From: Gammaproteobacteria bacterium
Lineage (GTDB): Bacteria > Pseudomonadota > Gammaproteobacteria > Burkholderiales > Rhodocyclaceae
DNA length: 64,000 nt
Assembly: GCA_018824085.1 (NCBI GenBank)
Contig: JAHJHI010000051.1
Span: forward strand, 62,001-126,000
Reading direction: 5' to 3'
Shown: piece by piece, positions 1 through 64,000 of the stretch
Numbering within the stretch: the first letter of the stretch is position 1
Layout: the number at the start of each line of letters is the position of its first letter
The notes under the pieces: generated by a model
The model's database searches: none
Told to the model about the DNA's origin: nothing
Seen by the model: only the letters and a program-made list of their open reading frames with translations
Translations under genes and position numbers: made by a program

Positions 1-24
1 GTCGCGTACCCGCCTCGCAGAGGC

Positions 25-1068
25 TCATGCCCGCGCCAGCTCCCGGCTCAGCTGATGCACTGCCATCGCGTAGAAGTAGGACTTGTTGTAGCGCGTGATG
101 ACGTAGAAATTGCGGAAACCGAGCCAGTATTCCGTCGGTGCATCGGGGGTGATCAGATCGACCATCGTTGCCGGCTTGCCGATGAGTTCGCGGCCGGGCG
201 AGCGTACGCCGGCAGCGATCAGCGTGTCGCTGTCCAGGCTGGGTTCGGTGCCGGCGGCGACCAGCGGCGCAGCGGCGGCATCGTCGACGAGCACGCGCTG
301 CACGACCGGCTCGCCCGGCTCCCAGCCGTGCTGCTGCAGATAGGCGGCAACGCTGCCGATGGCATCGTCCGGGCTGTTGATGAGATCGACGCGTCCGTCG
401 CCGTCGAAGTCGACGGCGTAGCGCCGCCAGCTGCTGGGCAGGAATTGCGGGTAACCGAGTGCGCCTGCGTAGGAGCCGCGGAAGCTGGAAGGTTCGAGAT
501 CAAGTTCGCGTGCCAGCAGGAACAGTTCGCCCAGTTCGCGCCGGAACAGATCGGCGCGCGCCGGGTATTCGAAGGCGAGCGTGGCCAGCGCGCGCAGCAG
601 TTCGAAGTCACCGGTGTGGCGTCCGTAGATGGTTTCGACGCCGACGATGGCCGCGATGACCTCGCGCGGCACGCCGTATTGCTGTTCGGCGCGCTCGAAG
701 GTTGCGCGATAGTCGTCGAGGAAGGCGCGTCCTTCGCGGATGCGCACCGGTTCGACGAAGCGGCTGCGATAGCGCGCCCAGGAGCGCACGCCGGGCGACG
801 ACGGCGGACTGATCAGGCGGATCACGCGTTCCTGTATCCGTACCGGGACGAACTGGCGCAGCAGCGCGGCTTCGTCGAAGCCATGTTCAGCCGACAGCTC
901 GCGGCAGAAGGCGCGCACGTCGTCGCGCTCGGCGAATGAGGCGGTGCTGGCGGCCTGAGCCGGAAGCCGGGCCGAGGCGAGCAGGGCGGCGCCGGCAACC
1001 ATGAACTGTCGGCGCGAGAAGGGCCGGCGTGCGCCGGTGTCGGGACAAGGAATGAAGAGGGATGTCAT
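25..1068 (-). CDS. mltB: Lytic murein transglycosylase, MltB family
   Basis: Periplasmic peptidoglycan lytic transglycosylase (SLT/MltB fold), 347 aa. The catalytic Glu is about residue 145 in GVETIYG. Further family motifs are YAGALGYPQFLPSSW and the aspartate-rich DFDGDGRVDL loop typical of MltB. The N-terminus holds SRRQFM followed by a hydrophobic stretch ending ARLPAQA, which resembles a twin-arginine signal rather than the lipoprotein signal of E. coli MltB. I chose the ATG at 1068 because it overlaps the upstream transglutaminase stop as ATGA, which implies translational coupling; an in-frame start 14 codons upstream lies inside that gene. It is the last gene of the moxR operon. The fold assignment is secure; the Tat export is inferred. 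Confidence 0.88.
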   Translation of the reverse strand: MTSLFIPCPDTGARRPFSRRQFMVAGAALLASARLPAQAASTASFAERDDVRAFCRELSAEHGFDEAALLRQFVPVRIQERVIRLISPPSSPGVRSWARYRSRFVEPVRIREGRAFLDDYRATFERAEQQYGVPREVIAAIVGVETIYGRHTGDFELLRALATLAFEYPARADLFRRELGELFLLARELDLEPSSFRGSYAGALGYPQFLPSSWRRYAVDFDGDGRVDLINSPDDAIGSVAAYLQQHGWEPGEPVVQRVLVDDAAAAPLVAAGTEPSLDSDTLIAAGVRSPGRELIGKPATMVDLITPDAPTEYWLGFRNFYVITRYNKSYFYAMAVHQLSRELARA

Positions 1069-3065
1069 GAGGCGGCTGGTGTTCGTTTGCGGCGCAGCGC
1101 ACGGGCGCACGCCCTGAGTTCGCGGGCGGCCTGCAACGGCGGCGAAGTGCCGTAGCGGGCATCGGCATAAAGTCTACACGCCTGAGCGACATCCTTCGCG
1201 AGATCGGGTCGCGTGCGCGCCACGCGCGCCGCGTAGTCCATCGGCCCCTCCCAGTCCTCGCGCCCGAGGCCGAGCGGCCTCAGGGCATGGTGGATGCCGG
1301 TCCAGGCGCGCGCCAGCGGGTCGCGTGCGATGCCGCGCCGCATTGCCCACGCGGTCAGGGCGACGGCGAACAGCGCGCACAGGCCGGCCATCCATGCGGT
1401 CAGCAGGCGCCAGTCCGGGGACCGCATGCCGAGCCTGTGCAGCAGTTCGCGCTGCTTGTCCTGGTCGTAGGACAGCACCCATTGATTCCATCCGTTGTTG
1501 GCGGCTTCCCAGCGCTGACGCAGGCTGCGCAGCCAGCCGGCGTCGCCTCGGGCGATGAAGGGCACCGGTTCGCCGGCGGCCATGCCGGCCAGACCGTGTT
1601 CGACGCGCGACGGCAGGATGGCGGCCGTCGGATCGACGCGGCGCCAGCCTTCGTCCGGCAACCACACTTCGGCCCATGCGTGGGCATCGGACTGGCGCAC
1701 CACGATGTAATCGTCGATTTCGTTGCGTTCACCGCCCTGATAGCCCGTCACGACGCGTGCCGGAATGCCGGCGGCGCGCATCAGGAACACGAAGGCGCCG
1801 GCGTAGTGTTCGCAGAATCCGCGTCGCGTGTCGAACAGGAAGGCGTCGATGCCGTCGTCGCCGAGCAGCGGCGGCGTCAGCGTGTAGACGAAGGCCTTCC
1901 GGCGGAACATCTGCAGCACGGCGGCCACGGTGCCGGCGTCGCTGCCGGCCTGCGCTCGCAGCGCGACGGCCAGTCCGCGCGCGCGCGCGTTGCCGTCCGC
2001 CGGAAGGCGCCGCGCGGCGTCGAGATAGCCGCTCCATTCCTCGTGTCCGGGGCGCGCTTCGGGAATGGATTCGAAGCGGTCGCGGCGCCGGCTGCGAACC
2101 ACCTCACCGGCGAGCAACTGCCAGTCGTCGCTCATGCGCATGCCCGAGGGCAGGGCTGAAAGGGTTTCCAGCGCGAACAGCCAGTTCTTGTTGTGCGGCT
2201 CCAGTGTCACTTCGTAGGCGACGGCCGTCCCGCCCGGTGCGTGAGGCAGCGTGTCGCCGATGCGTCGGGCGCTCTCGCCCTGCCGCCAGGTGCGTCCGTC
2301 GAAGTCGGTCAGCACCGGGCCGCGCCAGTAGCGCTCGCGTGCCTCCGGCACGGGACCGTCGAAGCGCGCACGGAAGGCGATCTCGCCGGACAGGCTCAAC
2401 TGCGAAATCGAGCCGGGCGCCATGCTGTCGGACAGCCCGGAAGAGGCGCCGTATGCGTCGGCCGGCAAGCCCCAGAGGGGCCCCGGTACGCGCGGGAACA
2501 GCACGAACAGCACCAGCATGAAGGGCAGCGCCTGCGCCAGCATCAGACCCGCCTGGCGCAGCAACGCGCGTACCGTGGCGGGCGGGCCGTTCAGCGCGAT
2601 CAGCGCTGCGGTGATGACCGACATCGACACGGCGAGCGCGGCCGCCATGGCCGGTGTCTGCGAGTAGAGGAAGGCGGCGAGCAGCATGAAATAGCCGAGC
2701 AGCACGATGGTGTGGCCGTCGCGGGCGCTGCGCAGCTCGTGCAGCTTGAGCACCAGCAGCAAGGTGAGCAGCGCGACCCCGGGTTCGCGCCCGAACAGGC
2801 GACCGAAGCTCAGCGTCACGCCGATGCAGCAGGCGACGACGACCAGCAGCTTGACGATGCGCCCGGCTCCCGGCCAGTGCAGCTTCCACTGCGCGATGCG
2901 CCACGTGAATAGCAGTATTGCGACGGCGTCGAGCCAGGCTGGCAGGTGCGAGGCGTGTGGCAGCAGGGCGCACGCCGCCACCGCCATCAGCCAGGCGACC
3001 TGCGACGGCGTGAGCGGCGTGGCGGGTGTCGTCACGCGCGGTGAACGCTTGCGCCAGCCGATCAT
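1065..3065 (-). CDS. tgpA: Transglutaminase-like membrane protein, TgpA family (DUF3488 + transglutaminase core)
   Basis: A 666-aa protein. The N-terminal third is strongly hydrophobic with about six membrane segments (residues ~15-190), followed by a periplasmic transglutaminase-like domain. The Cys-His-Asp triad is visible: Cys ~416 in RGFCEHYAG, His ~461 in DAHAWAEVW, and Asp ~477 in RVDPTAA. A further membrane helix (~555-575) precedes a cytosolic DUF4129-like tail. This is the architecture of Pseudomonas TgpA, an envelope enzyme whose substrate is not settled. The start at 3065 overlaps the DUF58 stop by 4 bp (ATGA) and its own stop overlaps mltB, so the operon is tightly coupled. The MoxR-DUF58-transglutaminase neighbourhood is a classic arrangement. 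A wall-related role is inferred from the mltB neighbour. Confidence 0.88.
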   Translation of the reverse strand: MIGWRKRSPRVTTPATPLTPSQVAWLMAVAACALLPHASHLPAWLDAVAILLFTWRIAQWKLHWPGAGRIVKLLVVVACCIGVTLSFGRLFGREPGVALLTLLLVLKLHELRSARDGHTIVLLGYFMLLAAFLYSQTPAMAAALAVSMSVITAALIALNGPPATVRALLRQAGLMLAQALPFMLVLFVLFPRVPGPLWGLPADAYGASSGLSDSMAPGSISQLSLSGEIAFRARFDGPVPEARERYWRGPVLTDFDGRTWRQGESARRIGDTLPHAPGGTAVAYEVTLEPHNKNWLFALETLSALPSGMRMSDDWQLLAGEVVRSRRRDRFESIPEARPGHEEWSGYLDAARRLPADGNARARGLAVALRAQAGSDAGTVAAVLQMFRRKAFVYTLTPPLLGDDGIDAFLFDTRRGFCEHYAGAFVFLMRAAGIPARVVTGYQGGERNEIDDYIVVRQSDAHAWAEVWLPDEGWRRVDPTAAILPSRVEHGLAGMAAGEPVPFIARGDAGWLRSLRQRWEAANNGWNQWVLSYDQDKQRELLHRLGMRSPDWRLLTAWMAGLCALFAVALTAWAMRRGIARDPLARAWTGIHHALRPLGLGREDWEGPMDYAARVARTRPDLAKDVAQACRLYADARYGTSPPLQAARELRACARALRRKRTPAAS

Positions 3066-4015
3066 GACGCCAGCCCGTGCAGGGCGATCGCGCGCAACAC
3101 GTGCGCCCGGTGCGTTGCGCCGCTGGCCGGCGGCAGACGCGTGCCGGGCAGCACGAGGCCGTAGCGCAGACCGGCCGCTTCGGCGTCGAGCGCCCAGCCG
3201 GTCAGCCGCGACAGCTTGTGTTCGAGAGACAGTGCATCCGGCAGTTGCGCGAAATCCAGCCACAGTTCGCCCGCTTCGTTGCCTTCGAACTGTTTGGTCA
3301 GCAGTGGCGAATCCGGTGATCGCGCCCAGGCCTTCCAGGCGACGTGGCGTGGCGAGTCGGCGGCGCGATGCGTGCGCAGCCGGGCGAATTCCTCGCCACC
3401 GTCGTGCGCCCGGCGTGCCCCGGCCTGGCCGCCGCCGGTCTGCGGCAGCGGCGGTCGCCCGGTTTCCGGACGCGCATGGACGAGGCAGCGCTGGTCGGGC
3501 TGGGCGTAGGACCAGGCACGGATCAGCCCGAGCGGATAGCGTGTGCTCAATGTGACGCGCGAGGGCCGCAGCCAGCCCCGTTGCGTGGTCGGTAGCGCAA
3601 GCATGATGCGCGCGTGCTGGCCGGCCTCGACGGTGACGGTGCTGTCGCCGGCGCCGGGCATGGATAGCAGCAGCGCCGGGCGCGTGCGCGCGGTGTCGTT
3701 GTCCAGCCACAGCGGAAACCGGGCGGGCTGGCCGGCGAATACCGGCTCCGGCGTGCCGCATCGCACGCGCAGCGCAAGCAGGTTGCGGAAGGTGTGCAGC
3801 AGCGTGACCTGGCCCAGTCCGGCGAGCAGGAACACCAGCGCGAATCCGAGGCTCAGCGTGTAGTTGATGGCGGTCAGGAGCATGGCGATCAGCGCGCAGC
3901 CGAATGCCGCGCCGGCCGCGGTCGGCAGCACGAAGATGCGCCGGCGGTCGAGCGTGAGCGGCGTGGCGGACGGGCCGCCCAGCGAGGACAGCCAGCGGCG
4001 GATCGACTCGCGCAT
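3062..4015 (-). CDS. DUF58 domain-containing membrane protein
   Basis: A 317-aa protein. Two adjacent transmembrane helices lie near the N-terminus (about residues 28-70), followed by a soluble region carrying the DUF58 signature: HDGGEEFARLR, then SPRHVAWKAWAR and LLTKQFEG. DUF58 proteins are usually encoded next to MoxR AAA+ ATPases and are thought to act with them in assembling or regulating envelope complexes; the biochemical function is unknown. This one is short and has no visible complete von Willebrand A metal site. Its start overlaps the moxR stop by one base (TGATG) and its stop overlaps the tgpA start, so it sits inside a coupled four-gene operon. Confidence 0.85.
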   Translation of the reverse strand: MRESIRRWLSSLGGPSATPLTLDRRRIFVLPTAAGAAFGCALIAMLLTAINYTLSLGFALVFLLAGLGQVTLLHTFRNLLALRVRCGTPEPVFAGQPARFPLWLDNDTARTRPALLLSMPGAGDSTVTVEAGQHARIMLALPTTQRGWLRPSRVTLSTRYPLGLIRAWSYAQPDQRCLVHARPETGRPPLPQTGGGQAGARRAHDGGEEFARLRTHRAADSPRHVAWKAWARSPDSPLLTKQFEGNEAGELWLDFAQLPDALSLEHKLSRLTGWALDAEAAGLRYGLVLPGTRLPPASGATHRAHVLRAIALHGLAS

Positions 4016-4932
4016 CAGGCCGGAAGCGTGACCGCCTGCAGCAGCTGCCGCGCGGCCTCGTCATGACTGCCGGGGTGCTCGACCGCAGGCAGGCGGTGCA
4101 GCGCGACGGCGGGCAGCACCGCCTGCACATCCTCCGGCAGCGCATGCCCGCGCGCGTTGAGCAGTGCGTGGGCGCGCGCCGCAGCCAGCAACGCGAGCCC
4201 GGCGCGCGGACTCAGCCCGAGCCGGTAGACGCCGCTGTCGCGGGTGTGCGCGATCAGCGCCTGCACATAGTCGATCAATGCATCGGCGACGTGGACGCAG
4301 GCGGCCTGCGCGCGCCAGGCGACCAGCGTTGTCGCGTCGGCCACCGGCTGCAGGTCTGCCAGCAGGCTGCGCCGATCGCGTCCGGTCAGCAGCGCGCGCT
4401 CGGCGGCCGGGTCGGGATAGCCCATGGTGATGCGCATCATGAAACGGTCCAGCTGCGATTCAGGCAGCGGATAGGTGCCGATCTGGCTCGCCGGATTCTG
4501 GGTCGCGATGACAAAAAAGGGGTCCGGCAGCGCGCGCGTTGCGCCTTCGACGCTGACCTGGTGCTCTTCCATGGCTTCAAGCAGCGCGCTTTGCGTGCGC
4601 GGCGTCGCGCGATTGACCTCGTCCGCCAGCAGGATCTGCGTGAATACCGGTCCGGGATGGAAGTGGAAGCCGCCGGTTTCCCGTTCGAACACCGATACGC
4701 CGAGAATGTCTGCGGGCAGCAGGTCGCTGGTGAATTGCACGCGCCGGAACTCGAGTCCCAGAAGGCGGGCCAGCACGTGCGCCAGCGTGGTCTTGCCGGT
4801 TCCGGGCACATCCTCTATCAACAGGTGTCCGCCGGCGATCAGGCAGGTGAGTGATAGTTCGAGCCGGCTGCGCTTGCCAAGTATCAGCGTGGCGGCGGCA
4901 TCGACGACCTTGCGGGGTTCAATGACGGACAT
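4015..4932 (-). CDS. MoxR family AAA+ ATPase
   Basis: A 305-aa protein of normal MoxR length. Walker A is EDVPGTGKTTLA (residues ~40-51). The MoxR-specific segment FTSDLLPADILGV follows, then Walker B ILLADEVNRATPRTQSALLEAMEE, sensor 1 FVIATQNP and sensor 2 GLSPRAGLALL. MoxR ATPases act as chaperone-like remodelers for vWA or DUF58 partners. It is the first gene of the minus-strand operon moxR-DUF58-tgpA-mltB and is transcribed divergently from the deacetylase-like gene. The ATG at 4932 (MSVIEP) was chosen because conserved MoxR sequence starts just after it and there is no better upstream start. The exact client is not deducible. Confidence 0.92.
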   Translation of the reverse strand: MSVIEPRKVVDAAATLILGKRSRLELSLTCLIAGGHLLIEDVPGTGKTTLAHVLARLLGLEFRRVQFTSDLLPADILGVSVFERETGGFHFHPGPVFTQILLADEVNRATPRTQSALLEAMEEHQVSVEGATRALPDPFFVIATQNPASQIGTYPLPESQLDRFMMRITMGYPDPAAERALLTGRDRRSLLADLQPVADATTLVAWRAQAACVHVADALIDYVQALIAHTRDSGVYRLGLSPRAGLALLAAARAHALLNARGHALPEDVQAVLPAVALHRLPAVEHPGSHDEAARQLLQAVTLPA

Positions 4933-5064
4933 GGCTTGAGATGGATGGAGTTCTGGCACGATAATGAATCTGACAAGGATGTGACATGAAGTGTGGCTGC
5001 GGGTCTGACATACGCGCACCGCGGCCGGTTGCACCCGAATGCGCGGATCACCTGAGGAGGGGCG

Positions 5065-5991
5065 GTGACAACCGCATACATTACACATCGCGAGTGCATG
5101 CTGCATGACATGGGCCCGCACCATCCGGAATGTCCGGAGCGTCTCGCCGCCATACAGGACCGTCTGATCGCCAGCGGACTGGATGGCTGCATTGCCCACC
5201 ACGACGCACCGCTGGTAGAGGTCGATGCGCTGGTGCGCGCGCACTCTCCCGAGTACGTGCGCCAGGTGTTCGACGCGGCGCCCGGCAAGGGCATCGTGCA
5301 TCTCGATCCCGATACCGCGATGTGTCCGGGCACCTTGCGCGCCGCGCAGCGCGCCGCGGGGGCCGGCGTGTTCGCGACCGATCTCGTGCTGTCCGGCGCC
5401 GCCGTGAACGCATTCTGCGCGGTGCGCCCGCCCGGCCACCACGCCGAGTACGCGAAGTCCATGGGCTTTTGCTTCTTCAACAACGTGGTGGTCGCGGCCC
5501 GCCATGCGCTTGAAGCGCACGGCCTGGAGCGCGTCGCCATCGTGGATTTCGATGTGCATCACGGCAACGGCACCGAAAACATCGTCGCGCACGATCCGCG
5601 CATGCTGATGGTGAGCACCTTCCAGCATCCGTTCTATCCGTATTCGGGCGCGGAACCGCTGGCCGACAACCTGTGCAACGTACCGCTGCCGGCCGGCACG
5701 CGGGGCGAGGGCTTCCGCGACGTGGTCACGCAGCGCTGGCTGCCCCGCCTGGAGGCCTTCGCGCCGCAGATGCTGTTCCTGTCCGCCGGTTTCGACGCGC
5801 ACATCGAGGATGACATGGCGTCGCTCGGGCTGGTCGAGGCGGACTATGCGTGGGTGACGACGCAACTCGTGCAGTTCGCGCAGAAGGTCTGCCAGGGGCG
5901 CATCGTGTCGATGCTGGAAGGCGGCTACGCGCTGTCGGCGCTCGGGCGCAGCGCGACCGAACACGTGCGGGCGCTCGCCGAGCTGGGGTAG
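5065..5991 (+). CDS. Class II histone deacetylase-like hydrolase (HDAC/acetylpolyamine amidohydrolase superfamily)
   Basis: A 308-aa zinc-dependent deacetylase-fold protein. The paired catalytic histidines are His125-His126 in RPPGHHAE. Zinc ligands are Asp163 and His165 in DFDVHHGNGT and Asp244 in SAGFDAH. The catalytic Tyr lies in LEGGYAL near the C-terminus, so the active site is complete. The start is GTG at 5065, preceded by a strong GAGGAGG Shine-Dalgarno at 5055-5061. Bacterial members act on acetylated lysines, polyamines or other amides; the substrate cannot be read from sequence. It stands alone, divergent from moxR and upstream of dapA. Confidence 0.9.
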   Translation: MTTAYITHRECMLHDMGPHHPECPERLAAIQDRLIASGLDGCIAHHDAPLVEVDALVRAHSPEYVRQVFDAAPGKGIVHLDPDTAMCPGTLRAAQRAAGAGVFATDLVLSGAAVNAFCAVRPPGHHAEYAKSMGFCFFNNVVVAARHALEAHGLERVAIVDFDVHHGNGTENIVAHDPRMLMVSTFQHPFYPYSGAEPLADNLCNVPLPAGTRGEGFRDVVTQRWLPRLEAFAPQMLFLSAGFDAHIEDDMASLGLVEADYAWVTTQLVQFAQKVCQGRIVSMLEGGYALSALGRSATEHVRALAELG

Positions 5992-6096
5992 CCCCGCGAT
6001 GGCGACGGCGTTTCCGGGTCCTCTTTGGTGCTGAAAGGGCGTGCGGGTCCGGAATGGCGCCGCTCATCGCTGTTACAGATGGACGCATCGCGCAAG

Positions 6097-6125
6097 TTGG
6101 GCTTGCCCGCGCGCTCCGGTAGAAT
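6097..6125 (+). promoter_or_regulatory. Putative sigma-70 promoter of dapA-bamC
   Basis: TTGGGC at 6097-6102 and TAGAAT at 6120-6125, separated by 17 bp. They lie about 30 bp upstream of the dapA ATG in a 164-bp intergenic gap. The -10 matches five of six consensus bases. No experiment supports it. Confidence 0.5.
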
Positions 6126-6155
6126 GCTGCGTTTCCCGCCAGAGCCGTTGCACAC

Positions 6156-7034
6156 ATGATTACCGGATCGCTCGTCGCCATCGTCACGCCGATGCATGAG
6201 GATGGCAGCCTTGACCATGCGCGCCTGCGCAGCCTGATCGATTTCCACATCGCTGAAGGGACCGACGGCATCGTCATCGTCGGCACGACCGGCGAGTCGC
6301 CGACAGTCGATTTCGACGAACACTGCGAACTGATCCGCGTCGCGGTGGAACAGTGCGCCGGCCGCATCCCGGTCATCGCCGGTACCGGCGCCAATTCGAC
6401 GCGCGAGGCGATCGAACTGGCGCAGCACGCGAAATCGGTCGGCGTCGATGCCTGCCTCAGCGTCGTGCCCTATTACAACAAGCCGACGCAGGAGGGGCTG
6501 TATCAGCACTTCCGCGCGCAGGCTGAGGCGGTCGACGTGCCGTTCATCCTGTACAACGTGCCGGGCCGCACCGTTGCCGATCTGTCGAACGACACCGCAC
6601 TGCGCCTGGCCGACATTCCGAACATCGTCGGCATCAAGGACGCCACCGGCAATCTCGACCGCGGGTGCGAGCTGATCAACCGCGCGCCCGAGGGCTTTGC
6701 GCTGTACAGCGGGGATGACGCATCCACCGCGGCATTCATACTGATGGGCGGGCACGGGTCGATTTCCGTGACGGCCAACGTGGCGCCGCGCCTGATGCAC
6801 GAGATGAACGCCGCAGCACTCGCGGCCGATGCCGTCAAGGCACGGGCGATCAATGCCAGACTGACCGGCCTGCATCGCCAGCTCTTTTGCGAAGCCAACC
6901 CGATTCCGGTGAAGTGGGCCGTGCATCAAATGGGCCTGATCGGCCCCGCGCTGCGCCTGCCGCTTACTGAACTGGCGCCGCAATTCCATGAGCAGGTCCG
7001 TGCCGCGATGAAGCAGGCCGGCGTGCTGAACTGA
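6156..7034 (+). CDS. dapA: 4-hydroxy-tetrahydrodipicolinate synthase
   Basis: Condenses pyruvate with aspartate semialdehyde in the lysine/diaminopimelate pathway (cytosol). It has 292 aa, the normal family length. Schiff-base Lys161 lies in VGIKDATGN, Tyr133 in LYNVPGRT, Tyr106-Tyr107 in YYNKP, and Thr44/Thr45 in the GTTGES loop; these positions match the E. coli enzyme almost residue for residue. The gene starts at ATG 6156, about 30 bp after a plausible promoter. bamC follows 10 bp downstream, and the dapA-bamC pairing is conserved in many beta- and gamma-proteobacteria. The assignment is secure. Confidence 0.97.
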
Positions 7035-7044
7035 GGTTTTCCCG

Positions 7045-8211
7045 ATGATTCTGACGAAGTCCGCCGTCGTGCGCGGCGCTGTACTCGTTGTGCTGGCAAC
7101 GATGTTCGCTTCATGTTCCACGGTCAGCGACCTGATGGAGTCGAACAAGGTCGACTACAAGGCGCAGGGCAAGAAGGTGGAGCGCCTCGACCTGCCGCCC
7201 GACCTCACGCTGCCCACGTCCAACGACCGCTACGCGGTGCCGGATATCGGTGCGCGCGGCGAGGCCACACTGTCGGCCTACAACGCCGACCGCACCACGG
7301 CCGCCGGGCAGCCGGTCGCGCAGACCGGCAGCGTGCTGCCGGAGATCGACAAGATGCACATCGAACGTTCGGGCAACCAGCGCTGGCTGGTGGTCGCCGG
7401 AACGCCGGAGCAGCTGTGGCCGCAGATCAAGGAGTTCTGGCAGGAGACGGGTTTCCTCATCGACGTCGAACAGCCGGAAGCCGGCGTCATGGAGACCGAC
7501 TGGAACGAGAACCGCGCCAAGCTGCCGTCGGACATCGTGCGCAACACGATAGGCAAGCTGCTCGATCAACTCTACTCGACGCCGGAACGCGACAAGTACC
7601 GCACCCGCCTTGAGCCGGGCGCGGAACCGGGTACGACCGAGGTCTACATCAGCCATCGCGGCGTGATGGAGGTCTATGTCAACGAGCGCAGTGACAACAC
7701 CGTATGGCAGCCGCGTCCGGCGGACCCGGACCTCGAGGCTGAAATGCTGCGTCGTCTGATGGTGCGCCTGGGGGCCGACAACGAACACGCGAAAAAGCAG
7801 CTGGCGGCAGCGTCGGTGGCCGAGCGCGCCAAGCTGGTGTCGGCCGACAAGGGCAACACGCTTCAGGTGTTCGAATCCTTTGATCGTGCCTGGCGCCGGG
7901 TCGGCCTGGCGCTCGACCGGGTGGGCTTCACGGTCGAGGACCGTGACCGTTCGCAGGGCGTGTATTTCGTGCGCTACGTCGACCCTGAAGTGGATGCGAC
8001 GGGCAAGAAGAGCGACGGCATCCTGTCCAAACTGCTGTTCTTCATGCCGGACGACAAGCCGGATCCGAAGGCGGGCCAGAACCAGTACCGCATCCTGGTC
8101 AAGGGCGAGGGCAAGCAGAGCTCGGTGCAGGTGCTCACGCCGGAGGGCGGGCTGGACGACACCAAGACCGCGAAACGCATCCTGTCGCTGCTGCACGAAC
8201 AGCTGAAGTAA
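7045..8211 (+). CDS. bamC: Outer-membrane assembly lipoprotein BamC (NlpB/DapX)
   Basis: A 388-aa lipoprotein with a type II signal peptide; the lipobox FASC gives acylated Cys24. The region after it, DYKAQGKKVERLDLPPDLTLP, resembles the unstructured N-terminal BamC segment that binds BamD. Two BamC helix-grip-like domains follow (about residues 110-220 and 270-385). Family knowledge places it in the beta-barrel assembly machine at the inner face of the outer membrane. It lies 10 bp after dapA and ends at a strong intrinsic terminator. Sequence conservation in BamC is low, so the call rests on synteny, the lipobox and length. Confidence 0.85.
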   Translation: MILTKSAVVRGAVLVVLATMFASCSTVSDLMESNKVDYKAQGKKVERLDLPPDLTLPTSNDRYAVPDIGARGEATLSAYNADRTTAAGQPVAQTGSVLPEIDKMHIERSGNQRWLVVAGTPEQLWPQIKEFWQETGFLIDVEQPEAGVMETDWNENRAKLPSDIVRNTIGKLLDQLYSTPERDKYRTRLEPGAEPGTTEVYISHRGVMEVYVNERSDNTVWQPRPADPDLEAEMLRRLMVRLGADNEHAKKQLAAASVAERAKLVSADKGNTLQVFESFDRAWRRVGLALDRVGFTVEDRDRSQGVYFVRYVDPEVDATGKKSDGILSKLLFFMPDDKPDPKAGQNQYRILVKGEGKQSSVQVLTPEGGLDDTKTAKRILSLLHEQLK

Positions 8212-8241
8212 GGAAGGCGGCGCCTGCGCCGCCCGGTGGCG

Positions 8242-8289
8242 AACCGCCGCACCCCGCCTGGCAGCAGGCGACGGTGCGGCGGTTTTTTT
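8242..8289 (+). terminator. Intrinsic terminator after bamC
   Basis: A perfect 12-bp stem (AACCGCCGCACC at 8242-8253 pairing with 8273-8284) encloses a further small hairpin and is followed by a run of Ts at 8285-8289. It ends the dapA-bamC transcript ahead of the convergent cobA. Confidence 0.85.
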
Positions 8290-8378
8290 CGCGTCCATGT
8301 CCAGCGCGCGGAATTCGCCGGACGCGTGCTTCCGCTCTGCCGGATGTGGCGCATGCGGCCGTGGCGAAGGGCGGACGT

Positions 8379-9161
8379 TCAGGCTACCCGGGCATCGGCT
8401 ACCGGCAAGGCCACGATGCCGGCAAGGCTCACGACCTCGCCGATGACGACGATGGCCGGGCTGCCCAGCTGTGCCTGTGCCGCGTCGCGGGCGAGGTCGG
8501 CAAGACGGGACAGCACGCTGCGCTGCGTGTCGCGCGTGCCGTTCTGGATGGCACAGGCCGGCGTATCGGGCGCCAGACCGCCGTCAGCCAGCGCCTGTGT
8601 GATCGCGGCGAGCCGGCGCATGCCCATATAGATGACGAGCGTCGTTCCGGTTTGCGCAAGCGCCCGCCAGTCGGGTTCCTGGCCAGGGTGCCCGTCGTCA
8701 CGCGCATGGCCGGTGACGAAGGTGACACCGCTGGCCATGCCGCGATGGGTGACCGGAACGCCCAGCGAAGCCGGCACCGCGATACCGGCCGACAGGCCGC
8801 TGACCACCTCGAACGCAACGCCGGCGCGCGACAGCGTCAGCGCTTCTTCGCCGCCGCGTCCGAATACGAAGGGGTCGCCGCCCTTGACCCGGCCGACGAC
8901 ATGGCCGTTGCGTGCGTAGCGCAGCATCAGTCGTTCGATGAAGGCCTGGGGTGTGCTGCGGCAGCCGCCGCGCTTGCCGACGCGGACGATGCGGGCGCCG
9001 GCACGGGCATGTCGGAGAACTGCCGTGTCGGCCAGATCATCGATCAGCAGCACGTCGCATTCCCCGAGCACGCGGGCTGCCTTCAGTGTCAGGAGTTCAG
9101 GGTCACCGGGGCCGGCTCCGATCAGATAGACCTTGCCCGCGGGTTTGTGCATGGATGTCAT
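8379..9161 (-). CDS. cobA: Uroporphyrinogen-III C-methyltransferase (SUMT)
   Basis: Methylates uroporphyrinogen III at C2 and C7 with SAM to give precorrin-2, the branch to siroheme and cobalamin. It has 260 aa, typical of a stand-alone SUMT rather than a CysG fusion. SAM-binding signatures are [12 protein letters not shown] at the N-terminus and [16 protein letters not shown] in the middle; the active-site loop [12 protein letters not shown] follows. Two starts are possible, ATG 9161 and ATG 9152; I use the longer. It stands alone, convergent with bamC and divergent from the tetR-type gene. No nitrite or sulfite reductase gene adjoins it here, so which pathway it serves is not shown. Confidence 0.93.
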
Positions 9162-9332
9162 GACACGGGTGAAGCAAGCGCGATGCCAATGCCGAAACGG
9201 GGGTAATTGCGAGCCGAATGGCGTACGGGCGGGCGATTGGCGTCGTACCATGCCCGCCCCGGGTGCGCGCACGCACCGGGCTTGTGCGCACGGTGCTACG
9301 CTACATTCGGAAGGACGGTTGAGGTTGTACAA

Positions 9333-10022
9333 GTGCATTCTGACAACGTGAAAGACGATATGGGTCCGGAAGGGGATGTCCGCTCGCGCGGCGACGCGAA
9401 GGAGCGCATCTTTGTTGCGGCGGAAACGCTGTTCACCGAACAGGGCTACGCAGCGACATCAATGCGCATGATTGCGCGCGCAGCCAGCGTGCCCCTTGCG
9501 TCGATCAATTACCACTTCGGCTCCAAGCGCGACCTGATGGAAGCCGTGTACCAGCGCGTGCTGGGCGCCGACGGACGCCGTTCCAGCTATCTGGACAAGC
9601 TGGAGCGCAACGCCGGAGGCGCTCCACTGACGGTGACGCAGATCGTGCGTACCTTCATCGAATCCACGCTGCGCCTGTCGCGCAAGGACAATGTGTCCGG
9701 CGCCGTTTTCAAGCAGCTGATCGGCCGCGCCTATTTCGAGCCTGGCGACGACTTCATTCCGTCCGAATACGTGCAGATCATGGACCGCTACCGCAGTGCG
9801 CTGATGCGCGCGCTGCCCGGTCTGCCGGAAGACGAGGTGTTGCGGCGCATGTACTTCCTGGTCGGCATCGTCGCCTACGTGATGGCCGGACGCGACGTGA
9901 TGCACCTGCTCGGTCGCTGCGCGCCGAGCACGGTCAATGACCCCGAAACGCTGCTGCATGCGCTCATGCCATTCATCGTGGGGGGCATGGAGGCGCCGGC
10001 CACGCTGGCCGAGGACGCCTGA
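9333..10022 (+). CDS. TetR/AcrR family transcriptional repressor of the adjacent RND pump
   Basis: A 229-aa regulator. The N-terminal TetR helix-turn-helix includes ERIFVAAETLFTEQGY, TSMRMIARAASV and SINYHFGSKRDLMEAVY. The C-terminal half is a ligand-binding helical domain of AcrR/CmeR-like length. The start is uncertain: GTG 9333 has a GGTTGAGG Shine-Dalgarno 8 bp upstream, while GTG 9348 and ATG 9360 are shorter alternatives with weaker sites. The gene lies immediately upstream of, and in the same direction as, the AcrAB-type pump. An AcrR-like inverted repeat sits in the pump promoter, so local repression is the likely job (inference from layout and site). Confidence 0.88.
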   Translation: MHSDNVKDDMGPEGDVRSRGDAKERIFVAAETLFTEQGYAATSMRMIARAASVPLASINYHFGSKRDLMEAVYQRVLGADGRRSSYLDKLERNAGGAPLTVTQIVRTFIESTLRLSRKDNVSGAVFKQLIGRAYFEPGDDFIPSEYVQIMDRYRSALMRALPGLPEDEVLRRMYFLVGIVAYVMAGRDVMHLLGRCAPSTVNDPETLLHALMPFIVGGMEAPATLAEDA

Positions 10023-10089
10023 GCCGGTCCTTCCGGTGACATCGCTGCCGTGAACGTGTCCCGGCGAGAGAATATTTTTGACGGGGGGC

Positions 10090-10120
10090 TTTACTAAACA
10101 TACACGAATGTATCTATAAT
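10090..10120 (+). promoter_or_regulatory. Promoter of the first RND operon
   Basis: A perfect TATAAT at 10115-10120 and a TTTACT -35-like hexamer at 10090-10095, with a 19-bp spacer. They lie about 75 bp before the adaptor ATG. The spacer contains the AcrR-like inverted repeat, so repressor binding would occlude polymerase. Confidence 0.6.
10100..10113 (+). promoter_or_regulatory. AcrR/TetR-type operator in the pump promoter
   Basis: Inverted repeat ATACA-CGAA-TGTAT lying between the -35-like and -10 elements. E. coli AcrR and related repressors recognise an operator built from the same ATACA/TGTAT half-sites. The neighbouring TetR-family gene is the obvious candidate ligand-responsive repressor. 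Binding is inferred. Confidence 0.6.
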
Positions 10121-10195
10121 CGCCCGACGATGTGCGATCAGTGCGTCGACCACGAGCGTTCACTTCACAGAACGTCTGTTTTTCCGGGAAATCAC

Positions 10196-11416
10196 ATGAA
10201 AACAAACACTTCTTTCCTCCGGGCGGGAGGATTGCTCGGTGCCGCTTTGCTGGCGGCCCTGCTTGCCGGCTGCGGCGAGGACAAGGGCGAGGCGGGCCCT
10301 GCGGGTGGAGGCATGCCGCCTCCCGCGGTGAAAGTGATCGAAGTGATGCAGCGTGAGGTGCCGGTGCATTTCGAGTACGTCGGTCAGGTGGCCGCGTCGC
10401 GGGATGTCGAAGTGCATGCGCGTGTGACCGGCATCATCGAAAAGCGCCTTTATGAGGAAGGCCAGCGGATCAAGGCCGGACAAGTGATGTTCCGGCTCGA
10501 TGCGGCGCCGTATCAGGCGAGCGTTGCCGCCGCCGAGGCGCAGGTCGATCAGGCGCAGGCCCAGCTGAAGCAGGCCGAACGCGAATACGCCCGTGTGAAG
10601 CCGCTGGCCGACATCGAAGCGGCCAGCCGCAAGGACGCCGACGACGCGGAGTCGCAACGCGACCTCGCGCGTGCCGCTGTCAAGGCGGCCCGCGCCCAGT
10701 TGCAGCAGGCGAACATCAATCTCGGCTACACCTCCGTTCGCGCGCCGCTCGCCGGTGTGGCCGGGCGTGCGCTCAAGGTCGAAGGCAGTCTTGCCGTCGC
10801 CGGTGTCGACAGCCTGCTCACGACACTCGCCCAGACCGATCCCGCATACGTGAATTTCGGCGTGGCCGAAGCGGAATACCTGAGCACCCGGGACGAGGTT
10901 GCGAAAGGTTCGCTGAAGCTGGATCCGGCGGGCTTCCTCGTGAAGATCCGTGCCTCCGACGGCGCCGAATTCCCGCGCGCGGGGCGCGTCGGCTTCGAGG
11001 ACTACAAGGCCGATCCGTCGACCGGCGCATTCGCGCTGCGCGCCACGTTCGCCAATCCGGAAGGCAAGCTGTCGCCGGGCCAGTTCGTACGCGTACAGCT
11101 GTCCGGCGCCGTCCGTCCGGACGCGATCGCCGTGCCGCAGCGTGCAGTGCTCGACAGCCCGAACGGCAAGTTTGTCTACGTGATTGCAGAAGCTGACGGC
11201 AAGTTGCTGGCGCAGCCGCGCCCGGTCCAGCTTGGCGAATGGGCACAGCTGGACGGCGCACTCGGCAACGCATGGGTGATCCGCGACGGCCTGAAGCCGG
11301 GCGAGCGGGTCATTGTCGATGGCATGGCGCGCATCTTCGTGCCCGGTTCGCCGGTAAGCATCGACGATGGCAGCCCTCCGCCGGCAGCTGACGCTGCCGC
11401 GCCCGCGCAGCACTGA
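10196..11416 (+). CDS. RND efflux periplasmic adaptor lipoprotein (AcrA/MexA type)
   Basis: A 406-aa membrane-fusion protein. The lipoprotein signal has lipobox LLAGC (Cys about residue 25). A split lipoyl domain (VGQVAASRDVEVHARVTGIIEK, then NINLGYTSVRAPLAGVAGRA) flanks a long alpha-helical hairpin of Ala/Gln/Glu-rich heptads (VAAAEAQVDQAQAQLKQAE). Beta-barrel and membrane-proximal domains follow (AVPQRAVLDSPNGKFVYV). It bridges the inner-membrane pump and the outer-membrane channel. The ATG at 10196 precedes the signal peptide. It is the first gene of a three-gene operon behind an operator-bearing promoter; the pump starts 13 bp after its stop. Confidence 0.93.
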   Translation: MKTNTSFLRAGGLLGAALLAALLAGCGEDKGEAGPAGGGMPPPAVKVIEVMQREVPVHFEYVGQVAASRDVEVHARVTGIIEKRLYEEGQRIKAGQVMFRLDAAPYQASVAAAEAQVDQAQAQLKQAEREYARVKPLADIEAASRKDADDAESQRDLARAAVKAARAQLQQANINLGYTSVRAPLAGVAGRALKVEGSLAVAGVDSLLTTLAQTDPAYVNFGVAEAEYLSTRDEVAKGSLKLDPAGFLVKIRASDGAEFPRAGRVGFEDYKADPSTGAFALRATFANPEGKLSPGQFVRVQLSGAVRPDAIAVPQRAVLDSPNGKFVYVIAEADGKLLAQPRPVQLGEWAQLDGALGNAWVIRDGLKPGERVIVDGMARIFVPGSPVSIDDGSPPPAADAAAPAQH

Positions 11417-11429
11417 ACCGGAGCCCTCC

Positions 11430-14400
11430 ATGTTTTCGCGTTTTTTCATAGATCGGCCGATCTTCGCGTTCGTCATTTCCATCATGCTGGTGCTGGCCGG
11501 CCTGGCGGCGATGCGCACGCTGCCGATCGCGCAGTATCCGGAGATCGCGCCGCCGGTGGTCACGGTGCGCGCCATGTATCCCGGCGCCTCGGCTGAAACG
11601 ATCGCCGAAACCGTTGCCGCGCCACTCGAGAACGTGATTACCGGCGTGGAAGGCATGATGTACATGCAGTCCACCTCGACCTCGAACGGCGTCGTCGAGA
11701 TCCAGGTCACGTTCGAGATCGGCGCCGACCCCGATCAGGCGGCGGTCAACGTGAACAACCGCGTCAAGCAGGCGGACGCGCGCCTGCCGGAAGAGGTGCG
11801 GCGCCAGGGGGTGACCGTCGAGAAGGGCTCGTCCGCCTTCCTGCTGGTGCTCGCCTTCTATTCGCCGGACGGCCAGTACGACGATCTCTACACGTCCAAT
11901 TACGTGACGCTGAACGTGCTGGACAACATCAAGAAGATACGCGGCACCACCAACGTACAGATCTTCGGTGCCAAGGATTATGCGATGCGCATCTGGGTCA
12001 AGCCGGATCGCATGACGCAACTCGGTGTGACGGTGCCCGAGATCGCGGCCGCGCTGCGCGAGCAGAACGCGCAGTTCGCCGTCGGCAAGATCGGCCAGTC
12101 GCCCAACGGCGGCGGCCAGGACATGGTGTACACCATCACCACGCAGGGTCGCCTGTCGACGGTGGAGGAGTTCGAGAACGTCATCCTGCGTTCCAACGCC
12201 GACGGCTCCAAGCTGCGGCTGCGTGATGTCTCGCGTGTCGAGCTGGGCTCCAAGGACAACGACTTCAACGGTACCTACAACGGCAAGCAGGCGGTGCTGA
12301 TGGGTGTCTTCCTGCAGCCGGGCGCCAACGCGCTGGACGTTGCCAAGGAAGTGAAGGGCGAGATTGCATCCATGGCCGAGCGTTTCCCGGCCGGGCTGAC
12401 CTACGCCATTCCGTACGACACCACGCGCTTTGTCGAAGTGTCGATTTCCGAAGTGGTGAAGACGCTGGGCGAAGCGATGGTGCTGGTGTTCATCGTGGTG
12501 TTCGTGTTCCTGCAGAACTGGCGCGCCACGCTGATCCCGACGCTGGCGGTGCCGGTGTCGCTGCTCGGCACCTTCGCCGGGCTGCACCTGCTGGGCTACT
12601 CGATCAACACCCTCACGCTGTTCGGCATGGTGCTGGCCATCGGCATCGTCGTCGATGACGCCATCGTCGTGCTGGAGAACGTCGAACGCATCATGCACGA
12701 GCAGCAGCTCACGGCGCGCGAGGCAGCGCTGAAGGCGATGCAGGAGGTGACCGGCCCGGTCGTGGCCATCGTGCTGGTGCTGACGGCGGTATTCGTGCCG
12801 ATCGCCTTCCTCGGCGGCCTGACCGGCGAGCTCTACCGCCAGTTCGCGGTGACGATATCGATCGCAGTCGTGCTGTCCGGCATGGTCGCGCTGACGATGA
12901 CGCCGGCGCTGTGCGTGGCACTGCTGCGCAATGAGCACAAGAGCCAGGCGCGCATCTTCCTGTGGTTCAACGACTGGTTCACGCGGGTGACTCACCGCTA
13001 CACCGGCGCGGTGACATGGATGATCCGCCGCTCGCTGGTCGGCGTGCTGCTGTTTGCCGGCATGGTCGCGCTGACGGTCGGCCTGTGGAAGATGACGCCG
13101 GGGTCGCTGGTGCCGGACGAGGATCAGGGCTACTACATCGCAGCCGTGTTCCTGCCTGACGGCGCCACGCTGCAGCGTACCGACAAGGTCGTGTCCGAGG
13201 TGATCAAGGCGATCCAGTCGAATCCGGCCAACGAGCACGTGATGGCCTTCTCCGGCATGGACTTCATCGGCGGCGGTTTCAAGAACAGCGCCGCGACCAT
13301 TTTCGTCAGCCAGAAACACTGGGACGAGCGGGAGATGAGCACGCAGCAGCTCGTGGGCGAGTTGTTCGGCAAGACGGCGGGCATCAAGGAGGCGCTGGTA
13401 CTGGCCTTCAATCCGCCGGCGATCTTCGGCCTGGGCAATACCGGCGGCTTCGAGTTCTACCTGCAGAACCGCGGAGACGGCGGAACCAAGCGGCTGGTCG
13501 AGAACATGGGCGCGCTCGTTGGCGCCTCGCACCAGAGCACGGTGCTGGCCGGCGGCCTGCAGACGCTGTGGCGCCCGAATGCGCCGCAGCTGTACGTCGA
13601 CGTCGACCGCGAACGCGCGAAATCCCTGGGGATTCCGCTCGATGATGCGTTCGAGACGATGGCCGGCACACTGGGCACGCTCTACGTGAATGACTTCAAC
13701 AAGTTCGGTCGCGTCTGGCAGGTGCTGATGTCCGCCGAGAGCCAGTACCGCCGCACGCCGGAGGACATCGGGCGCCTGTACGTGAAGAACACGGCCGGCG
13801 AAATGGTGCCGGTGTCCGCGTTTTCCACGGTGAAGTTCAGCTCCGGCCCGGATACCGTCGATCGCTACAACAATCTGCCCGCGGTGAAGCTGATGGGGCA
13901 GGCGGCGCCCGGCTATTCGTCGGGACAGGCCATTGCCGAGGTCGAGCGGCTCGCGGCATCGCTGCCGGGCGACACCAGTTTCGAGTGGACCGGCGCGGCC
14001 TTCCAGGAGAAGCGCGTGTCGAGCGCGGCGGCACTGGCGCTCGTCATGGCTGCGGTCATGGTGTTCCTCATCCTCGCCGCACAGTATGAAAAGTGGTCGC
14101 TGCCGTTCTCGGTGCTGCTCGCCATGCCTTTCGGCATTTTCGGCGCGCTCGCTGCGGTCTGGCTGCGCGGCATGACGAATGACGTGTACTTCCAGATCGG
14201 TCTGGTGACCCTGCTCGGCCTGTCGGCGAAGAACGCCATCCTGATCGTCGAGTACGCGGTGCTCAAGCACAACGAAGGCTATCCGGTCGCCGCCGCGGCG
14301 ATCGAGGCGGCGCGGCTGCGACTGCGTCCCATCATCATGACTTCGCTCGCCTTCATCCTCGGCGTGCTGCCACTGGCCATTTCCACCGGCGCCGGCGCCG

Positions 14401-14576
14401 GTGCGCGGGTGTCGGTCGGCACCGGCGTCATCGGCGGCATGCTGGCGGCCACCTTCCTCGCCATCTTTTTCGTGCCGCTGTTCTACAAGCTCATCGTTGA
14501 CCGGCGCCTTTCGACGCCGCCCGAAGAGCTGACAGTGCACAAGCCGGAGACGCCCCATGTCCATGTTCATCACTGA
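11430..14576 (+). CDS. RND multidrug efflux pump, HAE1 family (AcrB/MexB type)
   Basis: A 1048-aa inner-membrane, proton-driven drug exporter of full family length. It begins MFSRFFIDRPIFAFVISI, the characteristic first helix. TM4 carries the paired proton-relay aspartates in GIVVDDAIVVLENV, and TM10 has the essential Lys in LSAKNAILIVEYA. Two large periplasmic loops follow TM1 and TM7. It is flanked by its adaptor (upstream) and outer-membrane factor (its 3' end overlaps the next gene by 20 bp), giving a complete AcrAB-TolC/MexAB-OprM-like system. The substrate range cannot be predicted reliably; HAE1 members usually export hydrophobic and amphiphilic compounds. Confidence 0.95.
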   Translation: MFSRFFIDRPIFAFVISIMLVLAGLAAMRTLPIAQYPEIAPPVVTVRAMYPGASAETIAETVAAPLENVITGVEGMMYMQSTSTSNGVVEIQVTFEIGADPDQAAVNVNNRVKQADARLPEEVRRQGVTVEKGSSAFLLVLAFYSPDGQYDDLYTSNYVTLNVLDNIKKIRGTTNVQIFGAKDYAMRIWVKPDRMTQLGVTVPEIAAALREQNAQFAVGKIGQSPNGGGQDMVYTITTQGRLSTVEEFENVILRSNADGSKLRLRDVSRVELGSKDNDFNGTYNGKQAVLMGVFLQPGANALDVAKEVKGEIASMAERFPAGLTYAIPYDTTRFVEVSISEVVKTLGEAMVLVFIVVFVFLQNWRATLIPTLAVPVSLLGTFAGLHLLGYSINTLTLFGMVLAIGIVVDDAIVVLENVERIMHEQQLTAREAALKAMQEVTGPVVAIVLVLTAVFVPIAFLGGLTGELYRQFAVTISIAVVLSGMVALTMTPALCVALLRNEHKSQARIFLWFNDWFTRVTHRYTGAVTWMIRRSLVGVLLFAGMVALTVGLWKMTPGSLVPDEDQGYYIAAVFLPDGATLQRTDKVVSEVIKAIQSNPANEHVMAFSGMDFIGGGFKNSAATIFVSQKHWDEREMSTQQLVGELFGKTAGIKEALVLAFNPPAIFGLGNTGGFEFYLQNRGDGGTKRLVENMGALVGASHQSTVLAGGLQTLWRPNAPQLYVDVDRERAKSLGIPLDDAFETMAGTLGTLYVNDFNKFGRVWQVLMSAESQYRRTPEDIGRLYVKNTAGEMVPVSAFSTVKFSSGPDTVDRYNNLPAVKLMGQAAPGYSSGQAIAEVERLAASLPGDTSFEWTGAAFQEKRVSSAAALALVMAAVMVFLILAAQYEKWSLPFSVLLAMPFGIFGALAAVWLRGMTNDVYFQIGLVTLLGLSAKNAILIVEYAVLKHNEGYPVAAAAIEAARLRLRPIIMTSLAFILGVLPLAISTGAGAGARVSVGTGVIGGMLAATFLAIFFVPLFYKLIVDRRLSTPPEELTVHKPETPHVHVHH

Positions 14577-16032
14577 TCCGGCGCGCCGCACGGCGCTGGC
14601 CGCCGTGCTGGCGGCCAGCGTGCTGTCGGCCTGCTCGCTCATGCCGCGGTCGGCGCCCGAACTCGATCTGCCGCAGTTGCCCGACAGCGCGGCGGCTTCG
14701 CCGGCCGAACTTGACCGGTGGTGGGAAAGCTTCCGCGACCCGGTGCTGGACGGACTGGTCAGCGAGGCGCTGGCCCGCAATACCGATGTGGTGCTTGCCG
14801 CCAGCAGGGTGCAGGCGTCGCAGGCATCGCTCGATCTGGTGCGCGTGAACCGCCTGCCCGACGTCAACGTGTCGCTTCAGGGTTCGCGCGCCCAGTACAG
14901 CAACGAGCGCCCGGTGCCGGGCCGTTCGCGCCAGTACAACACGGTGAGCGGCGGTTTCAATGCGTCCTACGAGCTTGACCTGTTCGGTCGCCTGTCCGGT
15001 CAGCGCGATGTCGCGCGCCAGGTGCTCGCCTCCAGCCGCTACGCGCTGGAGGGGCTGCGCGCGTCCGTGTCTGCCCAGGTGGCCCGTGCCTATTTCAGCC
15101 TGCGCGCGCTCGACGCGGACGAGGCATTGCTGTCGCAGACGCTCGTCACGCGCGAATCGGCGCTGTCGCTGCGCGACAAACAGTATGCGGGTGGCGCGAT
15201 CAGCCGCTACGACCTTGAACTGGCCCGTTCCGAACGGGCGAGTGCCGCGGCCGCGCTGGCGGCGACCCGCAGCGCGCGCGAACAGGCCGAAACGGCGCTG
15301 TCCGTATTGCTCGGACGTACGCCGCGCGAACTGGTGGAGAAGATGCCGGATCGCGGGCTCGCGCTGTCGGTGCTGGCGGTGCAGCCGGAGATTCCTGCCG
15401 GCCTGTCGTCCGACCTGCTGACGCGCCGCGCCGACGTGCGTGCCGCGGAAGCGGACCTCGCCGCCGCAAGCCTCAGTGTGGAAGTGGCGCGTACGCAGTG
15501 GTTTCCGACGATTTCCCTGACGGCGGCGCTGGGTGGCGAAAGTGCGTCGCTCGGCAACCTGCTGTCGTCGTCAGCGCGCACGTGGAACGTCGGTGCCGCG
15601 ATCGCGCAACCGCTGGTCGGGCTGTTGTCGACCCGGGCGCTGGTTGCGCAATCGGAAGCACAGCGTGCGCAGGTCGAACAGACCTATCAGCAGGCCGCGC
15701 GTCAAGCCTATGCCGACGTGCTGGTCGCGCTGTCGGCAGCGCGCGGCGCGCGCGAATCACTGGCGGAGATCGAGAACCTGTTCGACGCCACGCGCAATGC
15801 CCGTGATCTCGCGGAGAAGTCTTACGAGGCGGGGCGTTCCAGTCGGCTCGTGCTGCTGGACGCCGAACGCGAACGGCTGTCGGCCGAGCGCCAGCTCATC
15901 AGCTCGCGTCTGGACCGCGTGACGGCGCTGGTCAATACCTACCAGGCGCTGGGTGGCGGCTGGTCCGGCAGCATCGAATCGGGGGCCGACGAGGCGCTCG
16001 AAAATCCGCCGCCGGCTGCCGCGGCTCGCTGA
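14557..16032 (+). CDS. Outer-membrane efflux lipoprotein, NodT/OprM family
   Basis: A 491-aa TolC-fold channel with lipobox LSACS near residue 26. Two OEP repeats follow, with helical hairpins such as SLRDKQYAGGAISRYDLELARSE and the family segment DLLTRRADVRAAEADLAAA, then QSEAQRAQVEQTYQQAARQAYADV. It starts 20 bp inside the end of the RND gene, so translation is probably coupled. It completes the first tripartite pump. It ends 55 bp before the convergent ggpPS, with a long inverted repeat between them. Confidence 0.93.
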   Translation: MSMFITDPARRTALAAVLAASVLSACSLMPRSAPELDLPQLPDSAAASPAELDRWWESFRDPVLDGLVSEALARNTDVVLAASRVQASQASLDLVRVNRLPDVNVSLQGSRAQYSNERPVPGRSRQYNTVSGGFNASYELDLFGRLSGQRDVARQVLASSRYALEGLRASVSAQVARAYFSLRALDADEALLSQTLVTRESALSLRDKQYAGGAISRYDLELARSERASAAAALAATRSAREQAETALSVLLGRTPRELVEKMPDRGLALSVLAVQPEIPAGLSSDLLTRRADVRAAEADLAAASLSVEVARTQWFPTISLTAALGGESASLGNLLSSSARTWNVGAAIAQPLVGLLSTRALVAQSEAQRAQVEQTYQQAARQAYADVLVALSAARGARESLAEIENLFDATRNARDLAEKSYEAGRSSRLVLLDAERERLSAERQLISSRLDRVTALVNTYQALGGGWSGSIESGADEALENPPPAAAAR

Positions 16033-16044
16033 CGTGACGGCAAT

Positions 16045-16080
16045 CGATTGACGGGAGCCGGTTCCGGCCGCCGTCAATCG
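16045..16080. terminator. Inverted repeat between convergent oprM-like gene and ggpPS
   Basis: A perfect 10-bp stem, CGATTGACGG (16045-16054) with CCGTCAATCG (16071-16080), around a GC-rich loop that can fold further. It is centred between two convergent stop codons. There is no T tract on either strand, so efficiency as an intrinsic terminator is uncertain. Confidence 0.5.
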
Positions 16081-16087
16081 GCCGTCG

Positions 16088-18364
16088 TCAGGCGGTTTCC
16101 ACATCCCGCTCCGGTGCATCGGCAGGCGCCTCGATGCGCGCCACCTCATTGACGCTGGCGAGGAATTCCTCGCCCCAGCGCCGGATGTCGTTGTGCTGCA
16201 CGATGTCGAACAATTCGCGCAGCCGTGATTCCGCTTCGGCGCGGTGGATGTTGATCGCGAAGTAGCACTTCTCGCGCAGGTCGTTGATGTCGTGCGGATT
16301 GGTCAGGATCGCACCGTGCAGTTCGGCGGCGGCGCCGGCGAATTCGGACAGCACCAGCACGCCGCTGCCCTGTATCAGGCCCTGAGTCGCCACATATTCC
16401 TTCGACACCAGATTGAGGCCGTCGCGCAGCGGCGTGATCCACATGACGTCGGCCACCGCGTAGTAGGCGATCAGTTCGTCGAACGGAATGGCGCGGAAGA
16501 AGAACTGCACCGGCGTCCAGCCGACGCACGAGAAGCGTCCGTTGATGCGTCCGACCGCCTGCTCGATCTGCGTCTGCAGCTCGCGGTAGATCGTCATTTC
16601 GCTGGCTGCCGGCACGCACACGGTGATCAGCGTCACTTTCTGGCGGATCTCCGGGTATTGCTCGAGCATCTTCTCGAAGGCCATCAGCTTTTCGAGCGTG
16701 CCCTTCGTGTAGTCCAGCCGTTCGACCGACAGGATGGCGCGACGCCCCGCCAGTTCCTGACGCAGGCCGGCCATGCGCTTGGCCGTCTGCGGATTGGCCA
16801 GGATGCGCTGCACGCGCTGCACGTCCAGCCCGACAGGGTGCGCCCCGATGCCGATGCGCCGGCCGTGCACCTCGATGGCCGTCGTCATTTCGTCCAGTCC
16901 CACCGCGCAGCCGTAGGTCAGGAAGCGCGGCGCGCAGTTGCGCGTCTCGAGTACCTTCAGCGGCGCCACGCCGCGCGCGACGTCGACGAAGTTCTCCGCC
17001 TGGCGCGGGATGTGGAAGCCGATGTAGTCGCACTGCAGCAGGCTGCCGATGATGTCGCGCCGCCAGGGCATCACGTTGAACACGTCTGCCGACGGGAAAT
17101 AGGTGTGATGGAAGAAGGCGATCTTCAGGTCCGGGCGCAGTTCGCGCAGGTATGCCGGCACCATCCACAGGTTGTAGTCGTGCAGCCACACGGTGGCGCC
17201 CGGCGCGGCTTCGGCAGCGGTGCGCTCGGCGAACAGCCGGTTCACCTTCAGAAACACCTGCCAGTGGTCCTCGCGGAACTGGGCACGCTCCCAGAACGTG
17301 TGCAGCGTCGGCCAGAACGCCTCTTTCGAGAAGCGCTTGTAGAAGATGTTCACCTCTTCCTTGCTGAGTGCGACGCGTGCGCAGGTCAGACCGGGATACT
17401 GTTCGGTGTCCACCGTCGTATGCACTTCGAAGTCGCGCGAGCCCGCATTGGCGCTCGACCACGCGACCCACGACCCTTTCTGTCCTTCGCCGAAGAAGCT
17501 CAGCAGCGTGGGGATGATGCCGTTGGGCGAGGTCGGGCGACGGCGCTTCACGAGGCCGTCCTCGAGGTATTCCTCGTAGGGCAGGCGGTGATAGACGATG
17601 ACGAGTCCGGATTCGCCGGTGCGTTCCATGCCCTTGCTGCTGGTCATGTCCTCCGCGTCGTTGAGGAAGCGGAAGAAGGACAGTGCTTCGAGGATGCCGC
17701 CGCAACCCACGCGATGCGAATGCAGGATGCGCGTGCGATCCGACGTCGCGGCCAGCAATGCCGGCTCCGACTCACCCACGCACACGCCCTTGAAACCCTG
17801 CTCGTACATGGACAGGTCGTTCAGCGTGTCGCCGGCCACCAGCACCTTCTGCGGATCGGCATCCAGATGTTCCACCAGACGGCGCAGCGTGCTGCCCTTG
17901 TTCACGCCCGGCGGCAGGATGTCGAGATAGCGGTCGGCCGAATACAGCACGTCGCAGCCGAGCTGGGCCGCGACCGCGTGGATGTCTTCGGTGACCGCAT
18001 CACCCTCGCAGAAGTAGGAACAGCGGCGCTGCTGCGGGACCTCCTGGCGCTGCAGGCGCTCGAACACGGACATTGCCTCGATCACCACACGCTCGCCCGG
18101 CCAAAGTGCATCGATTTCCGATTGCAGCGGCTGCACGGCCTGGCGCGAATGACCTTCGACCACCGTCGCGCCGACGTCGGAAATGATGTAATGGGGAACC
18201 GGAATGGTCGGGTCGGACAGCACCGGCAGCACGGCTTCCAGTCCGCGGCCGGTGACGAACACCAGCGTGATGGACGGATCCGATGCGATGCGCTGATACA
18301 GCCGCTGGCGGGCTTCGGGGTCTCCGGCGAGAAATGTGCCGTCAAGGTCGGTTGCAATAATCAT
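16088..18364 (-). CDS. ggpS: Bifunctional glucosylglycerol-phosphate phosphatase/synthase (HAD-GT20 fusion)
   Basis: A 758-aa fusion. Residues ~1-250 are a HAD phosphatase of the sucrose-phosphatase-like class: motif I is DLDGT at 6-10, and motif IV is GDTLNDLSMYE near 205. Residues ~250-745 are a GT20 glycosyltransferase: HDYNLWMVPAYL near 396, VERLDYTKGTLEKL near 547 and TPLRDGLNLVSKEY near 645. The phosphatase-first order and the KGxLEKL signature match known GgpPS-type enzymes (ADP-glucose + glycerol-3-phosphate to glucosylglycerol) better than OtsA, which has KGLPxR. The product is a compatible solute for salt stress. ATG 18364 has an AGGAG site 6 bp upstream. An MFS gene 44 bp upstream probably shares the transcript. 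Trehalose-phosphate synthase remains the alternative. Confidence 0.82.
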   Translation of the reverse strand: MIIATDLDGTFLAGDPEARQRLYQRIASDPSITLVFVTGRGLEAVLPVLSDPTIPVPHYIISDVGATVVEGHSRQAVQPLQSEIDALWPGERVVIEAMSVFERLQRQEVPQQRRCSYFCEGDAVTEDIHAVAAQLGCDVLYSADRYLDILPPGVNKGSTLRRLVEHLDADPQKVLVAGDTLNDLSMYEQGFKGVCVGESEPALLAATSDRTRILHSHRVGCGGILEALSFFRFLNDAEDMTSSKGMERTGESGLVIVYHRLPYEEYLEDGLVKRRRPTSPNGIIPTLLSFFGEGQKGSWVAWSSANAGSRDFEVHTTVDTEQYPGLTCARVALSKEEVNIFYKRFSKEAFWPTLHTFWERAQFREDHWQVFLKVNRLFAERTAAEAAPGATVWLHDYNLWMVPAYLRELRPDLKIAFFHHTYFPSADVFNVMPWRRDIIGSLLQCDYIGFHIPRQAENFVDVARGVAPLKVLETRNCAPRFLTYGCAVGLDEMTTAIEVHGRRIGIGAHPVGLDVQRVQRILANPQTAKRMAGLRQELAGRRAILSVERLDYTKGTLEKLMAFEKMLEQYPEIRQKVTLITVCVPAASEMTIYRELQTQIEQAVGRINGRFSCVGWTPVQFFFRAIPFDELIAYYAVADVMWITPLRDGLNLVSKEYVATQGLIQGSGVLVLSEFAGAAAELHGAILTNPHDINDLREKCYFAINIHRAEAESRLRELFDIVQHNDIRRWGEEFLASVNEVARIEAPADAPERDVETA

Positions 18365-18408
18365 GTCGAGCTCCTTTCAGAGGTGAATGCGGGAAGGATG
18401 CGTGAGAG

Positions 18409-19686
18409 TCAGTGCGTCTCCGTAGGCAGTGGGTGCGTTGAGTCCTGAGTGGCATCCGCGTTGTTCTGGGCGGGGCTGCCTACCATGTCGAAGGCGGTCG
18501 AGGCGGTGCGTACCATGGGCACGAAGCGCGACTGGTGTTCGACGTCCGCCGGCACGCGACGCATCATCGTCGAGGCGGTGATCGCGAGTATCCCCTGTGT
18601 GAGGGCAAACCACACGGGCAGCGCAGCGGGGCCGAACTGCGCCATCGCCAGGCCCGCGATCAGCGGACCGAGGGCCGCGCCGGTGCCGTGCACCAGCAGC
18701 AGGCCGCTGCTGCCCTGCAGGATTTCATGGGCGTCAAGCCGGTCCATCATGCGTGCAACCGCCATCGGATACAGCGCGAAGGCGAAGCCCCCATAGACGA
18801 AACCCGCGATGGCAACCGCCTGGATGCCGCCCTGCGGCGCGAGCAGCAGCAGCACCGCGCAGGCCGCAGCCGCGAGGGACACCAGCGAGATCACGCGACC
18901 GCGGTCATAGCGGTCCGAACACAGGCCGATCGGCCACTGGAAGACGGCGCCGCCGATGATGCTCGCGCTCATGAACCAGGCGACGCCGTCGGTGCCCAGT
19001 CCGTTGCGGTCCGCCCATACGGCGCCGAGACCCCAGAACGCACCCATGGCCAGGCCGGAGGCAAACGCCACGGCGAGCGCCATCGGTGCGCGCCCGTACA
19101 GTGTGCGCAGGTCGATTGCCGCCGCGCGGTCGACCTGTGGCGGATGCATGCGCGTTGCGGCGACCGGCATTGCGGCCGCGCATATCAGTATCGCGGCGAG
19201 CGCGAACTGCACGTGCCCGCCCGGCACGCCGACGTGCAGCAACTGCTGTGCGAGCGCCAGCGAGCCGAGGTTCACCGCCATGTAGGACGCAAAGATGCGC
19301 GAGCGGTGGGCTGGCGTGGCCTGGCAGTTGAGCCAGCTCTCGACAATGGTATAGAGGCCCACCATGGACACACCGGTGAGCAGGCGCAGCGGCGCCCACA
19401 CCCAGGGTGACACGGCGAGTTCGTGCAGCAGCACGGCGCAGGTGACGGCCGCCGTGAAGAATGCAAATGCGCGGATGTGACCGATGCGCTGGATGAGCCA
19501 GGGCGCGAAGCGCGTGCCCACCAGGAAGCCGGCGAAAAACAGCGAACCGAGCAGACCGAGGAAGGGGCTGCCGAAACCTTCGATGTTGCCGCGAACCGCA
19601 AGCAGCGTGGTCAGCAGCCCGCTGCCGAGCAGCAGCAGGGCCGCGCCGGACAGCAGTGACGCAAGTGGCAGTATATGGACAAGCAA
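18409..19686 (-). CDS. MFS transporter, YcaD-like
   Basis: A 425-aa protein with about 12 hydrophobic helices. It has the family loop RFAPWLIQRIGHIRAFAF after TM2 and the YcaD-like stretch GLYTIVESWLNCQATPAHRSRIFASYM. The start is most likely TTG 19686 (reads MLVHILPLAS), because a strong GGAGGAGAA site lies just upstream; an in-frame ATG further upstream at 19755 would add 23 residues with no ribosome site or membrane character. It precedes ggpPS by 44 bp, so it may move a solute, sugar or precursor linked to osmolyte synthesis. That link is positional only; the substrate is unknown. Confidence 0.8.
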   Translation of the reverse strand: MLVHILPLASLLSGAALLLLGSGLLTTLLAVRGNIEGFGSPFLGLLGSLFFAGFLVGTRFAPWLIQRIGHIRAFAFFTAAVTCAVLLHELAVSPWVWAPLRLLTGVSMVGLYTIVESWLNCQATPAHRSRIFASYMAVNLGSLALAQQLLHVGVPGGHVQFALAAILICAAAMPVAATRMHPPQVDRAAAIDLRTLYGRAPMALAVAFASGLAMGAFWGLGAVWADRNGLGTDGVAWFMSASIIGGAVFQWPIGLCSDRYDRGRVISLVSLAAAACAVLLLLAPQGGIQAVAIAGFVYGGFAFALYPMAVARMMDRLDAHEILQGSSGLLLVHGTGAALGPLIAGLAMAQFGPAALPVWFALTQGILAITASTMMRRVPADVEHQSRFVPMVRTASTAFDMVGSPAQNNADATQDSTHPLPTETH

Positions 19687-20064
19687 TGGCTTCTCCTCCG
19701 TTGCATGGAGTGGAAGCGACCTGACGCGGGGGACAAATGGAGCGCGGATCGTCAATCCTGATCCGCGAAAAAACGCAGGGCCGCGCGAAGTAATGATGGC
19801 GGTGATCAGTTACAGCCGTAAGAGTTTAACAGATCGTTTCCGCACTGCAGCGGAACCGCCCGCGCCTGTCGACGTTCAACACCGGCGTAACATCGCGCAC
19901 GCAAAGCCTGTCCGGATGTTTACAAATCGTTCACACGGAACTGCCGCAGGCCGGCATGCCATTTACACCGACACACGATAATCCTGTTTCCCGTCCGGTT
20001 TCGCCAGGTTGCGTTCCGGTCTCCGACTTCATTTTTCGCCGCGACTGCATTCCATCAAGAACCC
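19687..20064. promoter_or_regulatory. Divergent intergenic region, MFS-ggpPS / second RND operon
   Basis: 378 bp without a credible gene; it should hold both divergent promoters. Visible symmetry: a perfect 8-bp inverted repeat CGCGGATC-N9-GATCCGCG at 19743-19767, and TTCCGC-N6-GCGGAA at 19838-19855. I could not identify a convincing -35/-10 pair for either direction, and no known osmostress or two-component binding site is recognisable. Confidence 0.4.
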
Positions 20065-21329
20065 ATGACAACCACCGGAAAGAATGCGCCCGAGGCGGCG
20101 CGCCGGCCTCGCTGGCCCTGGATATTCATGTTCCTTCTGCTGGCCGGCGTCACCGCCGGCTGGTTCGTCGCACGTGACCGGACGGCACCTGCCGAAGGCG
20201 CCGGCGGACCGTTCGGCGGCCCCCCCGGCGGGCGGCGCATGGGGGCGAAGTCAATGTCGGCTCCGCGCTGGCGACACGCGCCGACCTGCCGGTACGCATC
20301 GAAGCGCTCGGCACGGTGACGCCGCTGGAGAGCGTGGTCGTGCGCAGCCGGGTCGAAGGCGAACTGCGCTCGCTGCACTTCACCGAAGGGCAGCGCGTGA
20401 AGAAGGGAGACCTGCTGGCGCAGATCGATCCGCGTGCATTCGAGGTCGAGCTGGCGCAGGCAAAGGCTGCGAGGGCGCGCAACCAGGCGCTGCTCGTCAA
20501 TGCGCGCGAGGATCTGGCGCGCTACGACACCCTGCTCGGGCAGGACTCGATCGCCGCGCAGCAGGTCAGCAACCAGCGCTCGCTGGTCCGCCAGTACGAA
20601 GCTGCGGTGCAGGCGGATGACGCGACGATCGCCAGCGCCCGGCTGTCGCTGCACTATGCGCGCATCACCGCGCCGATCAGCGGCCGCATCGGCCTGCGAC
20701 AGGCAACGCCCGGCAATCTGGTGCGCGCCGGCGACGCCGACGGCCTGCTCACCATCACGCAGTCGGCGCCGATTTCGGTCGTGTTCGCGCTGCCGGAGCC
20801 GTCCCTGCCGGGCGTTCGCGCAGCCATCGGCGGCGGCAAGGGGCTCGTCGTCGAGGCGCGCGACCGGGACAACAAGACCGTGCTGGCGACCGGTTCGCTG
20901 CGCATCCTCGACAACCAGATCGACGTGGCCACGGGCACCGTGAAGGCGCGTGCGATCTTCGACAACGCGGACGAGGCGCTCTTTCCGAACCAGTTCGTCA
21001 ACGTGAGCGTGCGTCTGGCCACGCTGGCCGGCGTGGTCGTCGTGCCGGCGTCGGCGATCCAGCGCGGCGATTCCGGGCCGTTCGTCTATGTCGTCGGGCC
21101 GGATCTGACGGTGTCGATGCGGCCGGTGAAGATCGGAGAACTGGACGGCGAGCGCCAGCAGGTCAGCGAAGGGCTGCTGGCGGGCGAGCGCGTCGTGACC
21201 GACGGCGTCGACCGCCTGCGCGAAGGTGACAAGGTCAAGGTGGACGGCGCGTCCGCCGCAGCGCGCAAGGACGCGCGAGCGGCCGGCCGGCCGGAATCGG
21301 GCGGGCCTGCCGCAGCGCCTGCGCACTGA
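20065..21329 (+). pseudogene. mdtA: RND periplasmic adaptor (MdtA type), frameshifted near its N-terminus
   Basis: The gene reads in two frames. From ATG 20065 there is a cytosolic N-terminus and a membrane anchor (WPWIFMFLLLAGVTAGWFVA), then a Gly/Pro-rich linker that ends out of frame at 20319. The rest continues one base back in frame: GEVNVGSALATRADLPVRIEALGTVTP, then a lipoyl/hairpin/barrel adaptor with RVEGELRSLHF and VVPASAIQRGDSG, to the stop at 21327-21329. The slip lies within roughly 20220-20250, which holds a run of seven Cs (20220-20226) and five Gs (20241-20245); one extra G would restore a continuous ~420-aa MdtA. Either a sequencing or assembly error or a real homopolymer mutation would explain it. 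A shorter product from GTG 20316 would lack the export signal. Confidence 0.8.
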
Positions 21330-21341
21330 CCGGACGACACC

Positions 21342-24300
21342 ATGAATCCGTCCCGTCTGTTCATCCTGCGGCCGGTCGCCACGTCGCTGCTGATGATTGC
21401 GCTGCTGGTGGCCGGGGCGCTCGCCTATCGCCTGCTGCCGGTGTCCGCGTTGCCGCAGGTCGACTACCCGACGATGCAGGTCGTCACCTTCTACCCGGGC
21501 GCGAGCCCGGATCTGACGGCGTCGCTGATCACCGCGCCGCTGGAGCGCCAGTTCGGCCAGATGCCGGGGCTGGCGCAGATGAACTCGATCAGCTCGGCCG
21601 GCGCGTCCGTGGTGACGTTGCGCTTCGGGCTCGACATTTCGCTCGACACCGCGCAGCAGGAGGTGCAGGCGGCGATCAACGCGGCGACCACGCTGCTGCC
21701 GCAGGAGCTGCCGGCACCGCCCGTCTACAGCAAGGTGAATCCGGCCGACGCGCCGGTGATGACGCTGGCCATCAGTTCCAGCGCATTGCCGCTGCACCGG
21801 CTGGAAGAAGCGGTGAGCACGCGTCTCGCGCAGAAGATTTCCCAGCAGTCGGGCGTCGGACTCGTGAGCATTTCGGGGGGCCAGCGTCGCGCCGTGCGGG
21901 TGCAGGTGAATCCGGCGGCGGTCGCCGCCTACGGACTGAGTCTGGAGCAACTGCGCGCGGCGGTCGTCAGCACGAGCTCCAGCCAGGCCAAGGGCGGCTT
22001 CGACGGGCCGATGCGCTCGACCACGCTGGACGCCAACGACCAGCTGCGTTCGGCAGACGAGTACCGGCGCAGCGTCATCGCATGGAAGAACGGTGCGCCG
22101 ATCCGGCTGCAGGACGTGGCGGAGGTCGTCGACGGGCCGGAGAACCGGCTGCTCGCCGCCTGGGCGAACACGACGCCGGCACTCATCCTGAACATCCAGC
22201 GCCAGCCGGGCGCCAACGTGATCGACGTGGTCGAGCGCATCCAGGCGCTGCTGCCCGAACTGCAGAATTCGCTGCCGGACGCGGTCGACATCGCCGTGCT
22301 GACGGACCGCACCGGATCAATCCGCACGTCGGTTCATGACGTTCAGACGGAACTCGTCATGGCGGTCGCGCTGGTCGTCATGGTCATCTTCATGTTCCTG
22401 CGCAATGTGCGTGCGACGCTCATCCCGGCCGTCGCGGTGCCGCTGTCGCTGATCGGCACCTTCGCGTTCATGTACATGGCCGGTTTCTCGGTGAACAACC
22501 TCACGCTGATGGCGCTGACGATCGCAGCCGGTTTCGTCGTCGATGACGCGATCGTCATGACCGAGAACATCGCGCGCCACCTCGAATCCGGATGCACCCC
22601 CATGGAGGCCGCGTTGCGCGGTGCGCGCGAGATCGGCTTCACCATCATTTCGCTGACCGTGTCGCTGGTCGCGGTGCTCATTCCGCTGCTGTTCATGCAG
22701 GAGGTCGTCGGGCGGCTGTTCCGCGAATTCGCGCTCACGCTGACCATCGCCATCCTGCTGTCCGCCGTGGTGTCGCTGACGCTGACGCCGATGATGGCGG
22801 CGCGCCTGCTCAAGGCGCAGCCGGTGCATGACGCGCATCAGGCGGAGGGCTGGTTCGCGCGGCTCACCGCCGGCTACGCGCGCTCGCTGCGCTGGGTGCT
22901 CGAACACCAGCGCCTCACGCTGCTCGCCACCGTCGCCACCTTCGTGCTCACCGCGCTGCTCTACCTTGCCGTGCCGAAAGGCTTTTTTCCGGTGCAGGAC
23001 ACAGGCCTCATCCAGGGCATGTCGGAAGCCGCTCCGACGGTGTCGTTCGCCGCCATGAGCGAGCGTCAGCAGGCGCTTGCCGAGGTGCTGCTGCGCGACC
23101 CGGATGTGGAGAACATCAGTTCCTTCATCGGTGTCGACGGCCAGAACGCGACGCTCAACACCGGCCGCATGCAGATACGCCTCAAGCCGCTGGACGAGCG
23201 CAGCGCGCGCGCGCCGGAGATCTCCCGCCGGCTCGAGGCGGCAGCGCGCGAGGTCGCGGGCGTCACGCTCTACCTGCAGCCAGTGCAGGATCTGACGATC
23301 GAGGACCGGGTGAGCCGTGCGCAGTATCCGTTTGTCGTGCGCGCCACCGATCAGGGTGATCTGCTCGAGTGGGTGCCGCGCCTGGTGGAAGCGCTCGGCC
23401 GCTCGGACAAGCTCGCGCAGGTGTCGACCGACCTCACGACCGGGGCGCTGCAGGCCTATGTCGACATCGACCGCTCGGCGGCGGCGCGCCTCGGCGTCAC
23501 CGTCGCGGACATCGATGCGGCGCTGTACAACGCCTTCGGCCAGCGCCTCATCTCCACCATCTTCACGCAATCGAGCCAGTATCGCGTGGTGCTGGAGGCA
23601 CTGCCGCAGTTCCAGCAGGGGCCGCAGGCGATTTCGCAACTGCACGTGCTGTCCGCGACCGGCGAGCAGGTGCCGCTGGGGGCGCTGGTGCGCGTGGAAG
23701 AGCGCGCGGCGCGGCTGTCGATTTCGCGCCAGGCGCAGTTTCCGTCGGCGACGGTGTCATTCAACCTGCCGGACGGCGTGTCGCTCGGCGAGGCGGTCGA
23801 CGCCGTCGATGCGGCGCGCGTTGCGCTGGGAATGCCGGCTTCGATGACGCTGAACTACGAGGGCGCGGCCGAGGCCTTCCGCGCGTCGCTGACCGACACG
23901 CTGTGGCTGATCCTTGCGGCCGTCATCACGATGTACATCGTGCTCGGCGTGCTGTACGAAAGCTTCATCCATCCGCTCACCATCCTCAGCACGCTGCCTT
24001 CGGCGGCCATCGGCGCGCTGCTCGCGCTGCTCGGCACCGGCCAGTCGCTCGACATGATCGCCGTCATCGGCATCATCCTGCTGATCGGCATCGTGAAGAA
24101 GAACGCCATCATGATGATCGACTTCGCGCTGGACGCCGAACGCACTGAAGGCAAGGCGCCGGTCGACGCGATCTACCAGGCCTGCCTGCTGCGCCTGCGC
24201 CCGATCCTGATGACGACGCTCGCCGCGCTGCTTGGCGCGCTGCCGCTGATGCTCGGCGGTGGCATGGGTTCGGAGCTGCGTCATCCGCTCGGCCTGACGA

Positions 24301-24425
24301 TGGTCGGCGGCCTGCTGGTGAGCCAGGTGCTCACGCTGTACACCACGCCGGTCATCTATCTGGCATTCGGCCGGCTGTTCGGCGCGCGCGTTGCGCCGGC
24401 CGTGCCGCGGGGCAGTGCGTCGTGA
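21342..24425 (+). CDS. mdtB: RND efflux pump subunit, MdtB/MuxB type
   Basis: A 1027-aa RND transporter. It begins [22 protein letters not shown], the MdtB-type first helix. The TM4 proton-relay aspartates are in [14 protein letters not shown], and the TM10 lysine lies in [14 protein letters not shown]. In the MdtABC family two different RND proteins form a heterotrimer, and this is the first of the pair. It follows the adaptor gene by 12 bp and overlaps mdtC by 4 bp (GTGA). Known MdtABC/MuxABC systems export novobiocin, bile salts and flavonoid-like compounds; that range is only suggestive here. Confidence 0.93.
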
Positions 24426-27400
24426 GTGCCTGGGCCTGGTCGATACATCGTCCGGTGGCGACCACGCTGCTGACGTTCGCCGTCGCGCTGGCCGGCGCCA
24501 TTGCGTTCCGGCTGCTGCCGGTGGCCGCACTGCCGCAGGTCGACTTCCCGACGATATCGGTGAGCGCGTCCTTGCCGGGCGCCAGTCCGGAGGTGATGGC
24601 GGCCACCGTGGCGACACCGCTCGAACGTGCGCTCGGACGCATCGCCGGCGTGACGGAAATGACCTCCAGCAGTTCCGAGGGCAACACGCGCGTGACGCTG
24701 CAGTTCGAGCTGGAGCGCGACGTCGAGGGCGCGGCGCGCGACGTGCAGGCGGCGATCAATGCGTCGCGCGCGTCGTTGCCGAGCAGCCTGCCGTCCAACC
24801 CGAGCTATCGCAAGATGAATCCGGCGGACGCGCCGATCATGATCCTGTCCATCACGTCGGACACGGTGCCCATTCCGCAGCTGTATGACGTCGCCTCGAC
24901 GGTGCTCGCGCAGAAGATCGCGCAGATAAGCGGCGTCGGCGAGGTCAATGTCGGCGGCGGTGCGCTGCCTGCGATTCGCGTGCAGGTGAATCCGGATGCG
25001 CTGCATCAGGCGGGTCTCACGCTGGAGAACGTGCGTACGCGCATCGCCGAGAACAACGTCAACCGGCCCAAGGGCTTCGTCGAGCAGGACGGGCGCTACT
25101 GGCAGATCGAGGCGAACGATCAGGCGCGCCGCGCGGCCGACTATCTGCCCATCATCCTGCGCCACACCTCGGGCGCGGCCATCCGCCTGGGCGACGTCGC
25201 GCGGGTCGAGGATTCGGTGCAGGACGTGCGCAACCTCGGGCTCACGAACGGCAAGCCGACGGTGCTGCTGGTGCTCACCAAGCGCCCGGGCAGCAATGTG
25301 ATCGAAACCGTGGAAAGCGTGCGCGCGCTGCTGCCCGAACTGTCGGCCAGCCTGCCGGCGTCGGCCAGCATGGAAATCGCGATGGACAGTTCGGTCACCA
25401 TACGGGCCGCGCTGCATGAAGTGGAGATTTCACTGGTCGTCGCGGTCGCGCTGGTCATCTTCGTGGTGTTCCTGTTCCTGCGCAATGCGCGCGCGACGCT
25501 GATTCCGGCGGTGGTGGTGCCGGTGTCGCTGGGCGGCAGCTTTGCCGCGATGTATCTGCTCGGTTTCAGCCTGAACAACCTGTCCTTGATGGCGCTGACC
25601 ATCGCGACCGGCTTCGTCGTGGATGACGCCGTGGTGGTGATCGAGAACATCGCACGCCACATCGAACGCGGGCTGAAGCCTTTCGATGCCGCGATCGCCG
25701 GCGTGCGCGAGGTCGGTTTCACCGTGGTGGCGATCAGCCTGTCGCTGGTCGCCGTGTTCATCCCCATCCTGCTGATGGGCGGCGTGGTCGGACGGCTGTT
25801 CCGCGAATTCGCGCTCACGCTGTCGATCGCCGTCGGCGTGTCCATGGTGGTGTCGCTCACGGCGGCGCCGATGCTCGCCGCGCGGTTGCTGCGCGCCGGA
25901 AAGCCGGCCGACGAGGCGCGCTGGCAGCGCGCGCTCGCGCGCGTGTTCGACGACGTGCAGAGCGCGTACGCGCACAGCCTGGACTGGGCGCTGCGCCACA
26001 CGCGCATCGTCATGCTCATCTTCATCGGCGCCGTGGCGCTGAATGTGTGGCTGTTCATCATCGTGCCCAAAGGCTTCTTCCCGCAGCAGGACACCGGGCG
26101 CCTGTTCGGCAACCTGCGCGCCGACCAGACCATTTCCTTCCAGGCGATGTCGGTCAAGATGAAGCAGGCGGTCGACGTCGTGCGGGCGGACCCGGCCGTG
26201 GACATGGTGAGTGCCTTCGCCGGCGGCGGGCGGCGCAGCCAGAACAGCGCGAGCTTCTTCGTCAATCTGAAACCGCTGGCGGAGCGCGGCGTGTCGTCCG
26301 AGAAGGTGATGGGGCGCCTGCGCGGAAAGCTGTCGCAGATCGAGGGCGTGCAGCTCTTCCTCGTGGCGGCGCAGGATCTGCGCATCGGCGGGCTGCGCTC
26401 GTCGTCGCAGTACCAGTTCACGCTGACCGGCGACAGCCTTGATGCGCTGGACGAATGGGCGCCCCGCGTGCGCGACGCGATGCGCGACCTGCCGCAGCTG
26501 GTGGATGTCGGCACCGACCGCGAGGACCGTGCGTCGCAGACCATGCTGGTCTATGACCGCGACACGCTGGCGCGTCTGGGCATGACGCCGGGCGGCGTGA
26601 ACCAGATTCTGTACGACGCCTTCGGACAGCGCCAGGTGAGCACGCTGTACGAACCGCTGAACCAGTACAAGGTGGTGCTGGAGGTTGATCCGGCGCGCGC
26701 GCAGGACCTGTCGGCGCTGGAGTCGGTGCGGGTGGGCGCGGCCGACGGCGCACTGGTGCCGCTGAGCACGTTCGCGCGCGTCGAGCAGGGCACGATGCCG
26801 CTGTCGATCGCGCATGTCGACGGACAGATATCGACCACCATCTCGTTCGGCACCGCCGAAGGCGTGACGCTTGCGCAGGCGATGGATGCGGTGCGCGGCG
26901 CGATGCGCAGCATCGGCGTGCCGGCCGGCATCAACGCCGGTTTCCAGGGGTCGGCGCGCGCCTTCCAGCAGTCGCTGTCGAGTCAGCCGTTGCTCATCAT
27001 CGCGGCCATACTCGCGGTCTATTTGGTGCTCGGCATCCTGTACGAAAGCCTGATCCATCCGCTGACCATCCTGTCCACGCTGCCGTCGGCCGGCATCGGC
27101 GCCATCCTCGCGCTGATGGCTTTCAACATCGAATTCGGCCTGATCGCCATCATCGGCGTGCTGCTGCTCATCGGCATCGTGAAGAAGAACGCGATCATGA
27201 TGATCGACTTTGCACTCGACGCCGAACGCCGGCTCGGGCTCGATCCGAAGGACGCCATCCGGCAGGCCTGCCTGCTGCGCCTGCGTCCCATCCTGATGAC
27301 CACGCTGGCCGCCATGGTCGGCGCGCTGCCGCTGGCCATCGGTTTCGGCGAAGGCGCCGAGCTGCGCCAGCCGCTTGGCATCGCCGTCGTGGGCGGCCTC

Positions 27401-27517
27401 ATCGTGAGCCAGTTGCTGACGCTCTACACGACGCCGGTCACCTATCTCTACCTGGAACGCTTCAGTCGCTACTGCGCCCGCCGTCTTGGCGCCGCAGCGC
27501 GCACGGTCACGTCATGA
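24422..27517 (+). CDS. mdtC: RND efflux pump subunit, MdtC/MuxC type
   Basis: A 1031-aa RND transporter, the second of the heteromeric pair. It has a GTG start whose GTGA overlaps the mdtB stop. TM1 begins [21 protein letters not shown]. The TM4 aspartates are in [15 protein letters not shown], and TM10 has [14 protein letters not shown]. It differs from the upstream pump over the periplasmic porter domains but shares the overall fold, as expected for an MdtB/MdtC duplication. Its stop overlaps the outer-membrane factor start (ATGA), so the whole operon is translationally coupled. Confidence 0.93.
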
Positions 27518-28920
27518 ACAGACACCTCTTGCTCATTGTTCCGGCGCTGCTCGCCGGCTGCACGACGGTCGGCCCGGATCACCGGACGCCGGCCATGGAT
27601 CTGCCCGCCGCGTATCGCGCGGCCGACGGCTGGAAACCGGCCGAGCCGTCCGATCACCTGCCGCGCGGCAACTGGTGGCGCGCCTATGAAGATCCGGCGC
27701 TCGACGCGCTGATCGAGCGTCTCGACCGCGCAAATCCGGACCTGCAGTCCGCGCTCGGCAGCTTCCGCCAGGCGCGTGCGGCCGCCGCGCAGGCGCGCGC
27801 CGGCTTCCGGCCCGAGGTCGGCCTGTCGGCCTCGGCCAGCCGCAGCCGCGGCACCGCGATACAGGGGCGCTCCGCCAATCTGTCCAGCACGACACAGCTG
27901 GCACTCGACGCAAGCTGGGAGGCGGACCTGTGGGGACGCATCGCGCGCGAAGTCGAAGCGGCTGGCGCGGAGCTGGCCGGCAGCGGTGCGGATCTCGCTT
28001 CGGTGCGGCTCGCGCTGCATGCGGAACTGGTGCAGAACTACTTTCAGCTGCGCTCGACCGACGGTCAGCGCGATCTGTATGCGCGTACCGTGGCGGCGTA
28101 TGAGCGGGCGTACGAAGTCGCGGGCAACCGCGTCGCGGCCGGTGTCGCCACGCACGGCGACGAGGTTCAGGCGCTGGCGCAACTGCGCGCGGCGCAGGCG
28201 CAGGCGGTCGACCTTGACCTCACGCGCACCCAGCTGCAGAACGCGATTGCCGTGCTGGTCGGCGAGGCACCGTCCGCCTTTGCGCTCGACGTGGCTGCCG
28301 GCGAGCTTGTGCAGCCGCCGTCCACACCGGTCGGCCTGCCGTCCGCACTGCTTGAGCGCCGGCCCGACGTGGCTGCCGCCGAACGGCGGGTGGCTGCCGC
28401 GAACGCGCGCATCGGCGTGGCGCAGGCCGCGTGGTTTCCGTCGCTGACGTTGTCGGCGTCGACCGGCTACGCCGGCAACAACTTCGCGCAGTGGTTTTCG
28501 GCGCCGGCTTTCGTGTGGTCCTTCGGACTGTCGACGGCGCAGGCCGTGTTCGACGGTGGGCGACGCGACGCGCAGATCGAATCGGCGCGCGCCGCGCACG
28601 ACATCACCGTGGCGCAATACCGGCAAACCGTGCTGGGTGCGCTGCAGGAGGTCGAGGACAATCTGAGTGCGCTGCGTCTGCTCGAAGACGAAGCGGTGCT
28701 TCTGGCGCAGGCGCTTGCCGCGTCGCGCGAAGCCGAGTCGCTCGCTCTGAACCGCTATCGGGCCGGCACGGCGAGCTACACGGAGGTCATCACGGCGCAG
28801 ACGGCCGCACTGAACAACGCGCGCAGCCTTGTTCAGCTGCGCGGACGGCAGTACTCGGCGAGCGCGCTGCTGAACAAGGCGGTCGGCGGTGGCTGGGAGG
28901 GCGCCGCCGCTGCGCCATGA
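27514..28920 (+). CDS. Outer-membrane efflux lipoprotein of the MdtABC-type system (NodT/OprM family)
   Basis: A 468-aa TolC-fold protein. Lipobox LLAGCTTVGPDH gives Cys at about 15 and the family start VGPDHRTP. NWWRAYEDPALDALIERL and two OEP repeats follow, then LLERRPDVAAAERRVAAANARIGVAQAAWFPSL. It overlaps the mdtC stop by 4 bp. E. coli MdtABC borrows TolC, whereas here, as in Pseudomonas MuxABC-OpmB, the operon carries its own channel. It ends 75 bp before the LysM-FecR gene, with no clear terminator. Confidence 0.92.
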   Translation: MNRHLLLIVPALLAGCTTVGPDHRTPAMDLPAAYRAADGWKPAEPSDHLPRGNWWRAYEDPALDALIERLDRANPDLQSALGSFRQARAAAAQARAGFRPEVGLSASASRSRGTAIQGRSANLSSTTQLALDASWEADLWGRIAREVEAAGAELAGSGADLASVRLALHAELVQNYFQLRSTDGQRDLYARTVAAYERAYEVAGNRVAAGVATHGDEVQALAQLRAAQAQAVDLDLTRTQLQNAIAVLVGEAPSAFALDVAAGELVQPPSTPVGLPSALLERRPDVAAAERRVAAANARIGVAQAAWFPSLTLSASTGYAGNNFAQWFSAPAFVWSFGLSTAQAVFDGGRRDAQIESARAAHDITVAQYRQTVLGALQEVEDNLSALRLLEDEAVLLAQALAASREAESLALNRYRAGTASYTEVITAQTAALNNARSLVQLRGRQYSASALLNKAVGGGWEGAAAAP

Positions 28921-28995
28921 GGCGCAAATGCATATTGCGCGGATGCAGATTGAATTCGGTCATAGAATTACGGCATTTCCACGACGGAGACGCCC

Positions 28996-30624
28996 GTGTC
29001 TCATCACACCCCTCCCGTCCGCGCATGGCTTCGCCGCATCGCCTGCATCGCGCTGCTGACATGCGGTCCGGCCGACGCCGGTGATTTTGCCTACGTCGTG
29101 CGCCCTGGCGACAATCCGTGGAATCTGACCCAGCGCTACCTGAAGGATATTTCCTACTGGCCGCGCATTCAGCGCTACAACCGCATCAGCGAGCCGCGCC
29201 GCATGATTCCAGGCACACGGCTGATGATTCCCGAGAAGTGGTTGCGCCTGCAGTCGCGCGAAGTGCGGCTCCATGCCGTGCGCGGCGAAGTCGTGCTCGT
29301 TGCGACGGACGGACGCCGCCAGGCGGCCGAGACCGGCGCGCTGCTGAGCGCCGGCATGCGGGTGCTGACCGGCCCGGAAGGCAGCGCTGCGCTCGCCTTT
29401 GCCGATGGCAGCCGTGCCCAGCTGCGCCCGGACAGCGAACTGGGGGTGCGTCAGGCCGGTGAGCTCGCAGCCGGCGCGGGATCATGGGTGCGGCTGGAAC
29501 TGCTGCGCGGTTCGGTCGAAAGTCTGGTCACGCCGCGTGGCGGCCCGGCCGGGCGCTTCGAGATCGATACACCGTCGGCCGTGGCGGCTGTGCGTGGCAC
29601 GCACTTCCGCGTGCACGCCACCGACAGCGCGACCCGCAATGAAGTCATCACGGGTCGCGTCGCGTTCGGCAACAGCGCCGGTGAGCATATTGTTGGCGAA
29701 GGTCAGGGGTCGGCCGCGTCACGCGGTGCGGCCGCAACTCCTCCGTCGACGCTGCTCCCGGCGCCGGAATCCCGGGCGCTTTTTGCCGACCGTCTGCCGC
29801 TCAGCCTGCCGTTTCCGGCGCTGGACGGCGCGACCGGCTATCGCGTGCAGATCGCTGACGATGCCGCGTTCGACACGGTGCTGTCCGATCGCATCGGTGC
29901 CAATCCGCAGGTGATTGCGGTGGACTTGCCTGATGGCGAGTACCGCGTGAGGGTGCGCGGCATCGATCACGCAGGTTTCGAGGGACGCGACGGCGAATGG
30001 CCACTGACGCTTGATGCGAGCCCCGAGCCTCCCGTGCTGGTGTCGCCGGCTCCGGCGGCGCGTATCAGCGACGAGCGTCCGCAGTTCGCCTGGAGCCGCG
30101 CACGGCCCGACGAGCGCTGGCGCGTGCAGCTGTCGACGACCGGGGACTTCGCGGCGCCGCTGACGGATCGCGCGGATCTCGATCAGCCGTCCTTCCGGGT
30201 GGACGCGCCACTCGCACCTGGCGTGTACTTCTGGCGGGTTGCCAGCAGCAATCCGGATGAAGGGATCGGTCCGTTCAGCGACGCGCAGACCTTCCGACGC
30301 CCGCCGCCGGGCCCCGCGCTTGAGGCACCACAGGCGACCGAGGACGGGCTTTCGCTGCGCTGGCGCAGCGCCGGCGACGGAGCGCGCTATCATTTGCAGA
30401 TAGCCGGCAGCGACGATTTCACGCAGCTGCGTGTAGACGAACAGCTGGATCGGCCGGCGTATCTGTTGCGCGATGCGCCGCCTGGCGCCTACTTCCTGCG
30501 CGTGCGAAGTCTTGCCGCCGACGGTTTCGCGGGCGACTGGGCGCCGGCGCAGATGGTGACGGTGCCCGAGCCGCCGCCATCGTTCCGCGTGTGGTGGTTG
30601 CTGCCACTGTTGCTGCTCATCTGA
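28996..30624 (+). CDS. Secreted LysM-FecR protein with Ig/FN3-like repeats
   Basis: A 542-aa protein. Signal peptide is residues ~1-28. A LysM module (~32-78, YVVRPGDNPWNLTQRYL) should bind peptidoglycan. A FecR-like domain (~90-240) includes EGSAALAFADGSRAQLRPDSEL and TPSAVAAVRGTHFRV. Three Ig/FN3-like beta modules span ~265-525, each with a YxxQIAxxxxF-type strand. A very short hydrophobic end (WWLLPLLLLI) finishes exactly at the stop. The start is GTG 28996 with GGAGA 5 bp upstream. The CHASE2-GGDEF-EAL gene follows after 52 bp. FecR-type domains usually sense or relay periplasmic signals, but no sigma factor gene is nearby, so the partner is more likely the CHASE2 sensor. The function is not established. 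Confidence 0.82.
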   Translation: MSHHTPPVRAWLRRIACIALLTCGPADAGDFAYVVRPGDNPWNLTQRYLKDISYWPRIQRYNRISEPRRMIPGTRLMIPEKWLRLQSREVRLHAVRGEVVLVATDGRRQAAETGALLSAGMRVLTGPEGSAALAFADGSRAQLRPDSELGVRQAGELAAGAGSWVRLELLRGSVESLVTPRGGPAGRFEIDTPSAVAAVRGTHFRVHATDSATRNEVITGRVAFGNSAGEHIVGEGQGSAASRGAAATPPSTLLPAPESRALFADRLPLSLPFPALDGATGYRVQIADDAAFDTVLSDRIGANPQVIAVDLPDGEYRVRVRGIDHAGFEGRDGEWPLTLDASPEPPVLVSPAPAARISDERPQFAWSRARPDERWRVQLSTTGDFAAPLTDRADLDQPSFRVDAPLAPGVYFWRVASSNPDEGIGPFSDAQTFRRPPPGPALEAPQATEDGLSLRWRSAGDGARYHLQIAGSDDFTQLRVDEQLDRPAYLLRDAPPGAYFLRVRSLAADGFAGDWAPAQMVTVPEPPPSFRVWWLLPLLLLI

Positions 30625-30676
30625 AAGGAAAGCATGTGACCACGGGTCTGGCCAGGCGGCTTCAGGAGCTTCCGCT

Positions 30677-33550
30677 GTGAAAGCGCCCCGGAGCCGTCTG
30701 GCCGCCAGTCTTGGCGATGGCCTGCTCTGGCCCTGGTTGTTCTCGCTCTTCCTGCTTTTCCTCTTCCACGCATTCGCGCCGCTGCCGCTGACCCGCCTGG
30801 ACCTGATGCTCCACGACGGCTTGTCGCCGGGCGTGACGGTCGACGAAACGGACCGTCCGCTCGTCGTCGAAATCGACGAAGCCAGCCTGAACGCATACGG
30901 CGCCTGGCCTTGGCCACGCGCCCAGCATGCGGCGCTGATCGACCGCCTGAACCGCGCCGATGTCGCCGGCATCGGCTACACCGTCATGTTCGCCGAGCCG
31001 TCGCGCCTTGAAAGCGGGGACCATTCGCTGGTCGAAGCGATCGCGCGTGCCGGCAATGTCGTGCTGCCGGTGGCGCCGGTCGCGCGTGGCGACGGCGGTG
31101 TCAGCCTGCTCATGCCGTTGCCTGCGCTGGCCGACGTGGCTGCGCGTCTGGGACATGTGGATGTGGAGCTCGATGCCGATGCGCTGGCACGGCGCGTGTA
31201 TCTGCAGGCTGGTGTCGGGTCGCCCCAGTGGCCCGCCTTTGCGTGGGCGCTCATCGATGTGTCGCGCCGGGCGCGGCCGCTGTCCAATCTGGGCGCACGT
31301 CGCCGGGGCGATGCCGACGCTGTCGGGTACTGGGTGCGGGATCGCGAGGTCATCGTGCTGCCGGCGGCAGCGGCGCCACAGCATGTATCCGCGGCGGACG
31401 TGCTGTCTGGCAGCGTGCCCGATGACGTGTTGCGGGGGCGCTCGGTGCTGGTCGGCGTGACGGCTGTCGGCCTGGGCAGCGCGCTGGCGACGCCGCTGTC
31501 CGTCCATGCTGCGCCGATGCCGGCTGTGGAATTCCATGCGCGGACATACTCGGCACTGCGCAATGGCTGGATGCAGACGCAGCTGGCACCCGGCTGGAGC
31601 CTGTTGCCGGCACTGACCGCACTGGCCGCGTTGTTCGCGTTGCGCCCGCAATGCCGCAAGCGGGACATGGCGCTCGTCGCACTGTTGCTCACGCTGCCTG
31701 TTCTGTGCAGCGTCGTGCTGCTGCATGGGGCGCGGCTGTGGATGCCGCCGGCGATGGCGAGCGCCGCCCTGTTGACCGGCGCACTGTGCTGGCTGTTGGT
31801 GCAGACAACGCGTCTCGCGGTGCGCCTCAATCGCGCCCACGCGCGGGCCAACGCGACGCTGCACGCCATTTCCGATGCGGTTATGCGGCTCGACAGCGCG
31901 TTGCATCTGCGCTATCTGAACCGGCAGGCCGAATTGTTCGCGAACTGCCGACTCGGCGATGTCCATGGCGCGGGACTCGAGCGTCTGCAGGCACTCGGCA
32001 CCGACGTCGTCGTCGCGCTGTCGACGCTTGCGCGCCGTTGCCGCGACAGTGCGACGCCGCAGCGTCAGGCGGGGCACGTGATGATGCCGACCGGGCCGGC
32101 TGGCGCGGCGCGGGCACTTCGCCTGAGCGCCAGCCCGCTGCTCGACGGGTCGGGGCGGCCCGAGGGAGTCGTGCTGGTGCTCAATGACGTCAGCGATACC
32201 GTCGCTGCGGCAGAGCGGCTGGCGCACCAGGCGACGCACGACGCGCTGACCGGGCTGCCGAATCGCGTGTTGCTGCGCGATCGGCTGCGACAGGCGCTGG
32301 CGCAGCGGGCGCAGGGCATCGTCGCCGTGCTGTTCGTCGATCTCGACCGTTTCAAGCGCATCAATGACAGCCTTGGCCACCAGATGGGCGACCGCGTGCT
32401 GACGACGCTGGCCGGACGCCTGCGCTCGGTGTGCCGGGTCGGCGACACTGTTGCGCGCTGGGGCGGCGACGAATTCATGATCATCCTGCAGGACATGGCG
32501 GATCGCGAGGCGGTCGGGCGGGTCGCCGCGAAAGTGATGCACTCGGTGGGCGAATCCATCACGCTGGACGACGTCGATTTCCGGTTTTCATGCAGCATCG
32601 GCATTGCCATCGCGCACGAGGACAGCAGCGACGCCGACGTGCTGTTCGCGATGGCCGACACCGCGATGTACCGCAGCAAATCGCAGTCCGGCGCGGCGAT
32701 TCATTTCTATGCCTGCGACATGAGCGCCGGCACGCGCGACTGGATAGAACTGGAGTCCGATCTGCGGCGGGGCGTTGAAGAGGACAGGTTCGAAGTCCAT
32801 TACCAGCCGCAGTACGAACTGGCCGGCGGGCGCCTGTCGGCGTTCGAGGCGTTGTTGCGCTTCCGGCGGCATGACGGTGAATTGCTGCAGCCGGCGGACT
32901 TCATCACCGTTGCGGAAGAATCCGGCCTGATCGAGAGCATCGGCGACTGGGTGCTGCAGGAAGTCACGCTGCAGATAGCGAGCTGGTCCAGTCAGGGGCT
33001 GCCGGTCGTGCCGGTTGCGGTCAATGTATCCGCGCGTCAGTGCCTGGGCCGGTCGCTGGTGCGCCGCGTGGCGAACGCGCTGGAGCAGTCGGGCATCATG
33101 CCGTCGCTGTTGCGCCTGGAACTGACGGAAACGACGGCGATGAGCGATGTCGACCACGTCGCGGCGCTGCTCGGTGACATCCGCGCGCTGGGGGTCAGCC
33201 TTTCGGTCGACGACTTCGGCACCGGCTATTCGTCGCTGTCCTATCTCAAGCGTTTCCCGATCGATGAACTGAAGGTTGATCGGTCGTTTGTGCGGGACCT
33301 GTGCAGCGACGCCGACGACGAGGCCATCGTGCGCGCCACCATTGCGCTGGCGCATGGGCTGGGGATGCGTGTCGTTGCCGAAGGCGTGGAAACCGAAGCA
33401 CAGCTCGCCATGCTGTCCGCCCATCAGTGTGACGTGGTGCAGGGCTATCTGTTTTCGCGCCCGCTTTCCGCCGCCGATCTCGCGGCGCAGAACATTCTTT
33501 CCGGCGGCAAGGTGCGCACCGAGCGTGGCTTGCGGCTGATCCAGTCCTGA
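30677..33550 (+). CDS. CHASE2-PAS-GGDEF-EAL cyclic-di-GMP signalling protein
   Basis: A 957-aa membrane sensor enzyme. TM1 (~14-38) precedes a periplasmic CHASE2 domain (~40-300) and three closely spaced helices (~300-380), the usual CHASE2 topology. A PAS-like segment is ~390-505. GGDEF (~515-680) has an intact GGDEF motif near 595 and an RxxD inhibitory site (RVGD) five residues before it. The EAL domain (~700-945) keeps FEALLRF, NVSARQ, LELTET, DDFGTGYSSL, KVDRSFV, AEGVET and QGYLFSRP. Both diguanylate cyclase and phosphodiesterase activities are therefore possible. GTG 30677 follows an AGGAG site. It is in an operon with the LysM-FecR gene, suggesting periplasmic input from cell-wall state. 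Confidence 0.92.
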   Translation: MKAPRSRLAASLGDGLLWPWLFSLFLLFLFHAFAPLPLTRLDLMLHDGLSPGVTVDETDRPLVVEIDEASLNAYGAWPWPRAQHAALIDRLNRADVAGIGYTVMFAEPSRLESGDHSLVEAIARAGNVVLPVAPVARGDGGVSLLMPLPALADVAARLGHVDVELDADALARRVYLQAGVGSPQWPAFAWALIDVSRRARPLSNLGARRRGDADAVGYWVRDREVIVLPAAAAPQHVSAADVLSGSVPDDVLRGRSVLVGVTAVGLGSALATPLSVHAAPMPAVEFHARTYSALRNGWMQTQLAPGWSLLPALTALAALFALRPQCRKRDMALVALLLTLPVLCSVVLLHGARLWMPPAMASAALLTGALCWLLVQTTRLAVRLNRAHARANATLHAISDAVMRLDSALHLRYLNRQAELFANCRLGDVHGAGLERLQALGTDVVVALSTLARRCRDSATPQRQAGHVMMPTGPAGAARALRLSASPLLDGSGRPEGVVLVLNDVSDTVAAAERLAHQATHDALTGLPNRVLLRDRLRQALAQRAQGIVAVLFVDLDRFKRINDSLGHQMGDRVLTTLAGRLRSVCRVGDTVARWGGDEFMIILQDMADREAVGRVAAKVMHSVGESITLDDVDFRFSCSIGIAIAHEDSSDADVLFAMADTAMYRSKSQSGAAIHFYACDMSAGTRDWIELESDLRRGVEEDRFEVHYQPQYELAGGRLSAFEALLRFRRHDGELLQPADFITVAEESGLIESIGDWVLQEVTLQIASWSSQGLPVVPVAVNVSARQCLGRSLVRRVANALEQSGIMPSLLRLELTETTAMSDVDHVAALLGDIRALGVSLSVDDFGTGYSSLSYLKRFPIDELKVDRSFVRDLCSDADDEAIVRATIALAHGLGMRVVAEGVETEAQLAMLSAHQCDVVQGYLFSRPLSAADLAAQNILSGGKVRTERGLRLIQS

Positions 33551-33631
33551 AGCGGCGCCGTGCGCGCCGCGGCACGGCTTTCCTGGCCGCCGACCGGTGA
33601 ATCGGCGTACGCGGTCCGGAAAGGCAGGATG

Positions 33632-33642
33632 GTGCAATGCAC
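33632..33642. promoter_or_regulatory. Upstream TGCAnTGCA palindrome (candidate PhaR site)
   Basis: GTGCAATGCAC, a perfect palindrome around one central base, about 11 bp upstream of the phasin -35 box. A near-identical copy lies downstream of the -10. PhaR regulators in PHB-producing bacteria bind TGC/GCA-rich sites in phasin promoters, so this is a candidate; no phaR gene is in the window. Confidence 0.45.
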
Positions 33643-33652
33643 AAAATAGTGC

Positions 33653-33680
33653 TTGACATCCGTGCGAAGCAGCGTAAGGT
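33653..33680 (+). promoter_or_regulatory. Sigma-70 promoter of the small phasin gene
   Basis: A perfect TTGACA -35 at 33653-33658 and TAAGGT -10 at 33675-33680, spacer 16 bp. This leaves a leader of about 35 nt to the phasin ATG, which has GGAGA 6 bp upstream. Confidence 0.65.
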
Positions 33681-33690
33681 AGGCGTCATT

Positions 33691-33701
33691 GTGCACTGCA
33701 G
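33691..33701. promoter_or_regulatory. Downstream TGCAnTGCA palindrome (candidate PhaR site)
   Basis: GTGCACTGCAG, the second copy of the motif, positioned just after the predicted transcription start of the phasin gene. A repressor bound at both copies would bracket the promoter. Confidence 0.45.
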
Positions 33702-33722
33702 CATAACCACCGGAGACAGACC

Positions 33723-34028
33723 ATGACCGCAAAGCCTGATTTCAAGAACCCGATCGAAGCCGTCCAGACCCTCATGGCCATGCAGGCCGCGACGATCAGC
33801 AAGTCCATCGAACTGCAGAAGAAGTCCGGCGAAGAGCTGATGGCTTTCTTCCAGACCGAAGCCCAGAAGGTGACTCAGCTGAAGACGCCGGAAGAACTGC
33901 TGCGCTTCAACATCGAAGCCAATACCGCGCTGTTCAAGCTGCTCAAGGCCCAGGGCGAAGCTTTTACCGCGTTCGCGACCGAAGCGGGCACGGCTGCATT
34001 CAGCTCGTTCAAGGGCATGGGCAAGTAA
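33723..34028 (+). CDS. phaP: Phasin family protein (small)
   Basis: A 101-aa amphipathic helical protein, MTAKPDFKNPIEAVQTLMAMQ followed by helices rich in Ala, Lys, Glu and Phe and ending FSSFKGMGK. It lacks Cys and Trp, as phasins usually do. It has the phasin start pattern but is shorter than the ~180-aa PhaP1 of Cupriavidus. Phasins coat intracellular PHB granules and are highly expressed when polymer accumulates. A strong promoter with flanking palindromes and a strong terminator make this a monocistronic unit. A second phasin gene is convergent with it. Confidence 0.82.
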   Translation: MTAKPDFKNPIEAVQTLMAMQAATISKSIELQKKSGEELMAFFQTEAQKVTQLKTPEELLRFNIEANTALFKLLKAQGEAFTAFATEAGTAAFSSFKGMGK

Positions 34029-34053
34029 GCCCCCGACCCGCGGCGACAGCCAG

Positions 34054-34090
34054 AAAAAAGCCCCGGCGACATTGTCGCCGGGGCTTTTTT
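34054..34090. terminator. Bidirectional intrinsic terminator between two phasin genes
   Basis: A near-perfect hairpin: AAAAAAGCCCCGGCGAC (34054-34070), a 3-nt loop, then the reverse complement at 34074-34090 ending in TTTTTT. The A and T tracts on both flanks let it serve the plus-strand small phasin and the minus-strand large phasin. Confidence 0.9.
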
Positions 34091-34139
34091 CGTCATGCCG
34101 TACCGGCCGCTGCCGCTGCCGCTGCCGGTGCTGGATGCG

Positions 34140-34874
34140 TCAGGAACTTTTCTTCGTCCGTGGCGCGGCCGGCTTGGCAGCGGTCGTGCGCCGGGCTGCA
34201 GTCTTTGCGGGGGTGGGCTCCGGCGCTGCTGCCTTGCTCGCGGCCGGTTTGGCAGGCGCTTTGGTTGCAGGTTTGGCGGGCGTGCTTGTGGCGGCCGGCT
34301 TCGCCTTCGCTGCGGGTCGGGGCGCTGCGGCTTTCGGAGCGGTCTTCGCAACAGGGGGGCTTTCTGTCGCCGCCGGCGTACCAACGTGCACGCTCTTTCC
34401 GAAATGCTGGAATGCGGTGCGTGCCGCACTGCTGATCTGCTCAAAGGCGCCTCGCGCCTTTTCCATCGCGTCCTGCATGGAGCCCATGGACTGCTGGCTG
34501 GAAATCGGCATGCCAGCCAGCAGCTTGCGCATGCTGTCCATCAGGTCCGAGCTGCCGCTGTTGAGTTGTTCGCCAACCAGCCGGCCGAACTCTGCCTGGG
34601 TTTCTGCCGTGATTTCTGCGATCTGCCGAGCACACCCGAGCATCTTCTCTGTCGTTGAACGGGCAAGGCGCGCGCGCAGTTCCACCTGGTTGGCCGGTTC
34701 GCGAGCTTCCGAAAGTGCCCGCGCGTTGGCGAGGCTTTCATCGAACAGGGCGCGTGCGGTATTTACCTGCAGTTGCATGATGCGCTGCGAATTGTCCATC
34801 GACAGTTGCGCCAGACGCATGGCCGCCTCGATGTTCTTCTTCTGCAGTTCTGACATCTGCTCAGTGTTCTTCAT
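34140..34874 (-). CDS. Phasin family protein with Lys/Ala/Pro-rich histone H1-like tail
   Basis: A 244-aa protein. Residues ~1-150 are an amphipathic helical phasin domain ([23 protein letters not shown], with [21 protein letters not shown]). Residues ~165-244 are a low-complexity, strongly basic tail of AAxKPA-type repeats ending PRTKKSS, like the tails of PhaF and histone H1-like proteins. PhaF-type phasins use such tails to bind DNA and to segregate PHB granules with the nucleoid; that role is inferred here. ATG 34874 has a GAGGAG site. The start overlaps the end of the upstream CoA-transferase gene by 14 bp, so they form an operon. Confidence 0.83.
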
Positions 34875-36486
34875 CGCAAGACTCCTCGGTGGGGGAAGGT
34901 GGATTTTGCAGCCACTGCGCGGCGAGCGCCATGCTGCTGTCGACAAATATGCGCGCATCCATCGATTGCAGTTCTCCGGCGATGCGTGGCCGGAACGCCA
35001 TGCGCGCAAGAATGTCCCGTTCGACGTCGATGCCGGGTGCAACCTCGGTCAGTTCCAGTCCGTCGTCGACGAGCCGGAACACGCAGCGCTCGGTCACGTA
35101 CAGCACAGCCTGACCGCGACGGCGCGCCTCGCGGCCGCTGAAGGTGCGGTGCTCGACCGCACGCACGAATTTCATGTCACGGCCTTCGCGCTTGATGTTC
35201 AGCCGCCCGTTCTCGACTGCGATGTCGGCCTCGCCGGCAGTGAAGCTGCCGACGAAGACCAGGCGGCGTGCATTCTGTGAAATATTGATGAACCCGCCGG
35301 CACCGGCGAGACGATGCCCGAAGCGCGACACGTTCAGGTTGCCGTCGGCGTCCGCCTGCGCGAGCCCGAGGAAGGCGATGTCGAGTCCGCCGCCGTCGTA
35401 GAAATCGAACTGGTAGGGCTGGTCGATCACGGCCTGCGTATTCACGGCTGCGCCGAAGTCCATGCCGCCGGCGGGAATGCCGCCGATGACGCCCGGTTCG
35501 GCGGTCAGCGTGACGGCGTCGCCGAGCCCCTCTTCGGCGACCACCGACGCGACGCCCTCGGGCATGCCGATGCCGAGATTGACGACGTCGTGCGGGCGCA
35601 GTTCGAGTGCGGCGCGGCGGGCGATCACCTTGCGGACGTCCAGCGGCGCATTCACGTGCGAATCGGCGGGGATGCGCAGTTCACCCGAGAAGGCCGGGTT
35701 GTACTGCGAGGCGAAGGTCTGCATGTGGTGCTCCGGCGGCGACACGACGACGCAGTCGACGAGCACGCCGGGAATCTTCACCTCGCGCGGATGCAGCGCG
35801 CCGCGCGCGGCGACGCGCTCCACCTGCACGATGACCAGTCCGCCGCAGTTGTGGGCCGCCATGGCGACCGCCAGCGCTTCCTGCGTGAGCGCTTCGCGCT
35901 CCATCGTGACGTTGCCGTCGGCGTCCGCGGTGGTGCCGCGCACGATGGCAACGGTGACCGGGAAGGCCCGGTAATAGAGGAAATCCTCGTCGTCGATGCG
36001 CATGCGGCTGACGATGTCTTCCGTCGTGATGGCGTTGATGCGTCCGCCGCCATGCAGCGGATCGACGAAGGTGTCGAGCCCGACCCGCGTCAACTGGCCG
36101 GGCCGGTGTGCGGCGATGTCGCGGAACAGCTGCGAAATGACGCCCTGCGGCAGGTTGTACGCTTCGATGCGGTTGCTCACTGCGAGCGCCTGCAGCCTGG
36201 GCACCAGCCCCCAGTGGCCGCCGATGACACGCCTGACCAGGCCGTCGTGGCCGAAGTGGTTCAGGCCGCGCCGGTGTCCGTCGCCCTGTCCGGCCGCATA
36301 GACCAGCGTCAGGTCGCGCGGATGTCCGCTGTCGATGAAGCGTTGCTCGACCGCCAGGGCGATGTGTTCGGCAAAGCCGATACCGACGAAACCGGCGGTG
36401 GCGACCGTTGCGCCGTCGGCAATGCGCGCCACGGCTTCGGCGGCGGTCATGATCTTTTGCACGGACGGAGGCAGGGCGGTCGTCAT
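34861..36486 (-). CDS. Acyl-CoA:acetate/propionate CoA-transferase family protein
   Basis: A 541-aa family I CoA-transferase with fused alpha and beta parts. The alpha half starts [25 protein letters not shown]. The beta half has [19 protein letters not shown], and [16 protein letters not shown] contains the likely catalytic Glu. The architecture matches propionate CoA-transferase/YdiF. It moves CoA between short-chain acids, for example to feed propionyl- or hydroxyacyl-CoA into metabolism. Its 3' end overlaps the phasin gene, tying it to PHB granule physiology. The ATG at 36486 has no strong ribosome site; ATG 11 codons later is an alternative. The exact acid is not determinable. Confidence 0.85.
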
Positions 36487-36583
36487 CGTCGGGGACGGAG
36501 CGGGTGTAACGTTGTCACTGTACCGGAGCTCTTGCCTCGCGCGGCGATGCAGCGCGATTTGATGCGCGTCAAACTGGCGTCGG

Positions 36584-36610
36584 TTGAAAAGCGGATCGTT
36601 TGCCCCAGAT
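36584..36610 (+). promoter_or_regulatory. Sigma-32 heat-shock promoter of clpB
   Basis: TTGAAA at 36584-36589 and CCCCAGAT at 36603-36610 with a 13-bp spacer, close to the RpoH consensus (CTTGAAA, then CCCCATNT). It sits about 30 bp before the clpB ATG and fits the known heat-shock control of clpB. Confidence 0.8.
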
Positions 36611-36640
36611 AGTCTGCAGACCCGAATTCCGGAGGTATCC

Positions 36641-39226
<2,586 letters not shown>

Positions 39227-39340
39227 GCGCTTCATGCCGGCGGGCGTTGATTCAGGTCAATGCCTGCCGGAGCGAACGCGCGCATCGTTGCCGCAGCGGT
39301 GCGGGACTGGCCTGCGCCGACCGGTGACGGGAGAGGTGCC

Positions 39341-39727
39341 ATGCCGGAACGCAGTCGCGCGCTCGTGTATGCCTGCTCAGGCTGTTCCAACGTTGCGCAG
39401 CTGGCCAATACGGTTGCCGTGCGACTCGATCGCAGCGGCTTGGCAGAGATGTCGTGCATTGCCGGTGTCGGCGGCAATGTGACGCCGTTGGTGCGCAAGG
39501 CCGCATCCGGTATACCCATCCTCGCGCTCGACGGTTGTCCGCTGCACTGCGTCCGCAATTGTCTGGCACAGCACGGCATCGAAGCCGGCGTGCACGTGAC
39601 GCTGAGCGAGCGCGGCCTGCGCAAGCGCAACGGTGAATCGTGCAGCCCGGACGACGCTGATGCACTGTTCGACGAACTCAGTGCCCTGCTGGGTGAAGAC
39701 CCCCGGCTGCAAACCACGCAGGCATGA
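39341..39727 (+). CDS. Putative zinc-binding DGC domain protein
   Basis: A 128-aa Cys-rich protein. It has an N-terminal CSGCSN pair, a middle Cys in EMSCIAGVGG, and the family signature DGCPLHCVRNCLAQHG (~65-80) that names the DGC domain. The conserved cysteines suggest metal or Fe-S binding; no enzymatic role is known. ATG 39341 has a strong GGGAGAGG site and is preferred over an in-frame ATG 27 codons upstream. It is a single gene between clpB and the LamG-GDPD gene; 168 bp with no recognisable element follow it. Confidence 0.78.
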   Translation: MPERSRALVYACSGCSNVAQLANTVAVRLDRSGLAEMSCIAGVGGNVTPLVRKAASGIPILALDGCPLHCVRNCLAQHGIEAGVHVTLSERGLRKRNGESCSPDDADALFDELSALLGEDPRLQTTQA

Positions 39728-39895
39728 GTCTGGCCGTGGACGCCGGTGTGCCTGCAATCCGCGGGCCGGCATGCGCCGAGCGGACTATGAACGGCGCATC
39801 CATCGGATTCGGCATGTAATGAGGGCTCCATAGACTGCGTGGCCGGCGCGGGGCCTGGACTCCGCGTCTTCCATTGCAATCTCCGGAGCCCATTG

Positions 39896-41611
39896 ATGAA
39901 ACACTCCCTTCCGACAACGATGCGCCTGAGCTGCATCGTGCCTGCACTGTGCGCACTGTTCTGCGTGCCCGTCCATGCCGCCGCCAATGCCGCCGACTAC
40001 GCGCAGAGCGTGCTCGCTGCCGACCCGCTTGCCTACTGGCAGCTCGACGCGCTGGCTGGCGCACTGAGCGGCGCAGATTCGAGCGGCAACGGCTACGACG
40101 CCGTGCCGCTCGGCAGTGGCAGCCTGATTGCCGGCCTGTTCGGCAATGCCGCGGCCGGTGGCGGCAGCTATCTGCAGGCACCGACGCTGGACGCGCTGAC
40201 CGGCAGCACGGCCGTGACCGTCGAAGCCTGGGTGCGGCTGGACGCGCCGATGAGCAGCATCGACGGTAGCTACGCCAGCATTTACGACAGCCGCCAGGAC
40301 AACTATGTCCTCTATTTCGACCGCAACAACAGCGAGCTGCGCTTCAAGGTCGCGACGGCCAACGGCTATGCCGAACGCCCGGGCGCCAGTTCCTACATCG
40401 TCGACAAGAAGCAGGGCGAGTGGATACACGTGGTCGGCATGCTGGACCAGAACGATCCGGCCGGTTCGTCCGCCAAGATCTATGTCGACGGCGTGCTGCG
40501 CGATCGGCACACCGCGGTCAAACTCGATTCGACGATCCCCGGCGGCCAGCTGGCCGCCATCGGCGCCGACTGGAACAACGGCAGCCCGAGCAGCCTGTTC
40601 AACATCGGCAACGTCGACCAGGTTGCCATCTATGGTCGTGCGCTGACCGAAGCGGAAGTCCGCAACCACTTCGAACTGGGCAGCGGCAAGACCTTCGCCG
40701 CTTCCTCACCGAAGGTGACCAGCATGGCGGAAGGCTTCGAGGTGATCGCGCATCGCGGCAACTCCATGTTCGCGCCCGAGAACACGCTGGAGTCGGACCG
40801 TCAGGCAATCGCGCTTGGCGCGCACCGCTTCGAGACCGACGTGCGCCTCACCAAGGACGGCGTGGCCGTCATTTCGCATGACGACAACACGTCGCGCGCC
40901 ACCGGCGTGAGCAAGTCGATCGCCAACAGCACGGCGGCCGAACTTGCCGATCTGTCGGCCGGCCTGTCCAACGTGTTCGGTGACCGCTACGCCGGGGAGA
41001 AGATTCCCACGCTCGTGCAGACGCTGGAGCTTGCACGCGACGGCGACAGCAAGGTCGTGCTCGACGTGAAGGTCGACAACGCCGGCGCCGCCATTGCGCA
41101 GGCCATTGCCGACACCGGTTTCGATCCGGCCGATGTGGTGGCCTTCGGCTGGAACAACGCTGCGGTCGCCGATCTGGTGACCCATCTGGGCGATGCCGAA
41201 GTGTTCCACCTCGGCTTCTTCGGCGGCTTCGTCGCCGCGGCAACGCTCGATGGTCGCGCCAGCTATCTGGACGGCTTGAAGGCAACCGGCGTCGATGGCC
41301 TTGCACTGTCGTTCGGTGACCTGCTCAGCGGCGGCGAGCCGCTCTGGGGCGACCTGCTCGCGCTCGCCGCAAGCCGCGACCTGCGCGTGTTCGCGTGGAC
41401 GGTGAACGAGGCGGAAACGATGGCTGACCTGATCTCGCTGAAGGCCGAACGCATGATTGACGGCCGGCTCGTGACCGGCCAGCTGTCCGGCATCATTACC
41501 GACGATCCGGCAACCGCACTGGCGCTGGTGTCATCCGTGCCGGAAGCGCAGACGTGGATGATGTTCCTCGCCGGCGGCGTGCTGCTGATGTTGCGTCGTC
41601 GCTCGGCGTAA
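39896..41611 (+). CDS. Secreted LamG-glycerophosphodiester phosphodiesterase with PEP-CTERM-like tail
   Basis: A 571-aa exported protein. Signal peptide is ~1-30 (ends VHAAA). A LamG/concanavalin-like domain is ~35-265 (PLAYWQLDALAG, VTVEAWVRLDAP, VDQVAIYGRALTEAEVRNHF). A GDPD domain is ~280-545 with VIAHRGNSMFAPENTLES, FETDVRLTKDGVAVISHDD and FAWTVNEAETMADL. The extreme C-terminus is VPEAQTWMMFLAGGVLLMLRRRSA-like: a PEP-box variant (PEA for PEP), a hydrophobic helix and an Arg cluster, as in exosortase substrates. It probably cleaves glycerophosphodiesters outside the cytoplasm. ATG 39896 has GGAG 8 bp upstream. No exosortase gene is in the window. Confidence 0.88.
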   Translation: MKHSLPTTMRLSCIVPALCALFCVPVHAAANAADYAQSVLAADPLAYWQLDALAGALSGADSSGNGYDAVPLGSGSLIAGLFGNAAAGGGSYLQAPTLDALTGSTAVTVEAWVRLDAPMSSIDGSYASIYDSRQDNYVLYFDRNNSELRFKVATANGYAERPGASSYIVDKKQGEWIHVVGMLDQNDPAGSSAKIYVDGVLRDRHTAVKLDSTIPGGQLAAIGADWNNGSPSSLFNIGNVDQVAIYGRALTEAEVRNHFELGSGKTFAASSPKVTSMAEGFEVIAHRGNSMFAPENTLESDRQAIALGAHRFETDVRLTKDGVAVISHDDNTSRATGVSKSIANSTAAELADLSAGLSNVFGDRYAGEKIPTLVQTLELARDGDSKVVLDVKVDNAGAAIAQAIADTGFDPADVVAFGWNNAAVADLVTHLGDAEVFHLGFFGGFVAAATLDGRASYLDGLKATGVDGLALSFGDLLSGGEPLWGDLLALAASRDLRVFAWTVNEAETMADLISLKAERMIDGRLVTGQLSGIITDDPATALALVSSVPEAQTWMMFLAGGVLLMLRRRSA

Positions 41612-41658
41612 CGGGGCGGCGGGAGCGCGGCGGCCGCAGGGGCGCCGCGCCGCTGTCA

Positions 41659-41700
41659 CGCTCCGCCACGCGGCAAATCGTGGCCCGCCGTGGCGGAGCG
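41659..41700 (+). other. Long inverted repeat with two alternative hairpins
   Basis: A perfect 12-bp arm, CGCTCCGCCACG (41659-41670), pairs with 41689-41700 across an 18-nt loop. A CGTGGC inside that loop (41679-41684) can instead pair with GCCACG of the left arm (41665-41670). It lies in the 155-bp gap before dusC. It could terminate the upstream GDPD transcript or attenuate dusC; no T tract is present. Confidence 0.45.
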
Positions 41701-41766
41701 GATCTGGCGTATCGTGTCGGGCCGCCGCGCGCCCTTGCGGCGGCGTCACGACCGGATTGCCGAAAG

Positions 41767-42762
41767 ATGTCCGTTACACCCCGCCTGTTGCTCGCTCCGA
41801 TGGAAGGCCTGCTCGACGCACGACTGCGTGCCGTCGTCACGCAGGCCGCGCACTACGACTGGTGCGTTACGGAATTCGTGCGTGTGACCGGCACCGTGCT
41901 GCCGGCACGCTGCTACACGCGCGTGGCCCCTGAATTGCTGAACAGCTCGCGTACCGGTGCCGGTGTGCCGGTGCGTGTGCAACTGCTTGGCTCCGACCCT
42001 GTCTGCCTCGCCGAGAACGCCGATCAGCTGACGCAGCTCGCGCCGGCCGGCATCGATCTGAACTTCGGCTGTCCCGCGCCCACCGTGAATCGCCACCGTG
42101 GCGGCGCGGTGCTGCTCGATGAACCCGGATTGCTGTGCGACATCGCCGCCGCATGCGCGCGCGCGGTTGCCGGACGCGTGCCGTTCACCGCCAAGATGCG
42201 GCTCGGTGTGCGCGATGCGTCGCGCGCGATCGAGGCGGCGCAGGCGCTGGCCGACGGCGGTGCCCAGATGATCGTGGTGCATGCGCGCACGAAGGAAGAC
42301 GGCTATCGTCCGCCGGCGCACTGGCCGTGGATCGCCCGCATCGCCGAGGCAGTGCCGGTCCCGGTGGTGGCCAATGGCGAGATATGGACGGTTGCCGACT
42401 ACCTGCGCTGCCGCTCGGAAAGCGGTCTGGCCGACGTGATGCTGGGCCGTGGCGCGGTGGCTGACCCGCTGCTGGCCGAACGCATCCGTGCGGCGCTGCG
42501 CGGCGAGCCGGCGCGCGAACCTGGGCAGGACTGGGTGCGGCTGGCGCCGCTCGTCATCGAATACTGGCAGCGCGTGCTCGGTCACGTCGAGGCGCGCTAC
42601 GCGGCCGGGCGGCTCAAGCAGTGGCTGAATCTGCTGCGTCGCGTCTATCCGCAGGCGGAACATCTGTACAGACAATTGCGTGCGGTGCGCGAGAATGACG
42701 AGGTCGACCGGGTGCTGCGGCGTGAATGCGGCACGCCGGGCGCGCTGGGCGTCGCGGCCTGA
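41767..42762 (+). CDS. dusC: tRNA-dihydrouridine(16) synthase
   Basis: A 331-aa FMN-dependent reductase of tRNA uridines. The start LLLAPMEGLLDARLR and catalytic Cys102 in NFGCPAPTVNRHRGG are family hallmarks; AKMRLGV, VHARTKEDGY and VVANGEIW line the FMN/substrate site. The PMEGL start and the absence of a DusA- or DusB-type C-terminus favour the DusC subfamily, which modifies U16. ATG 41767 begins exactly at conserved sequence. It converges on phaZ with only 12 bp between the stops, and both stop codons lie in one inverted repeat. Confidence 0.9.
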   Translation: MSVTPRLLLAPMEGLLDARLRAVVTQAAHYDWCVTEFVRVTGTVLPARCYTRVAPELLNSSRTGAGVPVRVQLLGSDPVCLAENADQLTQLAPAGIDLNFGCPAPTVNRHRGGAVLLDEPGLLCDIAAACARAVAGRVPFTAKMRLGVRDASRAIEAAQALADGGAQMIVVHARTKEDGYRPPAHWPWIARIAEAVPVPVVANGEIWTVADYLRCRSESGLADVMLGRGAVADPLLAERIRAALRGEPAREPGQDWVRLAPLVIEYWQRVLGHVEARYAAGRLKQWLNLLRRVYPQAEHLYRQLRAVRENDEVDRVLRRECGTPGALGVAA

Positions 42763-42774
42763 CGAGCGGCCGCG

Positions 42775-43938
42775 TCAGTGCGCCGGCCGTGCGAGGTGAT
42801 CGACCATGTTCATCAGTGTGCGGATCTGCGGTGCGTCGCGCGTGGCATAGCCGTGCAGGTCGCCCGGCGTTGTGTAGCCCCACCAGTCCCAGCAGCCCTG
42901 CGGGTTTCCGACGCTGTCCCACACGCCCCTTTCAAACGGTCTGATCGCCTCGACCCGCGGGAAAAGAAGGACCAGACGCAGCGGGCCGGCCCAGCGCACG
43001 TAGCCCGCGCCGTCCGTGAAGGCGCGGTATGACGCGTCCTGCATGCCCTGCCGGCAGCCGTGCAGCGCGACGTGGATCCGGCATCGTTGCGCGATGCAGC
43101 GGGCAGGCACGAATACCAGTGCCTCCTTTGCCAGGCCGATCGCGCGTCGCGCTTCCTGCCTGTTCGTCACGTCAGCGGAGGCACCCGATGCGACGGGGAC
43201 GAAATCCGCCTGCTGCAGCACGTACCACTGTCCGTCGCCGGTGTCGGGCTGCACCGCGGGCATGTCGAGAAGGTTGCGCAACAGGCTGCCCGCAGCGTCG
43301 AAGTCGCAGCCGCTGACGAAGTCCGTGTCGCCGGTGTCGCACGCTCCCTGCGCGGGATCGCTGGTCGGCATCGTGTGTGGCGTGGCGCGTGCGGCGTCCT
43401 GCACGACGCGTGCGCCGAAGTGCCGGAAGTAGGCCGCCTGCGCGGCCGAGGCGTTGGCGCCGACGACGCGGTCCTCGCTGCCGCGGTACTCCCAGACCCG
43501 CAGCCGGGCGATGCCGGCCACCGGATCGATGCGACCCAGGCGCGCGAGCCGCGTCGTGTCGTCGATGAGGTCCTGCACGGTGATGTCGTGTTCGCCCGAG
43601 TCGAACAGCGACAGGCCGAACAGCGACTCGAACAGCGAGCCGACGCTTGCGCGCCAGGCGCTGCGGCCGGTGATCAGGCAGTCATTCGTCGCCGTGGTGA
43701 CGAAGCCCTGAGCGCACAGATAGGGCGGCCCGGACACGATGCCGACGCCACTTACGCGCGCCGAATGGACAACGGCCAGCTGCACCGCCATCGCCGCGCC
43801 GGACGACAGGCCAGATACCGTGAAGCGTTCGCGTTCAAGCTTGTCCAGTGGTGGCGGTGCGTCGAGCGCCTGCGCCGTCGCGGCCAGACAGCCGGCGAGC
43901 AGCGCGATGCGGCGGGCCAGTGAGGCGATGATCGTCAT
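42775..43938 (-). CDS. phaZ: Poly(3-hydroxybutyrate) depolymerase-like esterase, type II catalytic domain
   Basis: A 387-aa alpha/beta hydrolase. An N-terminal signal ends near ATAQA. The lipase box VSGLSSGAA has catalytic Ser45, a candidate Asp lies in YRGSEDRVVG (~157), and the oxyanion motif VALHGCRQG is at ~293. The lipase box precedes the oxyanion histidine, the type II order known for some PHB depolymerases. There is no linker or substrate-binding domain at the C-terminus, unlike classical extracellular enzymes, so it may act on oligomers, on the organism's own polymer or in the periplasm. Two phasin genes lie 8 kb away. The exact substrate is uncertain. Confidence 0.8.
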   Translation of the reverse strand: MTIIASLARRIALLAGCLAATAQALDAPPPLDKLERERFTVSGLSSGAAMAVQLAVVHSARVSGVGIVSGPPYLCAQGFVTTATNDCLITGRSAWRASVGSLFESLFGLSLFDSGEHDITVQDLIDDTTRLARLGRIDPVAGIARLRVWEYRGSEDRVVGANASAAQAAYFRHFGARVVQDAARATPHTMPTSDPAQGACDTGDTDFVSGCDFDAAGSLLRNLLDMPAVQPDTGDGQWYVLQQADFVPVASGASADVTNRQEARRAIGLAKEALVFVPARCIAQRCRIHVALHGCRQGMQDASYRAFTDGAGYVRWAGPLRLVLLFPRVEAIRPFERGVWDSVGNPQGCWDWWGYTTPGDLHGYATRDAPQIRTLMNMVDHLARPAH

Positions 43939-44023
43939 GGCAGTCTTCCGGGTGGCGATGAACCAGTATGCGAACGGCGTGGCGGCGTCGCAACGCGGGC
44001 CGACGAACGGTGGAGGCCGGGCG

Positions 44024-44944
44024 TCAGACGCAGTTCACCACCGGGCATGTCAGCGCCTGTTCATGGGTTTCGAGCTGCAGCGTCACGTGCCGGATCTCGA
44101 AGCGCTCGTGCAGGCGCTGCTGCGCCAGATGAAGGAGCCGGCTGTCCGGCTGCGGCGGCTCGCCCAGCACCAGGTGGGCGGTCAGCGCGTTCTCGTCGGT
44201 CGCGATGGCCCACACATGCAGGTCATGCAGCCGGATCACGCCGGGCAGCTCCAGCAGCGATTGACGCACGGCGCCGAGATCGACCGATTCGGGCACGCCG
44301 TCGAACAGCAGGCGCAACGACTGATGGAACAGCGACCACGTACCCATGATGATGACGCCCGCGATGACGAGACTCACCACCGGATCGATCCAGCTCCAGC
44401 CCTGCCACAGGTAGAGCGCGCCCGAGAGCACGACGCCGACCGATACCAGCGCGTCGGCCGCCATGTGCAGGAAGGCGCCGCGGATGTTCAGGTCGGATTT
44501 GCTGCCGGCCATGAACAATGCGGCCGTGGCGGCGTTGATGACGACGCCGATGCCGGCGACGACCATCACCGTGCCGGCGTGAATGGGCGATGGCTCCTGC
44601 AGGCGCTGTATCGCCTCCCAGCCGAGTGACCCCATGGCCAGCAGCAGGATGACGGCGTTGGCGAAGCTGGCGAGTATGGATCCGCGCCGCCAGCCGTAGG
44701 TGTGGCGCGCGGTCGGGCTGAGGCGCGACGCGGCGATCGCCGCCCAGGCGAGCAGCAGGCCGGCCACGTCGCTGAGGTTGTGCCCGGCGTCCGCGAGCAG
44801 CGCGAGCGACTGCGTCTGCCAGCCGTAGAACGCTTCGATGGCGACGAAGCCGACGTTCAGCGCGACGCCGAGCGCAAACGCCCGCCCGTAGGCGGCTGGC
44901 GCGTGCGCGTGGTGGTGGTTGTGGTCATGGCTCATCCGGGCCAT
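44024..44944 (-). CDS. Cation diffusion facilitator metal exporter (CzcD/ZitB-like)
   Basis: About 306 aa. The His-rich cytosolic N-terminus is MSHDHNHHHAHAP. Six transmembrane helices follow; the metal site residues are visible in TM2 (ADAGHNLSDV, HxxxD) and TM5 (HMAADALVSV, HxxxD). A ferredoxin-like C-terminal domain (~205-300) has LPGVIRLHDLHVWAIATDENALTAHL. This pattern is typical of Zn/Co/Cd exporters. The start is ATG 44944 (GGAG 10 bp upstream) or ATG 44935, which gives MSHDHN directly. It lies 68 bp downstream of the chemoreceptor on the same strand, probably by chance. Confidence 0.9.
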   Translation of the reverse strand: MARMSHDHNHHHAHAPAAYGRAFALGVALNVGFVAIEAFYGWQTQSLALLADAGHNLSDVAGLLLAWAAIAASRLSPTARHTYGWRRGSILASFANAVILLLAMGSLGWEAIQRLQEPSPIHAGTVMVVAGIGVVINAATAALFMAGSKSDLNIRGAFLHMAADALVSVGVVLSGALYLWQGWSWIDPVVSLVIAGVIIMGTWSLFHQSLRLLFDGVPESVDLGAVRQSLLELPGVIRLHDLHVWAIATDENALTAHLVLGEPPQPDSRLLHLAQQRLHERFEIRHVTLQLETHEQALTCPVVNCV

Positions 44945-45012
44945 GTTACCCGGGCTCCGCGGTGCCCGCCGGTTCGATCGTCGCCGATCGCATGCCGGCT
45001 CGGCGCGCGGCA

Positions 45013-46641
45013 TCAGGCGTCGATTCGGAAGCGTCCCACGGCGCTTTCGAGCGCGCCAGCCAGTCGGCTCAGCTCTTCCGCGCGCTGCAGTGAATCGCCG
45101 GTGGCATCGCGTGTGTCGTCGCTCATGCGGGCGATCCGCTCGACATTCTGGGCGATGTCGGTGCTTGCCTGACGCTGCTCGGCGAGCGCCAGGCTGATCG
45201 CGCTGACGGCCTCGCGCACGCGTGTGGCGCCACCCTCGAGTTCCGATACCGCCGTACGCGCCTGTTCGGCGCTTTGCGTGCTGCGGTCCGCCAGCGCGCG
45301 TCCGTCTTCCATGCTGGTGACGGCCTGGCGTGCGTTCACCTGCACGCGTTCGATCATCGCCTTGATCTGGTGGGTCGATTGACTGGTGCGTTCGGCAAGC
45401 TTGCGCACCTCGTCGGCCACGACGGCAAAGCCGCGCCCCTGTTCGCCCGCCCGCGCCGCTTCGATGGCGGCGTTCAGCGCGAGCAGATTCGTCTGTTCGG
45501 CGATGTCCTCGATCACGCGGGCGATGACGGAAATGCTCTCCGCGCTCTGGCCGAGATCGCTGACGACGGCTGCCGACGATGCCATGCGTTCAGCGACGCT
45601 GCCTATCATGGAGACCGCATCGTGAATGACGCCGACGCTCGCCCGCACCTCGCCCACCGAATGGCCGCTCAGGCGATCGGCGTCGCTGGAGTGCTCGGCC
45701 ACCATGGCGATGCTGGTGCTCATCTGCTCGACCGCTGCGGCGATGGTCTGCGCGGCGTCGCTTTGCGCGTGGGATGCGTCGGCCACCTTGCGTTCATTGC
45801 CGCGCAGGACGTCCGCTGCGTTGACCAGCCGGTCTGCGTCGGCTCGGATCGAACGGATGCTGTCCTGCAGGCCGTCCTGCATCGAGCGCATCGCGGATAG
45901 CAGGCTGTCGGCGCCGTTCGCGGCCACGACGACGGGCTGGCGCAGATCGCCATCCGCAATGCGGCGCGCGACGGTCGCCGCGTAAGCCGGTTCGCCGCCG
46001 AGCTGGCCAAGCACGCTGTGCATGACGACGACGGAGGCGATCACGCAGACCGCCAGTGCGGTTGCGCCGAGCACTGCCACGATGAGCTGGCCGCGCTGCA
46101 GCGCAGCCGTGGATTCAGAGCGGGTTTGCGCGGCGAGCTTTTCCAGATGGTCAATCTGCTTCAGCAACTCGCCACGGATATCCCGCCAGGCCGGTGTTTC
46201 CTGCTGCACCAGCAGGGCCCGTGCGCCGACCACGTCGCCGGCACGCACGAGCTCGATGACACGGTCTTGCAGCGGCGCCCAGAGCCGGGCGGCATCAGCC
46301 AGTCTGGCGGCCGCTGCTTCACCGCCGTCGAGCGACGGGGCGATGGCGGCGATGCGGGGCAAGGTTTCGGAGAACGCCTTCTGGGCTTGCTGAAAGTTGC
46401 TGTAGGCCTTGGCGTTGGCCGGATCGAGCAGGACGTTGCGCAGCGCCTGGCCCATCTGCAGGCCCTGCGCGTACGCCTGCGTCACGTCGCGTTCAGCCGC
46501 CAGTTCGTTGTCGATGAAGCCGGACAGGCGCGCGCCGCCAGCCTGCATCTGCCACAAGGCGCCGCCCAGGGCGACGAGGAGGAGGGCGCACGTCGTGGCC
46601 GCCAGCAGCGCCAGCTGCATGCGTACGGAAAGGGTTTTCAT
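45013..46641 (-). CDS. Methyl-accepting chemotaxis protein
   Basis: A 542-aa chemoreceptor. TM1 is ~12-33. A periplasmic four-helix-type sensor of about 155 residues follows, then TM2 at ~191-213. HAMP starts [23 protein letters not shown]. The cytoplasmic coiled coil carries the conserved hairpin tip [20 protein letters not shown] and [16 protein letters not shown]. It has no CheR/CheB pentapeptide at the C-terminus. ATG 46641 is chosen over a TTG five codons upstream because GAGGT lies 8 bp before it. A sigma-28 promoter lies about 70 bp upstream. The ligand is unknown. Confidence 0.94.
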
Positions 46642-46708
46642 CGGGTCACACCTCAAGGAGTCGAATCGGGGGGGCGCCGACCACGCTGTCGGACGAGGAT
46701 CCCTTCAT

Positions 46709-46736
46709 TTATCGGCGAGAACGCGGCGCCACTTGA
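46709..46736 (-). promoter_or_regulatory. Sigma-28 (FliA) promoter of the chemoreceptor gene
   Basis: On the minus strand, TCAAG (from 46736) is followed after 16 bp by a perfect GCCGATAA (46716-46709). The FliA consensus is TAAAG, 15 bp, GCCGATAA. The predicted start gives a leader of about 60 nt. It places this receptor in the late flagellar regulon although no flagellar gene is in the window. Confidence 0.65.
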
Positions 46737-46835
46737 TACCCGAAACCCGTAATTCGTGCCTTCGTCCGCGATGCCGGTCGGGAGCGGCCCGGCCGGCTGG
46801 CGAGGAGGCGTCCTTCGTCGCGCCAGGTCATCGCT

Positions 46836-47414
46836 TCACAAGCCCAGCGCCGATCCGGCTCCCAGCAAGGTCGCCGCACCCAGTACGGCGAAGATGGTCG
46901 CGGCCGTTGCATGTACCCACTTCATCGGGATCCGGTTGGCGAACCTGTCGCCGACGAACACCGCCGGAACGTCGGCGATGAGCATGCCGAGCGTCGTGCC
47001 GATGACGACCGTGAGCGGGACGGCGTAGTGGGCGGCCATGGCGATCGTGGCGATCTGCGTCTTGTCGCCCATCTCCGCCAGGAAGAAGGTGATCAGCGTG
47101 GCGCCGAAAACGCCCAGGCGCAGGGCAATCTGCGTCTCCTCCTCCTCGATCCTGTCCGGAATCATCGTCCACACCGCCATGCCGATGAATGACAGGCCGA
47201 GCAGCCAGCGCAGGATGTCAGGCGCAACGGTCGTGGTGATCCACGCCCCCAGCGCGCCGGCGAGCCCGTGGTTCACGATGGTCGCGACCAGGATGCCCAG
47301 GATGATGGGCACGGGCTTCTTGAAACGTGCGGCGAGGATGAAGGCGAGAAGCTGCGTCTTGTCGCCGATTTCAGCAAGGGCGACGACGCCGGTCGAAACG
47401 AGCAGAGATTCCAC
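46836..47414 (-). CDS. GDT1/TMEM165 (UPF0016) family manganese exporter
   Basis: A 192-aa integral membrane protein made of two homologous three-helix halves. Each half carries the signature E-x-G-D-K-T-Q: EIGDKTQ at 15-21 and EMGDKTQ near 115. Family members export Mn2+ (bacterial MntX/MneA type) or exchange Ca/Mn in eukaryotes. The start is GTG 47414 (VESLLVSTG), placed just before the first helix; no strong Shine-Dalgarno is seen. A yybP-ykoY riboswitch lies in its leader, which strongly supports a manganese role. It is monocistronic. Confidence 0.93.
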   Translation of the reverse strand: MESLLVSTGVVALAEIGDKTQLLAFILAARFKKPVPIILGILVATIVNHGLAGALGAWITTTVAPDILRWLLGLSFIGMAVWTMIPDRIEEEETQIALRLGVFGATLITFFLAEMGDKTQIATIAMAAHYAVPLTVVIGTTLGMLIADVPAVFVGDRFANRIPMKWVHATAATIFAVLGAATLLGAGSALGL

Positions 47415-47479
47415 GATAAGTCCCGGGCCGGAGGAAGACGAATGACCACGACGCATCCCCGGCCAGATCGGAAGCGCTG

Positions 47480-47580
47480 TGGTCAAAGGTCTTGCCAGGT
47501 GCGGGAACTGCCTGCGCCATGGCCTGTGGGCCAAGCATGTTGACGCAAGCCTCTTCAAGGTGAAGAGCGGCTACTCCCCA
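47480..47580 (-). ncRNA. yybP-ykoY manganese riboswitch
   Basis: On the minus strand, the leader begins TGGGGAGTAGCCGCTCTTC and continues GTCAACATGCTTGGCCC, GCAGGC, then CTGGCAAGACCTTTGACCA. These are the conserved elements of the yybP-ykoY aptamer, including the two loop segments (CTTGG and GCAAGACC) that form the Mn2+ site. About 65 nt separate it from the GTG start of the GDT1-family gene, with room for an expression platform that sequesters the weak ribosome site. Manganese should switch the exporter on. Confidence 0.92.
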
Positions 47581-47591
47581 ATGACCGGCGG

Positions 47592-47620
47592 ATTCTAGCA
47601 GCCGGGCCGCCGCTTGTCCC
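47592..47620 (-). promoter_or_regulatory. Promoter of the Mn riboswitch / GDT1 transcript
   Basis: On the minus strand, GGGACA (47620-47615) and TAGAAT (47597-47592) are separated by 17 bp. They lie about 12 bp before the first conserved base of the riboswitch. Confidence 0.6.
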
Positions 47621-48010
47621 GGGAAACGCCGGAGGCTGTGAGGCACAAACCGGAAATGGAGCGCTGCCGTTGCGACCGGTGCGTTGTCAGCGATCGGGAT
47701 AGATCTGGCCTATCCGTTTTCCGCACTCTGCGCCGGGCTACCGGCTCCTCGGGGCGTTCGTTCAACAGCTGTCGGGCAAGGATTGCGAAGTCGCTTTCCT
47801 CAACTAACCCGTGGTCCGTAGATTCAGGGTCGGTCAGGTGCGGTCGCGGACTTTGCGGACTTCGGGCCAATTTCGGAGAGCGAGGTCGGATCGAGGAATG
47901 GCCTGGAGAGAGTGGAATGTGGCCCGGAACGGGCAATTCGGGTGGCTGGCGAAGTCCGCAGGCGTTCGGAGGAGCCCGCACGAGTACGCGGGAACTGGCG
48001 CGATCAGGCA
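47621..48010. other. Gene-free stretch between Mn riboswitch promoter and ssrA terminator
   Basis: About 390 bp with no credible gene. The longest readings on either strand lack ribosome sites, family motifs and sensible composition. One minus-strand reading (ESDFAILARQLLNERPEEP, around 47740-47800) looks protein-like over a short distance and could be a decayed gene. The 3' side of tmRNA genes is a common integration site, so this may be a relic of an old insertion; no integrase or attachment repeat is visible. Confidence 0.35.
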
Positions 48011-48042
48011 AGAAAAAACCCCAACCGAGAACGGTTGGGGTT
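48011..48042 (-). terminator. Intrinsic terminator of ssrA
   Basis: CCCCAACCG (48019-48027), loop AGAA, CGGTTGGGG (48032-48040), followed on the minus strand by TTTTTT. It lies 10 bp beyond the CCA end of the tmRNA. Confidence 0.88.
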
Positions 48043-48049
48043 TCAATAT

Positions 48050-48412
48050 TGGTGGAGGCGGCGGGAATCGAACCCGCGTCCGCAAGCCCTACACAGACAG
48101 TTCTACATACTTAGCCTGGCCATTTGGTCTAACCCGTCACCCGCCGACCCGGCAGGCTGATGAAAGGCGATCCGCTTGATTTTCGTGATGCACCACGCGG
48201 CGGAGTGCATCCTTACTTTAGCTGTTAATGGCGCTGCAACCGGTTGCCCGGCCCGACCCGCTAATCAGTCGGTGCAGCGTCCGGCCTTAAGCGGCCAGAG
48301 CGTAAGATTCGTCGTTGGCGACTATCTAATTTTCGGTTGGATTTACGAGGTACTCCGACCCTCGGTATGCCCTGCGCTGCTTCGCGACCCACGTCGAGAC
48401 CAGGTCGCCCCC
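48050..48412 (-). ncRNA. ssrA: Transfer-messenger RNA (tmRNA)
   Basis: A one-piece tmRNA of 363 nt on the minus strand. The 5' end GGGGGCGACCTGGTCTCGACG and the 3' end with T-arm GGGTTCGATTCCCGC and acceptor CCTCCACCA pair as the tRNA-like domain. The open frame resumes after ATTAGATAGTC and encodes the degradation tag ANDESYALAA. It rescues stalled ribosomes with SmpB and marks the products for ClpXP. The stretch is often mis-read as a tRNA-Ala or as protein on the other strand. Confidence 0.97.
48287..48319 (-). other. tmRNA proteolysis-tag reading frame (ANDESYALAA-stop)
   Basis: Within ssrA, GCC AAC GAC GAA TCT TAC GCT CTG GCC GCT TAA encodes A-N-D-E-S-Y-A-L-A-A. The resume codon is GCC at 48319. 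The tag has the AND-start and ALAA-end pattern of beta-proteobacterial tmRNAs. Confidence 0.93.
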
Positions 48413-48422
48413 TAGCACCAAG

Positions 48423-48450
48423 ATGGTACCACTACGCGGTGATTACAAGA
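48423..48450 (-). promoter_or_regulatory. Putative ssrA promoter
   Basis: On the minus strand, TTGTAA (48450-48445) and TACCAT (48428-48423), 16 bp apart, lie 10 bp before the tmRNA 5' end. The -35 overlaps the stop codon of gph. Moderate match only. Confidence 0.45.
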
Positions 48451-49102
48451 GGACGAGCAATTCCAGCGGGTGATGGATCACGTGATCGGCGCCCCACTCG
48501 CCGTACGGCCGCCCCGTGCCAAGATAGCCGAACGCAGCGGCAACAGATCGCATGCCGGCGGCTCGTGCGGCGAGGATGTCCCGTTCGTCGTCGCCGACAT
48601 AGATGCAGCGCTCCGGTTCGACAGACATGCTGGAGGCTGCGAGGAGCAGGCCTGCGGGATCCGGTTTCGGAACGGCGACGCTGTCGCCGCTGACAACGCT
48701 GGCGGCGCGCTCATGCAGGCCGAGCTGGCGCATCAACGGCAGAGTGAAGCGTGACGCCTTGTTGGTCACGACGCCCCAGGGAAGGCCGGCGAGTTCCAGC
48801 CGGGCAAGTACTTCACCCATCCCTTCGAACAGTTGGCTATGGACGCATAGCGAAGAGGCGTAGATCGCAAGGAAGCGCTCGGCGATCTCGTTGTAGCGGG
48901 TGTCATCCGGCCCGATGCCGAAGCCGGCGCCGATCAAGCCGCGCGCGCCGGCGGAGGTGTGTGGGCGCAACTCCGCGGAGGGAAGTTCGGGCATGCCGAG
49001 TTCGCTGCGCAGACGGTTCAGCGCGCCGCCCAGATCCGGTGCAGTGTCGACGAGCGTGCCGTCGAGATCGAACAGGACGGCATCTGTTTTCAGTTCATTC
49101 AT
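48443..49102 (-). CDS. gph: Phosphoglycolate phosphatase (HAD family)
   Basis: A 219-aa HAD hydrolase. The nucleophile motif is [14 protein letters not shown] (Asp near 13), motif II is [10 protein letters not shown], the conserved Lys is in [12 protein letters not shown], and motif IV is [12 protein letters not shown]. It removes 2-phosphoglycolate formed during DNA repair. ATG 49102 overlaps the ubiG stop by 8 bp; a GTG three codons earlier is possible. The ubiG-gph pairing and close distance to ssrA are usual in beta-proteobacteria. Other small HAD phosphatases look alike, so the substrate is supported mainly by synteny. Confidence 0.88.
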
Positions 49103-49802
49103 CACGGACACAGCGCATCAGGTAATTCACCGTGGTGTCGTGGCCCAGCGCATACACTTTTGTCAGCGGGTTGTAGCTCATGCCGATGAGTTCGGCTTCG
49201 CGCAGGCCCGCGGAACGGGCATCACGTGCGAGCTCGGATGGCTTGATGAACTTCTCGTACTCGTGCGTGCCCCTCGGCAGCATGCGCAGCACATACTCGG
49301 CGCCGACGATGGCGAACAGCCAGGCTTTCGGGTTGCGGTTGATCGTCGAGAAGAACACCGTGCCACCGGGGCGCACGAGCGTTGCACATGCTCGGATGGT
49401 GCTGGCCGGCTCGGGTACGTGTTCGAGCATTTCCATGCAGGTTACGACGTCATACTGGCCGGCCTGTTCGGTCGCAAGATCCTCCACTGCCTGCAGGCGA
49501 TACTCGACCGACTGGCCGCTGTCGAGCAAATGGAGTCGCGCGACGGAAAGTGCTTTTTCACTCAGGTCGAGTCCGGTGACGTTTGCGCCGCGAATGGCCA
49601 TGCTTTCGGACAGGATCCCTCCGCCGCACCCGACGTCCAGGATTCGCTTGCCGGCGAGACCGACGCAGCGATCTATCCAGTCGAGTCGCAGCGGATTGAT
49701 CTCATGCAGGGGTTTGAACTCGGATTCCGGATCCCACCAGTGGTGAGCGAGCTCGGAGAACTTTTCGAGTTCGAGCGGGTCGGCGTTGGGTGGTGTGTTC
49801 AT
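49095..49802 (-). CDS. ubiG: Bifunctional 3-demethylubiquinol 3-O-methyltransferase / 2-polyprenyl-6-hydroxyphenol methylase
   Basis: A 235-aa class I SAM methyltransferase for both O-methylation steps of ubiquinone synthesis. The UbiG-specific start [35 protein letters not shown] is followed by SAM motif [14 protein letters not shown], and [14 protein letters not shown] 49802 is preferred; a GTG 12 codons upstream would add non-conserved residues. It is co-transcribed with gph, which begins inside its last codons. The ompA terminator lies just upstream. Confidence 0.95.
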
Positions 49803-49873
49803 GGGCGGGTGGACAGGTCGGTACGAAGAGGGTTTCACCGATCATATACGCGGCTGACCGGCAACCTTGGACG

Positions 49874-49904
49874 AAAAAAAGCCCTGCACGAATGCAGGGC
49901 TTTT
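49874..49904 (-). terminator. Intrinsic terminator after the OmpA-family gene
   Basis: GCCCTGCA (49881-49888), loop CGAA, TGCAGGGC (49893-49900). It has seven As on the left, giving a T run on the minus strand, and TTTT on the right. It lies 20 bp beyond the OmpA-family stop. Confidence 0.85.
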
Positions 49905-49923
49905 CGTGAAGCGACGGAACCCC

Positions 49924-50664
49924 TTACTTCTGGGTGCCGATCACTTCGATTTCAACGCGACGGTCAGGCTGCAGGCAATCCACGAGCTTCTTGTTGCGGA
50001 AGTTCTCGGCGCCCATCTTCTTGCAGCTGTCGCCAGTCACCGGCTGGGATTCACCCTTGCCTTCGGTGTAGACGCGGTTTGCATCAACGCCCTTGCTGAC
50101 GATGTAGTCCTTCACGGCAGCAGCACGCTTTTCCGACAGGGACTGGTTGTACTTTTCCTTGCCGATGCGGTCAGCGTGACCCACTGCGATGATGACTTCC
50201 AGCTCGATGCTGCCGAGCTTGCTGACAGCTTCGTCGATCTTGGACATGCCTTCCGGACGCAGAACGGCCTTGTCGAAATCGAACAGTGCGTCAGCGGCCA
50301 GCGTGATCTTCTGTGCTGCGGGCTTCGGAGCCGGGGCGGGCGCAGGAGCCGGTGCGGGGGCCGGTGCGGGGGCCGGTGCGGCCATCGGCTTTTCGCAGAC
50401 GTCCTTCGGCAGGAGATCCTTGTCGCAGGCACAACCCACTTCAGGAACGGAGGCCGCGTAGGCCGGCGTCCAGAAACCGGTTCTCCAGCACAGGCCGGTC
50501 GCGTTGCGGACGACCACACCGCGGCTGTCGATAACGTAAGGAATATGAGCCTTCATTGCCGGATCGACCTTGATGTCATCCATGGCCGACACGTTGGAGG
50601 CGAAACCGGCCGATGCGGCCAGCAGGGCGATGAGTAGCGGTTTTTGCGTAAGTTGTTTGAGCAT
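49924..50664 (-). CDS. OmpA family outer-membrane/peptidoglycan-binding protein
   Basis: A 246-aa exported protein. Signal peptide ends near SNVSA (~28). A short unique region has paired cysteines (GCACDKDLLPKDVCEK). A Pro-Ala linker (APAPAPAPAP) is encoded by near-identical GC-rich 12-mers around 50335-50385. The C-terminal OmpA-like domain (~130-245) has VGHADRIGKEKYNQSLSEKRA and LQPDRRVEIEV. It lacks the eight-stranded beta-barrel of E. coli OmpA, resembling the small OmpA proteins common in beta-proteobacteria. ATG 50664 follows a GAGGGG site. It anchors the envelope to peptidoglycan and is probably highly expressed. Confidence 0.9.
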   Translation of the reverse strand: MLKQLTQKPLLIALLAASAGFASNVSAMDDIKVDPAMKAHIPYVIDSRGVVVRNATGLCWRTGFWTPAYAASVPEVGCACDKDLLPKDVCEKPMAAPAPAPAPAPAPAPAPAPKPAAQKITLAADALFDFDKAVLRPEGMSKIDEAVSKLGSIELEVIIAVGHADRIGKEKYNQSLSEKRAAAVKDYIVSKGVDANRVYTEGKGESQPVTGDSCKKMGAENFRNKKLVDCLQPDRRVEIEVIGTQK

Positions 50665-50802
50665 GATCCCCTCGTATGAAACTTGAAGCGGTTTTAAACC
50701 GACCTGCCCGCGAGTCAGACAATGACAAGCGGAACTGCCCGTAAAGCCATGTGCAGAAGCGGATTCACAGGATGGCAGTGCCAAAAACAAGGTGCCAAGC
50801 CG

Positions 50803-52128
50803 TTATCGAGCTACTTGATTTTGCCACAGGCGCGCGCGCGCCTTCAAATCGTTGTTGTGCGGGTGCAACAAGTCCCCCTGCATGACGCGCGCTATCCCTG
50901 AGACCCACACATCGCTGACATGTTCCCGCCCGGCGGCATATACAAGATGCGAAACCGGTGAGTAGCAGGGCCGGGTTTCCGGCTCGGTGAGGGCGACGGC
51001 ACACAGGTCCGCGGATTTGCCGACGGTGATCGACCCGATCTCGTGCTCGAGGCCCAGTGCACGCGCGCCACCAAGCGTGGCCATATGCAGCAGGCGTTGC
51101 GCGGGAAGGGCTGCTGCATCGCCGGAAACGAGTTTTGCCATGAGTCCCGCATGGCGCATTTCCTGGAACAGATCCAGCCGGTTGTTGCTCGCAGCGCCGT
51201 CGGTGCCCAGCCCGACGGCGATTCCGGCTGCTTCGAGTGCGGTTACCGGTGCTGCGCCGCTGGCGAGCTTCATGTTCGATGTGGGGCAGTGGGCGACGCT
51301 GGCGCCTTCGCGCGCCAGTAACGTGATTTCGTCATCCGTCAGGTGTACGGCGTGCACGCCGATGAGATGCGGGCTGACGAGTCCGAGGCGACGAAGGCGC
51401 TCCAGCGGGCGCATGCCGTGCTGCTGCACGCTCTGTTCGATCTCGTCACGCGTTTCGTGGATGTGCATGTGTATGGGCAGGTCAAGCTGCTCGGCGAGCG
51501 TGCGTACGCGCTCGAACGTTGCGTCGGATACCGTATAGGGGGCGTGCGGAGCGAGAGTGAAGTGCAGGTGCGGCTCCTGCTTGTAGCGGTCACGGACCGC
51601 CAGTCCGCGGCTTATGTATTGGTCGGCGTCGGTTGCCCAGGCGCTGGGAAACTCGATGATCACGACGCCCAGCGCCGCGCGGATGCCTGCTTCGAGCACG
51701 GCCTCGGCGGCGGCGTCGGGGAAGAAGTACATGTCGCTGAAGCAGGTGACGCCGCCGCGCAGCATCTCGGCGCACGCCAGCAGCGTGCCGTCACGCACGA
51801 AGTCGTGGCTGACATGGCGCTGTTCGGCCGGCCAGATGTGGTCGTTCAGCCAGCGCATCAGCGGCTGATCGTCGGCGTATCCGCGCAACAGGTTCATCGC
51901 GGCATGCGCATGCAGGTTCACGAGCCCAGGTATCAGCACGTGCTCGTCAAGGACGCGCAAGGTGGCCGGCCTGAACTGCTGCCGGGCCCGGTCCGACGGC
52001 AGGACGGCGACGATGCGCCCGTCCTTGACCGCGACCGCATGGTGCTCCAGCACGACGCCAGCCGGTTCCACCGGCACGATCCATCTTGCTTCGATGAGCA
52101 TGTCGATGGTTACGGGGCTTGTGTCCAT
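50803..52128 (-). CDS. mtaD: 5-methylthioadenosine/S-adenosylhomocysteine deaminase (TRZ/ATZ amidohydrolase)
   Basis: A 441-aa metal-dependent deaminase. Zn ligands are the HAHAAMN pair near 73-75, HIHETRDEIEQ near 220, HAVHL near 255 and GTDGAASNN near 305. The LMRWLNDHIWPAEQ segment is diagnostic of MtaD/TRZ hydrolases. It deaminates methylthioadenosine or SAH to inosine derivatives in nucleoside salvage. It is located just upstream of ompA-ubiG on the same strand, an arrangement shared by many beta-proteobacteria where SAH removal would assist UbiG. It is divergent from gyrA. The start is ATG 52128, or ATG 9 codons later. Confidence 0.88.
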   Translation of the reverse strand: MDTSPVTIDMLIEARWIVPVEPAGVVLEHHAVAVKDGRIVAVLPSDRARQQFRPATLRVLDEHVLIPGLVNLHAHAAMNLLRGYADDQPLMRWLNDHIWPAEQRHVSHDFVRDGTLLACAEMLRGGVTCFSDMYFFPDAAAEAVLEAGIRAALGVVIIEFPSAWATDADQYISRGLAVRDRYKQEPHLHFTLAPHAPYTVSDATFERVRTLAEQLDLPIHMHIHETRDEIEQSVQQHGMRPLERLRRLGLVSPHLIGVHAVHLTDDEITLLAREGASVAHCPTSNMKLASGAAPVTALEAAGIAVGLGTDGAASNNRLDLFQEMRHAGLMAKLVSGDAAALPAQRLLHMATLGGARALGLEHEIGSITVGKSADLCAVALTEPETRPCYSPVSHLVYAAGREHVSDVWVSGIARVMQGDLLHPHNNDLKARARLWQNQVAR

Positions 52129-52284
52129 GTTGTCTGCCAGGCGGGAAGAGGGGGCTCAGTTTAGCGCCGCGCAGGGGCACGAAGCCGGTGCAAGCGCATG
52201 TTAAACTTGCGGTTTGGCTGAACAGCCCGGTATTTCTCACGCCGGGTTCATATAACGACAGCCGACGTCCGCCTTAGTCCTCCG

Positions 52285-54933
52285 ATGACCACTTCTTTCG
52301 CCAAGGAAACACTGCCCATCTCTCTTGAAGACGAGATGCGGCATTCCTATCTCGATTACGCGATGAGCGTGATCGTCGGCCGCGCGCTGCCCGATGTGCG
52401 CGACGGCCTGAAGCCTGTCCATCGTCGCGTGCTGTTCGCGATGCATGAAGCAAATATTGCGTGGAATCGCCCCTATGTGAAGTGCGCGCGCGTGGTCGGT
52501 GACGTGATGGGTAAGTATCACCCGCACGGCGACTCGGCCATCTACGACACGCTGGTGCGCATGGCGCAGGACTTTTCGCTGCGCTACACGCTGATCGACG
52601 GCCAGGGCAATTTCGGTTCGGTCGATGGCGACAACGCCGCGGCGATGCGCTACACCGAGTGCCGCCTGGACAAGATCGCCGCTGAACTGCTGGCCGACAT
52701 CGACAAGGAAACCGTTGATTTCGGGCCGAATTACGACGGCAAGGAGCAGGAGCCGCTGGTGCTGCCGAGCCGCATCCCCAATCTGCTGATCAATGGCAGC
52801 GCGGGCATTGCGGTGGGCATGGCGACCAACATTCCGCCGCACAACCTGGGTGAAGTGCTCGACGCGTGCCAACTGCTGCTGGCTGAGCCGGAGACGACGA
52901 TCGAGCAACTGATTGACATCGTCCAGGCGCCCGACTTTCCGACCAGCGGTTTCATCTATGGCCTGACGGGCGTGCGCGAGGGCTACCTGACCGGTCGTGG
53001 TCGCGTTGTGATGCGCGCCCGCACGCACTTCGAGGACATCGACCGGGGCAATCGCCAATCCATCATCGTCGATGAACTGCCGTACCAGGTAAACAAGAAG
53101 ACGCTGCTTGAACGTATCGCCGAGCTGGTCAACGAAAAGCGTGTCGAAGGCATTTCGGATATCCGCGACGAGTCGGACAAGTCCGGCATGCGAGTGGTGA
53201 TCGAGCTCAAGCGCGGTGAAGTGCCCGAGGTCATCCTCAACAATCTGTACAAGCTGACGCAGCTGCAGGACACGTTCGGCATGAACATGGTCGCGCTGGT
53301 CGACGGGCGTCCGCGCCTGCTCAATCTGCGCGAGATGCTCGATTGCTTCCTGTCGCACCGGCGCGAAGTGATCACCCGCCGCACGGTGTACGAACTGCGC
53401 AAGGCGCGCGAGCGCGGCCACGTGCTGGAAGGCCTGGCCGTTGCACTGTCGAACATCGACGAGATCATCGCGTTGATCAAGGCATCTGCGTCACGTGCCG
53501 AGGCGCAGGTGGCGCTGATGGGGCGCGCGTGGAAGTCGCCGCTGGTCGACGAGATGCTGGCGCGTGCCGGCGCCGAGAACTTCCGGCCGGACGGGCTGGA
53601 CGCCGCATTCGGTTCCTTTGTCGACGGCTACCGCATGTCGGACGCGCAGGCGAAGGCAATCCTCGACATGCAGCTGGCCCGCCTGACCGGTCTGGAGCAG
53701 GAAAAGATCATGTCGGAGTACAAGGAGGTGATCGAACAGATCATCGACCTGCTCGACATCCTTGCCCGACCGGAACGCATCAACTGGATCATTTCGGACG
53801 AGCTGCGCCAGATCCGGGAACAGTTTGCCGATGCGCGCCGATCGGAAATCGTGGTTCATACGCAGGATCTCGGCATCGAGGACCTGATTGCACAGCAGGA
53901 CATGGTTGTCACGCTGTCACACGGCGGCTACTTCAAGCGCCAGCCGCTGGGCGATTACCGTGCGCAGCGTCGCGGCGGTCGCGGCAAGCAAGCCGCCGCC
54001 GTCAAGGAAGACGACTTTGTCGACCAGCTTTTTGTTGCGAACACGCACGACTACATTCTCTGCTTTTCCAGCCGCGGTCGTGTCTATTGGCTCAAGGTCT
54101 ACGAGGTGCCCGAGGGCTCCCGTGCGTCGCGCGGCAAACCCATCGTGAACCTGTTCCCGCTGATGGAAGGCGAGAAGATCACGGCCGTGCTGCCGGTGAA
54201 GGAATTCGACGACCAGCACTACATCTTCATGGCCACCGGTCGTGGCACCGTGAAGAAGACGCCGCTGTCCGACTTCGGCAACCCGCGCAAGGCGGGCATC
54301 ATCGCCGTTGATCTGGACGAGGGCGACGTGCTGATCGGGGTTGCGATCACCGATGGTTCGGACGACATCATGCTGTTCTCCGACGCCGGCAAGGCGGTGC
54401 GTTTTGCCGAGGCGGATGTGAGGCCGATGGGGCGCACCGCGCGCGGTGTGCGCGGCATGATGCTGGAAGACGGGCTGAGCGTGATCTGCATGCTTGTGTC
54501 GCGCAACGACGAATTGAGCGTGCTCACGGCGACGGAAAACGGTTTCGGCAAGCGAACCCGTGTGACCGAGTATCCCAAGCACGGACGCGGCACGAAGGGT
54601 GTCATTGCGATCGCCTCCAGCGAGCGCAATGGTGCGGTTGTCGGTGCCGTGCTGGTCGAACCGACCGACGAAATCATGCTGATCTCGACGGGCGGTGTGC
54701 TGATCCGTACCAAGGTTGGTGACATCCGCGAAATGGGGCGTTCGACCCAAGGCGTGACGCTGATCAACCTTGATGGCGGCACGCGACTGGCCGGGCTGGA
54801 GAAGGTGATCGAAAGCGAGGCTGACGCTGACCTCGAAGCCGAAGCCGAAGCCGAAGCCGAAGCCGAAGCCGAAGCCGAAGCCGAAGCCGAAGCCGAAGCC
54901 GATGCTGGTGACGAGGGCGAGGGCGAGGAATAG
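52285..54933 (+). CDS. gyrA: DNA gyrase subunit A
   Basis: An 882-aa type II topoisomerase subunit. Catalytic Tyr123 is in [11 protein letters not shown]. The quinolone-determining region [11 protein letters not shown] has wild-type Ser84 and Asp88 (E. coli 83/87). The C-terminal wrapping domain carries the gyrase-specific GyrA box QRRGGRGK, which excludes ParC. After ~845 there is an acidic tail: [14 protein letters not shown]... ending [10 protein letters not shown], with 11 consecutive Glu-Ala pairs. Such tails tune DNA wrapping and supercoiling in other gyrases. The ATG at 52285 has no recognisable Shine-Dalgarno. The gene opens the plus-strand core cluster; serC follows 8 bp after it. 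Confidence 0.98.
54835..54900 (+). repeat. Hexanucleotide tandem repeat (GAAGCC)x11 in gyrA tail
   Basis: Eleven perfect copies of GAAGCC encode Glu-Ala x11. Being a multiple of three, copy-number change keeps frame and only alters acidic tail length. The same DNA read on the other strand gives Gly-Phe repeats in a spurious frame. Confidence 0.97.
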
Positions 54934-54941
54934 GTCTGGCA

Positions 54942-56027
54942 ATGGGGGCGCGCGCATACAACTTCGGAGCCGGCCCGGCGATGATGCCGGATGCGGTGAT
55001 CGAGCGTATCGCGCGCGATTGGCAGGATTTTCGCGGCGAGGGCTATTCGACGCTGGAGCTGGCTCATCGCAGCGAGCATTTCGCGGGCATTCTTTCGCGC
55101 GCAAAAGCAGATCTCCGGACCTTGCTTGCGGTGCCGGAGTCGCACCACATCCTGTTCCTGCATGGTGGGGCCACGCCGCACTTTGCGATGGTGCCGCTCA
55201 ACCTCGCCCGCGAGGGGCAGACCGCCGACTACATCCATACCGGCTACTGGTCGGACAAGGCGATGGCGGAAGCTGCGGGACTGGTCAACGTGCGCATCGC
55301 AGCGAGTGCCGCAACCAGCGAATTCGACCGTGTGCCGGAGCGCGCGGGCTGGTCGCTGGACCCGGATGCGGCCTATGTGCACATCTGCGCCAACGAGACG
55401 ATAGGCGGCGTCGAATTCGCGGAGTATCCGGATACCGGAGACGTCCCGCTGGTGGCGGACATGTCGTCCTGCATCCTGTCGCGGCCGCTCGACGTGTCGA
55501 AGTTCGGGCTGATCTACGCCGGCGCCCAGAAGAACATCGGTCCGGCAGGCCTGGCTGTCATCATCATCCGTGACGATCTGCTGTCGCGCGTGCGCCCGGG
55601 CGTGCCTTCGGTGATGAATTACGCGCGGCACGTCGAGTGGGATTCGATGTACAACACGCCGGCGACCTACCTGATCTGGGTGGCGGGGCTGGTGTTCGAG
55701 CACCTCCTGAAGGAAGGTGGATTGGTTGAGATGGCGCGCCGCAACGCGGCAAAATCGCAGCTGGTCTACGACGCGCTGAATGCGTCCCGTCTGTATACGA
55801 ACCGTATCCAGACGGCGTCGCGTTCGCGCATGAACGTACCGTTCTTCCTGCGGGAGCCGCGCCTTGAAACAAGGTTTCTGGACGGTGCCCGACGGCGCGG
55901 GTTGTTGAATCTGAAGGGACATCGCGCGGTCGGCGGCGCGCGGGCCTCGCTCTACAACGCCATGCCGCTTGAGGGTGTGCAGGCATTGGTCGAATACATG
56001 ACTGAATTTGAACGGAAAAACGGCTGA
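54942..56027 (+). CDS. serC: Phosphoserine aminotransferase
   Basis: A 361-aa PLP enzyme making phosphoserine (and 4-phosphohydroxythreonine for vitamin B6). Start YNFGAGPAMMP is the family signature. Schiff-base Lys197 lies in IYAGAQKNIGPAG, and the phosphate-binding LHGGATPHF and the C-terminal HRAVGGARASLYNA are present. It lies 8 bp after gyrA and 3 bp before pheA, in the conserved serC-pheA-hisC-tyrA-aroA mixed-function operon. Confidence 0.97.
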   Translation: MGARAYNFGAGPAMMPDAVIERIARDWQDFRGEGYSTLELAHRSEHFAGILSRAKADLRTLLAVPESHHILFLHGGATPHFAMVPLNLAREGQTADYIHTGYWSDKAMAEAAGLVNVRIAASAATSEFDRVPERAGWSLDPDAAYVHICANETIGGVEFAEYPDTGDVPLVADMSSCILSRPLDVSKFGLIYAGAQKNIGPAGLAVIIIRDDLLSRVRPGVPSVMNYARHVEWDSMYNTPATYLIWVAGLVFEHLLKEGGLVEMARRNAAKSQLVYDALNASRLYTNRIQTASRSRMNVPFFLREPRLETRFLDGARRRGLLNLKGHRAVGGARASLYNAMPLEGVQALVEYMTEFERKNG

Positions 56028-56030
56028 AAG

Positions 56031-57128
56031 ATGGCATCCGATCCGAGCACGAATGAAGAACTGCTGAGTCTGCGTGACGCCATCGACGAGATCGACGAGC
56101 GCGTGCTGCAGCTCATCTCCGAGCGCGCGCGCCACGCGCATCGCATCGGTGAAATCAAGCATGGCAACATCTACCGGCCGGAGCGCGAGGCGCAGGTGCT
56201 GCGGCGTCTGGCGGACGGCAATCCAGGGCCTTTGCCGGCACAGGCGGTGAAGACGATTTTCCGGGAGATCATGTCCCATTGCCTGGCGCTCGAGCAGCCG
56301 CTGAACGTTGCCTATCTCGGTCCAGCGGGCACGTTCACGGAAAGCGCCGCGCGCCGGCATTTCGGTTCGGCGCCGACGCTGTTGCCCGTTGCGACGATCG
56401 ATGATGTCTTTCGTGCGGTCGAATCGGGCAACGCAGCCTACGGTGTCGTGCCGGTCGAGAACTCCACCGAAGGCGCCGTCGGGCGCACGCTCGACATGCT
56501 GCTCAGCACGACGCAGATGATCTGTGGCGAGGTCATGTTGCGGGTCGAGCAGAATCTGATGAGCCGCGACACGCCGCTCGAGGAAATCCGTTGCGTCTAT
56601 TCGCACGCGCAGTCGATCGCACAGTGCCATGAGTGGCTCAATCGCAACCTGCCCGGCGTGCAGGTTGTCGCCGTCGCGAGCAACGCCGAGGCCGCGCGCC
56701 GTGCCGCCGAGGAAGAGCGCGCGGCGGCCATTGCAGGAGAAGCCGCTGCCCGCGTCTACGGTCTGAAGATCCTTGCACCGAACATCGAGGACGATCCGGC
56801 CAACACGACACGTTTCCTCGTCGTCGGCGAGCACGACGCGGGTCCGTCGGGGCGCGACAAGACGTCCCTGATCTTTACCGTGCAGAACCGGGCAGGTTCG
56901 GTCGTGCGGCTGCTGCAACCGCTGGCCGAGGAGGGCGTCAGCATGACCAAGCTGCAATCGAGGCCCGTGCGCGGCTTCGGAAGCGGCGGCTGGCAGTATG
57001 TGTTCTACGTGGATATCGAAGGGCATCAGCAGCAGGCGCAGGTTGCCAAGGCCATTGAACGCATACGCGCCGAAGCCGGTTCGCTGAAGGTGCTTGGTTC
57101 CTACCCCGCATCGGTGAGCAGCTCATGA
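56031..57128 (+). CDS. pheA: Bifunctional chorismate mutase / prephenate dehydratase (P-protein)
   Basis: A 365-aa enzyme converting chorismate to phenylpyruvate. The chorismate mutase (~8-95) starts LLSLRDAIDEIDERVLQLISERA. The dehydratase (~95-275) has YLGPAGTFTESAA and the NTTRFLVVG catalytic TRF motif. The ACT domain (~280-360) has the Phe-binding motifs in variant form: GSVV for GALV and LQSRP for ESRP, so feedback sensitivity may differ. Its stop overlaps hisC (ATGA). Confidence 0.97.
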   Translation: MASDPSTNEELLSLRDAIDEIDERVLQLISERARHAHRIGEIKHGNIYRPEREAQVLRRLADGNPGPLPAQAVKTIFREIMSHCLALEQPLNVAYLGPAGTFTESAARRHFGSAPTLLPVATIDDVFRAVESGNAAYGVVPVENSTEGAVGRTLDMLLSTTQMICGEVMLRVEQNLMSRDTPLEEIRCVYSHAQSIAQCHEWLNRNLPGVQVVAVASNAEAARRAAEEERAAAIAGEAAARVYGLKILAPNIEDDPANTTRFLVVGEHDAGPSGRDKTSLIFTVQNRAGSVVRLLQPLAEEGVSMTKLQSRPVRGFGSGGWQYVFYVDIEGHQQQAQVAKAIERIRAEAGSLKVLGSYPASVSSS

Positions 57129-58222
57129 GCGTTTTCGACTGCGCAGCGGCACACATCAAATCGATCTCGCCCTACCAGCCTGGCAAGCCGATCTCGGAAC
57201 TGGCGCGCGAAATGGGACTGGATGAATCGTCCATCGTGAAGCTTGCGTCGAACGAAAATCCGCTTGGCATGAGCCCGTCAGCCCGTGCGGCGGCCGAGGC
57301 CGCGCTGGCGGATGTGGCACGTTATCCGGATGGCAACGGCTTCGACCTGAAGCAGGCCGTTTCACGGCATCACGATGTGGCAACCGGCCAGATCGTGCTT
57401 GGCAACGGCTCCAACGACGTGCTGGAAATGGTGGCGCGTGCGCTGCTCGGTCCGGGGCGCAGCGCGGTCTATTCCCGGCACGCCTTCGCCGTATACCCGC
57501 TTGCCACGCTGGCGGCGGGAGCAAGCGGCATAGAAGTACCCGCGCGTGATTTCGGCTGCGATCTTGCCGCGATGCGCGATGCGATTCGTGACGACACGCG
57601 CGTGGTGTTTATTGCCAACCCCAACAATCCGACCGGCACGTTTGTCGAGGCGGATGCGCTCGAACGTTTCATCGCCGACGTGCCGGCCGGCGTGCTGGTG
57701 GTCCTTGATGAGGCATACAGCGAGTACCTGCCGCCTGAACGGGCGTATGACAGTGTCCGCTGGCTGGCGAAGTACCCCAATCTCCTGGTGTCGCGCACTT
57801 TCTCCAAGGCATACGGGTTGGCCGGGCTGCGCGTGGGTTACGGACTCGGGCAGACGGAAGTCATCGATCTGCTCAACCGCGTGCGGCAACCCTTCAACGT
57901 GACCAGCGTCGGTCTCGCCGCAGCCGTCGCGGCGCTTGCCGATCAGGACTTCGTGCGGGCAACGGCTGCCACCAACGCGGATGGCTTGCGGCAGGTTCGG
58001 AGTTTTCTTGATTCGGAAGGCATTGACTGCATCCCGTCGTTCGCCAACTTCATCGCCTTTCAGGTGGGCGACGCCGCGGCAACGAACCGGCGACTGCTTG
58101 AACAAGGCGTCATCGTGCGGCCGATCGCCGGTTATGCGATGCCGCAGTGGTTGCGCGTTTCCATCGGTCTCGAGGCCGAGAATGCGCGCTTTACAGACGC
58201 GCTCCGGAAGGCGCTTTCATGA
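57125..58222 (+). CDS. hisC: Histidinol-phosphate aminotransferase
   Basis: A 365-aa PLP aminotransferase. Start IKSISPYQPGKPISELARE and KLASNENPLG are HisC hallmarks. The PLP Lys lies in SRTFSKAYGLAGLRVGYG (~227), and NPNNPTGT and LDEAYSEY are present. It sits away from other his genes but in the usual aromatic cluster, and HisC-type enzymes here often also transaminate prephenate or aromatic keto acids. It is coupled by 4-bp overlaps to pheA upstream and tyrA downstream. Confidence 0.95.
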   Translation: MSVFDCAAAHIKSISPYQPGKPISELAREMGLDESSIVKLASNENPLGMSPSARAAAEAALADVARYPDGNGFDLKQAVSRHHDVATGQIVLGNGSNDVLEMVARALLGPGRSAVYSRHAFAVYPLATLAAGASGIEVPARDFGCDLAAMRDAIRDDTRVVFIANPNNPTGTFVEADALERFIADVPAGVLVVLDEAYSEYLPPERAYDSVRWLAKYPNLLVSRTFSKAYGLAGLRVGYGLGQTEVIDLLNRVRQPFNVTSVGLAAAVAALADQDFVRATAATNADGLRQVRSFLDSEGIDCIPSFANFIAFQVGDAAATNRRLLEQGVIVRPIAGYAMPQWLRVSIGLEAENARFTDALRKALS

Positions 58223-59097
58223 GCACGCCGCAGATTGGCCGACTAGTCGTCTGCGGCGTTGGCCTCATCGGCGGTTCGTTCGCGGCGGCGCTCAAGCGTG
58301 CGGGGCAGGTGGGTGAAGTCGTCGGCATGGGGCGCCGGCCCGAGAGCAAGCGCGAGGCGCTGTCGCTCGGTTTGATCGATCGCACGGAGAGCGACTGGGC
58401 GACGGCGCTCGATGGCGCGGATCTCGTCCTGCTTGCCATGCCGGTCGGTCAGATGGATGCCGTAATGGCACAACTTGTGCCCCATCTGGCGACGACGACG
58501 GTCGTCACCGATGCAGGCAGCACCAAGGTCGATGTGGCGGCGGCTGCGCGGCGCCATTTCGGTACGCGTGTGTCGCAGTTCGTGCCCGGGCATCCAATCG
58601 CCGGCGCGGAGCGAAGCGGTCCGCAGGCGGCGCGCGCCGACCTGTATGAGGGGCGCCGGGTCGTGCTGACGCCGCTGCCGGAGAACACCGATGCCGCGAT
58701 CGCGCGCGTGCGTGACGCTTGGGTTGCGTGCGGCGCGTTGCTGACAACGACGACACCCGAGCACCACGATCGATGGCTGGCGTCGGTCAGCCATCTGCCG
58801 CATTTATTGTCGTTTGCGCTGGTTTCCGAACTGGCGGGACGACCGAATGCAGAAGAGATATTCAGTCTTGCCGGTGGCGGGTTCCGCGACTTCACGCGGA
58901 TCGCGGCGAGCCATCCGGAGATGTGGAGCGATATTTTCTTGGCCAATCGCGAAGCGCTGCTGTCCGAGCTCACCGCGTATGAACATGAACTCGCGCGCTA
59001 CCGCACATTGATTGAACAGGGTGACCGCGCCGGCATCGAAGAGGTGCTCGGCGTGGCCCGCGAAGCACGCACGGCCTGGGCGCAACGCCAAGGCTGA
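58219..59097 (+). CDS. tyrA: Prephenate/arogenate dehydrogenase
   Basis: A 292-aa NAD(P)-dependent enzyme making 4-hydroxyphenylpyruvate or tyrosine. Rossmann motif VVCGVGLIGGSFAAALK is at ~10-26. TDAGSTKVDV, PGHPIAGAERSG (catalytic His) and LPHLLSFAL follow in the usual order. It is mono-functional, without a chorismate mutase. Start ATG 58219 overlaps the hisC stop (ATGA). aroA begins 37 bp downstream. Confidence 0.95.
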   Translation: MSTPQIGRLVVCGVGLIGGSFAAALKRAGQVGEVVGMGRRPESKREALSLGLIDRTESDWATALDGADLVLLAMPVGQMDAVMAQLVPHLATTTVVTDAGSTKVDVAAAARRHFGTRVSQFVPGHPIAGAERSGPQAARADLYEGRRVVLTPLPENTDAAIARVRDAWVACGALLTTTTPEHHDRWLASVSHLPHLLSFALVSELAGRPNAEEIFSLAGGGFRDFTRIAASHPEMWSDIFLANREALLSELTAYEHELARYRTLIEQGDRAGIEEVLGVAREARTAWAQRQG

Positions 59098-59134
59098 ACC
59101 CATTTTTCGGCGCGATCCGCGCCACTGAGTATCG

Positions 59135-60430
59135 ATGAAAACTGACTTCCTAGATCTCCCCGCCGTTGCGAGCGCCCGCGGCGTGCTGCGGCTGCCCGGC
59201 TCCAAGAGCATCTCCAATCGTGCGCTGTTGCTGGCTGCGCTCGCTCGGGGCGACACCGTGTTGCATGACCTGCTGTCCTCGGATGACGTCGATCGCATGC
59301 TGGACGCGTTGCGCACGCTCGCCGTCGACTGGCAGCACGTTGCTGGTGACGACTATCGCGTGCCGGGCTGCGGTGGCAGTTTTTCCGTGCGCAAGGCCGA
59401 TCTGTTCCTCGGCAACGCCGGCACGGCATTCCGGCCGCTGACGGCGGTGCTTGCATTGATGGGCGGTGAATATCGCCTGCACGGTGTGCCCCGCATGCAT
59501 GAGCGCCCGATCGGCGATCTGGTCGATGCCCTTCGCCAGATCGGTGCGAGGATCGACTATGAGGGGCAGGACGGCTTTCCGCCCCTGCGCATTCATCCGC
59601 CGCAGCTGGGCGAAACGCCCGTCGTGCGCGTGCGCGGCGACGTGTCGAGCCAGTTCCTGACCGGCTTGTTGATGGCGCTGCCGTTGACCGGCCGCGCCGT
59701 TCGCGTCGATGTCGAGGGCGAATTGATCTCCAAGCCCTATGTGGATATCACGCTGGCGCTGATGCGCCAGTTCGGCGTTGACGTTCAGCGTGACGGCTGG
59801 CGATCGCTTTCGCTGCCGGCGAATGCCGCGTACGTGTCGCCGGGTGATTGCTTTGTCGAGGGCGACGCTTCTTCGGCGTCCTACTTTCTCGCCGCGGGTG
59901 CGATTGGCGGCGGGCCTGTCCGGGTGGAAGGAGTCGGCCGTGATTCGGTGCAGGGCGATGTCGCTTTCGTGCAGGCGCTGGAGGTGCTGGGTGCCACGGT
60001 GTCCATGGGCTCCAACTGGATTGAGGCGAGCGCACCGGCGAGCGGCCGGCTGCGGGCGTTTGACATGGACCTGAACCATATCCCGGATGCCGCAATGACG
60101 CTGGCGATCTGTGCCCTGTTCGCCGACGGCCCCTGCCGGCTGCGCAATATCGCGAGCTGGCGTGTGAAGGAAACCGACCGCATCAGCGCGATGGCGATCG
60201 AGTTGCGCAAGCTCGGTGCAACAGTGGAGGAGGGCGCCGATTTTCTGCAGATCACACCGCCGCAGGAATTCAGGGCCGGAGCGTCCATCGACACCTATGA
60301 CGATCACCGCATGGCAATGTGCTTCTCGCTGGCAACGCTGGGCGGCGTGCCATTGCGCATCATGGATCCAGGTTGTGTGGGAAAGACCTTTCCCGAGTAC
60401 TTTGCCCGCTGGGCCGAGGTGACGGCATGA
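59135..60430 (+). CDS. aroA: 3-phosphoshikimate 1-carboxyvinyltransferase (EPSP synthase)
   Basis: A 431-aa shikimate-pathway enzyme. Substrate-binding [17 protein letters not shown] is near the N-terminus, [15 protein letters not shown] includes the class I GNAGT-A-R sequence, and [12 protein letters not shown] is near the C-terminus. GNAGTAxR is the natural class I pattern of the PEP site, so a glyphosate-sensitive enzyme is expected. The cmk start overlaps its stop as ATGA. Confidence 0.97.
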
Positions 60431-61089
60431 CGGTTCCGGTCATCGCAATCGATGGACCTTCGGCGTCCGGCAAAGGCACTGTGGCCGCACGGGTGGCAAG
60501 CGAGCTCGGCTTTCACTTGCTTGACAGCGGTGCGCTGTATCGGCTGACGGCAGTTGCTGCGATGCAGGCCGGCATAGCGCTGGACGATGAAGCGGCGCTT
60601 GAGGTCATCGCGGTTTCTCTAAACGTGCGTTTCGCTGACAGCATGACATGGCTGTCCGGAGCCGAGGTGTCGGAACAGATGCGCGGCGAGGCCGCGTCGG
60701 TTGGTGCATCGAAGGTTGCGGTCTTTGCCGGTGTGCGACAGGCATTGCTCGCGCGCCAGCAGTCGTTTCGACGCCTTCCGGGACTTGTCGCCGACGGGCG
60801 CGACATGGGTTCTGTCGTGTTTCCCGACGCAACGCTCAAGGTTTTCCTGACGGCCAGTGTGGAGGTTCGTGCGCAACGCCGGTATAAGCAGTTGATCGAA
60901 AAAGGTCTTTCTGCTAACCTAGAAAGTCTTTCGCAAGATTTGCGGGAAAGGGATGAGCGCGATCGCAATCGTGTGTGCGCACCACTGGTGCAGTTGCCGG
61001 ATGCGATTTTGCTTGATACCAGTTCAATGCCCGTGAATGCTGCCGTTCAGCATGTGCTGGACGCGTGGGAAAAAGTGAAGGCGGGGTAG
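60427..61089 (+). CDS. cmk: Cytidylate kinase
   Basis: A 220-aa CMP/dCMP kinase. The P-loop is [29 protein letters not shown] follows, and the NMP-binding [13 protein letters not shown] and RDERDRNR lid are present. ATG 60427 overlaps the aroA stop and is preferred over in-frame starts inside aroA. rpsA follows after 113 bp, the widespread cmk-rpsA pairing. Confidence 0.96.
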
Positions 61090-61178
61090 CGGGAGGGCTG
61101 TTCGTTCAGTCCTTGATCGCACTCCGGAGTGTGGCCGGTACGCAAGTTGCCGGCCGCTATGTTCATACCCTAACCCGC

Positions 61179-61198
61179 TGCCGCGCAAGCGGCATTTT
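61179..61198 (+). promoter_or_regulatory. Hairpin just upstream of the rpsA start
   Basis: TGCCGC-GCAA-GCGGCA (61179-61194), a six-base-pair stem with a GNRA tetraloop followed by TTTT. It lies only a few bases before ATG 61203, where no Shine-Dalgarno is present. E. coli rpsA also has an SD-poor, hairpin-bearing leader used for S1 autoregulation, so this may play the same role. A weak attenuator is the alternative. Confidence 0.45.
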
Positions 61199-61202
61199 GC
61201 CA

Positions 61203-62921
61203 ATGTCCCAAGTTGACCAGTCTTCCGATTCCATGGACACCATGGAAAGTTTTGCCGCGCTGTTCGAAGAAAGCCTTACACGTCAGGAAATGCGTGCAGG
61301 CGAAGTCATCACCGCTGAAGTCATGCGTGTTGATCAGAATTTCGTCGTGGTCAATGCCGGCCTCAAGTCGGAAAGCTATATCGCGATTGAAGAATTTCGC
61401 AGCGACCGCGGCGAACTGACCGTCGAACCTGGCGACTACGTCAGCGTTGCCATCGAAATGCTCGAGGATGGCTACGGTGAAACCCGCCTGTCCCGAGACA
61501 AGGCGAAGCGCATCGCGGCATGGAACGAACTGGAAAAGGCGCTCGGCGATGGTTCCATCGTCAAGGGTCTGGTGTCGGGCAAGGTCAAGGGCGGCCTTAC
61601 GGTCATGACCAATGGCATCCGCGCCTTCCTGCCGGGTTCGCTGGTCGATCTGCGTCCGGTCAAGGACACGACGCCGTACGAAGGCAAGGAATTCGAATTC
61701 AAGGTCATCAAGCTTGATCGCAAGCGCAACAACGTCGTTGTGTCGCGCCGCGCCGTGCTGGAACTGACCGCGGGTGAAGAGCGTGAAAAACTGCTCGAAA
61801 ACCTCAAGGAAGGTACCGTCGTCAAGGGTATCGTCAAGAACATCACCGACTACGGCGCATTTGTCGACCTCGGTGGCATCGATGGCCTGCTGCACATCAC
61901 CGATCTGGCGTGGCGTCGTGTGCGCCACCCGTCCGAAGTGCTGGCGGTCGGCGACGAAGTCGAGGCCAAGGTCCTCAAGTTTGACGCCGAGAAGAATCGC
62001 GTGTCGCTGGGTCTCAAGCAGCTGGGTGAAGATCCGTGGGTGGGCATCTCCCGCCGTTACCCGCAGGGCACGCGTCTGTTCGGCAAGGTTACGAACCTGA
62101 CCGACTACGGCGCATTTGTCGAAATCGAGCAGGGTATCGAAGGCCTGGTTCACGTGTCCGAAATGGATTGGACCAACAAGAACATTCATCCGACCAAGGT
62201 TGTCCAGCTGGGCGACGAAGTCGAAGTGATGATTCTCGAGATCGACGAAGACCGTCGCCGTATTTCGCTGGGCATGAAGCAGTGCATGGCGAATCCGTGG
62301 GAAGATTTCTCGATGAACCACAAGAAGGGTGACAAGGTCCGTGGCCAGATCAAGTCAATCACCGACTTTGGCGTGTTCATCGGCCTGACCGGTGCCATCG
62401 ACGGCCTGGTTCATCTGTCCGATCTGTCGTGGTCGCTGACCGGCGAAGAAGCGGTCCGCAACTACAAGAAGGGCGATGAAGTCGAAGCGGTCGTTCTGTC
62501 GATCGATGTCGAGCGCGAACGCATCTCGCTTGGCGTCAAACAGATGGATGGAGATCCCTTCACGAACTTCATCGCCACGCATGACAAGAACAGCGTCGTG
62601 CGCGGTACCGTGAAGTCGCTGGACGCCAAGGGCGCTGTCATTGCGCTGAATGAGGATGTCGAAGGCTATCTGCGCGCATCGGAAGCAGCGCGTGATCGCG
62701 TCGATGACCTGACCACCGTGCTCAATGTCGGCGACGAAGTCGAGGCGATGATTGTCAATCTGGATCGCAAGACCCGTTCGATCACGCTGTCGGTGCGAGC
62801 AAAGGATCAGGCAGAGCAGAACGACGCCATTCAGAAGATTCACGCAGAAGGTTCCTCCGCCAGCAGTGGCACGACCAATCTGGGCGCGCTGCTCAAGGCA
62901 AAGCTCAAGAACCCCTCCTGA
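61203..62921 (+). CDS. rpsA: 30S ribosomal protein S1
   Basis: A 572-aa protein with six S1 RNA-binding domains: two ribosome-docking copies at ~35-185 and four RNA-binding copies from ~205 onward, each with [19 protein letters not shown] strands. [11 protein letters not shown] and [15 protein letters not shown] match the S1 start. Start codon choice is uncertain: ATG 61203 (MSQVDQ), ATG 61233 (MDTMES) or ATG 61242; none has a Shine-Dalgarno, which is usual for rpsA. It ends at an intrinsic terminator before ihfB. Confidence 0.97.
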
Positions 62922-62947
62922 TCGCCTTTGGCGATTGAGGGTTGGTG

Positions 62948-62977
62948 ACAACGCCGCCTGCGGGCGGCGTTGTTTTG
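62948..62977 (+). terminator. Intrinsic terminator after rpsA
   Basis: ACAACGCCGCC (62948-62958), loop TGCG, GGCGGCGTTGT (62963-62973), then TTTG. It probably separates the rpsA transcript from ihfB, perhaps with partial read-through. Confidence 0.82.
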
Positions 62978-63014
62978 TCATCCGGCATCTTTGCAATCGC
63001 TTATCCGATCTGTC

Positions 63015-63320
63015 ATGACCAAATCCGAATTGATCACCCGGCTTGCCAGCCGTTTTCCACAACTGGTTGCGAAGGACGCAGATTTTGCGGTCAAGATGAT
63101 TCTCGATGAAATGACGGCCGCGCTGGTTCGTGGCGATCGCATCGAGATTCGCGGTTTCGGCAGTTTTTCGCTCAACCATCGCCCGCCGCGTGTAGGACGG
63201 AATCCGAAGTCCGGGGAAAAAGTGATGGTGCCGGAAAAGCGGGTGCCTCATTTCAAGGCCGGCAAGGAGTTGCGCGAACGCGTCGATCAGGCGCTGGCCA
63301 TGCCGCAGCGCGCTTCCTGA
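63015..63320 (+). CDS. ihfB: Integration host factor subunit beta
   Basis: A 101-aa DNA-bending nucleoid protein. [17 protein letters not shown] starts the family and [28 protein letters not shown] is the DNA-binding arm with the intercalating Pro. ATG 63015 begins at the conserved start, past the rpsA terminator. The order rpsA-ihfB-lapA-lapB is conserved. Confidence 0.97.
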
Positions 63321-63334
63321 GCGGACAATCCTCA

Positions 63335-63583
63335 ATGGCCGCGCTCAACTGGATACTGCGTGCCGCCGTTTTCCTGCTCTTGCTCGGATTGGCGGCTCGC
63401 AACAGTGATCAGGTGACGGTGCGTTTCTTCTTCGGATACGAATGGCGCATCGAACAGTCTGTATTGCTGCTCGTCATTTTCTTTCTTGGTGCCTTGTTCG
63501 GTGTGCTCGCGGGCTGGTCGTTTGCGCGCAATCGTCCGGCGGCGCCCGTGCCGGTTGATGGCGAACGGATCAGGACTGACTGA
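63335..63583 (+). CDS. lapA: Lipopolysaccharide assembly protein LapA-domain protein (DUF1049)
   Basis: An 82-aa inner-membrane protein with two helices: WILRAAVFLLLLGLA (~6-20), then NSDQVTVRFFFGYEWR (the DUF1049 motif), and a second helix VLLLVIFFLGALFGVLAG (~43-61). A short basic tail follows. It is coupled to lapB downstream; together they adjust LPS synthesis by steering LpxC turnover. It begins 14 bp after ihfB. Confidence 0.9.
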   Translation: MAALNWILRAAVFLLLLGLAARNSDQVTVRFFFGYEWRIEQSVLLLVIFFLGALFGVLAGWSFARNRPAAPVPVDGERIRTD

Positions 63584-63600
63584 GCGCCTCCCTGTAAATC

Positions 63601-64000
63601 ATGGAAATCGAATTCTGGTGGCTTCTGGCGCTGCCGCTCTTCTTCGTGCTGGGCTGGCTGGCTGCGCGGATCGACATCCGGCATCTTGTGCGCGAATCCC
63701 GTGCGTTGCCACGCTCCTATTTTGCCGGCCTGAATTTCCTGCTCAACGAGCAACCGGATCGAGCGATCGATTCGTTCATTGAAGCGGCGCGCAGCGACCC
63801 ACAGACGATGGAGTTGCAGTTTGCGCTCGGCAACCTGTTCCGCCGTCGCGGCGAGACGGACCGCGCCATCCACATCCATCAGGCTCTTGCCAAGCGCGAT
63901 GACATCAAGCCCGAACAGCGTCTGAAGGCGCAGGCAGAACTTGGTCTGGACTACCTGAAGGCAGGGCTCCTCGATCGGGCAGAGGACGTGTTCGTTGCGT
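63601..64000 (+). CDS. lapB: Lipopolysaccharide assembly protein LapB (YciM), 5' part
   Basis: The reading frame runs off the window after 133 codons (E. coli LapB is ~390 aa). An N-terminal inner-membrane anchor FWWLLALPLFFVLGWLAARID is followed by SRALPRSYFAGLNFLLNEQPDRAIDSFIEAA, the start of the first TPR repeats; two or more TPRs are visible. LapB recruits LpxC to FtsH and coordinates LPS assembly. It starts 17 bp after lapA. Confidence 0.93.
   Translation, partial: MEIEFWWLLALPLFFVLGWLAARIDIRHLVRESRALPRSYFAGLNFLLNEQPDRAIDSFIEAARSDPQTMELQFALGNLFRRRGETDRAIHIHQALAKRDDIKPEQRLKAQAELGLDYLKAGLLDRAEDVFVA

Follow-up and report, generated by a model that had tools for sequence, protein, structure and literature searches.

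For CHASE2, an extracellular sensor domain, published accounts describe the ligands as unknown (PMC10581220, PMC5192318), and the locus analysed here raises the question of whether a neighbouring gene encodes the input to a receptor of this kind. The locus lies in a stretch of 64,000 nucleotides, hereafter the window, from a 4.28-Mb genome; the nearest named records that carry its first gene are from Methyloversatilis. Open reading frames place a gene for a LysM-FecR protein first and a gene for a CHASE2 receptor second, on the same strand and separated by a 52-bp spacer, just as the sequence-only reading had them when it proposed that the former protein is the periplasmic input of the latter. 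The two genes and the likely ribosome-binding site between them are as follows.

28996..30624, + strand: gene for the LysM-FecR-Fn3x3 protein (ORF, GTG start, 542 aa)
30664..30668, + strand: AGGAG, likely ribosome-binding site of the CHASE2 gene (read by eye, 8 bases before the GTG at 30677)
30677..33550, + strand: gene for the CHASE2-(membrane helices)-PAS-GGDEF-EAL protein (ORF, GTG start, 957 aa)

Scans for promoters and terminators at the locus gave matches that were no commoner than in shuffled sequence. The scanned neighbours that flank the pair encode efflux, phasin, CoA-transferase, and ClpB proteins, and none is a TonB-receptor or sigma-factor gene. Custom profiles for response regulators (REC) and histidine kinases found no match within the 64-kb window. 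Further along, the window contains a gene in which a laminin-G-like lectin domain is fused to a glycerophosphodiester phosphodiesterase domain (39839-41611), as well as a tmRNA gene on the minus strand (48050-48412) with the tag ANDESYALAA.

The first protein was divided into the following parts.

Residues about 1-28: signal peptide (read from the sequence, by eye)
Residues about 31-83: LysM (Pfam and model)
Residues about 90-242: FecR-like fold (Pfam and model)
Residues about 254-347, 348-437, and 438-527: three Fn3/Ig-like domains (model and structural alignment)
Residues 532-542, window 30589-30621, + strand: hydrophobic C-terminal tail with an aromatic start (by eye)

The Pfam score of the FecR domain is well above threshold (61.7 bits versus a cut-off of 24), whereas LysM scores slightly under its cut-off (18.5 versus 20.9 bits) and Ig_J reaches 28.6 bits against 29. 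The LysM cut-off is exceeded in six scanned relatives (L194, L195, L196, L212, L056, and L173). In an AlphaFold model (mean pLDDT 82, pTM 0.53), parts that resemble LysM and FecR are followed by three beta sandwiches, and the chain ends in a short helix. The modelled FecR part superimposes on PupR (6ovk) with a Z-score of 15.1 and a deviation of 2.5 A over 129 residues, and the sandwiches match fibronectin type III structures, which makes the earlier designation of three Ig-like modules correct in kind. The LysM, FecR, and Ig-like architecture read from the sequence is upheld by Pfam, the AlphaFold model, and the Fn3 alignment, with LysM slightly under its Pfam cut-off. The FecR fold mediates protein-protein signalling in FecR/PupR regulators. 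Those regulators share the predicted fold with the LysM-FecR protein, which contains the FecR domain that defines them, but they also possess a cytoplasmic anti-sigma domain and are linked to ECF sigma-factor and TonB-receptor genes, none of which was found here. Pfam returned no anti-sigma model in the LysM-FecR protein, the N-terminus of which reads as a signal peptide and LysM. The protein is predicted to be bound to peptidoglycan through LysM. Its hydrophobic tail could touch a membrane; judged by eye, this tail occurs in 12 of the 15 LysM-FecR rows that have a GGDEF-type partner and in 6 of the 21 that have a histidine kinase and, being present with both partner types, is not an output-specific mark.

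The receptor contains four domains that all exceed their Pfam cut-offs.

30761..31633, + strand: CHASE2 domain, residues 29-319 (Pfam 156.8 bits)
31859..32203, + strand: PAS domain, residues 395-509 (Pfam PAS_4 36.3 bits)
32231..32686, + strand: GGDEF domain, residues 519-670 (Pfam 155.5 bits)
32759..33463, + strand: EAL domain, residues 695-929 (Pfam 241.5 bits)

Helices are predicted at residues 18-33, 305-322, 340-351, and 359-384, an arrangement that would place CHASE2 between an N-terminal and several later membrane helices, although the model is of low confidence within CHASE2 itself. The periplasmic half is poorly modelled (pLDDT under 50 at residues 131-233 and 263-301), and among the best 60 of 91 PDB matches none extends before residue 385. 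A residue-level check located the cyclase motifs (I-site RVGD at 587-590, GGDEF at 596-600) and the phosphodiesterase motifs (EALLR at 724-728, DDFG at 845-848, EGVE at 902-905), confirming that the GGDEF, I-site, and EAL motifs are intact. From these motifs, the receptor probably both makes and destroys c-di-GMP.

Immediately upstream of the pair lies an efflux cluster (window 20316-28920) comprising a membrane-fusion protein, two tandem AcrB-family pumps, and an outer-membrane factor. Within the genus, a constant gene order runs from the efflux genes and the outer-membrane factor through the pair to CoA-transferase and ClpB; in three congeners (L042, L046, and L050), additional DNA of about 0.9 to 4 kb separates the pair from the outer-membrane-factor gene. 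The LysM-FecR gene is present in 10 of 12 congeners, followed by the CHASE2 gene in nine and by a contig end in one. In the other two, G007 and G009, both genes are absent while both flanks are intact (sites L267 on G007:C11 and L268 on G009:C26): the outer-membrane-factor gene is followed by a short spacer and a small phasin-like gene, with 81-84% identity on either side. Elsewhere in these two genomes, the only matches to the CHASE2 part are weak ones, in frames of 762-909 aa. G007 and G009 are direct evidence that the two genes are gained or lost as a unit, in one event or two. At 17 loci outside the genus, the pair alone matches; seven other neighbour genes from the window were compared there, with no match. 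Membership of the pair in the upstream RND efflux operon is rejected on two counts, namely that only the pair is found outside the genus and that G007 and G009 keep the efflux genes without it.

The absence of conserved linkage in relatives had been named beforehand as a result that would count against the pairing. Linkage was found: among 41 genomes, besides the home genome, in which a long LysM-FecR match occurs, 38 have LysM-FecR and CHASE2 genes clustered, one is cut by a contig end, and two lack CHASE2. When the genome and 60 relatives were searched, 22 other genomes had such a match (defined as starting at query residue 29 or earlier and ending at 445 or later, of 542). CHASE2 was clustered in 20 of these; the contig ends after the LysM-FecR gene in L045, and none was present in L056. 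A profile was also run against 299 genomes from the phylum, the home genome among them, a long match here being one that starts at profile position 31 or earlier and ends at 340 or later, of 539. This yielded 22 places outside the home genome; three fall in genomes that the first search had covered, and five have one in-frame stop within the match. CHASE2 belongs to the cluster at 21 of the 22 places, within a 1.5-kb flank at 20 and at L240 in the remaining case. L240 is the same gene as L058, where the receptor and regulator genes precede the LysM-FecR gene. In most pairs the two genes either overlap by a few bases or stand up to about 120 bp apart, measured from predicted starts. In the fetched 15-18 kb, no CHASE2 was found near the LysM-FecR gene at L056 or L266 (the latter being the L246 place, 18 kb), so the LysM-FecR protein may serve other functions or have a partner encoded at a distance. 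Because the pair recurs across genera, its adjacency exceeds what would be expected by chance. Two loci, L053 (9058-11511) and L074 (14485-16413), have a second REC-GGDEF(-EAL) gene that directly adjoins the pair, and in a Thauera metagenome contig (L076:3016-6041) the CHASE2 and GGDEF-EAL parts occupy two overlapping frames, either a true split or an assembly error.

Which CHASE2 receptors have a FecR partner was examined across the class, in which CHASE2 occurs in 84 of 149 genomes. From at least 147 foreign CHASE2 places (150 rows less three from the home genome), 100 regions were fetched; this sample is non-random, as the list was walked from the top and places at contig ends, fragments, some second copies, and most of the weakest rows were omitted. 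Clustering of the C-terminal parts behind CHASE2 assigned the 111 frames to 67 cyclases, 23 Ser/Thr kinases, 12 histidine kinases, and five GGDEF/EAL proteins, with one SpoIIE, one frame that has no recognised output, and two short frames remaining. Pfam checks covered L136 (cyclase), L205 (Ser/Thr kinase), L152 and L184 (histidine kinase), all five GGDEF/EAL members, and the two singletons. Same-strand upstream FecR frames accompany all 12 histidine-kinase receptors (11 within 300 bp, one at 310) and four of the five GGDEF/EAL receptors (within 310 bp), the gaps being measured between stop-to-stop frames. The corresponding counts are 1 of 67 for the cyclase type and 0 of 23 for the Ser/Thr-kinase type, where less than 1.5 kb of upstream DNA had been fetched for 3 and 10 frames, respectively. 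When any position within 300 bp is allowed, FecR frames adjoin 11 of the 67 cyclase types, 10 of them downstream. Four of these cyclase-linked FecR frames were scanned with Pfam (L227, L159, L144, and L209), and LysM was absent from each; one has TPR repeats. A custom profile detected LysM in 10 of 12 histidine-kinase-linked and in all four GGDEF-linked FecR frames; in L199 the assignment comes from that profile, Pfam having given no match in the scanned fragment. The two kinase-linked frames in which no LysM was found, L184 and L185, weaken a wall-sensing reading for the module as a whole.

A general pairing of CHASE2 with FecR is rejected, both on the Ser/Thr-kinase class (0 of 23, with the limit on upstream DNA just given) and on the two other CHASE2 receptors of the home genome, which lie in a fetched 19.9-kb stretch devoid of FecR frames. 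Since most CHASE2 frames of the other output classes have no upstream FecR, CHASE2 per se needs none. Even within the GGDEF-EAL class, L138 has no FecR nearby. The two partnered classes were also compared for regulator genes. Same-strand response-regulator genes occur in the fetched stretch of 19 of 21 histidine-kinase loci, and the others (L185 and L222) have REC within the receptor; the count is 2 of 20 for GGDEF-type loci (L053 and L074, both of the REC-GGDEF kind), and L196, also GGDEF-type, has REC inside the receptor. Across histidine-kinase and GGDEF loci, then, the sensing half stays constant while the output half is exchanged. As a separate observation, one cluster of the home genome (L064:6948-13594, on G000:C33) encodes a CHASE2-Ser/Thr kinase, a PP2C phosphatase, an FHA protein, and a CHASE2-cyclase, and kinase-type and cyclase-type CHASE2 frames adjoin in several regions of the class sample too.

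Trees of the two proteins bear on such exchange. LysM-FecR proteins group largely by the output of their partner: 16 of 19 GGDEF-partnered rows fall in one branch (support 95/95), GGDEF-type rows L194, L195, and L212 lie outside it, and three changes of output type are required. The histidine-kinase-partnered L055 and L057, from the window's own family, are placed elsewhere. Near-copies within the genus make this clustering by output look stronger than it is. Most of the CHASE2-domain tree is poorly resolved, 21 of its 37 inner branches being open, although GGDEF-type L053 groups with histidine-kinase-type L169 (97/88), suggesting that output was exchanged at least once. Within the genus, GGDEF (87% identity to the window), EAL (85%), and LysM (85%) change slowly, and CHASE2 (64%), the Fn3 arms (66-68%), and PAS (59%) change fast. 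Across 14 rows, five near-copies or short rows having been left out, LysM-FecR and CHASE2 distances remain correlated once the output domains are accounted for (partial correlation 0.65, against -0.11 for a LysM-FecR/PAS control); with CHASE2 accounted for, LysM-FecR also correlates positively with the output domains (0.42). These distances lend weak support to the pairing.

The published system that most resembles the window pair is the BiofilmReg operon of Burkholderia contaminans, also found in Burkholderia, Achromobacter, and others, which encodes a response regulator, a LysM-FecR protein, a CHASE2-PAS histidine kinase, and a DUF4136 protein (PMC5192318). Both loci place the gene for the same type of exported LysM-FecR protein beside a gene for a CHASE2-PAS receptor, and the BiofilmReg paper likewise puts this protein in the periplasm, bound to peptidoglycan (PMC5192318). 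The output differs: HisKA and HATPase domains together with a CreB-like response-regulator gene in BiofilmReg (PMC5192318), PAS-GGDEF-EAL and no gene detected by our custom REC profile in the window. Insertion into the response-regulator gene abolishes biofilm formation; the authors suppose that transcription of all four genes is lost, and they regard the LysM-FecR protein and the kinase as sensing different signals (PMC5192318), which speaks against a reading in which one feeds the other. By domain content and arrangement, the window pair is the c-di-GMP-output form of a module whose histidine-kinase form is the BiofilmReg operon.

Other systems share parts of this organisation. A cluster in Campylobacterota combines a CHASE2-adenylate-cyclase, a FecR-domain outer-membrane protein, a TPR protein, and a cAMP phosphodiesterase; it too associates FecR with a CHASE2 receptor of second-messenger output, but the messenger is cAMP, not c-di-GMP, and the cluster includes TPR and phosphodiesterase genes (PMC9239204). 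Dgc2 of Leptolyngbya boryana (CHASE2-PAS-GGDEF, ligand unknown) resembles the window receptor in CHASE2-PAS and c-di-GMP output; its description includes no EAL domain, and FecR is not mentioned in the paper (PMC10581220). The pmxA operon of Myxococcus xanthus encodes a FecR lipoprotein, a LysM-Fn3 protein, and the cyclic-dinucleotide phosphodiesterase PmxA, and thus joins FecR, LysM, and Fn3 parts to a membrane-bound cyclic-dinucleotide enzyme; there, however, FecR and LysM reside on two proteins, in the window on one, and the enzyme is described with Cache, HAMP, and HD-GYP in place of CHASE2, GGDEF, and EAL (PMC8844925, PMC4877007). Described with Cache, PmxA is rejected as a CHASE2 protein (PMC8844925, PMC4877007). 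In Magnetospirillum, the gene for MtxA, which has Ig-like and TPR parts, precedes a CHASE2-cyclase gene (PMC4439547). Within the literature searched, whose coverage leaves out most subscription journals, we recognised no description of the c-di-GMP form of the LysM-FecR/CHASE2 pair. The sequence-only reading had called the system poorly described; this is right only in part, as the histidine-kinase form (PMC5192318) and a cluster of FecR with a CHASE2 cyclase in Campylobacterota (PMC9239204) are both in print.

The strength of the linkage, its specificity for output class, and the joint absence in two congeners make the LysM-FecR protein as periplasmic input the best reading of these data. We consider it fairly probable that the two genes form a dedicated two-protein sensory unit in which a wall-held LysM-FecR protein acts on CHASE2 and shifts the balance of c-di-GMP. 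The LysM-FecR-Fn3 protein would be exported and held on peptidoglycan through LysM. Its FecR fold and Fn3 arms would touch CHASE2 in the periplasm, either presenting the state of the envelope or outer membrane or responding to it; CHASE2 would relay the signal through the membrane helices and PAS to the GGDEF-EAL pair, which may then shift the balance between synthesis and breakdown of c-di-GMP. No response-regulator gene would be needed, because the output is itself an enzyme. Beneath this scheme lie the observed gene architecture, the intact catalytic motifs, the conserved and output-specific linkage, the joint absence in two congeners, and the predicted fold of the LysM-FecR protein. The contact between the two proteins, the direction of signalling, the stimulus, the enzyme activities, and the net sign of the c-di-GMP change are what we infer in this scheme. 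The cell wall is a reasonable candidate stimulus, suggested by the LysM domain only.

It is tempting to speculate that LysM-FecR proteins are obligate periplasmic co-receptors of a distinct CHASE2 class with exchangeable output (two-component kinase or c-di-GMP enzyme), and that the module reads the state of peptidoglycan directly. A line would then run from the wall to c-di-GMP in which CHASE2 senses a protein instead of a small ligand. We regard this broader proposal as possible but doubtful.

Three rival arrangements were weighed. The LysM-FecR protein might tether the c-di-GMP enzyme to a site on the wall (pole, septum, or appendage base) and create a local pool without passing any signal. 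A LysM domain followed by a chain of Fn3 arms has, in the model, the look of a tether, and the LysM stretch resembles TsaP (E 4.6e-4), a part of the type IV pilus machine. Joint inheritance of the two genes would fit a tether equally well, but the same type of LysM-FecR protein accompanies histidine kinases with a response-regulator gene, where activity should outweigh location, and we find localisation unlikely. Signalling from the outer membrane to a FecR fold is known from FecA-FecR and PupB-PupR. By analogy, an unlinked outer-membrane protein might act on the FecR fold, which is modelled much like that of PupR, and through it on CHASE2, with peptidoglycan serving only as an anchor. Such a relay would have parallels in the Sinorhizobium CHASE2 cyclases, which respond via the outer-membrane barrel NsrA (PMC13001267), and in the FecR-domain outer-membrane protein encoded beside a CHASE2 cyclase in Campylobacterota (PMC9239204). 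We nevertheless give it little credence, as the scanned neighbours include no TonB-receptor gene and the sole outer-membrane gene nearby, the efflux factor at 27514-28920, is not beside the pair outside the genus. Finally, co-expression of the enzyme with an envelope or matrix protein that is not its input is very improbable: Fn3-rich exported proteins are often surface proteins and two LysM-FecR copies have no nearby CHASE2, but the linkage singles out two CHASE2 output classes, and the cluster persists though gene order changes (L058).

The reading we prefer, with the LysM-FecR protein as input, gives receptors with the widespread CHASE2 domain a named candidate input in the form of a conserved, output-specific partner, and makes the question of what CHASE2 senses testable in a methylotroph. 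It would also connect the cell envelope to c-di-GMP and hence to the choice between swimming and biofilm.
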